In this document: in pieces, positions 1 to 38,780 of the stretch
How positions within the stretch are numbered: position 1 is the stretch's first letter
Layout of the letters: each line of letters opens with the position of its first letter
From: Parapedobacter soli
Lineage (GTDB): Bacteria; Bacteroidota; Bacteroidia; Sphingobacteriales; Sphingobacteriaceae
Length of the DNA stretch: 38,780 bases
Assembly (NCBI RefSeq): GCF_025460835.1
Contig: NZ_JAMXAY010000044.1
Coordinates: 1 to 38,780, forward strand
Direction of reading: 5' to 3'
Position numbers and translations under genes: made by a program
Notes under the pieces: generated by a model
The model's database searches: none
What the model was told of the DNA's origin: nothing
What the model saw: the letters and a program-made list of their open reading frames with translations, nothing else

Positions 1-38
1 TTGATTGATAAACAAATAAATGATTTAAACATATTCTG

Positions 39-1139
39 ATGAAAACTGAAAACGAGAATCAGGGTATTTCGCAAAGGCAGATCGACCAGATCAGCTTGCA
101 GGAGCTGATCATGAAAATCAACGGCCTGATCCGCTTTTTGATCGGCAGGTGGATCATCATCCTGATTGTGGTAATAATCGGCGGCGCATCGGCGGTGGTT
201 TATTCGATGGTCAAGGAAACCAACTATATTGCCCGATTGAGTTTTGTTTTGGAAGAACAGTCGGGTTCAGGCAGTAGCTTGGGTGCAGCGGCCAACATCG
301 CGGCCCAGTTCGGCTTAAATGTCGGTGGCCTGGGTGGTTCTGGGGGGTTTTTCCAAGGAGACAATATCGTTGAGTTCCTTAGGTCCCGATCGATGATAGA
401 TAAGACACTGCTCAGTGAGGTGGAGATTGGAGGGAAAAAGGAATTTTTGGTAAGTCACTATGTGGAATACAACGGTTTTCGGGAAAAGTGGGCGGATAAG
501 CCATATTTAAAGAATATACAATTCAAGGACACCATAGGTATTTACCTTCAGGATAGTTTGATGGCTGAATTTTACAAATCGATTTTGAAACACAATCTCG
601 TCATCGGCAAGCTTGATAAGAAGTACAATATTTTCTCGGTAGAAATGGAAACGCGGGACGAGGTATTTTCAAAGGCATTCGTCGAAACACTGATTGCGAA
701 CGCCACGGACTTCTACGTTCAGACAAAAACACGCAAAGCACAGGAAAATTTGGCTGTACTGACACGCCAAGTGGACTCTGTCCGACAGGAGCTGAATGAT
801 GCGATAAGTGGTGTGGCGGCGGCCACTGATGCAAACCCGAACCCTAATCGGGCATTGCAACGTCTCCGGGTGGGATCGCAACGGCGTACCATCGATGTAC
901 AGGCCAATACCGCGATATTGACAGAATTGGTTAAAAACCAAGAGATTGCAAAAATAACGCTGCGGAACGAAAAGCCGATAATTCAGGTGTTGGATAAGCC
1001 CATATTACCACTGGAAAACGATAAGTTGGGGAAAGCAAAATCCTTCCTGATCGGTGGTGCCGTAGGTGGTGTTCTGGCCTGTCTGGTAGTAGTGTTCCGG
1101 TATATCTACCGCCAGATCATGAGCGGGGACCCCGCATGA
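39..1139 (+). CDS. Wzz/GumC-type polysaccharide chain-length determinant protein
   Basis: This 366-residue inner-membrane protein has the Wzz architecture: a short cytoplasmic N-terminus, a transmembrane helix at about residues 37-58, a long periplasmic region with a Gly/Ser-rich stretch near 75-105 and a helical part near 220-260, and a second transmembrane helix at about 335-358. Wzz proteins set the chain length of O-antigen or capsule polymers exported by the Wzx/Wzy pathway. There is no C-terminal tyrosine-kinase domain, so this is the short Wzz/GumC-like type. The ATG at 39 is preceded by an AT-rich, non-coding-looking stretch. The rest of a polysaccharide cluster, if present, would lie to the left of the window. 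The 3' end overlaps the end of ribBA on the other strand by 23 bases. The family call is firm; the polymer it acts on is unknown. Confidence 0.87.
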
Positions 1140-2337
1140 TGGTGTGGCCCATGCGGTCCCGCTTGGCTTGGAGATACCGTTCGTTGTATGGATTGGACGG
1201 AATTTCAATGGGTACGTTTTCTACGATTTCCAGCCCATAGCCCACCAAGCCTGCTCGTTTTGTCGGGTTATTGCTCATCAGTCGCATTTTCGTAACGCCG
1301 AGGTCTCTCAATATCTGGGCACCCACGCCGTAGTCGCGATGATCGGGTTTGAAGCCCAGTTTGAGGTTGGCGTCTACCGTATCCAAGCCGTTTTCCTGCA
1401 GGTTATAGGCATGCAGTTTATTGATCAGTCCGATGCCGCGGCCTTCTTGGTTCATATACACTACCACTCCTTTTCCTTCCTCTTCGATCATCTGCATGGC
1501 ACGATGGAGCTGGGGCCCGCAGTCGCACCGGCATGATCCGAAGATGTCGCCCGTAACGCATGAGCTGTGCACGCGTACCAGAATGGGCTCATCGGGTGCC
1601 CATTCGCCTTTGTAGATGGCCACATGCTGCTCGCCGGTATTTTTCTGCGTATAGGCGGTCAGGTTAAATTGCCCCCATTCAGTGGGCAGGTTAACAGATA
1701 CTTCCCGCGTGATCAGCGAATCTTTGGTAAGCCGGTACTCGATAAGGTCCTTGATGGAAATAATTTTCAGGTCGAAGCGTTTGGCCACCTCCATCAGGTC
1801 GGGCAGGCGGGCCATTTCGCCGTCGTCTTTGAGGATTTCCACCAGAACACCGGCCGACTCGAATCCGGCGAGCCGGGCGAGGTCTACAGCAGCTTCAGTG
1901 TGGCCGGCACGGCGCAGCACGCCACCATCTTTCGCTATCAGCGGGAAGATATGGCCCGGGCGCCCGAATTCTTCCGGCTTGATATCGGGGTTGATGAGTG
2001 CTTTAATGGTTTTCGACCGGTCGGAGACCGATATCCCCGTGGTACAACCGTATCCCTGCAGGTCTACCGATACCGTAAAGTTCGTCTCGTAAACCGCCGT
2101 ATTGTTGCCTACCATCAGGTTTAGGTCCAGCTCTTTGCAGCGTTCTTCGGTAAGGGGTACACAAACCAATCCGCGGCCATGGTTGGCCATGAAGTTTACG
2201 ATCTCTGGCGTAGCATTGCGCGCGGCGGTGACAAAATCCCCCTCGTTTTCACGGTCCTCATCGTCTACCACGATGACCACTTTGCCAAGCTGTATCTCTT
2301 TGATAGCCTCTTCAATCGTATTTAACCTGATGCTCAT
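1117..2337 (-). CDS. ribBA: Bifunctional 3,4-dihydroxy-2-butanone-4-phosphate synthase / GTP cyclohydrolase II
   Basis: This 406-residue cytoplasmic enzyme makes both precursors of riboflavin: the RibB half converts ribulose 5-phosphate to dihydroxybutanone phosphate and the RibA half opens GTP. The N-terminal half (about 1-205) shows the acidic [11 protein letters not shown] motif and the GRPGHIFPL and RAGHTEA segments of DHBP synthase. The C-terminal half (about 206-406) carries the cysteine cluster [16 protein letters not shown] that binds zinc and the EGRGIGL motif of GTP cyclohydrolase II. Both halves look intact and full length. It follows lptF/G on the same strand with a 38-base gap that holds an exact -7 promoter match, so it probably has its own promoter besides read-through. 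No FMN riboswitch is visible in the short leader. The 3' end overlaps the wzz-like gene tail to tail. Confidence 0.97.
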
Positions 2338-2361
2338 GATGTGCGTTTAATAATTATGATA

Positions 2362-2369
2362 CAAAGGTA
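2362..2369 (-). promoter_or_regulatory. -7 promoter element for ribBA
   Basis: The reverse strand reads TACCTTTG, an exact match to the Bacteroidota -7 consensus TAnnTTTG, 24 bases upstream of the ribBA start. The predicted transcript start gives a leader of roughly 18 bases. No clear TTG is seen at the -33 position, which falls inside the end of the preceding gene. Confidence 0.6.
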
Positions 2370-2375
2370 CATCTA

Positions 2376-3887
2376 TCACGATGACTTCGTATAATCGTCA
2401 TGTAAAGATTCGTGTGCCGGGATTTGTTGGCGCCCGGTAATGCCGATCCGGCGCTTGACCCATGCCACGGCTTTGTTGAATTTAATCCGGTATTGATCGA
2501 TATCGAACAGCGCGGAATCCGTGGCCGCTTTGTACGCTAGGAAGATGGCCAACGGCGATAGTACGAAAATAGCCATCCACATCCCCCAGAACGTGTCGAT
2601 ATTACCCTCCTTGGCCGACTTTTCGCTTACGGTGGAAATGATATGGTAAATTAAGAAAAAGATAATGGCCACAACAACGGGAAGCCCTAATCCGCCTTTC
2701 CGGATGATGGCACCCAGCGGCGCACCGATGCAAAACAGTAGCAGACAAGATACTGCCAGTGTGAATTTGCGCTGGAATTCAACATTATACAGGATATCTT
2801 TATTGCTGTAAAATGAATCTTCATCCGCCTTGACGTTCACCACATCTTTGATGTACCGCACCTGGCTTTGGGCACTGCTGATTGCCATATTGCGTTTGTC
2901 TTCCGGGATGACGGTTATAAACCCATGTTGATAACTGATCGGTTCTGAGATGACCGGAGTGGTGTCGCGTGCTTTGTAGTAATCGTTGTAGTAGTAATAA
3001 TAAGACTTGATTTCACGGAATACCGTGTTACGAAGGCTGTCCATCTGGACGGCATTGGAATCGGTATAATGCTTCAGCTGTTTCAGGTTGAGCATGGCAT
3101 GGTGGCTTTTGAAGAGGTTTTCGTCTGTCCGTTTCATCTGGAAGGCGGACATGTCGAACTTCTGCTCGGTTTCGTCGAAATAAAACCGGGTGAATTGCTG
3201 CCTGGGGTTGTATACCCGTGCGTCTCTTACCCTGCTGTCTTCATACCGGACGCCATCTTTGAGCTTAAGGATCATGGTGTTGTTGTCGGGCGAATTGTAG
3301 ATATACCCCTCCTTGGCTAGTAGTACGTTGTTGGCGGTGTTGCTCGATTTATGATCGTAAATCATGAGGTTATAGAGGATCTTGCCATCCTTGCTTTTGC
3401 TTTCGGCTCGGATGGAATACCCCGGGATGGTATTGTTGAAGATGCCGGGCTTGATGAAAAAGTCGGCTTGTTTAATCCGGACATCATAAAGCAGCGATCC
3501 CATTTTGAGGTTAGCGATGGGCATGATGTAATCGCTGAACAGGAATGCGCAGGCACTGAATAGGCCAACCAAGACGAATAGTGGGGCCATGGCTTTGCGT
3601 AGCGATACGCCCGCGGCTTTGACGGCCACCAGCTCATAGCTTTCGCCGAGGTTGCCGAATGTCATGATAGACGATAGCAACATGGAGAGTGGTAGGGCCA
3701 TGGCTACATTGGTGGCAGCCGCGTACCAGAGCAACTCCAAGATGACATACCATTCGAACCCTTTACCAATCAGGTCGTCGATGTACTTGAAAAGGAAAAG
3801 CATAAGGAGGACGAACATCACGATAAAAAACGTGACGATAAACGGCCTGATGAAAGACTTCAGGATTAGTAGGTGGATTTTTTTCAT
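2376..3887 (-). CDS. LptF/LptG-family permease (YjgP/YjgQ), lipopolysaccharide export
   Basis: This 503-residue integral membrane protein matches the YjgP/YjgQ family, which forms the transmembrane part of the LptB2FG transporter that extracts LPS from the inner membrane. Three hydrophobic helices lie in the first 120 residues (about 10-35, 50-80, 95-120), a large soluble periplasmic domain follows (about 125-370), and three more helices sit near 375-460. This is the family's usual 3+3 layout. The C-terminal tail of about 45 residues is polar and basic. I cannot tell LptF from LptG by reading alone. The ATPase partner, LptB, is encoded 30 kb away in this window. Its own -7 promoter element lies just upstream, and ribBA follows 38 bases downstream. 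Confidence 0.92.
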   Translation of the reverse strand: MKKIHLLILKSFIRPFIVTFFIVMFVLLMLFLFKYIDDLIGKGFEWYVILELLWYAAATNVAMALPLSMLLSSIMTFGNLGESYELVAVKAAGVSLRKAMAPLFVLVGLFSACAFLFSDYIMPIANLKMGSLLYDVRIKQADFFIKPGIFNNTIPGYSIRAESKSKDGKILYNLMIYDHKSSNTANNVLLAKEGYIYNSPDNNTMILKLKDGVRYEDSRVRDARVYNPRQQFTRFYFDETEQKFDMSAFQMKRTDENLFKSHHAMLNLKQLKHYTDSNAVQMDSLRNTVFREIKSYYYYYNDYYKARDTTPVISEPISYQHGFITVIPEDKRNMAISSAQSQVRYIKDVVNVKADEDSFYSNKDILYNVEFQRKFTLAVSCLLLFCIGAPLGAIIRKGGLGLPVVVAIIFFLIYHIISTVSEKSAKEGNIDTFWGMWMAIFVLSPLAIFLAYKAATDSALFDIDQYRIKFNKAVAWVKRRIGITGRQQIPAHESLHDDYTKSS

Positions 3888-3915
3888 TAAAATATGTGCC
3901 TTACTACCTTAGACA

Positions 3916-3923
3916 CAAAGGTA
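3916..3923 (-). promoter_or_regulatory. -7 promoter element for the LptF/G gene
   Basis: The reverse strand reads TACCTTTG, an exact match to TAnnTTTG, 28 bases upstream of the permease start. It sits between the START-like gene and the permease, suggesting that the latter is not only transcribed by read-through. The -33 position lacks a clear TTG. Confidence 0.55.
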
Positions 3924-3930
3924 CTACTTT

Positions 3931-4308
3931 TTAAGCACCTATCACGCTTTGTAGATACGCTATCTGGTTATCCCAGATCAGCTTGCGGTCGTCCAGGGTT
4001 TCTTCCCTTGCAAAATCGGTAATTGCTAAGGCAACATCATTGGTAAGCTCATCTTGCACGATTTCCATCTCGAAATGATAAGGTTCGTCATCTATCCATT
4101 TGTATTTAACCCATTTATTCTCCCGGAGGCTGATTAGCTTGGCAACATGCAGCTCGTCGTCCCAGCTGAATTCGTAAATACCATCCTTAAAGTTTACGTC
4201 GTCTGCAAACCACTGGGCCAGCGCATTGGGCTCATGCAAGAATGAAAATAGAATTTTGGGAGAGGACTTGATTTCGTATTCCAGATGGAATTTGATTTTT
4301 TCTGCCAT
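3931..4308 (-). CDS. START-like domain protein (SRPBCC fold)
   Basis: This 125-residue protein has the pattern of a small START/AHSA1-like (SRPBCC) domain: an opening beta strand (KIKFHLEYEIKSSP), a helix with the LFSFLHEPNALAQWFADDV pattern, alternating strands rich in Trp and Tyr, and a long C-terminal helix ending in YLQSVIGA. Such domains form a hydrophobic ligand cavity, but the ligand of this group, widespread in Bacteroidota, is not known to me. There is no signal peptide, so it should be cytoplasmic. It is the first gene of a reverse-strand run with the LptF/G permease 43 bases downstream. A lipid-related role is only a guess from that neighbour. Confidence 0.8.
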   Translation of the reverse strand: MAEKIKFHLEYEIKSSPKILFSFLHEPNALAQWFADDVNFKDGIYEFSWDDELHVAKLISLRENKWVKYKWIDDEPYHFEMEIVQDELTNDVALAITDFAREETLDDRKLIWDNQIAYLQSVIGA

Positions 4309-4386
4309 GCCTACTGTGATAATGATGCGGTTATGCCGTTTCTATGAACTTTGATAACTTTTTTTCTAAAGAAAGGGAAAATAAAC

Positions 4387-4394
4387 TATATTTG
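4387..4394 (+). promoter_or_regulatory. -7 promoter element for the tRNA gene
   Basis: TATATTTG matches TAnnTTTG exactly and ends 14 bases before the tRNA begins, the spacing expected for a short 5' leader trimmed by RNase P. A well-placed -33 TTG is not obvious. Confidence 0.6.
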
Positions 4395-4408
4395 CAAACT
4401 AATTTTTT

Positions 4409-4482
4409 GGCGGGGTAGCTCAGATGGTTAGAGCGCAGGATTCATAACCCTGAGGTCGGCAGTTCGATCCTGCTCCCCGCTA
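4409..4482 (+). tRNA. tRNA-Met (anticodon CAT)
   Basis: The 74 bases fold into a full cloverleaf: acceptor stem GGCGGGG/CCCCGCT with a terminal G-U pair, D arm GCTC/GAGC, anticodon arm CAGGA/CCCTG with loop TTCATAA (A-C mismatch next to the loop), and a T arm GGCAG/CTGCT with loop TTCGATC. The anticodon is CAT. The anticodon stem lacks the three consecutive G-C pairs of initiator tRNA, so an elongator Met tRNA is the best reading. A lysidine-modified tRNA-Ile2 also carries CAT and cannot be fully excluded. No CCA is encoded after the discriminator A. Confidence 0.95.
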
Positions 4483-4494
4483 CTTTTGAAGAGG

Positions 4495-4536
4495 CTGTCT
4501 CCTATGTTTGTTGTAAACAGATGTAGGAGACAGTTT
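4495..4536 (+). terminator. Hairpin terminator after the tRNA
   Basis: CTGTCTCCTA (4495-4504) pairs perfectly with TAGGAGACAG (4524-4533), and an inner GTTT/AAAC can extend the stem. A short TTT run follows. It begins 12 bases after the tRNA, so it most likely ends the tRNA transcript. Confidence 0.75.
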
Positions 4537-4713
4537 CATTTACCCCTCTGCCAATCCCTCCGAATGATTTTGTGTTGAAGCGTGTACGATTTTCTTTTAA
4601 GTACGATAGTTTTATTTTCTGTTCTTAAATGTTACCTTTATTCCCTTTGATGGAATTAGCGGTAGCGCCCGTGAATTCACATGTTGTTTTAACGTATAAT
4701 ATTTTCATCCATG

Positions 4714-4748
4714 TTGTAAAATTAATCGGCGAGGGTTGATTAATTTTG
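4714..4748 (+). promoter_or_regulatory. Promoter for the acyltransferase/ThiF-like/sensor-kinase operon
   Basis: TAATTTTG (4741-4748) matches the -7 consensus TAnnTTTG. A TTG at 4714-4716 lies 24 bases upstream, slightly longer than the common spacing. The predicted start would leave a leader of about 20 bases before the ATG at 4776. The bases between the tRNA terminator and this promoter hold nothing else I recognise. Confidence 0.55.
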
Positions 4749-4775
4749 TAGCACTTATATGCTGGAATTGATTCA

Positions 4776-5585
4776 ATGTCATTGATGCTAGACAAGCAAC
4801 ACCCGGTTGTGAGGCTGCGGGCTTTCCGTGCTGTAGACGACCCGAAGGCTTGTGAACTCTTTTTGAAAGGGCACGAACAGGTATTAACGAGTATAGGCGT
4901 AAAAAAAGTAACGTCTTCAAAAAATGAGTGGATGACCAATCCATCGGCATTCGTTCTGATTGTCGAATCGCTTGATAAAGAAAAAGTATATGGGGGTGCC
5001 CGTATCCAGGTTGCCGATGGAAAGCGGCTGTTGCCCATCGAGGAGGCGACCGGTGGAATGGATTCGGGGATTTTCCAATTGGTATGGCAGTATGCACAGC
5101 AGGGTACGGGTGAAATCTGCGGACTTTGGAACTCACGGGAAATAGCAGGGTACGGTGTCGGCAGTATTTTCCTAACGCGGGCAGCAGTGGCTATTTCTAC
5201 ACAAATAGGGATAAGGTCGCTGTTCGCGCTTTGTGCGCCCTATACGGTGAAGATGGCAGAGAGCGTGGGTTATCAGATCGAAACAAGCGTCGGGAATGAC
5301 GGCACGTTTTACTATCCGAAATTAGACCTGCTGGCCACCACTATGCTGCTGGAAAACGTTAATGACCTGGCCCACGCGAGCCCTGAAAATAAGGAGGCCA
5401 TCGATACCATACGGCGTGAGTTGAACGTGGTACGTCTTGAGCAATTGAGAAAAAAAGAAATCGAGATACACTACGAAGCTGAACTGCCGCTAATGGATAG
5501 GTGGAGCTTGGATGAGATTATTAAAAACTACTATAAGGCAAATTCGGGCAACCATTCGGTGCCGAAGTCTATAGATGTACTGTAA
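4776..5585 (+). CDS. Putative N-acyltransferase, GNAT/LuxI/FeeM-like
   Basis: This 269-residue protein has no signal peptide or membrane helix and is not confidently assigned. The middle section looks like the acyl-CoA/ACP-binding fold shared by GNATs and autoinducer synthases. A strand with bulky residues (VYGGARIQV, about 70-79) is followed by a loop with two acidic residues (LPIEEATGGMD), then a strand with an E-x5-SRE pattern (EICGLWNSRE), a helix starting GVGSIFLTRAA, and the VGYQIE strand near 170. In LuxI and FeeM enzymes the comparable region holds the E-x2-R-like core. The last 75 residues are helical and charged. It opens an operon: an Rv1355c/ThiF-like gene begins 32 bases downstream, then a sensor kinase. 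A role in making an N-acylated small molecule is inferred from fold hints and context only. Confidence 0.6.
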   Translation: MSLMLDKQHPVVRLRAFRAVDDPKACELFLKGHEQVLTSIGVKKVTSSKNEWMTNPSAFVLIVESLDKEKVYGGARIQVADGKRLLPIEEATGGMDSGIFQLVWQYAQQGTGEICGLWNSREIAGYGVGSIFLTRAAVAISTQIGIRSLFALCAPYTVKMAESVGYQIETSVGNDGTFYYPKLDLLATTMLLENVNDLAHASPENKEAIDTIRRELNVVRLEQLRKKEIEIHYEAELPLMDRWSLDEIIKNYYKANSGNHSVPKSIDVL

Positions 5586-5617
5586 CAGACCGATTTTTTA
5601 CTGAAGCTGATGTAACC

Positions 5618-6688
5618 ATGGAGACTTCCTATCGCCCTGAACTTCTACAACTTCGAGACGCATCGCAACTTGAGCGGTACAACCAGCTTATTGACGAGCG
5701 GTCTGTATCTGTATACGACGTTATCGATTCCCAATTACGTGAATTGTTCATTGTCCGTAATCCCGGTAGCGGCTTTGAAGCGGGAGCGTACGACCAATTT
5801 GTCAAGCAGTGTCTGGATGGGCAACGTATGCGTGGATATGGGGTTTGGGTATTTTATCCATGGAGCCGCCGGTTAGTACACGTGCTACCGGAGGAAGCGT
5901 TTATAGAAGTGAGGACCAACCGGAACAAGCTAAAGATCACGGAGCAGGAGCAATTGGCCCTTGCCGGTAAAACGGTTGGTGTGGTAGGCCTATCGGTTGG
6001 TCAATCCATAGCGCTTACATTAGCAATGGAACGGACTTGCGGTACATTGAGGCTTGCCGATTTCGACGACGTAGAATTAAGTAACCTGAACCGTATTCGG
6101 ACAGGGGTTCATAACCTGAATACTAACAAGGCTGTATTGGCCGCAAGAGAAATTGCAGAAATAGATCCATTCATCCAGGTTGAAGTGTTTACTGACGGGC
6201 TGACGGAGCACAATATTGCATCTTTTTTGGGAGACGGAAGCGTGAAGCTCGATTTATTGATCGAGGTGTGCGACAGCATGGCAATCAAGCTGCAAAGCAG
6301 GGTTGCTGCACGGAGTCTGCGTATTCCGGTAGTGATGGAAACCAACGACCGCTGTATGCTGGATATCGAGCGCTTTGACCTGGAAGCCGGGCTCCCGATC
6401 CTCCATGGCCTAGTGGCCGAAGAAGACGCGGTGGGCGGAGCAGCATTATCGCGGGAAGAGCAACTGACCATCGTCAAGAAAATTGTAGATATGGCGCAGT
6501 TGTCTGAGCGGATGAAGCAGTCGTTTGCGGAGCTAGGAAAAACGTTGCGGTCATGGCCGCAATTGGCATCGTCTGTAGTGCTTGGTGGCGGTGTGGTTAC
6601 AGATGTGGCGCGGAAGATATTGCTGGGCGAGCATGCGCAGTCCGGAAGATATTATTTTGATATTGATCGCATTTTAAATGATAACTAG
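5618..6688 (+). CDS. ThiF/MoeB/E1-like adenylating enzyme, Rv1355c family, without the nitroreductase half
   Basis: This 356-residue protein has an N-terminal region of about 115 residues with a GYGVWVFYPWSRRLVHVLP segment typical, as I recall it, of the mycobacterial Rv1355c family, then an E1-like Rossmann domain. The nucleotide loop reads GVVGLSVGQSIA (about 125-136) and the ATP/Mg segment LADFDDVELSNLNR is the hallmark of ThiF, MoeB and ubiquitin E1 enzymes. A later VCDSM replaces the usual D-x-TDN motif. I see no paired CxxC zinc motif and no clear catalytic-cysteine loop. Family members of about 700 residues carry a C-terminal nitroreductase-like domain that is missing here. E1-like enzymes adenylate a carboxylate. 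Its stop codon lies inside the start of the sensor kinase gene (11-base overlap), which implies translational coupling. The substrate is unknown. Confidence 0.82.
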   Translation: METSYRPELLQLRDASQLERYNQLIDERSVSVYDVIDSQLRELFIVRNPGSGFEAGAYDQFVKQCLDGQRMRGYGVWVFYPWSRRLVHVLPEEAFIEVRTNRNKLKITEQEQLALAGKTVGVVGLSVGQSIALTLAMERTCGTLRLADFDDVELSNLNRIRTGVHNLNTNKAVLAAREIAEIDPFIQVEVFTDGLTEHNIASFLGDGSVKLDLLIEVCDSMAIKLQSRVAARSLRIPVVMETNDRCMLDIERFDLEAGLPILHGLVAEEDAVGGAALSREEQLTIVKKIVDMAQLSERMKQSFAELGKTLRSWPQLASSVVLGGGVVTDVARKILLGEHAQSGRYYFDIDRILNDN

Positions 6689-8831
6689 GCTAGTTTGGAT
6701 GATGGTGATAGGCTTGTGGTCGCAGGCCTTATTCGCAGATCCCGTAATACGTGTTTCGAATGAAGGTTCCGTGCAGCGGTATATCGGTGATAAAGTGCTG
6801 ATATTCCAAGACTCGGATCAAACGGTTACGCCCGCAGAATTGTTGGCGAGCTCGGCGCTTTTCCAGCGGAGTGAGACGGCTGTGCCAAATTTGGGGGTGA
6901 GTAATCATGTCAATTGGATCAAGTTTACCGTTTACAACGACGCCGACTATGCACAGCTGGTATTGACAATCACGAACCCGACCGTTGCTGAGATAACGTT
7001 GTTTACGCTATATAATGGGGAACGCGACAGCACATCCATTTCAGAAAGGGACACGTATGACAACCGGGATTACAACCATCAATTTTATGCCTTTGACCTG
7101 CATGTAGCTAAAGGTGACTCCATTGTCTGTTTGCTGAGGCTGAAGAGTTCTACGCAGCTACTTGTACCGTTGTCTATCCGGAGTTCAGAAACGGTTGTTA
7201 GGGAGTTGGCCGGTTTTGATTTCCGGTCGGGGACTTATATCGGGCTCATGGTGGCCATGCTTCTTTACAACCTGTTCTTGTATGTTTCTGCACGCGATCG
7301 GCACTATCTCGCGTATGTACACTATATTTTCTGGGTTGCCATCGCCCAGATCACGGTGCTGGGATATTTTGGCCGGATGTTTCAGGGTGTGCCCATTTCA
7401 AGCAGTTATGTACTTGCATTTGTGGGGGCTATGTCGGGCATCGCATCGGTCATCTTTGTGAAGTCGTTTTTGAGTACCAAGGATTACGGTAAAAAAATCA
7501 ATTTTTTGCTCAATTTAATCATAGCGGGAGACCTGCTTGCCATTGCCGTTTTATTATTCGGTGCCCCAACGATGAGCTATGAAGTGGTGAACTTTGTAGC
7601 CGGGGTAGGGTCGTTTATCGTACTTGCGGTAGGGTACGTGATTTACCGGAAGGGAAACCATTCCGCGCGGCTGTTTCTTGTTGCCTGGGGTATCTTTCTG
7701 GGTAGTGTTATCGTGTTTGTATTAAAAGACTATGGAATCTTAGAATACAGCCTTTTTACGGTCCATGCGGTTCAGATAGGGTCGTCAATAGAGGCATTGT
7801 TACTGTCTTTTGCATTGGGCGACAAGATTAATATCTACCGGAAGCAAAAAGAAGAATCGCAGTTGAAGGCCATTGAAATAGCGAAAGAAAACGAAAGGCT
7901 TATCCGTGAGCAAAACGTGGTGTTGGAGCGGCGGGTCGAGGAGCGCACCCATGCGCTGAAAGAGTCGAACGATTCGTTGCAGCAAACGCTGACGCACCTG
8001 AAAGAGACACAGTCGCAATTGGTAGAAGCCGAGAAGATGGCTTCCCTGGGGCAATTGACAGCGGGGGTAGCCCATGAGATAAATAATCCGATTAATTTTG
8101 TGACTTCCAATGTTGCGCCCCTCAAGCGCGATGTAGGCATGGTGTGGGATGCAATGGAGGAAGTGGAGCGTATCGCGCTGGCCGATGACGTACCGGCCGA
8201 TGAGAAAAGGCGTCGCATCGAGGCATACAAAGAAGATATCGATGCGGAGTATCTCAAAACCGAAATCGATTTCCTTCTTAAAGGGATGCATGAGGGTGCT
8301 ACCAGAACGGCTGAGATTGTCAAAAGTTTACGTATATTCTCGCGGGTGGATGAAGACTCGTTGAAATTTGCGGATATCAATGAAGGACTGGAGTCTACGT
8401 TGGTTATCCTGAATAGCGTTATCAAAGAGGGTGTCACCGTGGTTAAGGAATTGGGTGAACTGCCTCTGGTAGAGTGTTATCCCGGTAAATTGAACCAGGT
8501 TTTCCTGAATATCATTACCAATGGTATTTATGCCATCAATAAAAAATTCGAAGGGAAGCCGGGGGGTATTTTGGAGATAAAAACAACTGTTGATAAGGAA
8601 CATGCATATATCTCCATTCGGGATAACGGGGTGGGGATGCCGGATGAGGTGAAGGAAAAGATATTTGAACCCTTTTTCACGACGAAGGAGGTAGGCGAAG
8701 GAACCGGCTTGGGCATGTCTATCGTATACAATACGATAAGGAAACACCAAGGCGAAATCAAGGTTGAGTCTACCGTCGGGGAGGGAGTGGCTTTTTTGAT
8801 TATAATTCCGTTAAATCAGCACATACAATGA
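6678..8831 (+). CDS. 7TM-DISM sensor histidine kinase
   Basis: This 717-residue membrane kinase has a signal sequence (1-20), a periplasmic ligand-binding domain of the 7TMR-DISMED2 type (about 25-165), seven transmembrane helices (about 185-390), a coiled coil rich in Glu and Arg (395-450), a dimerisation/phosphoacceptor domain with GVAHEINNP (His466), a long inserted helical region, and a HATPase domain with the N box, DNGVGMPDE (G1) and GEGTGLGMSIVYN (G2). DISM domains of this type are thought to bind small organic or carbohydrate ligands outside the membrane. The ATG overlaps the end of the ThiF-like gene by 11 bases, so the two are probably coupled. The hybrid receiver-kinase follows after 67 bases. 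It has no receiver domain of its own, so its phosphate probably goes to one of the two receivers encoded next door. Confidence 0.93.
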   Translation: MITRLVWMMVIGLWSQALFADPVIRVSNEGSVQRYIGDKVLIFQDSDQTVTPAELLASSALFQRSETAVPNLGVSNHVNWIKFTVYNDADYAQLVLTITNPTVAEITLFTLYNGERDSTSISERDTYDNRDYNHQFYAFDLHVAKGDSIVCLLRLKSSTQLLVPLSIRSSETVVRELAGFDFRSGTYIGLMVAMLLYNLFLYVSARDRHYLAYVHYIFWVAIAQITVLGYFGRMFQGVPISSSYVLAFVGAMSGIASVIFVKSFLSTKDYGKKINFLLNLIIAGDLLAIAVLLFGAPTMSYEVVNFVAGVGSFIVLAVGYVIYRKGNHSARLFLVAWGIFLGSVIVFVLKDYGILEYSLFTVHAVQIGSSIEALLLSFALGDKINIYRKQKEESQLKAIEIAKENERLIREQNVVLERRVEERTHALKESNDSLQQTLTHLKETQSQLVEAEKMASLGQLTAGVAHEINNPINFVTSNVAPLKRDVGMVWDAMEEVERIALADDVPADEKRRRIEAYKEDIDAEYLKTEIDFLLKGMHEGATRTAEIVKSLRIFSRVDEDSLKFADINEGLESTLVILNSVIKEGVTVVKELGELPLVECYPGKLNQVFLNIITNGIYAINKKFEGKPGGILEIKTTVDKEHAYISIRDNGVGMPDEVKEKIFEPFFTTKEVGEGTGLGMSIVYNTIRKHQGEIKVESTVGEGVAFLIIIPLNQHIQ

Positions 8832-8837
8832 GTTTAA

Positions 8838-8867
8838 TTTGTTAATCATTTTGTTAATTTTGTTAAA
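8838..8867 (+). repeat. Three copies of TTTGTTAAW overlapping a -7 promoter match
   Basis: TTTGTTAAT at 8838-8846, TTTGTTAAT at 8850-8858 and TTTGTTAAA at 8859-8867 fill most of the 67-base gap between the sensor kinase and the receiver-kinase gene. The second and third copies together form TAATTTTG (8855-8862), an exact -7 match 36 bases before the GTG start. The array could be a regulator-binding cluster or AT-rich spacer drift. Confidence 0.5.
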
Positions 8868-8898
8868 TAAATCAATAACCTTATAAACTTCCTTTGGT

Positions 8899-9987
8899 GT
8901 GAAGCTCGAGTCTCCGGAAATACTTTATATCGACGATGAAGCCAACAACTTGATCAGTTTTAAGGCTACGTTCAGGTACCGGTATACGGTTCATACGGCG
9001 GTGAGTACGGCCGAGGCCCGGGAAATATTGGGTCAGAATCCGAATATACGGGTGATTTTCTGCGACCAACGGATGCCCGGCGAAACGGGTATCGAATTCC
9101 TGCATGAGGTGAGGCAGAAGTACCCATTGCCGGTGAGGATTCTCTTGACGGCCTACGCCGATCTGGAAACGGTTGTAGATGCGGTGAATAAAGGGCATAT
9201 TTTCCGGTTTGTGCGGAAGCCATGGGTAGAGGAGGAGATTATCTCTTCAATCGAAGAAGCCAACAAGTTTTTCATTACCGACTCGATGCTGGCCATCCGG
9301 AATGAGGAGCTACAAAAAGCCTATGACGAACTGGATAAGTTTGCATACAGTGTCAGCCACGACCTCCGCGACCCTCTCACAGGTGTACTGTCGGCTATAA
9401 AGTTGGCATTGGAATTCGATTCTGTCGAGCGCATACACGAAATCCTGGCACTTATGGAAAGCTCGGTGCTGAGGCTGAATACCTATATCAACAGTTTGCA
9501 CGACTATTACTTGCTGAAGCGGGGGGAATTGACTATCTCTGATATTAATTTTGATGCCCTTCTTGAGTATCTGAAAAGTTTTTACAGTATCTATAGCCAG
9601 AATAACAGTGTAGCGTTCACGATCAGGAGTAATCAGCAGGAAGAGTTTAAGAGCGATGAGACAACCCTGAAATTGATCTTACACAACCTGGTATCCAATG
9701 CTTTCAAATACCAAAAGCAAGACGGCGATAATAAATCGGTCGAGCTATCGGTGGATGTGAAAGGAGGAAAGGCAACGATATGTGTCAAGGATACGGGGAT
9801 AGGTATTGCTACTGGAGATATCGGTGAGATTTTTAAATTGTTTTTTAGGGGTAGCGACCAAGCTGAAGGGACGGGATTCGGGCTTTACAATGTGAAGAGT
9901 GCGTTGGCTAAACTTCGCGGCGAGATAGAGGTCAAGTCGGAACATGGGGTGGGTACGACGTTCATCGTAACGATTCCAAGTAAGTAA
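8899..9987 (+). CDS. Hybrid protein: N-terminal receiver domain and C-terminal histidine kinase
   Basis: This 362-residue cytoplasmic protein starts with a receiver domain (about 7-125) holding the acidic pair D12-D13, the phosphoacceptor D56 in CDQRMPG and the conserved Lys in FVRKPW. A helix links it to a HisKA domain with YSVSHDLRDP (His154) and a HATPase domain with NLVSNAFKYQ, DTGIGI and GTGFGLYNV. Receiver-first, kinase-second proteins can relay or tune a signal instead of acting on DNA. The reading frame starts with GTG; no better start is visible. It follows the 7TM-DISM kinase on the same strand. Its receiver is strikingly similar to the stand-alone receiver encoded convergently just downstream (both contain NNLISFKATFR), so the two are recent paralogues and may compete for the same phosphodonor. 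Confidence 0.93.
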   Translation: MKLESPEILYIDDEANNLISFKATFRYRYTVHTAVSTAEAREILGQNPNIRVIFCDQRMPGETGIEFLHEVRQKYPLPVRILLTAYADLETVVDAVNKGHIFRFVRKPWVEEEIISSIEEANKFFITDSMLAIRNEELQKAYDELDKFAYSVSHDLRDPLTGVLSAIKLALEFDSVERIHEILALMESSVLRLNTYINSLHDYYLLKRGELTISDINFDALLEYLKSFYSIYSQNNSVAFTIRSNQQEEFKSDETTLKLILHNLVSNAFKYQKQDGDNKSVELSVDVKGGKATICVKDTGIGIATGDIGEIFKLFFRGSDQAEGTGFGLYNVKSALAKLRGEIEVKSEHGVGTTFIVTIPSK

Positions 9988-10027
9988 ACAAGCAGTAACC
10001 TGGCGCTGGTACAGGCAAAGGGCTTCG

Positions 10028-10489
10028 CTAAGAAAGCAGCTTCTGCCTGAGCAGAAATTCGAGCTGTTCGTTGGTGACTTCGAGCTGCGAAAAGGATTCT
10101 TTTATTTTCTGCCGCTCAGACAATATTTCATACGCCCTTTGTATGGTATCATCCAGCTCTTCTTCACTCCAGGGCTTACTTAGGTAATGGAATATTTTCC
10201 CTTTGTTTACCGCGTCTACCACTGCGCCCATGTCGGCATAGCCGGTCAGTAAAATCCGCATAGGTTCGGGGTTGATTTTGATAACCTCTTCGAGGAATTC
10301 AACACCAGTCATCTGGGGCATCCGCTGGTCAGTAATGATAATGTCTATCGGATGCTGTTTGACGATTTCCATGGCGTCAATACCACTCAAAGCGGTATAT
10401 ATCTTATATTTCAGACGAAAAGTGGCTTTGAAAGAAATCAAGTTGTTTTCTTCGTCGTCTACATATAGAACGGAAATTTTCGCTTCCAT
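10028..10489 (-). CDS. Single-domain response regulator with a short helical tail
   Basis: This 153-residue protein is almost entirely a receiver domain (about 5-122): acidic pocket D11-D12, phosphoacceptor D54 in TDQRMPQM, conserved Thr in LLTGYAD and Lys in LSKPW. The last 30 residues form a charged helix without a DNA-binding or enzymatic domain. It therefore probably acts by protein contact, as a CheY-like output or a phosphate sink. It is convergent to the receiver-kinase gene with a 40-base gap, and its first half closely resembles that protein's receiver. This places it functionally with the block at 4.8-10 kb despite its opposite strand. Its promoter should lie in the following non-coding region, but I find no consensus match there. 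Confidence 0.92.
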   Translation of the reverse strand: MEAKISVLYVDDEENNLISFKATFRLKYKIYTALSGIDAMEIVKQHPIDIIITDQRMPQMTGVEFLEEVIKINPEPMRILLTGYADMGAVVDAVNKGKIFHYLSKPWSEEELDDTIQRAYEILSERQKIKESFSQLEVTNEQLEFLLRQKLLS

Positions 10490-10772
10490 GTTTAATACGT
10501 TCTTTAATCTCCAGGGTAGTTTTTACTACGCAGTTTTTATATTACGCTCGTGGAGAATTTCCTGTTGATAGCCTTTACTTATCCGGCAAGGTAATCTTTT
10601 TCCCAACCAAGTTACTAATTTTTGAACTCAAATAGTCAATAATCTATAATAATAAAAAAAAGTCAGCCCAAAAAGGCAGTTTTTGTAACAAGTTCATTTA
10701 CTCGCAACGGGAATATATTCGTGTAAAGATAAAAATTATCTTAATAGTTTATCGTTGCGGGCGTGTGATTAT
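10490..10772. other. Non-coding spacer between the response regulator and the tsf terminator
   Basis: These roughly 280 AT-rich bases contain no convincing gene. Near the response-regulator side, TCTCCA (about 10510) and TGGAGA (about 10551) can pair around a small inner hairpin GTAGT/ACTAC, which would lie in the 5' leader of the response-regulator transcript. I find no exact TAnnTTTG match on the reverse strand here, so the promoter is unresolved. Confidence 0.4.
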
Positions 10773-10813
10773 AAGCCCATCCATCCGCATGGGGAATGTG
10801 GATGGATGGGCTT
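10773..10813 (-). terminator. Terminator hairpin of the ribosomal operon
   Basis: An 18-base-pair stem (10773-10790 with 10796-10813, one G-U pair, loop GGGGA) lies 55 bases past the tsf stop. The core arms are AAGCCCATCCATCC and its exact complement. The U-run on the reverse strand is weak, but the stem is very strong and there is no other candidate for ending the rplM-rpsI-rpsB-tsf transcript. Confidence 0.75.
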
Positions 10814-10867
10814 CTGAATGATCTGAAACGGCAACGGCGCGGTAGAGACAGTTGCCGCTTACGGGTT

Positions 10868-11707
10868 TTAAGCGCCTAATTGGACCCGTTTGAAGACCGT
10901 TACGGTCAATCCTTTCGAAACGCTATCCAAAAACTGTGCGATGTTTTTTGATGAGTCTTTCACAAATTCCTGGTTCAGGAGTGTAGACTCCTTATAGAAT
11001 TTATTGAGTTTGCCCTGCGCAATTTTTTCAACCATTTCTTCGGGCTTGCCTTCTGCACGGATTTGCTCTTTGGCGATTTCCAGTTCGCGTTCGACAGTTT
11101 TTGTGTCTACGTCACTTTTGTCTATGGCCACCGGATTCATTGCCGCGATCTGCATGGCCACATCTTTGCCGGCTTCGTCGCTACCGTCCACCGCGCTGCT
11201 GAGGCCTACCAATACCCCCAAGCGGTAGTTGCCATGGATATAGGCGACTACTTTTTCTGCTTCTACTGTTTCGTATTTTGACACATCGATTTTCTCACCG
11301 ATTTTGCCGGTTTGGTCGAGCAGTAGGTCGGCGATTTTCACGCCGCTTATTTCCAGTTGTTTCAATGCTTCGAGCGATGCGGGGGCGTGTGCTACGGCGG
11401 CGTCAGCAATACTTTCGCCGAATGCGATAAAGTCTGCATTCTTTGCCACAAAGTCGGTCTCGCAATTCAGTTCGATGACGAATCCTTTTTTCCCGTCGGC
11501 TGTTGTTTTTGCAATAACTACGCCCTCATTCGAGTCGCGGTCTTGGCGGCTGGCAGCCACCTTAGCACCCTTTTTACGTAAGTAATCGATTGCTGCTTGG
11601 AAATCACCGTTTGCTTCGATTAGTGCCTTTTTGCAATCCATCATGCCCGCACCTGTTTGTTGGCGCAGCTTGTTTACGTCTGATGCTGAAATCTGTACTG
11701 TAGACAT
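10868..11707 (-). CDS. tsf: Translation elongation factor Ts
   Basis: This 279-residue protein is EF-Ts, which reloads EF-Tu with GTP. The N-terminal UBA-like domain carries the family signature VNKLRQQTGAGMMDCKKAL, and the core follows with GVVIAKTTADGKKGFVIELNCETDFVAKN. The length is usual for the family. It is the last gene of a reverse-strand operon after rpsB, a near-universal arrangement in bacteria. The 130-base gap to rpsB contains a terminator-like hairpin, so tsf expression may be set partly by read-through. A strong hairpin closes the operon downstream. Confidence 0.98.
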   Translation of the reverse strand: MSTVQISASDVNKLRQQTGAGMMDCKKALIEANGDFQAAIDYLRKKGAKVAASRQDRDSNEGVVIAKTTADGKKGFVIELNCETDFVAKNADFIAFGESIADAAVAHAPASLEALKQLEISGVKIADLLLDQTGKIGEKIDVSKYETVEAEKVVAYIHGNYRLGVLVGLSSAVDGSDEAGKDVAMQIAAMNPVAIDKSDVDTKTVERELEIAKEQIRAEGKPEEMVEKIAQGKLNKFYKESTLLNQEFVKDSSKNIAQFLDSVSKGLTVTVFKRVQLGA

Positions 11708-11757
11708 TCTATTTTCCTTTGTTTAAAATACCTAATTTAATTTATACCATATTGGAT

Positions 11758-11824
11758 AAAAAAACCGGATGTACCTAGGTTGACGGAGGTCCGAATCCCT
11801 TCCCGCGCCCCGTTGTCCATCCGG
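11758..11824 (-). terminator. Terminator-like element between rpsB and tsf
   Basis: Read on the reverse strand, CCGGATG (11818-11824) pairs with CATCCGG (11765-11771) and is followed at once by seven U residues (11758-11764). The loop of 46 bases is G-rich and may fold further. The U-run directly after the stem is what an intrinsic terminator shows. Its position inside the operon suggests partial termination or attenuation. Confidence 0.55.
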
Positions 11825-11837
11825 CTTTGAAAAGAAG

Positions 11838-12704
11838 TTATTCTCCGTCCTGGCTGCCTTCTACGTCGGCGTCTGCCTCAGCTTTTGCTTTACGGGGGCG
11901 CTTTCCGCCAGCCTCCGTTTCGGCCTTAGGTGCCGCTTCCACTTCTGCTTCTTCGCCATTGTCTATTTTGGCTTTAGCAGCTGCAGCTTCCCGCTCAGCT
12001 TCTTCTTCTTTGTCGCGTTTACGTTCTTCAAGTCCTTCCTGAATGGCCTTTCCAATGATTTCGGTGATAAGTGCGATTGACTTAGACGCGTCATCATTGG
12101 ACGGAACCGGGAAATCGATGTTTGTAGGGTCCGAGTTGGTGTCTACCATGGCAAACGTAGGGATGTTCAGCTTTAGTGCCTCACTTACGGCGATGTGTTC
12201 TTTCTTCACGTCGATAATGAAAAGGGCGGCCGGTAAGCGGTTTAGGTCGGCAATGCCTCCCAACAAGGTTTCCAATTTGACACGCTCGCGTTGTATCATC
12301 AATTTTTCTTTTTTCGATAATACATCAAATGTGCCGTCTTTGGTCATTTTGTCGATGTTAGACATCTTCTTGATAGACTTGCGTACTGTTGCAAAGTTGG
12401 TAAGCATCCCACCCAGCCAACGCTCGGTTACGTAGGGCATGTTTACAGCCTTTGCTTGCTCGGCAACAATTTCTTTCGCCTGTTTCTTGGTGGCTACAAA
12501 AAGCACTTTCCTTCCCGATTTCACCACCTGCTTGATTGCCGAGGCTGCCTCTTCCAGTTTGGTAAGGGTTTTATTTAAGTCGATGATATGGATGCCGTTG
12601 CGTTCCATGAAAATGTACTTGGCCATTTTCGGGTCCCATTTGCGGGTAAGGTGACCGAAGTGTACACCTGCATCCAATAACTCTTGATATGTAGTTCTTG
12701 CCAT
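11838..12704 (-). CDS. rpsB: 30S ribosomal protein S2
   Basis: This 288-residue protein is S2, needed for joining S1 and completing the small subunit. The N-terminus LLDAGVHFGHLTRKWDPKM and the central FVATKKQAKEIV and NMPYVTERWLGGMLTNF segments are diagnostic. After about residue 225 there is a low-complexity tail of some 60 residues rich in Glu, Ala and Lys, ending in alternating basic and acidic stretches. Such tails occur in Bacteroidota S2 and make the protein longer than the 241 residues of E. coli. The gene starts 21 bases after rpsI, so it is cotranscribed. Confidence 0.98.
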   Translation of the reverse strand: MARTTYQELLDAGVHFGHLTRKWDPKMAKYIFMERNGIHIIDLNKTLTKLEEAASAIKQVVKSGRKVLFVATKKQAKEIVAEQAKAVNMPYVTERWLGGMLTNFATVRKSIKKMSNIDKMTKDGTFDVLSKKEKLMIQRERVKLETLLGGIADLNRLPAALFIIDVKKEHIAVSEALKLNIPTFAMVDTNSDPTNIDFPVPSNDDASKSIALITEIIGKAIQEGLEERKRDKEEEAEREAAAAKAKIDNGEEAEVEAAPKAETEAGGKRPRKAKAEADADVEGSQDGE

Positions 12705-12725
12705 TTTTCTGTTTTCCTTAAAAGA

Positions 12726-13112
12726 TTAACGTTTACTGAATTGGAACTTCCTGCGCGCTTTGCGGCGTCCTGGTTTTTTACGCTCTACCATGCGGTCGTC
12801 GCGTGTTACCAATCCTTTCGCCCGCAGAGCAGGTTTTACCTCCGGGTCTAGCGTGATCAATGCTTTGGCTATTGCTAGGCGTACTGCCTCAGCCTGCCCT
12901 TTGATACCGCCACCGGCTACGTTAACCTTTACGTCATAGTTGCCGGTTGCACCGGCTACTTCTGTACTTTGGGTTACAATATATTGCAATGGCAAGGTGG
13001 GGAAATATTCCTTGTAATCTTTGCCGTTTACGGTGATGTTACCGCTGCCAGCGCTCAGGTAAATGCGGGCTACTGCGGTTTTTCTTCTTCCTGAAGTGTT
13101 AGTTGTCGACAT
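12726..13112 (-). CDS. rpsI: 30S ribosomal protein S9
   Basis: This 128-residue protein is S9, which reaches into the P site with its basic C-terminal tail. The N-terminal GRRKTAVARIYL, the central GGGIKGQAEAVRLAIAKAL and the C-terminal RKKPGRRKARRKFQFSKR segments are all typical, and the terminal Lys-Arg that touches tRNA is present. It begins 11 bases after rplM ends and is part of the same transcript. Confidence 0.98.
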   Translation of the reverse strand: MSTTNTSGRRKTAVARIYLSAGSGNITVNGKDYKEYFPTLPLQYIVTQSTEVAGATGNYDVKVNVAGGGIKGQAEAVRLAIAKALITLDPEVKPALRAKGLVTRDDRMVERKKPGRRKARRKFQFSKR

Positions 13113-13123
13113 GTTGTTGCTCC

Positions 13124-13567
13124 TTAGAATTTAACAGTTTTTGGATTTTGCGCTGCATGGGGGTGTTCGCTTCCCGCATATACATACAGGTTCTTGAACA
13201 AGGCACGCCCCAACCGATTTTTGGGCAGCATACCCCGTACGGCTTTTTCCACAATGCGTGTAGGATGTTTCGCCAACAATTCTTTAGGAGAACTGAAACG
13301 CTGGCCACCCGGGTAACCCGTATACCGCTGGTATACTTTGTCTTCGAGCTTGTTGCCAGTCAACTTTACTTTGTCTGCGTTGATCACGATCACGTTGTCG
13401 CCGCAGTCTACGTGTGGGGTGTACGAAGGCTTGTGTTTCCCCCGGATTACCTTGGCAATCTGGGATGACAAGCGCCCCAAAATCTCGCCCTCAGCGTCAA
13501 CAACAATCCACTCCTTGTTGACGGTGCTTTTGTTGGCAGAGACAGTTTTGTAACTTAACGTATTCAC
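13124..13567 (-). CDS. rplM: 50S ribosomal protein L13
   Basis: L13 is an early-assembly protein of the large subunit. I place the start at a GTG (13565-13567) giving 147 residues beginning MNTLSYKTVSANK, which matches the usual start and length in Bacteroidota; a longer frame reaches back to 13627 but its extra 20 residues are AT-rich leader and overlap the promoter region. Diagnostic segments are WIVVDAEGEILGRL, IRGKHKPSYTPHVDCGD, HPTRIVEKAVRGMLPKN and LKVYAGSEHPH-like YVYAGSEHPHAAQ. It leads the rplM-rpsI-rpsB-tsf operon and has a well-formed promoter. Confidence 0.96.
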   Translation of the reverse strand: MNTLSYKTVSANKSTVNKEWIVVDAEGEILGRLSSQIAKVIRGKHKPSYTPHVDCGDNVIVINADKVKLTGNKLEDKVYQRYTGYPGGQRFSSPKELLAKHPTRIVEKAVRGMLPKNRLGRALFKNLYVYAGSEHPHAAQNPKTVKF

Positions 13568-13624
13568 TTGCTTTGTTTTGAAATAATTAATAAATATATT
13601 TAGCCCCTTTGTTTTAAGGGACTG

Positions 13625-13656
13625 CAAAGGTACGACAATAATATTTATTTTTCAAA
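13625..13656 (-). promoter_or_regulatory. Promoter of the rplM-rpsI-rpsB-tsf operon
   Basis: On the reverse strand, TTTG (13653-13656) and TACCTTTG (13625-13632) are separated by 20 bases, fitting the Bacteroidota TTG / TAnnTTTG promoter very well. The leader to the GTG start would be about 50 bases. A small hairpin, CCCTT (13605-13609) with AAGGG (13616-13620), lies at its very 5' end. Confidence 0.8.
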
Positions 13657-13659
13657 GTT

Positions 13660-15408
13660 ATGTGGCGAGTAATAATCAAGGTATCACGTGTTTTGATGGT
13701 GGTAGGTAGTTTATGGTGTGTTGTGGAGCCTGTCTCTGCCCAAGAAACTTCGGTGCCTGGCGCCCAGGGGGCTACAGATAGCCTGTTGGCACAGAAGCTG
13801 TATGCCAAGGCACTCGAGCAAAAATCGTCAGGGCAGCTGGCACTGGCCGAAAAGACGCTCGAAGAGGTCGTAAAACTACAGCCCGGCAAAGAAGAGGCGT
13901 ATTTCCAATTAGCCCAGCTGCACCTCGGGAATGGGGACCTTTCCGCAGCTGCCGAGGCGGCATTGCGCGCAGCACAGCTCGATCCAGACAGCGAACAGTA
14001 CTGGACCGTGGTGATGGACGTGTACCGTAAAACGGGCAATATAAAGGCCATGCCCTCCGTGTTGGACGAGCTTATCCGGCTCAACCCGGAGAAAGTGGAT
14101 TACTACCATGAAAAGGCGTATGCATTGTTTTTAGATAAAAAGTATGAGGCGGCATTGGCTACGTGCGATACAATAACTGCGCGGTTTGGGAATATCGAAG
14201 AGCAGCATTTTACCAAGCATCAGATTTACCTGGCACAGGGCGATACAAGTGCGGCGATAAACGAACTGGAGATACTGGTGTCGAAAAAGCCAGACGACAA
14301 GAGGGCCTATATTCTTTTGGCCGAGCTATATACCGGTATTGACGAAGCTAAGAAAGCCCACGCCATCTTGGATAAGGCCGCTATTACCTTTCCCGACGAG
14401 CCGCTTGTCTTGCTGGGCAAGGCGGATGTTTTCCTGGCCATGGGGAAGCAGCGGCAAGCTTACGACTATTTACAGAAGGCGTTCCGCAGCGATAGTCTGG
14501 GGATCGATGCTAAAGCGGGTATTCTCTATAATACATTGGCCAACAAGCGGCGCCCGCTTGACCAGACATACGTGACAGCGCTGTCGGACCTATTTGCCGA
14601 GACCTATCCGAAGGAGGCAAAAGCACATGCCGTACGGGGCGATGTGTATACGCAGCTGCAAAAGCCGGAAGAGGCCCGCCGTGCGTATCTGGATGCACTG
14701 GATATCAACCGATATATTGAAGGCATTTGGCAGCAGTTATTGCAGGTGGAACTCCAGCTGGGCCGGTATAGCGATGTGGAGGCTCACGGCAAGGAGGCAC
14801 TGGCCTTATTTCCTAACCAGCCGCTGATCCTCTTTTTCACCGGGCATGGTTATTTGGGTGGCAAGCGTTACCAAGAAGCCCGGAAATACCTGGAAGCCGC
14901 ACTGAACCGGGCAGATGATGAACATACTCCTTTTTTGACCCAGCTATACAGCAGCTTGGGTGATGTTTATAATGCCCTGGATATGTATGCCGAATCCGAT
15001 GTGGCTTACGAAGAGGCTATCGCGATGGATAGTACAAATGCCTATGCCCTGAATAATTATGCCTATTACTTGGCGCTCCGCAAACATAACCTATCGCGGG
15101 CTGCCGAGATGTCAAAACGGTCTAACGAATTGACTCCCGACTATCCGTCATACCAAGACACTTATGCATGGGTGCTGTTCCAACAGGGCGATTATGAAAC
15201 GGCGCTCACCTGGATAGAAAAGGCGATCGGCAGCGCTGACGAGGCATCGGAGACCCTGCTGGAGCACTATGGCGATATCCTGGCCAAGCTGGGGCGCATA
15301 AGCAAAGCCGTTACGCAGTGGAAGAAAGCGAAAAGTCTTTCGGAGTCGGTCGGCAAGGATATTGATAAATTATCAAAAAAAATTGACGCGAAACGGTACA
15401 TTGATTAA
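13660..15408 (+). CDS. TPR-repeat protein, secreted or periplasmic
   Basis: This 582-residue protein begins with a signal peptide (about 1-27, ending VSAQ) followed almost entirely by tetratricopeptide repeats, with recognisable units such as EAYFQLAQLHLGNGDLSAA, DKRAYILLAELYTGIDEA and NAYALNNYAYYLALRKHNL. TPR superhelices act as protein-binding scaffolds. It starts a forward operon: the DUF4292 lipoprotein overlaps its 3' end and an EnvC-like LytM protein follows. This order is familiar in Bacteroidota and suggests a role in envelope biogenesis, though the partner is unknown to me. It diverges from the ribosomal operon with about 90 bases between start codons. Confidence 0.9.
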   Translation: MWRVIIKVSRVLMVVGSLWCVVEPVSAQETSVPGAQGATDSLLAQKLYAKALEQKSSGQLALAEKTLEEVVKLQPGKEEAYFQLAQLHLGNGDLSAAAEAALRAAQLDPDSEQYWTVVMDVYRKTGNIKAMPSVLDELIRLNPEKVDYYHEKAYALFLDKKYEAALATCDTITARFGNIEEQHFTKHQIYLAQGDTSAAINELEILVSKKPDDKRAYILLAELYTGIDEAKKAHAILDKAAITFPDEPLVLLGKADVFLAMGKQRQAYDYLQKAFRSDSLGIDAKAGILYNTLANKRRPLDQTYVTALSDLFAETYPKEAKAHAVRGDVYTQLQKPEEARRAYLDALDINRYIEGIWQQLLQVELQLGRYSDVEAHGKEALALFPNQPLILFFTGHGYLGGKRYQEARKYLEAALNRADDEHTPFLTQLYSSLGDVYNALDMYAESDVAYEEAIAMDSTNAYALNNYAYYLALRKHNLSRAAEMSKRSNELTPDYPSYQDTYAWVLFQQGDYETALTWIEKAIGSADEASETLLEHYGDILAKLGRISKAVTQWKKAKSLSESVGKDIDKLSKKIDAKRYID

Positions 15409-16174
15409 GGCAGCTGCTTTATGCTCATTATTGGCAGTTGTGCTGGCGTGCGGAACAAAGAAGCCGATTGCCTCGTCGGGTGGTGAAATGCGCGTTTCGG
15501 CAGCAGTCCGGACAGCCGTGTTGGCCCGGGTGGCTGAGCAGCAGCCGCAATACGCTACGTTCAGTGGCCGTGCCAAGACCAACCTCACCATCAACGAGAA
15601 GGACCAGTATGACGTAACCGCCCAGGTACGTATGGTGCGAGATGAAGCGATCTGGATTTCCGTAACAGCCGTGATGGGTATCGAGGTGGCAAGGCTACTC
15701 ATCACACCCGACAGCATCAAAATCATCAACCGATTGCGGGCCGAATACGTTCAGAAACCCTTTTCCTACCTGCATCAATTCGTGAATAGCGACGTGGATT
15801 TTCTAAATATTCAGCAATTGCTGCTAGGTGGGGTTGCCCATCAGCTTGGGGGGGATGACGTAACGGTTTGGCAGGGGAGCTACGGGTACGTACTGCAGAA
15901 GGAGACCAACGGTTTGCAGTATGAGGTGCGGTTGGATAACGATTACCAAAACAGTTACACGTCAATTGCGGAGCCCGACTACGGGCAGCGGTTGGAGGCT
16001 TCCTATGCCGATTACCAGGCATCGGCAAGCAACCCCTTTCCTTACCAAATGGAAATTTCCATTGCCGCGCCGCGGTTGACCCTGCAGTCTGAGATGAAAT
16101 ATAGTAAGGCGGCCTACGATGAAAAGGTGGAACTGCCGTTCAGTATCCCGCCGAGATACACGGAGGTTCAATAA
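15362..16174 (+). CDS. DUF4292 lipoprotein (LolA/LolB-like fold)
   Basis: This roughly 270-residue protein has a lipoprotein signal with the lipobox VVLACG. The mature part shows alternating beta strands (TFSGRAKTNLTI, VTAQVRMVRDEAIWISV, VARLLITPDSIKIINR) that fit the DUF4292 family, thought to adopt a LolA/LolB-like half barrel that holds acyl chains. Start choice is uncertain: TTG at 15362 gives a 47-base overlap with the TPR gene, whereas TTG at 15401 gives a shorter and more typical lipoprotein signal (MIKAAALCSLLAVVLAC) with an 8-base overlap. No in-frame ATG precedes the signal. Its place between the TPR and EnvC-like genes suggests outer-membrane or lipoprotein maintenance. Confidence 0.85.
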   Translation: MINYQKKLTRNGTLIKAAALCSLLAVVLACGTKKPIASSGGEMRVSAAVRTAVLARVAEQQPQYATFSGRAKTNLTINEKDQYDVTAQVRMVRDEAIWISVTAVMGIEVARLLITPDSIKIINRLRAEYVQKPFSYLHQFVNSDVDFLNIQQLLLGGVAHQLGGDDVTVWQGSYGYVLQKETNGLQYEVRLDNDYQNSYTSIAEPDYGQRLEASYADYQASASNPFPYQMEISIAAPRLTLQSEMKYSKAAYDEKVELPFSIPPRYTEVQ

Positions 16175-16261
16175 TGCGGAACGATGCATGGTTTTCGGGG
16201 CAGATTTATTACTTTCGCAAACAATAATGAGCGGGTGGCACGGTTATAAAGTGGTATATTG

Positions 16262-17548
16262 ATGAGTTATCTAAAGGGAACATTAGGCGTAGTTGCATTC
16301 TTTTTGACATTTGCGGTAGCCTATGCGCAGAGCAGTGCCGAATTGAAGAAGCAACGCGAGCGACTGAATCAGGAGATCGAGCGGCTTAATCAAAGCCTCA
16401 AAACCACATCGAGCGATCGGAGCCTTTCACTTAAGCAAGTGAATGCGCTAAACACACAGCTGCGCCTACGCGAGCAGAAAATCAGTACTATTAACAGTGA
16501 AATCAAGCTCATAAGCAACCAGATCGCATCGCACAACAAGACCATTCAGAGCCTCCGTGACCAGCTGGATAAATTGCGCAAAGACTACGAAAGTATGATC
16601 ATGTTTGCGTTCCGTAACCGGAATGCCTACAATAAGATGATGTTTATCTTTGCATCGAAAGATTTCAACCAAGCGTTCAAGCGTGTCAAATATCTGCAGC
16701 AGTTCAACGAGTCGCGGAAGCTGCGCGCGAAAGAGATTGAGGAAACCCAGAAGGAGATTGCGTTGAAGGTGGCCCAGTTGGAAGCCAGCAAGAAAGAACA
16801 AGCGGTGTTGCTTGCCGACCAACAGAATGAGCGCAAAACCATAGCCCAAGAACAGGGTGCGCAGTCCAAGGTGCTGCAGGCGCTTACCCAGCAGGAGAAG
16901 ACGTTCCAGCAAGAGCTGCGGAAGAAACAGCAGGAAGATGAGCGTTTGGCACGTGCAATCCGTACGGCCATCCAACGGGAAATCGCCGAACAGCGACGAC
17001 TGGAGGAAGAAGCGCGCCGGGCAGCCCTTGCCCTGGAGGCTGAGCGTACGGGTAAAACCGTGGCAGAAGTAGAGGCTGAAAAGCCCGCGGTGCGCAAAAG
17101 TGATACCGAGGTGCTGGCCAATACGCCGGCCGCTGCAAAACTGTCGGCCGATTTCGCGGGTAACCGCGGACGCCTGCCGTGGCCGGTACAGCAAGGGGTT
17201 ATAACCCAGCGTTTCGGGCGGCACACTATCGGGCGTAATGTTACCGTAGAAAATACAGGAATTACCATCCGGACAACTAACGGGGCACAGATACAGGCTA
17301 TCTTCGACGGCACCGTAATCCAGGTAGCCAATATGGCCGGTTCGTATGCTATCATTCTCCAACATGGTAAATACTTTACGGTTTATACCAAACTTGGTGG
17401 CCCGACGGTGAAACGTGGACAGGCGGTACAGCGTGGCCAGGTATTGGGTGCCGCATTGGTAGACCCAACCGATGGCACATCTGAAGTACATTTTGAAATA
17501 TGGGAAGGTGCAGCGTCTATCAATCCGGAACCGTGGTTGGCAAAATAA
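16262..17548 (+). CDS. EnvC-like murein hydrolase activator with degenerate LytM (M23) domain
   Basis: This 428-residue protein has a signal peptide (about 1-23), a long coiled coil (about 25-250, rich in Glu, Gln and Arg) and a C-terminal LytM/M23 domain (about 300-428). In active M23 enzymes zinc is bound by H-x3-D and H-x-H motifs. Here the region GRHTIGRNVTVENTGITI lacks the H-x3-D pair and the HGKYFTVYTKL segment has Thr where the H-x-H motif needs its first His, although VHFEIW remains. This degeneracy is the hallmark of EnvC-type activators, which switch on cell-wall amidases at division. I prefer the ATG at 16262 to the TTG one codon earlier. The gene is the third in the TPR–DUF4292 operon. 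Confidence 0.88.
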   Translation: MSYLKGTLGVVAFFLTFAVAYAQSSAELKKQRERLNQEIERLNQSLKTTSSDRSLSLKQVNALNTQLRLREQKISTINSEIKLISNQIASHNKTIQSLRDQLDKLRKDYESMIMFAFRNRNAYNKMMFIFASKDFNQAFKRVKYLQQFNESRKLRAKEIEETQKEIALKVAQLEASKKEQAVLLADQQNERKTIAQEQGAQSKVLQALTQQEKTFQQELRKKQQEDERLARAIRTAIQREIAEQRRLEEEARRAALALEAERTGKTVAEVEAEKPAVRKSDTEVLANTPAAAKLSADFAGNRGRLPWPVQQGVITQRFGRHTIGRNVTVENTGITIRTTNGAQIQAIFDGTVIQVANMAGSYAIILQHGKYFTVYTKLGGPTVKRGQAVQRGQVLGAALVDPTDGTSEVHFEIWEGAASINPEPWLAK

Positions 17549-17601
17549 CGGTGGGTGATGAATATGGATGGCGGCATGGCAAGGACTTTGGCGCAAAACT
17601 A

Positions 17602-17635
17602 TTGTAAAGGAAATAAAATATTATATGTACATTTG
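17602..17635 (+). promoter_or_regulatory. Promoter for tatA
   Basis: TTG (17602-17604) and TACATTTG (17628-17635) are separated by 23 bases, fitting the TTG / TAnnTTTG pattern. The leader of about 50 bases contains a hairpin with arms CACCCT (17642-17647) and AGGGTG (17660-17665). tatA therefore has its own promoter although it follows the EnvC-like gene. Confidence 0.65.
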
Positions 17636-17691
17636 CAGAATCACCCTGTTTTTGAAGGTAGGGTGGATTTTGAAACTTTAAAACAACGGTT

Positions 17692-17877
17692 ATGGTAGAT
17701 TCAGTGTTGTTATTTCTTGGTGCTCAAGAAATTATCCTGATTGTTTTAGCTCTCCTCTTGCTTTTTGGAGGCCGGAAAATCCCCGAGCTGATGCGTGGTA
17801 TGGGGCGTGGCATCCGAGAGTTCAAAGAAGGACAGAAAGAGACCCCTAAAGAGGAACTGGAAGAAAACAAACAATAG
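17692..17877 (+). CDS. tatA: Twin-arginine translocase subunit TatA/TatE
   Basis: This 61-residue protein has the TatA layout: a short periplasmic N-terminus, one transmembrane helix (about 10-26, FLGAQEIILIVLALLLLFGG), the FGGRKIPEL hinge, an amphipathic helix (MRGMGRGIREFKEG) and an acidic-basic tail. TatA oligomers form the pore that passes folded proteins across the inner membrane. A terminator hairpin follows 25 bases downstream, so it is a single-gene transcript. No tatC is present in this window. Confidence 0.95.
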   Translation: MVDSVLLFLGAQEIILIVLALLLLFGGRKIPELMRGMGRGIREFKEGQKETPKEELEENKQ

Positions 17878-17901
17878 TATACCCGTATCCAATGCGGGCG
17901 C

Positions 17902-17948
17902 GGACTTTATACCATATTCTGCCTTGGTGTAAAGTCCATTTATTTTTG
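17902..17948 (+). terminator. Terminator after tatA
   Basis: GGACTTTATACC (17902-17913) pairs with GGTGTAAAGTCC (17926-17937), 12 base pairs with one wobble, followed by an A/T-rich tail ATTTATTTTTG. This is a well-formed intrinsic terminator. Confidence 0.85.
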
Positions 17949-18117
17949 TGGCTTTGAAGTAAGGATAGATTATTTTATCCAGCCATACAATAAAAAGTGA
18001 AGAACTACGTTTTCCATGTAAGATAGACTTAATCAGTATAGCATTAGTAGTTCACTAACAAGCTAGTTTATAGCTGAGGGGTGAAATTTATGGCATATAC
18101 ATACCGACTAATAAAAC

Positions 18118-19554
18118 ATGGTGTTAACTAAGATTTCGGCAGTTGCCGTAGGCAGTATGTTATGTGCCCATGTGGCACTCTCAGAAACCTTTCCACCTAA
18201 TCCACCAATAGATACATTAGCAGCAAAAAAACACATCGCCCACCATATGGCGTTGCAGCTCGAAGCGATAGCCGATAGCATCAATTTTGTTGATCTCGAC
18301 GAGAAGTTGGGTGCGTCGCCCAGGTTTGAACTTGTTCCTGCAACGATCGAGGGGCGTTTGGCCTATCTGCAGAAAGCGGTTCCGCTTACCTACAACGATC
18401 AAGTGCAATCCTATATCGATGGATATAGCACAGAGCGCTACAAGGGGCATCTTTCCCGGATGATGGGGCTGTCCCGGTATTATTTTCCGATCTATGAGCG
18501 TGTTTTCAAGGAAGTCGGTGTTCCGCAGGAGATCAAATACCTATCTATCGTAGAATCGGCTTTAAACCCGCATGCGGTATCGCGGGTGGGAGCTACGGGA
18601 TTATGGCAGTTTATGTTTGCCACGGCCAAGATGTATGATTTGACCATCGATAGCTATATCGATGAGCGGAAAGACCCCATCGCTGCAAGCTATGCGGCAG
18701 CGGCTTACCTATTGGACGCGTACAACGATTTCGGGGATTGGTTGCTGGCTATTGCCTCGTACAATTGCGGCAAGGGAAATGTGCTGCGTGCTATCCAACG
18801 GTCGGGGTTGGCCAATCCGGATTACTGGGCGATAAGCCGTTTCCTTCCGCGTGAAACCCGTAATTACGTACCGGCATTTATTGCCATCACCTATATGATG
18901 GAGTATCATGAAGAGTACGGCATTGTTCCGGCGGAGCCAACCATCCCCATGCAGACGGAAGCGGTTTGGGTACAAAAGAATGTGCCGTTGAGCGGTGTAG
19001 CCAAAGCCTTGGAGATGGATGAGGAGGTCATAAAATCGCTGAACCCCGCATATAAAAGAGGGGTAGTGAACGGGACCACCGATGAGCCGAAGCGGCTGAT
19101 ACTGCCTGAGGCACACCCGCAGGCCTATCCGGCGTTGTATGCTGTCTTGAATACACCCAATAAGATGCAGGCCTTTTATGCAGCTAATGCGGAGCTACAT
19201 AAAGGAGCTGATGAGGCTGAGGTGACCCATCGGGTAAGGAAGGGCGAAACACTGGGCAAAATAGCCAACCGTTACCATGTGACGGTTCAGGATCTCCGCG
19301 TGTGGAACAACCTTAAGAAGAATACGATTGTGCCAGGCCAACGCCTCCGGGTGGTGACTTCGGCCGATCAATCTGATACCAAGGCCAAGCCTGCCGCTCC
19401 GTCGTATATCTCATACCGTGTAAAAAAGGGAGACACACTTTCGGGTATTGCCCAAAAATACCGGACAGCCACGGTATCGGCCATCAAGACTGACAACGGG
19501 TTGCGGACCAACCGGATTACGCCTGGGATGACATTGAAAATAAAGGTTAAATAA
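18118..19554 (+). CDS. MltD-like lytic transglycosylase with two LysM domains
   Basis: This 478-residue exported protein cleaves peptidoglycan glycan strands. A signal peptide (about 1-23) precedes an SLT domain (about 115-265) with the catalytic Glu146 in SIVESALNPHAVSRVGATGLWQFM-type context and later AIASYNCGKGNV and RETRNYVPAFIA motifs. Two LysM wall-binding domains follow at about 370-415 (HRVRKGETLGKIANRYHV) and 432-478 (YRVKKGDTLSGIAQKYRT). This is the MltD plan. The gene lies alone between the tatA terminator and a convergent phosphoribosyltransferase, whose end it overlaps by 8 bases. The roughly 160 bases before it hold no exact promoter match well placed for it. Confidence 0.93.
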   Translation: MVLTKISAVAVGSMLCAHVALSETFPPNPPIDTLAAKKHIAHHMALQLEAIADSINFVDLDEKLGASPRFELVPATIEGRLAYLQKAVPLTYNDQVQSYIDGYSTERYKGHLSRMMGLSRYYFPIYERVFKEVGVPQEIKYLSIVESALNPHAVSRVGATGLWQFMFATAKMYDLTIDSYIDERKDPIAASYAAAAYLLDAYNDFGDWLLAIASYNCGKGNVLRAIQRSGLANPDYWAISRFLPRETRNYVPAFIAITYMMEYHEEYGIVPAEPTIPMQTEAVWVQKNVPLSGVAKALEMDEEVIKSLNPAYKRGVVNGTTDEPKRLILPEAHPQAYPALYAVLNTPNKMQAFYAANAELHKGADEAEVTHRVRKGETLGKIANRYHVTVQDLRVWNNLKKNTIVPGQRLRVVTSADQSDTKAKPAAPSYISYRVKKGDTLSGIAQKYRTATVSAIKTDNGLRTNRITPGMTLKIKVK

Positions 19555-20059
19555 GCCACGCTGCATCCTCGCCGCCGTCGCACTCATGGAGGCTCACCGC
19601 GACGTGCTCTTTGAGTATGGTAGAAAGTTTCAACCCCGAAAAGTCACTGAAAATCGGGAATTTGTGGTGGCTTCGGTCTATCAATACCACGGTGCGCATC
19701 TTTTTTAACGGTACATCGAAAAATACACCCATACCATAAGCGAGCGTACGGCCGCTATTCAGCACATCATCAACCAATATCACCACGCTGTTTTTCGCAT
19801 GTTCGGCGGGGGTATCTGTATTGGCTCGTAATGTGCTGCTCGTTTTATCCAACGTGACTTTTATCAGTAAGATATCGAAAGTGGAGATCCGTTCCAGCTC
19901 AGATTTCAGCCGTTGGGCAAACACATAGCCCCGATCGGCAATACCCACCAAAACTAGCGAGGTTTCTTCGAAATTATCTTCCAGCAACTGATAAGCAATG
20001 CGTGTTATCTTCTTCGCTATTTGCTCTTGGTTGAGGATTAGTACTTTTTTTGCAGACAT
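19547..20059 (-). CDS. Phosphoribosyltransferase, PyrR-like
   Basis: This 170-residue type I phosphoribosyltransferase shows the PRPP loop VVILVDDVLNSGRTL (about 93-107) and the GIADRGYVFAQRL segment that binds pyrophosphate. Its length and the DDVLNSGRT form resemble PyrR, the uracil phosphoribosyltransferase and pyr regulator, but other small PRTases share this pattern. No pyrimidine genes are nearby. It follows an NlpC/P60 peptidase gene on the same strand with a 34-base gap and is probably cotranscribed with it. Its 3' end overlaps the transglycosylase gene by 8 bases. Confidence 0.87.
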   Translation of the reverse strand: MSAKKVLILNQEQIAKKITRIAYQLLEDNFEETSLVLVGIADRGYVFAQRLKSELERISTFDILLIKVTLDKTSSTLRANTDTPAEHAKNSVVILVDDVLNSGRTLAYGMGVFFDVPLKKMRTVVLIDRSHHKFPIFSDFSGLKLSTILKEHVAVSLHECDGGEDAAWLI

Positions 20060-20093
20060 ATTATCGAGGTCATGCGGCAGCTATACCAATTCC

Positions 20094-20678
20094 CTAATGC
20101 ACAGAAGGTGCCAGCGTAGGCTGGTCGTCTTCACCCTCATCTGCCTTTACCGCTGCAAGCATCCGTCCACCGTTGTAATAATAGCGCTTCCAATAGGCAT
20201 CATTCAGGTCGCTTATCATTACACCACGACTGGAAGAAGCGTGTGCAAATTTATCATCACCGATATAAACGCCCACGTGGGTAATGTTACGGCTACGTAT
20301 TTTGAAAAACACCAAGTCACCGGGCGTGAGTTGATCTTTCGCGATGGGGTCTACCTGGGTGTAGATATTACGGCTATTGTGGCCTAGTGTCGTGTTGAAA
20401 ACTTTATCATAAACCTCATAAGCAAACCGGGAGCAGTCTACCCCTCTCTTGGTCTTCCCGCCCAAGCGATAGGGAGTGCCTATCCATTCGTAAACAAACT
20501 GGTATAACTTCGTGTTGGTTGTTGCCGATGCAGCCACGCCCATGATCTGGGAGAAATATTCCTTAGCCAAATTGTCAGGATCTGAAGGGGGGGCAGGTTG
20601 GTCGGTGGGTGTTTGTGCTTGTGCAACAGTGAACAGACAAGCAAATAGCAGGCAGGTTACAGATGTTTTCCTTCTCAT
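20094..20678 (-). CDS. NlpC/P60-family (C40) cell-wall peptidase
   Basis: This 194-residue secreted protein has a signal peptide (about 1-22, VAQAQ) and one NlpC/P60 domain (about 58-180). The catalytic Cys82 sits in GVDCSRFAYEV, where Arg replaces the common Gly, the catalytic His134 in THVGVYIGDDKF, and a third polar residue (His146) in FAHASSSRG. Such enzymes cut stem-peptide bonds of peptidoglycan, usually D-Glu-to-diamino acid. It carries no wall-binding domain. A good promoter lies upstream and the PyrR-like gene follows. Confidence 0.92.
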   Translation of the reverse strand: MRRKTSVTCLLFACLFTVAQAQTPTDQPAPPSDPDNLAKEYFSQIMGVAASATTNTKLYQFVYEWIGTPYRLGGKTKRGVDCSRFAYEVYDKVFNTTLGHNSRNIYTQVDPIAKDQLTPGDLVFFKIRSRNITHVGVYIGDDKFAHASSSRGVMISDLNDAYWKRYYYNGGRMLAAVKADEGEDDQPTLAPSVH

Positions 20679-20751
20679 TTAATAGCTGTTTTATGAAACA
20701 TGAAGACATTGATCATTGCCGGCGTGTTACCACATGCCAACCGTTAGCGTG

Positions 20752-20783
20752 CAAATCTAGGGTAAAAAATCCATTGATGCAAA
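20752..20783 (-). promoter_or_regulatory. Promoter of the NlpC/P60 – phosphoribosyltransferase pair
   Basis: On the reverse strand TTTG (20780-20783) and TAGATTTG (20752-20759) are 20 bases apart, an excellent match to the Bacteroidota promoter. The leader to the peptidase start would be about 65 bases. Confidence 0.78.
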
Positions 20784-20806
20784 GAAAAAAGTGCTTATAA
20801 TTGAGC

Positions 20807-23125
20807 ATGTTTCGAATCATACGTTTTTTACTGATTATAGGTTTGGCCATAGGGCCTGGTTATTTGGCAAACGCACATAGCCAACAGGATACACTGAAGG
20901 TGCTGGCTATAGGCAACAGTTTTTCGCAGGATGCAGTTGAACAATATCTGTATGAATTAGCGGTTGCAGCAGGCAAACCCATCGTCATTGGCAACATGTA
21001 CATTGGTGGAGCACCCCTGTCGTTACACTGGGAAAATGCACGGGCCGACAAAGCGGCATACAGTTACCGGAAAATCGGTGTTGACGGCACAAAAATAACC
21101 CAGGAGAAGGTGAGCATACTGGAAGCATTGCGAGACGAGCAATGGGACTATGTGTCGCTGCAGCAAGCAAGCCCGTTATCGGGCCAATTTGATAGCTATA
21201 TCGAACCACTCACCGCTTTGTATCACTACCTCGACAGCGCAACCGGTGGCAGTATCAAGTATATCTGGCACCAAACCTGGGCTTATGCCGCGAATTCCAC
21301 CCATCCCGGGTTCGCAAACTACCATACCAACCAAGAGGAGATGTACCATGCCATCATGAATGCCTCCGGGAAGGCCGCGGAATTGGTGCCAATCGATTTA
21401 CTGGTTCCTTGCGGAACGGCTATCCAGAATGCGCGGACGAGTTTTATCGGAGATAACCTCACGCGCGATGGTTACCACCTCGATCTTTATATCGGCCGGT
21501 TCGTAGCGGCTTGTACGTGGTTTGAAGCGTTGTTTGGCCAACAGGCCCCGGTAGCGCACTACCGCCCCGACAGCGTATCGGTAGCACAGGCAGAGGTCGC
21601 GCGGCAAGCTGCCCACGCCGCCGTGCAGCGACCCTTTTCGGTAACCGGAATCTCCGTGGCACGACAGCCCAATATGGTGCTTATCCTTTCTGACGACCAC
21701 GCCTTCCAGGCAATAGGTGCTTACGGGCAGCAGCTGGTGCAAACTCCGAACATCGATCGTATAGCTGATGAAGGCGTGCGTTTCGACGGCGCCTATGTGA
21801 CCAACTCGATATGCGGGCCCAGCCGCGCTACGCTGCTTACAGGCAAGTATAGCCATAAAAACGGCTTTAAAGACAATGAGACCTCCACATTTGACCACGG
21901 GCAGGGTTTATTCGTGAAAGGGCTGCAGGAGGTAGGTTACCAAACGGCATGGATCGGTAAGCAGCATCTCGGCAATAGCCCGCAGGGATTCGATTATTAT
22001 AGCATCCTTCCCGGGCAGGGGGCCTACTATAATCCTGATTTCATCAATACGGGTGGCGAGCGGGAGCATGTGGAAGGGTACGTAACAAACATCATCACAG
22101 ACAAGGCGGAAGCCTGGTTGGACAGCCGCGACCCGGACGAACCGTTCTGCCTGATCATCGGTCACAAAGCAACCCACCGTGTATGGCTGCCTGATACGGC
22201 CGACTTCGGCCGGTATGATGGTATTGATTTTCCATTGCCGGAGACGTTTTACGACGATTACGGCGGACGTAAAGCGGCCGCGGCACAGGAAATGAGCATA
22301 GCTAAGGACCTGCGGATGGGGTATGATCTGAAGATGGAGTCCGTTGCCGACGCAAGCCGTCGAGGAGCTATCGAACGGATGAATACCGAACAACGGCAGA
22401 AATTCGATGCGTACTACCAGCCTATATTTGCCGATATCAGTGCGCAAAACCTCAGCGGGCATGAGCTTGCGGAATGGAAATACCAGCGCTATATGCGCGA
22501 TTACCTCAGCACGGCGGCTTCTATGGACCGGAATATCGGGCGCATATTGGATTACCTTGATGCTAATGGACTGGCAGAAAATACGTTGGTCATTTACCTT
22601 TCCGACCAGGGGTTCTATCTGGGGGAGCACGGATGGTTTGACAAACGCTTCATGTATGAAGAATCGTTCCGTACGCCCATGGTGGCCCGGCTTCCGGGTA
22701 CTATCACACCCGGGTCGGTGGCGGAAGGATTTGTTTTGAATACCGATATCGCGCCCACACTGCTGCAGCTTGCTGGTGCGGCCATCCCATCCGATATGCA
22801 GGGCTCGTCGATATTGCCTTTGTTCTCAAACCCCGATACGACGATCCGCGATGCCATTTACTACCATTACTACGAAAACGGCGAGCATGCCGTGTCGCCC
22901 CATTTTGGTGTGCGCAACGACCGGTATAAACTTATCCGTTTCTACAAACGTGTGGATGCGTGGGAGCTGTTCGACCTTAAGGAGGACCCCCGGGAAATGC
23001 ACAACCTGTACGGCAAGCAAGGGTACGACGACATTACCGCAGCGATGAAAAGCTTGCTGCTGTCGCAAATCGGGAAATTCGAGGACGATGAGGCTGCGGC
23101 GATCATGGGCTTGGCCAGTTACTAG
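20807..23125 (+). CDS. Two-domain hydrolase: DUF4886 (SGNH-like) esterase fused to a type I sulfatase
   Basis: This 772-residue exported protein joins two enzymes. After a signal peptide (about 1-26) comes a DUF4886/SGNH-like domain (about 30-255) with a GNSFS nucleophile block (LAIGNSFSQDAV) and a late RDGYHLD block that would supply Asp and His. Then a sulfatase domain (about 280-772) starts NMVLILSDDHAF with its metal-binding Asp pair and holds the C-x-P-S-R motif CGPSRATLLTG (Cys336), which is converted to formylglycine in active S1 sulfatases. GHKATHR, LSDQGFYLGEHG and KRFMYEE are further sulfatase landmarks. I prefer the ATG at 20807 to a TTG two codons earlier. The substrate probably carries both ester and sulfate groups. 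It ends tail to tail with a tetR gene that separates it from susCD. Confidence 0.9.
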   Translation: MFRIIRFLLIIGLAIGPGYLANAHSQQDTLKVLAIGNSFSQDAVEQYLYELAVAAGKPIVIGNMYIGGAPLSLHWENARADKAAYSYRKIGVDGTKITQEKVSILEALRDEQWDYVSLQQASPLSGQFDSYIEPLTALYHYLDSATGGSIKYIWHQTWAYAANSTHPGFANYHTNQEEMYHAIMNASGKAAELVPIDLLVPCGTAIQNARTSFIGDNLTRDGYHLDLYIGRFVAACTWFEALFGQQAPVAHYRPDSVSVAQAEVARQAAHAAVQRPFSVTGISVARQPNMVLILSDDHAFQAIGAYGQQLVQTPNIDRIADEGVRFDGAYVTNSICGPSRATLLTGKYSHKNGFKDNETSTFDHGQGLFVKGLQEVGYQTAWIGKQHLGNSPQGFDYYSILPGQGAYYNPDFINTGGEREHVEGYVTNIITDKAEAWLDSRDPDEPFCLIIGHKATHRVWLPDTADFGRYDGIDFPLPETFYDDYGGRKAAAAQEMSIAKDLRMGYDLKMESVADASRRGAIERMNTEQRQKFDAYYQPIFADISAQNLSGHELAEWKYQRYMRDYLSTAASMDRNIGRILDYLDANGLAENTLVIYLSDQGFYLGEHGWFDKRFMYEESFRTPMVARLPGTITPGSVAEGFVLNTDIAPTLLQLAGAAIPSDMQGSSILPLFSNPDTTIRDAIYYHYYENGEHAVSPHFGVRNDRYKLIRFYKRVDAWELFDLKEDPREMHNLYGKQGYDDITAAMKSLLLSQIGKFEDDEAAAIMGLASY

Positions 23126-23147
23126 TTACTCAATGCAGTTGCACCGA

Positions 23148-23762
23148 TCAGAACACGCCGTCCGCGTTTTCGATGCCCAGTAGGCGAAGTGCCTCCAGCT
23201 TATAGTTGGTGATTTTTTCGTCGAACGTTTTCGCGTTTTCGGAAACACTCAGGTAAAAATAGCCACCATCGATCAACGCAAAGATGAGGTCTGCCGTCAT
23301 TCGGGGACTGCGGACACGGATCATCTGCTTTTCGTTGCACTCCTCAATGAGTGCTGTAAGCTGCTCGCGGAGCGTATCGGTGAGTTTTTTATACATGCCT
23401 TTCACTTTTTTCTCCCGGAAGGTGAGTGCATAGCAGCTATAAAACAACCCATCGTCAAATAGCTTGTTCCATTTCCTCGAAAACAGGTCGTTCACGACCG
23501 TCACCAGCATCTGCTGCGAGGGAGCGTTGTTTCCCTTTCTTATCTTATAGATTAATAGGTATTTTTCGAGTATGTAATCGATGAGTGCATAAGTAAGCTT
23601 TTCTTTGGTCTTGAAATAATGGATGATAAGACTGGGATTGATATCCATGACCTTCGCAATCTTTGCGATGGACGTGTTTTCCAGACCTTCTTTCTTGGCA
23701 ACCTTATAAAAAACCTTGACAATCTCCAGTCGCCGTGTTTCCTTTAAGCTTTTCCTTCCCAT
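23148..23762 (-). CDS. TetR-family transcriptional regulator
   Basis: This 204-residue protein has an N-terminal TetR helix-turn-helix (about 10-55; NTSIAKIAKVMDINPSLIIHYFKTKEKL) and an all-helical ligand-binding C-terminal domain that I cannot assign to a known ligand. TetR proteins usually repress nearby genes until a small molecule binds. It is divergent from susC with a 154-base shared control region, and a perfect 7+7 inverted repeat lies 11 bases before its start, overlapping its likely promoter. It therefore probably represses itself and perhaps the susCD operon. TetR control of a SusCD locus is less usual than hybrid two-component, AraC or sigma/anti-sigma control. Confidence 0.9.
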   Translation of the reverse strand: MGRKSLKETRRLEIVKVFYKVAKKEGLENTSIAKIAKVMDINPSLIIHYFKTKEKLTYALIDYILEKYLLIYKIRKGNNAPSQQMLVTVVNDLFSRKWNKLFDDGLFYSCYALTFREKKVKGMYKKLTDTLREQLTALIEECNEKQMIRVRSPRMTADLIFALIDGGYFYLSVSENAKTFDEKITNYKLEALRLLGIENADGVF

Positions 23763-23772
23763 AATTTTTCGG

Positions 23773-23802
23773 TGAAAATATCAGTATTTTCTGGATTTGC
23801 AA
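23773..23802 (-). promoter_or_regulatory. Likely tetR promoter with overlapping inverted-repeat operator
   Basis: On the reverse strand a TTG (23800-23802) lies 19 bases from TATTTTCA (23773-23780), a 6-of-8 match to the -7 consensus. A perfect inverted repeat, GAAAATA-TCAG-TATTTTC (23774-23791), covers the -7 element and adjoining spacer. This position fits autorepression by the TetR protein. Confidence 0.5.
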
Positions 23803-23827
23803 GGAATGTTTTTTGAATGAATGTTCA

Positions 23828-23857
23828 GTTTATAAACGTAACACTCGCCTAACTTTG
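23828..23857 (+). promoter_or_regulatory. susC promoter region with a palindrome
   Basis: TAACTTTG (23850-23857) is an exact -7 match about 60 bases before the susC ATG. A clear -33 TTG at normal distance is absent. In its place lies the perfect 10-base palindrome GTTTATAAAC (23828-23837), a possible binding site for an activator or for the adjacent TetR protein. Confidence 0.5.
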
Positions 23858-23916
23858 GGTTAATTTAGCGGCTTTTATTTTACGGCATAATTCAACGAGT
23901 ATAAAGAACATGAAAT

Positions 23917-26900
23917 ATGGCCACAAGACTTAAATCAATAGCAGTTGTAATTTGCTTTATCCATAGTGTTTTCATTATCATGGCCATGGAGCGAACGCCA
24001 AACCGGGGAAGCGGTGTACCGGTAACGGCAGGGCAGACCCAGACGAGTATCAGCGGTACAGTTACAGACGCGGAGGGGGGGCGCTTGCCGGGCGTGAGTG
24101 TGACCATTGTCGGGAAACCGGGTGGCACGACGACGGATGACGACGGTAACTTCAGTCTGTCCGCATCTGCAGGGGAAACCGTACGGATTTCCATGATAGG
24201 TTTTCTGCCGCATGAATTTGCCGTAACCGCACAGCGGGTTTACGACGTCGTTCTTCAGCAAGACTCAGAAAGCCTCGCGGAGGTAGTGGTGGTCGGATAT
24301 GGTACCCAGAAGCGGGTGAATCTTTCGGGTGCCGTAGACCAGGTCGATGCCAAGGCACTCGCGCAGCGTCCCATAGCAAATGTATCTCAGGGGTTGCAAG
24401 GACTCATCCCCAACCTGAATATCCGGTTTAACTCCGGTGCACCGGGCGAGGCTGCCAATGTCAATATCCGTGGTATTACTTCAATCAATGGCGGTGACCC
24501 GCTGATTCTGATTGACGGCGTGCAGTCCAGTTCGGCCGAGCTGAACCTGATCGCGCCCCAGGATATTGAAACAATATCCGTGGTCAAGGACGCCTCTGCC
24601 GCAGCTATATACGGTGCACGTGCAGCGTTCGGTGTTATTCTGATTACCACCAAAACGGGGGCGCAGGCCGGAACTAATGTGACTTATTCCAACAATTTCA
24701 CCTGGAATACGCCGACGGTAATGCCAGAGATGATTACCGACCCGTATGTGTTTTCCCGATTGCTGGAAACCTCTACAGATAACACACCCTGGGACAACGT
24801 AAACTATAACGACCAATTCTACGACTACGCCCGGCAGCGTTCGGATGATCCCAGTGTACCCGGCGTACGGCTCAACCCGTCCGATGAAACGTTATGGGAG
24901 TATATGGGCAACCGCGACTGGACCCGTTATTTTTTTGAGGATTACAATTTCAACCACAACCACGACCTCTCCATCAGTGGGGTAAGCGAAAACAATAGGG
25001 TACGTTACTACCTGTCTGGCGGTTACAATCGCCAGAATAGTGCGCTCAACCTAGCGGATGATTATTTCGACCGCTATAGCTTGCGGGCAAAGGCAGATTA
25101 CCAGCTGGCCGACTGGATCAAAGTTGGAAACAACACGTCCATGAGCAACACACTGCGGAAGCAGCCAAGCCGGCTGGACGTATTCGGCACCTACAACATG
25201 TTTCCCACGTATTACGACATCAACCCCGACGGCACATGGGCCAACTCCCCTGTAGGTCGTGCCGCTGCAGGTATCGTAGATGGCGGCGAAACGACCAATC
25301 GCTTGGAGCAGCTGCAAACACAATTTACCACCGAGATGAGCTTCTGGGACCAACTGTTGAAGATTAATGCCGACTATACCTACCGTCGGACCAGTGAGAA
25401 CTACAATTCTTATCAGACCTCCTACCTCATCGGATTTGGGCCGGATGACGTGCGGGAGGAGGGCAATAATAGCGCAGCCCGCAGGGGGGTGTTCGACTAC
25501 TACCGGGTATTTAATGCTTACGGTACCCTGTCAAAAACCATTAACAAGCATTCCGTTACCGCCATTCTGGGGTATAGCCAGGAAGATTACCGGCGCGAAC
25601 GGTTTGATGTCAGTAAGACGGGTTTGATTTCCAGTTCGTTTCCTACCATTGGTCTGGCAACGGGAGATGCCACCGGTACGGAGTATATTGATACGTATGC
25701 GCTGCGCGGGGCTTTCTACCGCCTCAACTATATCTACGACAACCGCTATATCATTGAGTTCAACGGACGTTATGACGGATCTTCCCGTTTCCCCAAAGAC
25801 AAGCGTTTCGGCTTCTTTCCCTCCGGCTCGGCTGCCTGGCGGGTAGACCAGGAGTCCTTTATGGAAAATGCACGGAATGTGATCAGCAACCTGAAACTCC
25901 GCGCGTCTTACGGTTCGCTGGGCAACCAGAGCGTGTCCAATTATGGATATATCCCCTCTATGTCTACCTACCAGACAAGCTACCTCATCGGCGGGGAACG
26001 CCCATTCGGTATTTCCACGCCGGGACTGGTATCGCCCAATTATACCTGGGAAAAAGTCAATACCCTCAACTTTGGTGTCGACCTTGGTTTTTTCCGCGAC
26101 CGATTCAATGTCGTCTTCGACCAATATACCCGTAACACGTTGGGAATGCTTACCCTGGGCAGGGACCTGCCCGATATCCTGGGTGCAGCCGAGCCCCGGG
26201 AGAACGCCGCGGATCTGCGTACCCGCGGCTGGGAACTGTCTGTCGGTTACCGGGATAATTATACCATTGGTGGCTCGCCATTTCGCTTAGAAACGCGCTT
26301 CGTACTTTCAGATTCGAGGAGTACTATTACCCGCTTCGACAATCCAAACGGTAGTATCACCCAATACTATAAAGGGATGGATATGGGTGAGATATGGGGC
26401 TTGCAATACGATGGCTTATTTCAAACGACCGAGGAAATCGAACAACTGGATCAGACTTCCATCATCCCTTGGGGAGCCCTGCAGATCGTACCGGGATGGC
26501 CCAAGTTCAAAGACCTAGATGGCAATGGCGCTATTGAAAAAGGCTATACCCTGGGCGGCACCAAAGACCTGTCTGTCATCGGCAACTCCACGGAGCGATT
26601 CCGCTTTGGCTTGGATGTCAATACAACTTGGAAAAATTTCGACCTGCGCATGTTCTGGCAAGGAGTGGGTAAGCGCGATTACTATCCAATGCACTTCCTT
26701 TATTGGGGCGCTTACCAGCAGCCTTACGGTAATATGTATGGGCATCTCCTTGATTTTTATCGGGCCGAGGGAGACAGCCCCGAGGAGCGGGCCAAGCATT
26801 CGCAATCGTATCTGGAGTTGGGGCTTGCCGATGCGAACCACGATGCCCGTTTCCCCGTATTGCAGTCGTGGTTGGCCGATGTGAATCTCGGTACCCGTAT

Positions 26901-27216
26901 CGACCAGTCGATGGGTATGGCGATACCGAACACCGGCCACTTGCTGAATGGCGCCTACCTGCGCCTGAAGAACCTCACCCTAGGATACACACTACCCCTG
27001 CCGTTTACCGAACGATTGGGCATACGTAGCTTGCGGGTGTTCGCTACCGGAGAGAATGTGCTGGAGTTTTCGGAGATCAAGAAGCACTTTGATCCGGAGA
27101 CCACCAATGCGAGCATCAATACGAATCCGGCTGCCGGCACCGGCAGTGGGGCGGGCAACGGAATGACCTACCCTTTCCAGCGGAGTTATTCGTTCGGTGT
27201 CAATATCATGTTTTAA
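23917..27216 (+). CDS. SusC/RagA-type TonB-dependent outer-membrane transporter
   Basis: This 1099-residue protein imports a substrate across the outer membrane using TonB energy. It has a signal peptide (about 1-24), a carboxypeptidase-like regulatory domain (about 42-120; SISGTVTDAEGGRLPGVSV), the VVVGYGTQKRVNLSGAV TonB-box/plug start typical of SusC, a plug domain (to about 245), and a long beta barrel ending in the aromatic C-terminal Phe. The GITSINGGDPLILIDGV segment is diagnostic. No N-terminal STN or secretin-like signalling domain is present, so control by a sigma/anti-sigma pair is unlikely. It heads a forward operon with SusD, a metallophosphoesterase and an NPP-like phosphodiesterase, with spacers of 12, 28 and -4 bases. 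Confidence 0.96.
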   Translation: MATRLKSIAVVICFIHSVFIIMAMERTPNRGSGVPVTAGQTQTSISGTVTDAEGGRLPGVSVTIVGKPGGTTTDDDGNFSLSASAGETVRISMIGFLPHEFAVTAQRVYDVVLQQDSESLAEVVVVGYGTQKRVNLSGAVDQVDAKALAQRPIANVSQGLQGLIPNLNIRFNSGAPGEAANVNIRGITSINGGDPLILIDGVQSSSAELNLIAPQDIETISVVKDASAAAIYGARAAFGVILITTKTGAQAGTNVTYSNNFTWNTPTVMPEMITDPYVFSRLLETSTDNTPWDNVNYNDQFYDYARQRSDDPSVPGVRLNPSDETLWEYMGNRDWTRYFFEDYNFNHNHDLSISGVSENNRVRYYLSGGYNRQNSALNLADDYFDRYSLRAKADYQLADWIKVGNNTSMSNTLRKQPSRLDVFGTYNMFPTYYDINPDGTWANSPVGRAAAGIVDGGETTNRLEQLQTQFTTEMSFWDQLLKINADYTYRRTSENYNSYQTSYLIGFGPDDVREEGNNSAARRGVFDYYRVFNAYGTLSKTINKHSVTAILGYSQEDYRRERFDVSKTGLISSSFPTIGLATGDATGTEYIDTYALRGAFYRLNYIYDNRYIIEFNGRYDGSSRFPKDKRFGFFPSGSAAWRVDQESFMENARNVISNLKLRASYGSLGNQSVSNYGYIPSMSTYQTSYLIGGERPFGISTPGLVSPNYTWEKVNTLNFGVDLGFFRDRFNVVFDQYTRNTLGMLTLGRDLPDILGAAEPRENAADLRTRGWELSVGYRDNYTIGGSPFRLETRFVLSDSRSTITRFDNPNGSITQYYKGMDMGEIWGLQYDGLFQTTEEIEQLDQTSIIPWGALQIVPGWPKFKDLDGNGAIEKGYTLGGTKDLSVIGNSTERFRFGLDVNTTWKNFDLRMFWQGVGKRDYYPMHFLYWGAYQQPYGNMYGHLLDFYRAEGDSPEERAKHSQSYLELGLADANHDARFPVLQSWLADVNLGTRIDQSMGMAIPNTGHLLNGAYLRLKNLTLGYTLPLPFTERLGIRSLRVFATGENVLEFSEIKKHFDPETTNASINTNPAAGTGSGAGNGMTYPFQRSYSFGVNIMF

Positions 27217-27228
27217 TCATACTCGACT

Positions 27229-29055
27229 ATGTATACCATCCATCCGATCATGAACATATTTTCCAAATGGGGTGCCGCCATACTATTGGCGGTCTCTATC
27301 AGCGCTTGTAACGATGACTTCTTGGATAAGCTGCCGGAGACATCCATCGGCCGTGAGAATTTCTTCAATACAGAAGAAGACCTGAATCTGGCGATTTATA
27401 ACTTATATGATTTCCCTTCCACAGGTATCTATACCAACGAAGCGTATACGCTTACAGACAATGCATACTCCACCGGTAATGTGGAGCTGAAAACCATGAT
27501 GACCACAACGCCCAGCTCGTCCACCATTACTGGCGGGTGGGACTGGGGGCAATTGCGCAACATCAACTTCTTTCTGGAGAATTTCAGGAACGCCCAGCTT
27601 ACGGAAGAGCGATTGGCTCATTTCGAAGGGCTGGGACGCTTTTTCCGCGCCCGTTTTTACGCGAATAAGGTCAAGCGGTATTCCGATGTACCGTGGGTGG
27701 ACGAAGTAATCACCACCGACAATGAAGCCGTTTTGTTCGCTGGCCGCGACCCACGTGAAACGGTGGTAGCTAACTTGCTGGCCGATTATGAATTTGCTGC
27801 CAATAATATAAGTGTTTCGTCGCCGCAGGGCGCGGTGAACCGATGGGTAGCCAAGGCCGACTATGCCCGTTTCTTACTATATGAAGGAACCTACCGGCTT
27901 TATCACCCCGAATTGAACTTGGAGGGAACAGCCGGGGATTTGCTCCAAAAGGCAGTCGCAGTGGCCCGGGATATCATGGATAACGGACCGTTCAGCGTAT
28001 ATGCGACCGGCAACCCCATGGAAGATTATGGCGCTCTGTTCAAGAGCCAGAACCTCGGTGGCAATCCAGAAATTATTTTTGCCCGCCATTATGAGGCCAA
28101 CCTATTGAATGGCGATAGCGGGGAAGGCGTATTTGGTAACTATGAAAGTTACCCGCTCAAAGACCTCGTACAAACCTACCTGATGGCTGATGGCAGCTAC
28201 TACAGCGGCCAGCCCAATTATCAGCAAAATGAGTTTGTACAAGAGTTTGAGGACCGTGATGCCCGGCTCTACCAAACCTATGCATATCCGGGATGGGTAC
28301 TGGTGCGTTCGGGCACATATGCACAGGGCGCCGGTCTTTATGTGCAGCAGTTGGCCAAAAACTTCTCGGGTTACCATCAGATAAAGGGATTCTATAATAC
28401 CACTAACCAAGACGAACGGAATAACATGGATGTGCCGTTGTATCGTTTGGCCGAAATCCTACTTATCTATGCCGAAGCAAGGGCAGAATTGGGCGAGCTT
28501 ACGCAGGGCGATCTGGATATGTCGGTCAACTTGCTACGGGATCGGGTCAATATGCCCCACCTGACGCTCAACCCGGCCATTGATCCGGTAAAGGCGGCTA
28601 AGTTTCCAAACGTGACTTCCGCACAGCGGGCAGCGATTTACGAAATCCGCCGGGAGCGGCGTGTTGAACTCGCGTTCGAGGGCCACCGCCACGACGACCT
28701 GATGCGCTGGGGGGCCGGTGAATTTTTGGAACAGGAGCCGCAAGGGATCTATTTCTCCCGACTGGGTGAACACGACCTCACTGGTGATGGTGTACCGGAT
28801 ATTGTTTTACTGCCCAGCTCGCAATCTATACCGGCGGAACGGGCAAAGAACAGCCTGGGCGTGACCATGGCCTATTACCGCGTGGGTACGTTCGGGCAGG
28901 ATGTCTCTGTTTTTCTGGGCGGTGCTACCTCAGGTAATCTGCAGATCATCGAAAATTCGGGTACTTTTGTAACGCCCAAGTACTATTACCGGCCGGTTCC
29001 ACAGCAGCAGGTCTCGCTGAATCCGGAGCTGAAGCAACTATTTGACTGGGAATAG
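27229..29055 (+). CDS. SusD/RagB-family nutrient-binding lipoprotein
   Basis: This 608-residue lipoprotein is the lid and substrate-binding partner of the SusC barrel. The lipobox reads SISACNDDFLDKLPE. The N-terminal TEEDLNLAIYNLYDF segment and the later IYEIRRERRVELAFEGHRHDDLMRWG signature are characteristic of the SusD/RagB family, and its TPR-like helices are visible throughout. The first ATG is used here; an internal ATG at 27250 would give a more compact lipoprotein signal (MNIFSKWGAAILLAVSISAC) and is equally likely. It lies 12 bases after susC, so the pair is cotranscribed. Confidence 0.95.
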   Translation: MYTIHPIMNIFSKWGAAILLAVSISACNDDFLDKLPETSIGRENFFNTEEDLNLAIYNLYDFPSTGIYTNEAYTLTDNAYSTGNVELKTMMTTTPSSSTITGGWDWGQLRNINFFLENFRNAQLTEERLAHFEGLGRFFRARFYANKVKRYSDVPWVDEVITTDNEAVLFAGRDPRETVVANLLADYEFAANNISVSSPQGAVNRWVAKADYARFLLYEGTYRLYHPELNLEGTAGDLLQKAVAVARDIMDNGPFSVYATGNPMEDYGALFKSQNLGGNPEIIFARHYEANLLNGDSGEGVFGNYESYPLKDLVQTYLMADGSYYSGQPNYQQNEFVQEFEDRDARLYQTYAYPGWVLVRSGTYAQGAGLYVQQLAKNFSGYHQIKGFYNTTNQDERNNMDVPLYRLAEILLIYAEARAELGELTQGDLDMSVNLLRDRVNMPHLTLNPAIDPVKAAKFPNVTSAQRAAIYEIRRERRVELAFEGHRHDDLMRWGAGEFLEQEPQGIYFSRLGEHDLTGDGVPDIVLLPSSQSIPAERAKNSLGVTMAYYRVGTFGQDVSVFLGGATSGNLQIIENSGTFVTPKYYYRPVPQQQVSLNPELKQLFDWE

Positions 29056-29083
29056 CTACCGATAGAAATAAATAAACGAAACA

Positions 29084-29956
29084 ATGAAAAAGCAGTTCAG
29101 TTTATTAGTCGTGTTGCTGGCATTCACTCTAGCCGGCTTCGCACAGGAAAAATTCTCATTCGCGTTCTTTACCGATATCCACCTCAATAAAAATCCAAAA
29201 GCCAGAAGTTACGATGGTCTGAGGCAGGCTATTCGATCGGTAGACGCCTCGGGGGCAGACTTTGTATTGACAGGAGGTGACAATGTGGATGTCGATGGGA
29301 TGAAAGCCAACCAAAGGGCAGACGCCATCCAATTATATCAAGATTACAAAGGCCTGGCCGCTTCATCCGCACTGCCTTGGTATTTTACCATTGGCAACCA
29401 CGACCGGTATTGGGGCGACGGCGATAAGGGCGGCGTATATGGGGAGGCTATGTTCAGCTCTTTTTTCGGCGAAACCTATTACACCTTTGACCATAAGGGA
29501 TGGCGGTTCATCATACTCAACAGCACGGAGGTATGTGATGGGAATTATTGCATCAGCGATGCACAGTACCAGTGGCTGGAGGATGTGCTGGATAATACGC
29601 CTGCCAATCAGCCTATCATCGTCTCTACACATGTGCCGTTCCTTTCGCTCTACTACCCCGTGCTGGAAGGGCGCTATACGTCCACGGACACGTTCGGGAA
29701 CCAGAAACAGGTGTTTGATCGTTTTGCCCGACACAACCTCAAGCTGGTACTTCAGGGCCACCAGCATCTTTATGAAGAAATTAAGGTGAAAGGCGTACAG
29801 TTCATTACTGGTGGTGCAGTAAGTGCTAATTGGTGGCACGGGACCTTCCACGGTACAGAAGAAGGTTACCTGAAAGTCAATCTTTACGGTGACGAGTTTG
29901 ATTGGGAGTATATCGATTATGGCTGGGAAGTACCCGCCAGTAACTCAGATAAATGA
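29084..29956 (+). CDS. Secreted calcineurin-like metallophosphoesterase
   Basis: This 290-residue protein has a signal peptide (about 1-20, LAGFAQ) and a complete set of metallophosphoesterase motifs in order: FFTDIHL (D-x-H), LTGGDNVD (GD), TIGNHDRYWG (GNHD), VSTHVPFL (H) and LQGHQHLYEE (GH-x-H). It should hydrolyse a phosphomonoester or phosphodiester in the periplasm or at the surface, using two metal ions. It follows susD by 28 bases and overlaps the next gene by 4 bases (ATGA), so it belongs to the same operon and probably acts on the imported substrate. The exact substrate cannot be read from the sequence. Confidence 0.92.
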   Translation: MKKQFSLLVVLLAFTLAGFAQEKFSFAFFTDIHLNKNPKARSYDGLRQAIRSVDASGADFVLTGGDNVDVDGMKANQRADAIQLYQDYKGLAASSALPWYFTIGNHDRYWGDGDKGGVYGEAMFSSFFGETYYTFDHKGWRFIILNSTEVCDGNYCISDAQYQWLEDVLDNTPANQPIIVSTHVPFLSLYYPVLEGRYTSTDTFGNQKQVFDRFARHNLKLVLQGHQHLYEEIKVKGVQFITGGAVSANWWHGTFHGTEEGYLKVNLYGDEFDWEYIDYGWEVPASNSDK

Positions 29957-31236
29957 TAAACGATAAAAAAATGAGAAGTAATCCGTTCCGTATGCTAGGT
30001 GCCATCGTTTTGGCTTTCGGCTTTTTATCAGCTTGCCAGCCGGGTGGTGCGGATACGGCAGAAACGCCCAAAGCCAAAAAGGCAATCTTCGTGATTGTCG
30101 ACGGAATTCCGGCCGATGTCATCGAGCGGGTAAATACCCCCTGGATTGATAGCATAGCCGCCGAAGGTGGTTATACCCGTGCGTTTACCGGTGGAGAAGC
30201 CCCCGAATCCTATTCTGTGTCGCCCACGATTTCCGCGGTGTGCTATGCGCATTTGGTTACCGGCGTTTGGACCAACAAGCATAATGTGTGGGGTAATGGT
30301 CTGGAAGCGGTAAATTTCAATTACCCAACGGCATTCTGGTATGTGAAGAACCACTATCCGGAAAAAACCATAGCCATCTATTCGACTTGGGAGGATAACC
30401 GTACCAAATTGGTAGGAGAAGGCAAACCGGAAACCGGTAATCTACAATTCGATTTTGCGAAAGACGGGTATGAATCGGATACCGTAGCCTATCCACACAA
30501 TAGCGAGCCGCATTACATTCACCGTATTGACGAACGTGTATCCGAGGAGGCAGCCCAATCCATACGCCAAGACGCCCCCGACCTCTCTTGGGTCTACTTG
30601 CAGTATACGGACAATGCCGGCCATGATTGGGGCGATAGCCCGCAAATGGATAGTGCAGTAGTAAACGCAGACATCCAAGTCGGAAGAATCTGGCAAGCCG
30701 TGAAGGAAAGGGAAGCTGACCACAATGAGGAATGGTTGGTCTATATTGTGACAGACCACGGCCGCGATGATAAAGGATACCACCATGGTGGCCAATCGCA
30801 GAGAGAAAGGACGATTTGGTTTTCCACCAACGATAAGAACCTGAATTCATATTTCCACGAAGGGACGCCGGGACTAGTGGATGTGCTGCCTTCCGTATTG
30901 CGTTTTATGGAAGTTGATATACCACGTGAATACGCGTTTGAAATGGACGGCATCCCGCTATCAGGGGAAGTTTCGCATCAATTTACAGCGGCTACGGTGG
31001 AAGGGGATAGCTTGAATCTGACCTGGAAGCCCTTTAAGCAATCAGGTAATATGAGCGTTTGGTTGACAACCACAAACAATCACAAAGATGGTAGCAAAGA
31101 CGAATACGTTTTACTGGGTGAGGTGGCGCTGCAGGATGGGGCCGCAACTTTTGATGTAAGCGCATACAGCTCCGATTTCTATAAAGTGGTATTAGAAAGC
31201 ACGGATCACATCACCAATCGGTGGGTTACGCGCTAG
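29953..31236 (+). CDS. NPP-like alkaline-phosphatase-superfamily phosphodiesterase, lipoprotein
   Basis: This 427-residue protein has a lipoprotein signal (lipobox FLSACQPG) and the fold landmarks of nucleotide pyrophosphatase/phosphodiesterases: AIFVIVDGIPADVIE (metal Asp), SVSPTISAVCYAHLVTG (nucleophile segment), DNAGHDWGDSP (D-x3-H) and VTDHGRDDKGYHHGG (DH and His). In typical NPPs the nucleophile segment reads PTKTFPNH, with Thr as nucleophile and a supporting Asn; here the aligned residues appear to be Ser and Cys. The last 90 residues form a beta-rich C-terminal addition. Start codons at 29953 and 29971 both work. It is the last gene of the susCD operon and overlaps the convergent MBL gene by 11 bases. 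Confidence 0.87.
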   Translation: MINDKKMRSNPFRMLGAIVLAFGFLSACQPGGADTAETPKAKKAIFVIVDGIPADVIERVNTPWIDSIAAEGGYTRAFTGGEAPESYSVSPTISAVCYAHLVTGVWTNKHNVWGNGLEAVNFNYPTAFWYVKNHYPEKTIAIYSTWEDNRTKLVGEGKPETGNLQFDFAKDGYESDTVAYPHNSEPHYIHRIDERVSEEAAQSIRQDAPDLSWVYLQYTDNAGHDWGDSPQMDSAVVNADIQVGRIWQAVKEREADHNEEWLVYIVTDHGRDDKGYHHGGQSQRERTIWFSTNDKNLNSYFHEGTPGLVDVLPSVLRFMEVDIPREYAFEMDGIPLSGEVSHQFTAATVEGDSLNLTWKPFKQSGNMSVWLTTTNNHKDGSKDEYVLLGEVALQDGAATFDVSAYSSDFYKVVLESTDHITNRWVTR

Positions 31237-32005
31237 CATCCACCAGCCTATAGTCGCCATTGGGCTTTCGTTCGGGCCGCCCGATTGCGATATTGGTGGA
31301 GTGGTACATGAGAAATACCCAGCCTTCGGCACAACCTTGCTCCCAATACTGCTGCCGTAGGCCCATGGACTTGCGCCCGTCGTAGTCGTATTTGGCTGCG
31401 AATTGATGGAAAAACTGCTCGGGCTCGGGAGCCTCATCGCCGCCGAAGAAGAAATGCTCGCCACCTGTTCGGATATGGAACACTTGATGATTGGGGGTAT
31501 GCCCGCCGGATACTTCGTAAGTGATCTCATTGTTGAGTATATCATCGCCCTCCACGAGCAACAGGTTGCCGCTGCGCTGCAGCACGTCGAATATCTCGGT
31601 TTGGTAAGAGTCTGACTCACCACTATAGGCATCTTCCCACTCGCCGCGTTGCACCACGTATTCCGCATCGGGGAAAGCCAAACGGAGGTCCCCGCCCGCT
31701 GTGGTAACCATGCCGCTTGCGTGGTCTTTGTGCAGGTGGGATAGCAACACATACCGCACATCGGCCGGATCAAAGCCCAGCTTCCGGATGTTATCATGGA
31801 GCTCAAGACCACCTTCAGTGTTGGTATGGCCGATGCCGGTATCAAGCAAGAGCAACCCGTTTGCCGATTCGATCAGAAACGGGTGGACATGGATGAATAG
31901 CGAACCAGGCCGGTCTTTTTTTTGATCCCTGTTCTCATCAAACGGAACGAATTTTTTAGAAGAATCTACGGAAAATGAGCCTTCGAATAAGGAATGTGCC
32001 TGCAT
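31226..32005 (-). CDS. MBL-fold metallo-hydrolase
   Basis: This 259-residue cytoplasmic protein has the metallo-beta-lactamase fold signature SHLHKDHASG (His90, His92, Asp94, His95), an early LLLLDTGIGH strand, a later VSGGHTPNHQVF segment with the next metal-binding His, and FFFGGDEAPE for the bridging Asp. Such proteins hydrolyse lactones, thioesters or phosphoesters, and quorum-quenching lactonases share this layout, but the sequence alone does not name the substrate. It stands alone on the reverse strand with an excellent promoter, divergent from recJ and convergent with the phosphodiesterase gene. Confidence 0.9.
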   Translation of the reverse strand: MQAHSLFEGSFSVDSSKKFVPFDENRDQKKDRPGSLFIHVHPFLIESANGLLLLDTGIGHTNTEGGLELHDNIRKLGFDPADVRYVLLSHLHKDHASGMVTTAGGDLRLAFPDAEYVVQRGEWEDAYSGESDSYQTEIFDVLQRSGNLLLVEGDDILNNEITYEVSGGHTPNHQVFHIRTGGEHFFFGGDEAPEPEQFFHQFAAKYDYDGRKSMGLRQQYWEQGCAEGWVFLMYHSTNIAIGRPERKPNGDYRLVDASA

Positions 32006-32033
32006 GTTTTTATCTTTACCCTTTCGTAGTGTA

Positions 32034-32064
32034 CAAACTTAGGTAAATTTGCCCTTTTCGCAAA
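32034..32064 (-). promoter_or_regulatory. Promoter of the MBL-fold gene
   Basis: On the reverse strand TTTG (32061-32064) and TAAGTTTG (32034-32041) are 19 bases apart, an excellent match to the Bacteroidota promoter. It overlaps the -7 element of the divergent recJ promoter. Confidence 0.78.
32044..32051 (+). promoter_or_regulatory. -7 promoter element for recJ
   Basis: TAAATTTG matches TAnnTTTG exactly. It lies inside the -33/-7 spacer of the divergent MBL promoter, two bases from that promoter's -7 element. The leader to the recJ start would be about 80 bases; a clear -33 TTG is lacking. Confidence 0.5.
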
Positions 32065-32139
32065 GCTGATTGGTTGTACGAACAGCAAGTTTATCAATCT
32101 CTCCTATGCCGTTGAGGGGAAGTTTTTATAGAGGAATAT

Positions 32140-33861
32140 ATGCAGAAACAATGGGCAATTACGCCTTGCAATAATGGAGCCGTAGCAAAGCAATTGGGCG
32201 AAGAGCTTGGTATACACCGGGTGTTAGCTGGGTTGCTGGTTAATAGGGGAGTAGATAGTTTTGAGGAAGCCCGGCATTTTTTCCGGCCCGACCTGTCTGC
32301 ACTTCACGATCCTTTCCTGATGAAAGACATGGATAAAGCCATCGCGCGGATTGAAAAGGCCATTGGTAATAAGGAGAAAGTACTTATCTATGGCGACTAC
32401 GATGTGGATGGCACCACTGCAGTGGCGGTGGTTTACAGTTTTTTCAGGCAGTTCCATTCGGGGTTGGAGTTTTACCTGCCAGATCGGTATGCCGAGGGGT
32501 ATGGTATTTCAAAGCAAGGTATCGACTATGCCGCTGAGAACGGGTTTTCGCTGATCATTGCGCTGGATTGTGGCATCAAAGCGCTAGACAAGGTGGATTA
32601 TGCCCGTGAGCGGGGGGTCGACTTCATCATTGGTGACCACCATTTGCCTGGCGATAATCTGCCCACGGCTGTGGCTGTATTGGACCCGAAGAGGCACGAC
32701 TGCCCATACCCCTATAAGGAGTTGCCGGGGTGTGGTATCGGCTTTAAGATCGTGCAGGCCTTTGTGCAGAAAAACAACATGGATATCGAGCGGTGTTATC
32801 AATACCTCGACCTGGTAGCCGTAGGCATCGCGTCGGATATTGTGCCTATTTCCGGAGAAAACCGGATACTCACCCACTATGGTCTTATTAAGCTGAATAC
32901 CAACCCATGCTGCGGGTTGCAGTCACTCATCGACCTCTCAACCCATCGAAGCGGCCATTTTACGGTAAATGATATCATTTTCCAAATCGGCCCCCGTATC
33001 AATGCGGCGGGCAGAATAGACCATGCGAAAGATGCGGTGAAACTGTTGATATCAAAATCGTTGCATGAGGCTGCGGAATACAGTAAGAGTATCGATGTGC
33101 AAAATACACAACGGAAAGATTTCGACCTTCGGATTACAGAGGAGGCCCTGGCAATTATCGATAGCAGCGAGGTGCTCCAGCGACGGAAAACGACGGTGGT
33201 TTTCCAGCCCGGTTGGCATAAGGGTGTAATCGGTATCGTAGCCACTCGGCTCACCGAAAAATATTACCGGCCTACCGTGGTGCTTACACAAACGAATGGG
33301 CACGTCTCGGGATCGGCGCGCTCGGTGGTAGGTTTCGATCTGTATGAGGCATTGAGTGCCTGCAGCGATCTGCTCGACCAATTCGGCGGACATAAGTACG
33401 CCGCCGGGCTCACCATGAAACCGGAAAATGTCGAGCTGTTCCAACAGCGTTTTGAAAGCGTGGTGGAGGCCACTATCCTGCCGAGCATGCTGCAACGGGA
33501 GATAACTATTGATGCCATGCTGGAGCTGAGCGATATAGACGCCAAATTTTTTCGGATTTTACGCCGTTTTGAACCCTTTGGCCCACAAAATGAAGCACCC
33601 CTGTTTATGAGCGAAGGGGTAACGGTATACGGTACGGCAACAGTCGTGGGGGGCAGCCACCTTAAAATGACAATCATGCAGCCCGGATCGCCCCGTTTCG
33701 ACTGTATTGGTTTCGGTTTAGCGGACTATGCCGATGCTATCAATGTACACCGTACGTTTGATATATGCTATACAATCGAGGAGAACGTCTGGCGCGAAAA
33801 ACGTAACTTGCAGTTGAATATAAAGGATGTGAGGGTTTTTGGTGATAGACATGAGATGTGA
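32140..33861 (+). CDS. recJ: Single-strand-specific exonuclease RecJ
   Basis: This 573-residue protein is the 5'-3' single-strand exonuclease RecJ, which resects DNA in recombination and mismatch repair. It carries the DHH-family motifs YGDYDVDG (84-91), ALDCG, GDHH (Asp166-His167-His168) and the DHHA1 motif GSARS in GHVSGSARSVVG, followed by the C-terminal OB-like domain. Length is normal. Its last codons (His-Glu-Met-stop) lie in the first units of a period-7 repeat that fills the spacer to lptB. Confidence 0.96.
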   Translation: MQKQWAITPCNNGAVAKQLGEELGIHRVLAGLLVNRGVDSFEEARHFFRPDLSALHDPFLMKDMDKAIARIEKAIGNKEKVLIYGDYDVDGTTAVAVVYSFFRQFHSGLEFYLPDRYAEGYGISKQGIDYAAENGFSLIIALDCGIKALDKVDYARERGVDFIIGDHHLPGDNLPTAVAVLDPKRHDCPYPYKELPGCGIGFKIVQAFVQKNNMDIERCYQYLDLVAVGIASDIVPISGENRILTHYGLIKLNTNPCCGLQSLIDLSTHRSGHFTVNDIIFQIGPRINAAGRIDHAKDAVKLLISKSLHEAAEYSKSIDVQNTQRKDFDLRITEEALAIIDSSEVLQRRKTTVVFQPGWHKGVIGIVATRLTEKYYRPTVVLTQTNGHVSGSARSVVGFDLYEALSACSDLLDQFGGHKYAAGLTMKPENVELFQQRFESVVEATILPSMLQREITIDAMLELSDIDAKFFRILRRFEPFGPQNEAPLFMSEGVTVYGTATVVGGSHLKMTIMQPGSPRFDCIGFGLADYADAINVHRTFDICYTIEENVWREKRNLQLNIKDVRVFGDRHEM

Positions 33862-33905
33862 GATTTGAGATATGAGACACTAGATTTACGACTAACGACT
33901 AACAA
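33850..33905 (+). repeat. Period-7 degenerate tandem repeat between recJ and lptB
   Basis: Eight heptamers run from inside the end of recJ to the base before the lptB ATG: CATGAGA, TGTGAGA, TTTGAGA, TATGAGA, CACTAGA, TTTACGA, CTAACGA, CTAACAA. The first four share TGAGA and the last three share an ACGACTAA pattern. The first two encode the final residues and stop of recJ. The element shares the 10-base string TAGATTTACG with the repeat after lptB. Confidence 0.85.
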
Positions 33906-34640
33906 ATGATATTAAAAGCTGAGCACCTCATCAAAAAGTATCGTCAACGCACGGTAGTGAATGATGTTTCGTTTGAAGTGGCACAAGGCGAAATCGTAGG
34001 CCTGCTGGGCCCGAATGGTGCCGGAAAGACGACGTCATTCTATATGATCGTGGGGCTGATAAAGCCTAATGACGGGCACGTATACCTGGATGGCCAAGAG
34101 ATTACCGAAGACCCAATGTATCGACGGGCACAGAAGGGTATTGGTTACCTGGCACAAGAAGCATCAGTATTCCGTAAGCTGTCGGTAGAGAATAACATCA
34201 TGGCTGTTTTGGAAATACACCATAAAGACCGGGAGGAGCGCAAAGAGAAGTTGGAAGAGCTGCTTTCGGAGTTCAGCCTGAACCGGGTGCGTAAAAACCG
34301 TGGCGACCTGCTATCCGGGGGCGAACGGCGGCGCACCGAGATTGCACGTGCCCTGGCGGCTAAGCCGAATTTCATTTTGCTGGACGAACCGTTTGCCGGT
34401 GTAGACCCAATCGCGGTGGAAGAAATACAGTCTATCGTATCAAAATTGAAACACCGCAATATCGGGATCTTGATTACCGACCACAACGTACAGGAAACAT
34501 TGTCGATCACCGACCGGGCATATCTCCTTGCGGAAGGGAAAATTATGCTGGACGGCACACCGGAGGAAATCGCGGTGAATGAGATGGCCCGGAAATATTA
34601 TTTGGGCCGTAATTTTGAATTGCGGCGTAAGAAGCTTTAG
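33906..34640 (+). CDS. lptB: LPS export ABC transporter ATP-binding protein LptB
   Basis: This 244-residue cytoplasmic ATPase powers LPS extraction with LptF and LptG. It shows the Walker A motif GPNGAGKTT (35-43), a Q loop ([10 protein letters not shown]), the ABC signature [17 protein letters not shown], the Walker B motif [13 protein letters not shown] and the H-loop [11 protein letters not shown], all in the LptB-specific form. One LptF/G permease gene of the partner complex is at 2.4-3.9 kb. The gene is bracketed on both sides by period-7 repeats, with its start immediately after one and its TAG stop forming the first three bases of the other. Confidence 0.95.
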
Positions 34641-34739
34641 ACAATAGACATTAGACAATAGACATTAGACAATAGACAATAGACACTAGACATTAGACAA
34701 TAGATTTACGGCTTACAACTAAATACTTACGACTAAAAA
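34638..34739 (+). repeat. Heptamer tandem repeat (TAGACAN) after lptB
   Basis: Nine perfect units of TAGACAN (N is A, T or C) run from 34638 to 34700 and start with the stop codon of lptB. The period of seven continues in degenerate form (TAGATTT, ACGGCTT, ACAACTA, AATACTT, ACGACTA) up to the start of the next gene at 34740. There is no hairpin and no promoter match in it. Confidence 0.95.
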
Positions 34740-36257
34740 ATGGCTTTCATCAACTCGATATTTACCTGGATCATGAAGAAACGTATCCACCAGATCGAAC
34801 TCTTCATGAAATACCCACATGAAGTACAGGATGAGTGGTTCCAAAGCCTTATTTCTACGGCTGAAGCGACTGAATGGGGAAAGAAGTACGACTATAACTC
34901 CATACTTACACCAGAGACCTATAAGGAGCGTGTGCCCATACAGGATTACGACAGCCTAAAGCCCGCTATCGATCGCATGATCAAGGGTGAACAGAATATC
35001 CTTTGGCCATCGGATATCAAATGGTTTGCCAAGTCATCGGGTACTACGGCCGATCGCAGCAAGTTTATCCCGGTTAGCGAGGAGGCACTGGAAGACTGCC
35101 ATTATCAGGGCGGAAAAGATATGCTTTCCGTATATTGCAATAACCGGCCCGACACCAAGATATTGACGGGTAAATCGATGGTGCTCGGTGGAAGTTCGCA
35201 AATCAATAATTTCCAATCAAATTCCTATTATGGCGACCTCTCCTCCATTATACTGCGCAACCTGCCTTTTTGGGCAGAGACACACCGTACACCGGATTTG
35301 GAGACCGCCCTCAACCCCAATTTTGAGGAAAAAATTGAAACGGTAGCGCAACGTTCCATCCACGAAAATGTAACCAGCCTCTCGGGTGTACCTACATGGT
35401 ATGTGGTGCTTGCCAAGCGGATGCTGGAGCTTACAGGAAAGGACCACCTGCTTGAGATTTGGCCCAATTTGGAATTTTACAGCCATGGCGGTGTAAGCTT
35501 CAAGCCTTACCGGGAGCTTTTCAAAAAATTAGTTCCCTCCGATAGCATGTATTACCTGGAGAATTACAATGCTTCGGAGGGGTATTTCGCCTTACAAGAC
35601 CAGTCTGATTCCGAAGACCTGCTCCTGATGCTCGACTACGGCATTTATTACGAATTCCTTCCGGTAGAGCACCTGCTCGACGAACACCCGAAGACACTAG
35701 CTCTCCATGAGGTGGAGCTCGGTAAAAATTATGCATTGGTTATTTCGACTAACGCAGGGCTATGGCGTTACCTTGTGGGCGATACAATCAAGTTTACGAC
35801 GCTCCATCCGTATCGGATTCAGGTCACGGGGCGCACCAAGCAATATATCAATACATTTGGTGAAGAGGTTATCGTAAATAATACGGATGACGCGCTGCGG
35901 AGGGCCTGTGCAGAAACGGGCGCGAGCATCCGCGACTATACCGCTGGCCCGGTATACTTCAGTGACGAAAAGGCAGGGGCACATGAGTGGGTGATTGAAT
36001 TTGAGGAACAGCCCAGTGATTTTGACCGTTTTTGCAACGTGCTGGATACCACCCTGCGGGAAGTCAATTCCGACTATGACGCCAAGCGGTTCAACAATTT
36101 GGCCTTGCGCTTCCCGATTATCCACAATGCGCCCGACGGGACATTCTACCGATGGATGAAATCGCGCGGTAAACTTGGCGGCCAGAATAAAGTGCCGCGG
36201 CTGGCTAATGACCGCACTTACCTCAACGATATTTTAGAGCAACTGCAAGGAAACTAA
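34740..36257 (+). CDS. GH3-family (auxin-responsive-promoter-like) acyl-adenylating protein
   Basis: This 505-residue cytoplasmic protein belongs to the GH3 family, which in plants joins acyl acids to amino acids through acyl-adenylates. Family landmarks are the phosphate-binding loop [18 protein letters not shown] (about 97-114), [12 protein letters not shown], the [12 protein letters not shown] motif, [14 protein letters not shown] and [16 protein letters not shown]. Bacteroidota have many such proteins, but their substrates are unknown to me. It follows lptB with only the heptamer repeat between them and is probably cotranscribed with it. Confidence 0.92.
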
Positions 36258-36279
36258 TCCGTTTACCATTCCTTATCGC

Positions 36280-36287
36280 TACCTTTG
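36280..36287 (+). promoter_or_regulatory. -7 promoter element just before der
   Basis: TACCTTTG matches TAnnTTTG exactly and ends 7 bases before the der ATG at 36295. Transcription would start at or within a base or two of the start codon, so the message would be leaderless or nearly so. Confidence 0.5.
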
Positions 36288-36294
36288 TAGGCTT

Positions 36295-37596
36295 ATGGCA
36301 AATATCATCGCAATAGTAGGGCGCCCAAATGTCGGTAAATCTACCCTGTATAACCGGTTGACGGAAAGCCGGAGGGCTATCGTTGACGATTTCAGCGGGG
36401 TGACGCGCGACCGGCATTACGGGCAAAGCGAATGGGTGGGTAAAAAATTCACCGTGATCGATACGGGCGGCTACGTCCATGGGTCGGATGATGTGTTTGA
36501 ATCCGCAATCCGCGAACAGGTGATGATTGCTATCGAGGAAGCTTCGGTTATTCTGTTTATGGTCGATGTGACCACTGGTATAACCGACTTGGACGATGCT
36601 ATTGCGGATGTGTTGCGGCGCAGCAATAAGCCGGTATTCGTGGTGGTGAATAAAGTGGACCATCCGTTGCTGCAGCAAGAAGCCAGTATATTCTATAGCT
36701 TTGGTTTGGGTGAGATATATCCGCTGTCGTCCATGACCGGCTCCGGGACAGGTGAACTGTTGGATGAAGTGGTGAATCACCTGGAACCGGAGGAAGAAGA
36801 GGTGGACGAGCGCCCTAAGTACACCATTGTAGGCAGGCCTAACGTAGGCAAATCTTCATTCATCAATGCGTTGCTCGGGAAAGAGCGCAATATTGTGACG
36901 GCCGTTGCCGGTACCACAAGAGATTCGATACGTGTGCATTATAACCAGTACGGGCATGACTTCACCCTTATTGATACCGCCGGTCTGCGGCGTAAAACCA
37001 AGGTAAAGGAGAACATAGAATTTTACTCAGTGATGCGTACCATCAAAGCACTTGAAGAGTCGGATGTCGTCATTCTGATGCTCGATGCCACTGAAGGTAT
37101 CGAAGCGCAGGATATCAATATTTTCCACCTGGCCGAAAAGAACCGGAAGGGTGTGGTGATTTTGGTCAACAAATGGGATCTGATTGAGAAAAACAACAAG
37201 ACCACCCAGGTCTTTGAAGAGCTTATCCGTGAGAAAATAGCACCCTTTACCGATGTGCCGATCATCTTTACGTCGGTAACGGAAAAGCAGCGTATTTTCA
37301 AGGCCATTGAGGCCGCCTCGGGCGTATATGCGAATAAAGTGAAGAAAATATCCACCTCCAAGCTGAACGAGGTGATGCTGCCCATTATCGAAAACTACCC
37401 GCCCCCGGCCACCAAAGGCAAATACATCAAAATCAAGTACGTTACGCAGGTAGGCGCGAAGTCGCCGATGTTTGCCTTTTTCTGTAACCTCCCGCAGTAT
37501 ATTAAAGAGCCTTACAAGCGTTTCGTAGAGAACAAGCTGCGTGAGCATTTTGATTTTGAAGGGGTACCGATCGAAGTATATTTCCGGCGGAAGTAG
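36295..37596 (+). CDS. der: Ribosome biogenesis GTPase Der (EngA)
   Basis: This 433-residue protein has two GTPase domains in tandem and a C-terminal KH-like domain, the plan unique to Der, which helps mature the 50S subunit. The first P-loop is GRPNVGKST (9-17) with DTGG and VNKVD motifs; the second is GRPNVGKSS (180-188) with DTAG and NKWD motifs. The KH-like domain (about 350-433) ends in [15 protein letters not shown]. All motifs are intact and the length is normal. It is the last gene before an AT-rich toxin-antitoxin segment. Confidence 0.97.
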
Positions 37597-37706
37597 TTTT
37601 GCGCTATTTGTTTCTGAGTTGGTAGTATCCCTGTACCATTTCGGGTTCCCGTGCAGACGTGGTCCGTGTGAGTACCGGGTTGTCAGGGTTCGCGTTCATT
37701 TATGTT

Positions 37707-37991
37707 TTATGCCGACACGGGGCTTATTCTGATTTGTCCGCCGATTGCTCTCAGTACTTTCATAATGGTCTCAAACTGCGGTTTTGCTCCGTCTGATAAT
37801 GCTTTGTACAAACTTGGCCGGCTCATTCCTGTTTCTTCGGCTATTTTCGTCATTCCGACAGCTTTGGCAATATGCCCAATTGCAGTAATTACATCGGTGT
37901 CACTACCCTCTTCCAAAACGGCATTAAGATATTCAGCAATCATTTCATTGCTGTCCAAATAATCTGCAATATCAAATTTTGAAGTATCCAT
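37707..37991 (-). CDS. HigA-type antitoxin (HTH), downstream partner of a RelE/HigB-type toxin
   Basis: This 94-residue protein resembles the addiction-module antidote family with toxin-first order (HI1420-like). The N-terminus ADYLDSNEMIAEYLNAVLEE is typical, and the helix-turn-helix lies at about 45-75 (GMTKIAEETGMSRPSLYKALS). Such proteins bind and neutralise the toxin and repress their own operon. It starts 4 bases after the toxin gene ends. The pair is more AT-rich than the neighbouring der gene, which fits acquisition by transfer. Confidence 0.9.
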   Translation of the reverse strand: MDTSKFDIADYLDSNEMIAEYLNAVLEEGSDTDVITAIGHIAKAVGMTKIAEETGMSRPSLYKALSDGAKPQFETIMKVLRAIGGQIRISPVSA

Positions 37992-37995
37992 TTTT

Positions 37996-38325
37996 TTACT
38001 TTTTTAACCGGGTCTTAGCGAGCTCATGTTTAGATAACTTTTTCCAAATCTGCTTTGCTTTTTCGATATCTTGCTGTTGTGTGGATTTGTCGCCACCTAT
38101 GAGCAAAAGGATTATTTTGCCGTCCTGCTCTCTGAAATAAACCCGATACCCTTTTGCATAGTTTATCCTCAACTCGTTAATTCCATCTCCAACAGGTTTG
38201 CTGTCGCCAAAATGTTCGTCATTTTCAATTTTTTGTATCCTGAACATGATTTTAGCTTTGGCTCTTAAATCGCTTAGCTTTCTAAACCACTTGTCAAATT
38301 CCGTTGTTTTTTCAATAAAGTACAT
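37996..38325 (-). CDS. RelE/ParE-superfamily toxin (HigB/HI1419-like)
   Basis: This 109-residue protein fits the RelE/ParE-like HI1419 family: TTEFDKWFRKLSDLRAKAKIMFRIQ at the N-terminus, the GDSKPVGDGINELRINYAKGYRVYF core and KIILLLIGGDKSTQQQDIEKAKQIW at the C-terminus. The Arg and Tyr residues in the core are those that cut mRNA on the ribosome in RelE relatives. The toxin precedes the antitoxin, as in HigBA-type modules. A perfect inverted repeat and a -7 promoter element lie within 35 bases upstream. Confidence 0.92.
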   Translation of the reverse strand: MYFIEKTTEFDKWFRKLSDLRAKAKIMFRIQKIENDEHFGDSKPVGDGINELRINYAKGYRVYFREQDGKIILLLIGGDKSTQQQDIEKAKQIWKKLSKHELAKTRLKK

Positions 38326-38334
38326 CCATAAAAA

Positions 38335-38358
38335 TGTATCCGTTTGGATACAAACTTA
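38335..38358 (-). promoter_or_regulatory. Promoter and operator of the toxin-antitoxin operon
   Basis: The perfect inverted repeat TGTATCC-GTTT-GGATACA (38335-38352) sits 10 bases upstream of the toxin start. On the reverse strand TAAGTTTG (38351-38358) matches the -7 consensus exactly and overlaps the operator edge. This is the standard layout for repression by the HTH antitoxin. Confidence 0.65.
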
Positions 38359-38420
38359 CGGAATAATTTTAATTGGAAGGTATTTCAAGCGATTATTTTG
38401 CGTTTCGCTTTTAACGGTCA

Positions 38421-38738
38421 TCAATTGTGGTTAAAGATTTCCACGGGGATGATTACCATGATTTCAGTGCCGTTTTCATCGGAGCGGACGTCGGTCTTTC
38501 CGTTCAGTAGCTGGACCCTGCGCCGGATGGATTGCAGGCCCATTCCTGATTTCCCGTCGTTCGTTCGCCGCGCGCTGATCCCTTTTCCATCGTCGCTAAT
38601 TACCAAATGTAGGTTGTTTTGTTCTTCATAAATCAAGACACCTACTCTTTTTGCTTTTGCATGTTTAATCACATTCGTAAGGGCCTCTTGGATGATGCGG
38701 AGCAACGAGATTCGGGTGTCCATATGGGCCCGTGCCAA
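38421..38738 (-). pseudogene. Histidine kinase remnant: HATPase domain only
   Basis: About 105 residues cover a NarX/LytS-type HATPase domain: LLRIIQEALTNVIKHAKAKRV (N box), ISDDGKGIS (G1), and KSGMGLQSIRRRVQLLNG (G2). Normally a HisKA_3 dimerisation domain precedes it. Here an in-frame TGA (38772-38774 on the plus strand) lies 12 codons upstream of the TTG at 38738, and both other reverse-strand frames also hit stops between there and the window edge. The domain is therefore cut off from any upstream kinase half in the same frame. The likely readings are a frameshifted or truncated kinase gene, or a small free-standing ATPase domain. The remainder, if it exists, lies beyond the window. Confidence 0.65.
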
Positions 38739-38780
38739 CAGGGATTTCGCTTTTAAAGTTTTAGCACCTTTTCACGGTAT

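Follow-up and report, generated by a model that had tools for sequence, protein, structure and literature searches.

Neighboring genes in Parapedobacter soli probably encode a small fatty acid–amino acid signal and its receptor

A contig of Parapedobacter soli (NZ_JAMXAY010000044.1), analyzed here over its 38,780 nt as the window, carries neighboring genes that probably make a small signal composed of a fatty acid and an amino acid, together with its receptor. The gene content, the predicted fold, the conservation and the covariation of sensor and enzyme are directly supported by the data. The strongest evidence comes from sequence comparison among relatives: the sensor half of the receptor kinase varies in step with the tailoring enzyme, a pattern not shared by the kinase half of that protein. 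Relatives seem to exchange the enzyme that finishes the signal and the fitting half of its receptor as a pair, like a change of dialect.

Gene content of the locus

The locus consists of five genes, here termed P1 to P5, at the positions given in the preliminary description of this DNA, and the first four all lie on the plus strand. P1 (269 aa; 4776..5585, plus strand) is a predicted N-acyl amino acid synthase of the FeeM/LuxI fold, as judged from a fold model, Foldseek and hhalign. It matched 0 Pfam or NCBIfam families at E up to 1 and no PDB sequence below E 0.8. An AlphaFold2 model based on an alignment (A1) of the window protein with 22 members of a 32-locus set reached a pLDDT of 87.4 and a pTM of 0.86. 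When this model was searched against PDB structures with Foldseek, the top six matches were to FeeM (2g0b, E 3.3e-9), followed by MesI, BjaI, RpaI and TofI. LasI and EsaI were also among the matches, and general GNAT acetyltransferases ranked lower (E about 5e-6). The acyltransferase fold, only tentatively called before, is therefore predicted to be of the LuxI/FeeM kind. The name LuxI was dropped because no family model matches P1, and the fold relation was retained. An earlier comparison of P1 with TrzA-type proteins gave P 0.049, and deeper profiles on both sides gave a probability of 71 and E 3.7e-5 by hhalign against three actinobacterial TrzA-type neighbors of Rv1355c proteins, a profile that is shallow at 3 rows. 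The score was 40.7 with this 3-row profile and 28.5–37.3 with single rows, whereas none of 117 unclassified neighbor proteins scored above 25.1. Two single actinobacterial neighbors of Rv1355c-type proteins, a GNAT protein (L064) and a hypothetical protein (L066), showed no profile link to P1.

P2 (356 aa; 5618..6688, plus strand) is an E1/ThiF-like cyclase. The previous ThiF-like call holds (Pfam ThiF, 1.1e-17) and was sharpened by the NCBIfam profile and alignment, which place P2 in the Rv1355c/TrzS family as its cyclase half. P2 scored 455.7 bits against NF005901 (Rv1355c equivalog) over positions 9–340 of 722, missing the curated cut-off of 476 on half the length, while L028, a full E1+oxidase protein of a relative, passes with 759 bits. 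D219 and N156-R159 (NLNR) of P2 are invariant when the protein is aligned with Rv1355c-type proteins (6 rows); D219 may be equated by context with D217 of Mycobacterium smegmatis TrzS, which stands outside this alignment, and would then be the ATP-contact Asp. The flavin oxidase half is absent from P2 according to the NCBIfam profile, and a search of the host genome, run without a positive control, gave no match to an oxidase elsewhere. Among relatives, the oxidase is fused to E1 in 54 of 103 called loci. TrzS cyclizes N-acyl tryptophan, and the mycobacterial Rv1355c/TrzS member makes tryptazolones (PMC12856293). As no cyclized product was detectable from TyzA with only the cyclase TyzB (PMC12856293), a locus with E1 only may yield something else.

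P3 (717 aa; 6678..8831, plus strand) is a 7TM-DISM sensor histidine kinase, in which Pfam detected 7TMR-DISMED2, 7TMR-DISM_7TM and HATPase_c over the cut-off and HisKA under it. Its reading frame overlaps that of P2 by 11 bases as described earlier, provided that the first ATG is taken as the start; this ATG opens a stretch that reads like a signal peptide. The protein can be divided into an exchangeable sensor half (residues 22–385; 6741..7832, plus strand) and a conserved kinase half (residue 390 to the end; 7845..8828, plus strand). P4 (362 aa; 8899..9987, plus strand) was found in 97 of 103 called loci, and P5 (153 aa; 10028..10489, minus strand), a single receiver with a conserved C-terminal tail (Response_reg, 4.6e-20), is encoded on the other strand in 93 of 103. 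These two had been described as paralogous receivers. The paralogy stands, as 59% identity over 112 positions marks the receiver of P4 as a true paralogue of P5, but the assignment of P4 as a plain receiver was dropped, since Pfam gives HisKA and HATPase_c beside Response_reg and thus a relay kinase. A third, CheY-like receiver is common in relatives; the host genome holds three weak matches to it (best E 2.7e-8, 30% identity). There is no DNA-binding output gene in the locus, and neither P4 nor P5 carries such a domain in Pfam.

Conservation and enzyme exchange in relatives

The module is real and conserved. Its gene order in relatives is far beyond chance, as the kinase directly follows the enzyme genes in 102 of 104 loci from Bacteroidota genomes, and in a second, partly overlapping set of 32 loci all but one (31) have the sensor gene. 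One of the 104 loci (L077) has P1 and E1+oxidase without the kinase, and the remaining locus of the second set (L031) hits a contig edge right after P1. Thus, the enzymes and the kinase are kept together, as the preliminary description required of its proposal. Within the order, P1 occurs in 96 of 201 genomes, and P2 is found in 80 genomes, every one of which also has P1 (hypergeometric 2.4e-40, ignoring kinship). The 16 P1 genomes devoid of P2 are exactly the 16 that carry a methyltransferase instead. The finishing enzyme is E1+oxidase, E1 alone, a class I methyltransferase or, as the third enzyme of this slot, an ICMT-like methyltransferase. Parapedobacter luteus and Sphingobacterium alimentarium, for example, are of the E1 type, and Sphingobacterium detergens (L004) is of the methyltransferase type. 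The ICMT family takes its name from carboxyl methylation, and a class I methyltransferase need not act on a carboxylate. In loci that begin with P1 (P1-first loci), the enzyme gene is immediately adjacent to the sensor end of P3, whereas in genus g3 P1 is placed between the enzyme gene and the sensor. Two apparent P1-enzyme fusions (open frames of 978 and 1017 aa) were discarded, as the proteins are encoded by separate genes (L068, L069).

The switches between methyltransferase and E1 were counted on the gene trees: one on the sensor tree, compared with 7–9 on the kinase tree, 7 on that of P4 and 6 on that of P1. On sensor data the methyltransferase loci form one clade with a support of 100, but on kinase data their grouping is rejected (p 1.5e-44). 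In cross-type pairs of genus g2, the mean identity of 30-residue blocks of P3 is 17–50% before residue 390 and 52–95% after it. Within enzyme types, the kinase half is slightly more alike (0.025; 4 of 2000 permutations), which also holds for P1, P4 and P5. One locus (L105) can be compared directly with two others (L107/L108): the flanks are 57–79% alike, P1 70–71%, the kinase 79%, P4 86% and P5 92%, but one side has ThiF and the other a methyltransferase, and the sensors are only 30–32% alike. Judging from these identities, this is an allelic exchange at one site. The covariation of sensor and enzyme is pherotype-like and would fit matched pairs of signal and receptor. The sensors vary for other reasons too, since members of a single enzyme type in genus g3 share only 24% identity in the periplasmic domain.

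Proposed circuit and alternative explanations

We consider it reasonably likely that the locus encodes a self-sensing, quorum-sensing-like circuit, whose signal would be a carboxyl-capped N-acyl amino acid, either an oxazolone or a methylated form. P1 would join an acyl-CoA to an amino acid, and P2, by analogy with TrzS and TyzB, would adenylate the carboxylate of the P1 product and close the ring to an oxazolone, an acid-labile kind of compound. P2 would be expected to yield the saturated ring or a derivative of it, because the oxidase half was not found in the host genome. This neutral, lipophilic product may leave the cell or gather in the envelope and bind the DISMED2/7TM half of P3, which would in turn pass the signal through the receivers of P4 and P5 to an output beyond this locus. 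Relatives would exchange the sensor half along with the finishing enzyme, giving pherotype-like pairs of signal and receptor. The earlier proposal that the kinase senses a carboxylated acyl compound is supported by the grouping of P2 with TrzS and by the covariation of the P3 sensor half with the tailoring enzyme. We also lean, a little less firmly, to the broader view that capped N-acyl amino acids with a 7TM-DISM receptor and a dialect switch at one chromosomal site represent a widespread and unreported class of cell-cell signalling in Bacteroidota.

The covariation might instead reflect passive linkage: P1 and P2 would make a lipid or an antibiotic, the cue of the kinase would be unrelated, and enzyme and sensor would travel together only as neighbors between the conserved P1 and kinase half, which would act as recombination arms. 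The exchange involves one uninterrupted tract between conserved flanks, and where enzyme and sensor abut in P1-first loci, a single recombination tract could move both without functional matching. However, the sensor has the enzyme gene on one side and its kinase half on the other, and within single enzyme types its identity is coupled to that of the enzyme (partial Mantel r 0.79–0.97 in four groups, given kinase and P4) more strongly than to its own kinase half (r −0.02 to 0.60, given P4 and thus under a different conditioning). In genus g3, even with P1 in between, sensor and enzyme are coupled at 0.79, and a single sensor clade is held by all 16 methyltransferase loci, which are spread over three genera. 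Passive linkage is therefore an unlikely explanation, albeit the leading rival.

Rather less probable is that the kinase reads another cue, such as envelope stress or a competitor, and turns on production of the N-acyl amino acid or oxazolone as a lipid, antibiotic or stress factor. Oxazolones are induced by subinhibitory antibiotics in several proteobacteria (PMC12856293), but regulated production leaves the covariation of the sensor with the final enzyme unexplained. We regard it as very improbable that P2 is a protein- or peptide-modifying enzyme of the kind known from bacterial ubiquitin-like pathways: its ThiF/E1 fold and weaker PDB-sequence matches to UBA5 and other bacterial ThiF-type proteins would fit, but it groups with the Rv1355c family and adjoins a protein of acyltransferase fold, and no ubiquitin-like or E2 gene was noticed on reading the neighborhoods.

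The role of bacterial oxazolones has been called a major unresolved question (PMC12856293). By tying oxazolone-type chemistry to what is probably a dedicated membrane receptor, the unit makes this question directly testable, and the proposed signalling circuit is a candidate for giving these compounds a receptor. If true, this would be the first receptor for bacterial oxazolones; 7TM-DISM kinases would gain a class of ligand, and Bacteroidota an autoinducer-like system. To our knowledge, few such systems are known in this phylum.

Relation to known systems

It had been suggested that the circuit could fall outside the standard families. This does not apply to the enzyme chemistry, which is known from OxzAB, TyzACB and TrzAS, but does to the pairing with a receptor: the literature searched, mostly titles and abstract openings with few subscription journals, held no description of oxazolone-type enzymes paired with a receptor. 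In TrzAS (Rv1356c-Rv1355c) of mycolic-acid bacteria, too, an N-acyltransferase is next to a ThiF-like cyclase, which belongs to the same family as P2, with the adenylation Asp conserved by context (PMC12856293). TrzAS differs in having the oxidase half, which is missing from the window, and the acyltransferases are very distant; the window unit belongs to Bacteroidota and adds a sensor kinase and receivers, while "histidine kinase" occurs 0 times in PMC12856293. The same three enzyme types are found in the tyrazolone pathways, OxzAB of Pseudoalteromonas and TyzACB of M. tuberculosis ("histidine kinase" occurs 0 times in PMC10404671), and in the NAS+ThiF+nitroreductase clusters of N-acyl tyrosine producers (PMC12479983). 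In Stieleria, methyltransferases lie close to NAS/ThiF genes (PMC12479983) and thus accompany ThiF, whereas here the methyltransferase replaces it.

The organization resembles ComQXPA of Bacillus, where an enzyme that modifies the signal likewise adjoins a multi-TM histidine kinase, whose sensor part is variable and whose kinase part is conserved, and where pherotypes occur (PMC4008528). The signal there is a peptide and the response regulator binds DNA, whereas the locus here has no such regulator and no peptide gene was noticed. As in that system, the candidate signal genes lie next to a sensor kinase and are kept as a unit (102 of 104 loci), and a variable sensor matched to the enzyme is joined to a conserved kinase half, as seen in the trees, identities and Mantel tests. 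FeeM and the LuxI/BjaI-type synthases share the fold of P1, with FeeM and the CoA-dependent AHL synthases ranking highest, but P1 is without a Pfam match and forms its own sequence family. In LuxM/LuxN and CqsA/CqsS of Vibrio, whose synthases are unrelated to P1 and whose phosphorelay output is known, an acyl-type small signal is made beside its membrane kinase, as proposed here.

Gene content and conservation of the module

The five consecutive genes at 4776-10489 are arranged as in the preliminary description: P1 (4776-5585, + strand), P2 (5618-6688, +), P3 (6678-8831, +) and P4 (8899-9987, +) precede P5 on the opposite strand (10028-10489, −). A tRNA-Met (CAT) gene is located at 4409-4483, about 290 bases upstream of P1. 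The sensor kinase P3 scored over the Pfam cut-offs for 7TMR-DISMED2, 7TMR-DISM_7TM and HATPase, and below the cut-off for HisKA. The receivers of P4 and P5, earlier presented as two paralogous receivers, are 59% identical, but P4 is more than a receiver, having HisKA and HATPase domains as well, and P5 is a receiver. A DNA-binding domain is absent from the locus. The C-terminal tail of P5, QLEFLLRQ(K/R)LLS or near it, is kept in relatives (e.g. L006, L009, L020 and L028) and is perhaps a docking or dimer helix.

In the order, 96 of the 201 genomes surveyed encode P1, and a profile search detected it in 13 of 395 genomes phylum-wide. We compared 104 loci, namely all 95 order-survey matches other than the window and nine phylum-survey matches new to that survey; the P1 profile gave a call in 103 of them, and the last, L070, is canonical on inspection. 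The enzyme genes are directly followed by the sensor kinase gene in 101 of the 101 loci with a called kinase and, with L070, in 102 of 104. In L136, a contig edge lies inside the sensor gene. The distance to the kinase gene has a median of 1 base over 101 gaps, and gene overlaps are overestimated because starts were taken as the first possible codons. Among the 103 called loci, P4 was found in 97, P5 on the opposite strand in 93 and an extra CheY-like receiver in 58, some misses being contig ends. The flanking genes vary among genera in a comparison based on how long the unclassified neighbours are rather than on their sequences. The module is a conserved unit, and the association of enzymes and kinase on which the earlier proposal of a joint circuit depended holds in related genomes.

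L077 (genome G049, central P1) carries P1 and an E1+oxidase and is the sole locus of the 104 truly devoid of a sensor kinase; its next gene encodes a 621 aa protein that weakly matches pentapeptide repeats. Several loci of genus g3 (e.g. L141-L143, L163, L165 and L167) carry a tandem pair of P5-type receiver genes, oriented opposite to the rest. Between g3 loci of the same enzyme type, identity in the periplasmic domain is only about 24%, suggesting that many sub-specificities may exist there.

The predicted acyltransferase P1 and the putative cyclase P2

P1 (269 aa) matched neither a Pfam nor an NCBIfam family, and a PDB sequence search gave nothing below E 0.8; the closest counterpart of P1 in a named species is that of Parapedobacter luteus (NZ_FUYS01000003.1, 79%). 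A structure model was built on a 23-row alignment (pLDDT 87.4, pTM 0.86). In a Foldseek search of the PDB with this model, FeeM chains occupied ranks 1-6 (best E 3.3e-9, TM 0.76 by target), followed by acyl-homoserine lactone synthases with the CoA-dependent MesI, BjaI and RpaI leading, and general GNAT acetyltransferases ranked lower, from E about 5e-6. The acyltransferase-like fold, at first a tentative call, was thus recovered by prediction, and the model identifies P1 as a predicted acyltransferase of the FeeM/LuxI kind.

P2 is ThiF-like and matched the first half of the NCBI Rv1355c family (positions 9-340 of 722) with 455.7 bits, below the family cut-off of 476. It is 43% identical in alignment to full-length Rv1355c-type proteins of Mycolicibacterium and Rhodococcus plasmids, and its D219, by context the ATP-contact Asp, is invariant in 6 of 6 alignment rows. 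Rv1355c is TrzS, and the adjoining Rv1356c is TrzA; according to PMC12856293, the two acylate tryptophan, close the ring and desaturate it to give N-acyl tryptazolone. OxzAB yields tyrazolones and phenazolones, and TyzACB yields tyrazolones (PMC12856293, PMC10404671). P2 belongs to the TrzS family but has the cyclase half only: the NCBIfam match lacks the second, oxidase half, and neither this half, in a search run without a positive control, nor a second Rv1355c-type protein was found in the window's genome. The relative L028 encodes a full family member, oxidase half included (759 bits). P2 points to oxazolones as the probable chemistry.

We also compared P1 with TrzA-type proteins, here three proteins from Rhodococcus and Nocardia that are encoded beside Rv1355c-type proteins and were typed by position. 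Their joint profile scored 40.7 against the P1 profile (prob 71, E 3.7e-5) and the single proteins 31.1, 28.5 and 37.3, against a best score of 25.1 among 117 unclassified neighbour proteins, sampled with a ceiling of 150. These scores are moderate evidence that P1 is homologous to TrzA-type proteins.

Rv1355c-like ThiF proteins also occur on two Streptomyces plasmids, one of oxidase-free length adjoining a GNAT protein (L064:5929-7727), and one of 622 aa, matched in its later part, adjoining a beta-ketoacyl-ACP synthase III (L067:5152-8066). These loci perhaps represent related chemistries.

Exchange of the finishing enzyme and of the P3 sensor half

The 103 called loci encode E1+oxidase (54), E1 alone (31, including L087, which is cut by a contig end), a class I SAM methyltransferase (16) or neither (2). 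In the order survey, 80 of 80 P2 genomes fall within the 96 P1 genomes (hypergeometric 2.4e-40, ignoring kinship), and the 16 P1 genomes without P2 are exactly the methyltransferase genomes. The two remaining loci, L086 and L170, encode a 213 aa protein of the ICMT/PEMT group, whose best PDB matches are isoprenylcysteine carboxyl methyltransferases. Unrelated enzymes thus share one slot. As TrzS acts on a carboxylate (PMC12856293) and the name of ICMT refers to carboxyl methylation, we infer that the slot enzyme would cap the carboxylate of the P1 product. For the class I methyltransferase, whose best relatives are of mixed function, this is a guess.

Enzyme and sensor are exchanged in place. 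L105 (E1) and L107/L108 (methyltransferase) carry the same genes on both flanks (57-79% identity upstream, 62% downstream) and share P1 (70-71%), the kinase half of P3 (79%), P4 (86%) and P5 (92%); the enzyme differs, and the sensors are 30-32% identical. L073, from the window's genus, matches the window in its flanks (LptF-like protein 80%, START-domain protein 89%, EF-Ts 90%, S2 90%), P4 (77%) and kinase half (73%), with P1 at 43% and the sensor at 34%; it has E1+oxidase in another gene order. Of two further loci of this genus, L074 resembles L073 and has only the downstream flank in common with the window, and L144 has neither.

The sensor half of P3 (residues 22-385) follows the finishing enzyme; the kinase half does not. 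Among 28 loci of genus g2, the 7TM region is 63% identical in same-enzyme pairs and 32-33% in cross-type pairs, whereas the kinase half is 67-78% and 69-70% identical, respectively. In 30-residue blocks, the cross-type mean is 17-50% throughout before residue 390 and 52-95% after it, there at most 5 points off same-type pairs. Full trees (102 proteins; P4, 98; the two 'neither' loci not counted) required 1 methyltransferase/E1 change for the sensor, 7 for the kinase, 7 for P4 and 6 for P1. For the 53 loci in which P1 heads the gene order, the sensor tree has 1 change (clade support 100) and the kinase tree 8, compared with a minimum of 9 and mean of 13.9 in 200 shuffles; a single clade of the 16 methyltransferase loci was rejected on kinase data (p-AU 1.5e-44). 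Analyzed by separate domains, DISMED2 and 7TM gave 1 change each, the kinase 9, P1 6, P4 7 (52 rows) and P5 7 (48 rows). With E1+oxidase as a third state, the sensor trees have 4 changes and the kinase tree 12; genus changes number 10 and 8, respectively. The split is not entirely clean: within types, the kinase half shows a slightly greater similarity, by 0.025 (4 of 2000 permutations), as do P1 (76% versus 71%), P4 (68% versus 66%) and P5 (79% versus 76%).

The main rival explanation is that enzyme and sensor travel together as one recombination tract, because, where P1 comes first, the gene for the enzyme lies directly next to the sensor-encoding end of P3. However, the sensor tracks enzyme identity even within single enzyme types once kinase and P4 identity are removed (partial Mantel r 0.79, 0.88, 0.97 and 0.96 for 28, 15, 13 and 14 loci; each p 0.0002), and in the first of these groups (g3) P1 sits between enzyme and sensor. 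The sensor was less tightly coupled to its own kinase half once P4 was controlled for (−0.02 to 0.60), a test conditioned on different things, though both are one protein. In the same groups, the sensor also follows P1 (0.46-0.95) and, more weakly, P5 (0.25-0.34). These comparisons favour functional matching of sensor and enzyme over linkage.

Proposed circuit and known systems

In the circuit that we propose, P1, by its predicted fold, would acylate an amino acid, and P2, by its family, would adenylate and cyclise the product. With TyzA and TyzB in the absence of the oxidase, the cyclised product was not detected (PMC12856293). The product would reach the envelope; acyl-tryptophans are richer in the supernatant and tryptazolones in cells (same source). 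The covariation suggests that the DISMED2/7TM half of P3 senses this product, and the domain content is consistent with phosphate being passed on by P3, P4 and P5.

The possibility that oxazolones act as signals has been raised in view of their structural resemblance to acyl-homoserine lactones and of c-di-GMP genes nearby (PMC12856293). GGDEF genes adjoin Rv1355c-type genes on a Rhodococcus plasmid (L065:3033-7178, annotated) and a Nocardia plasmid (L172:4593-5981, recognized by the GGDEF motif in its frame), which hints at a connection to c-di-GMP outside Bacteroidota. N-acyl tyrosine producers include at least Pseudomonadota, Actinomycetota and Planctomycetota (PMC12479983). In the open-licence literature, mostly at title and abstract level, no description of a Bacteroidota version, a cognate kinase or sensor-enzyme exchange came to light. 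The module enzymes are a new branch of known chemistry. The pattern of P3 is the same as in ComQXPA, where, according to PMC4008528, ComP has a conserved kinase and a variable N-terminal sensor, with the signal-modifying enzyme adjoining.
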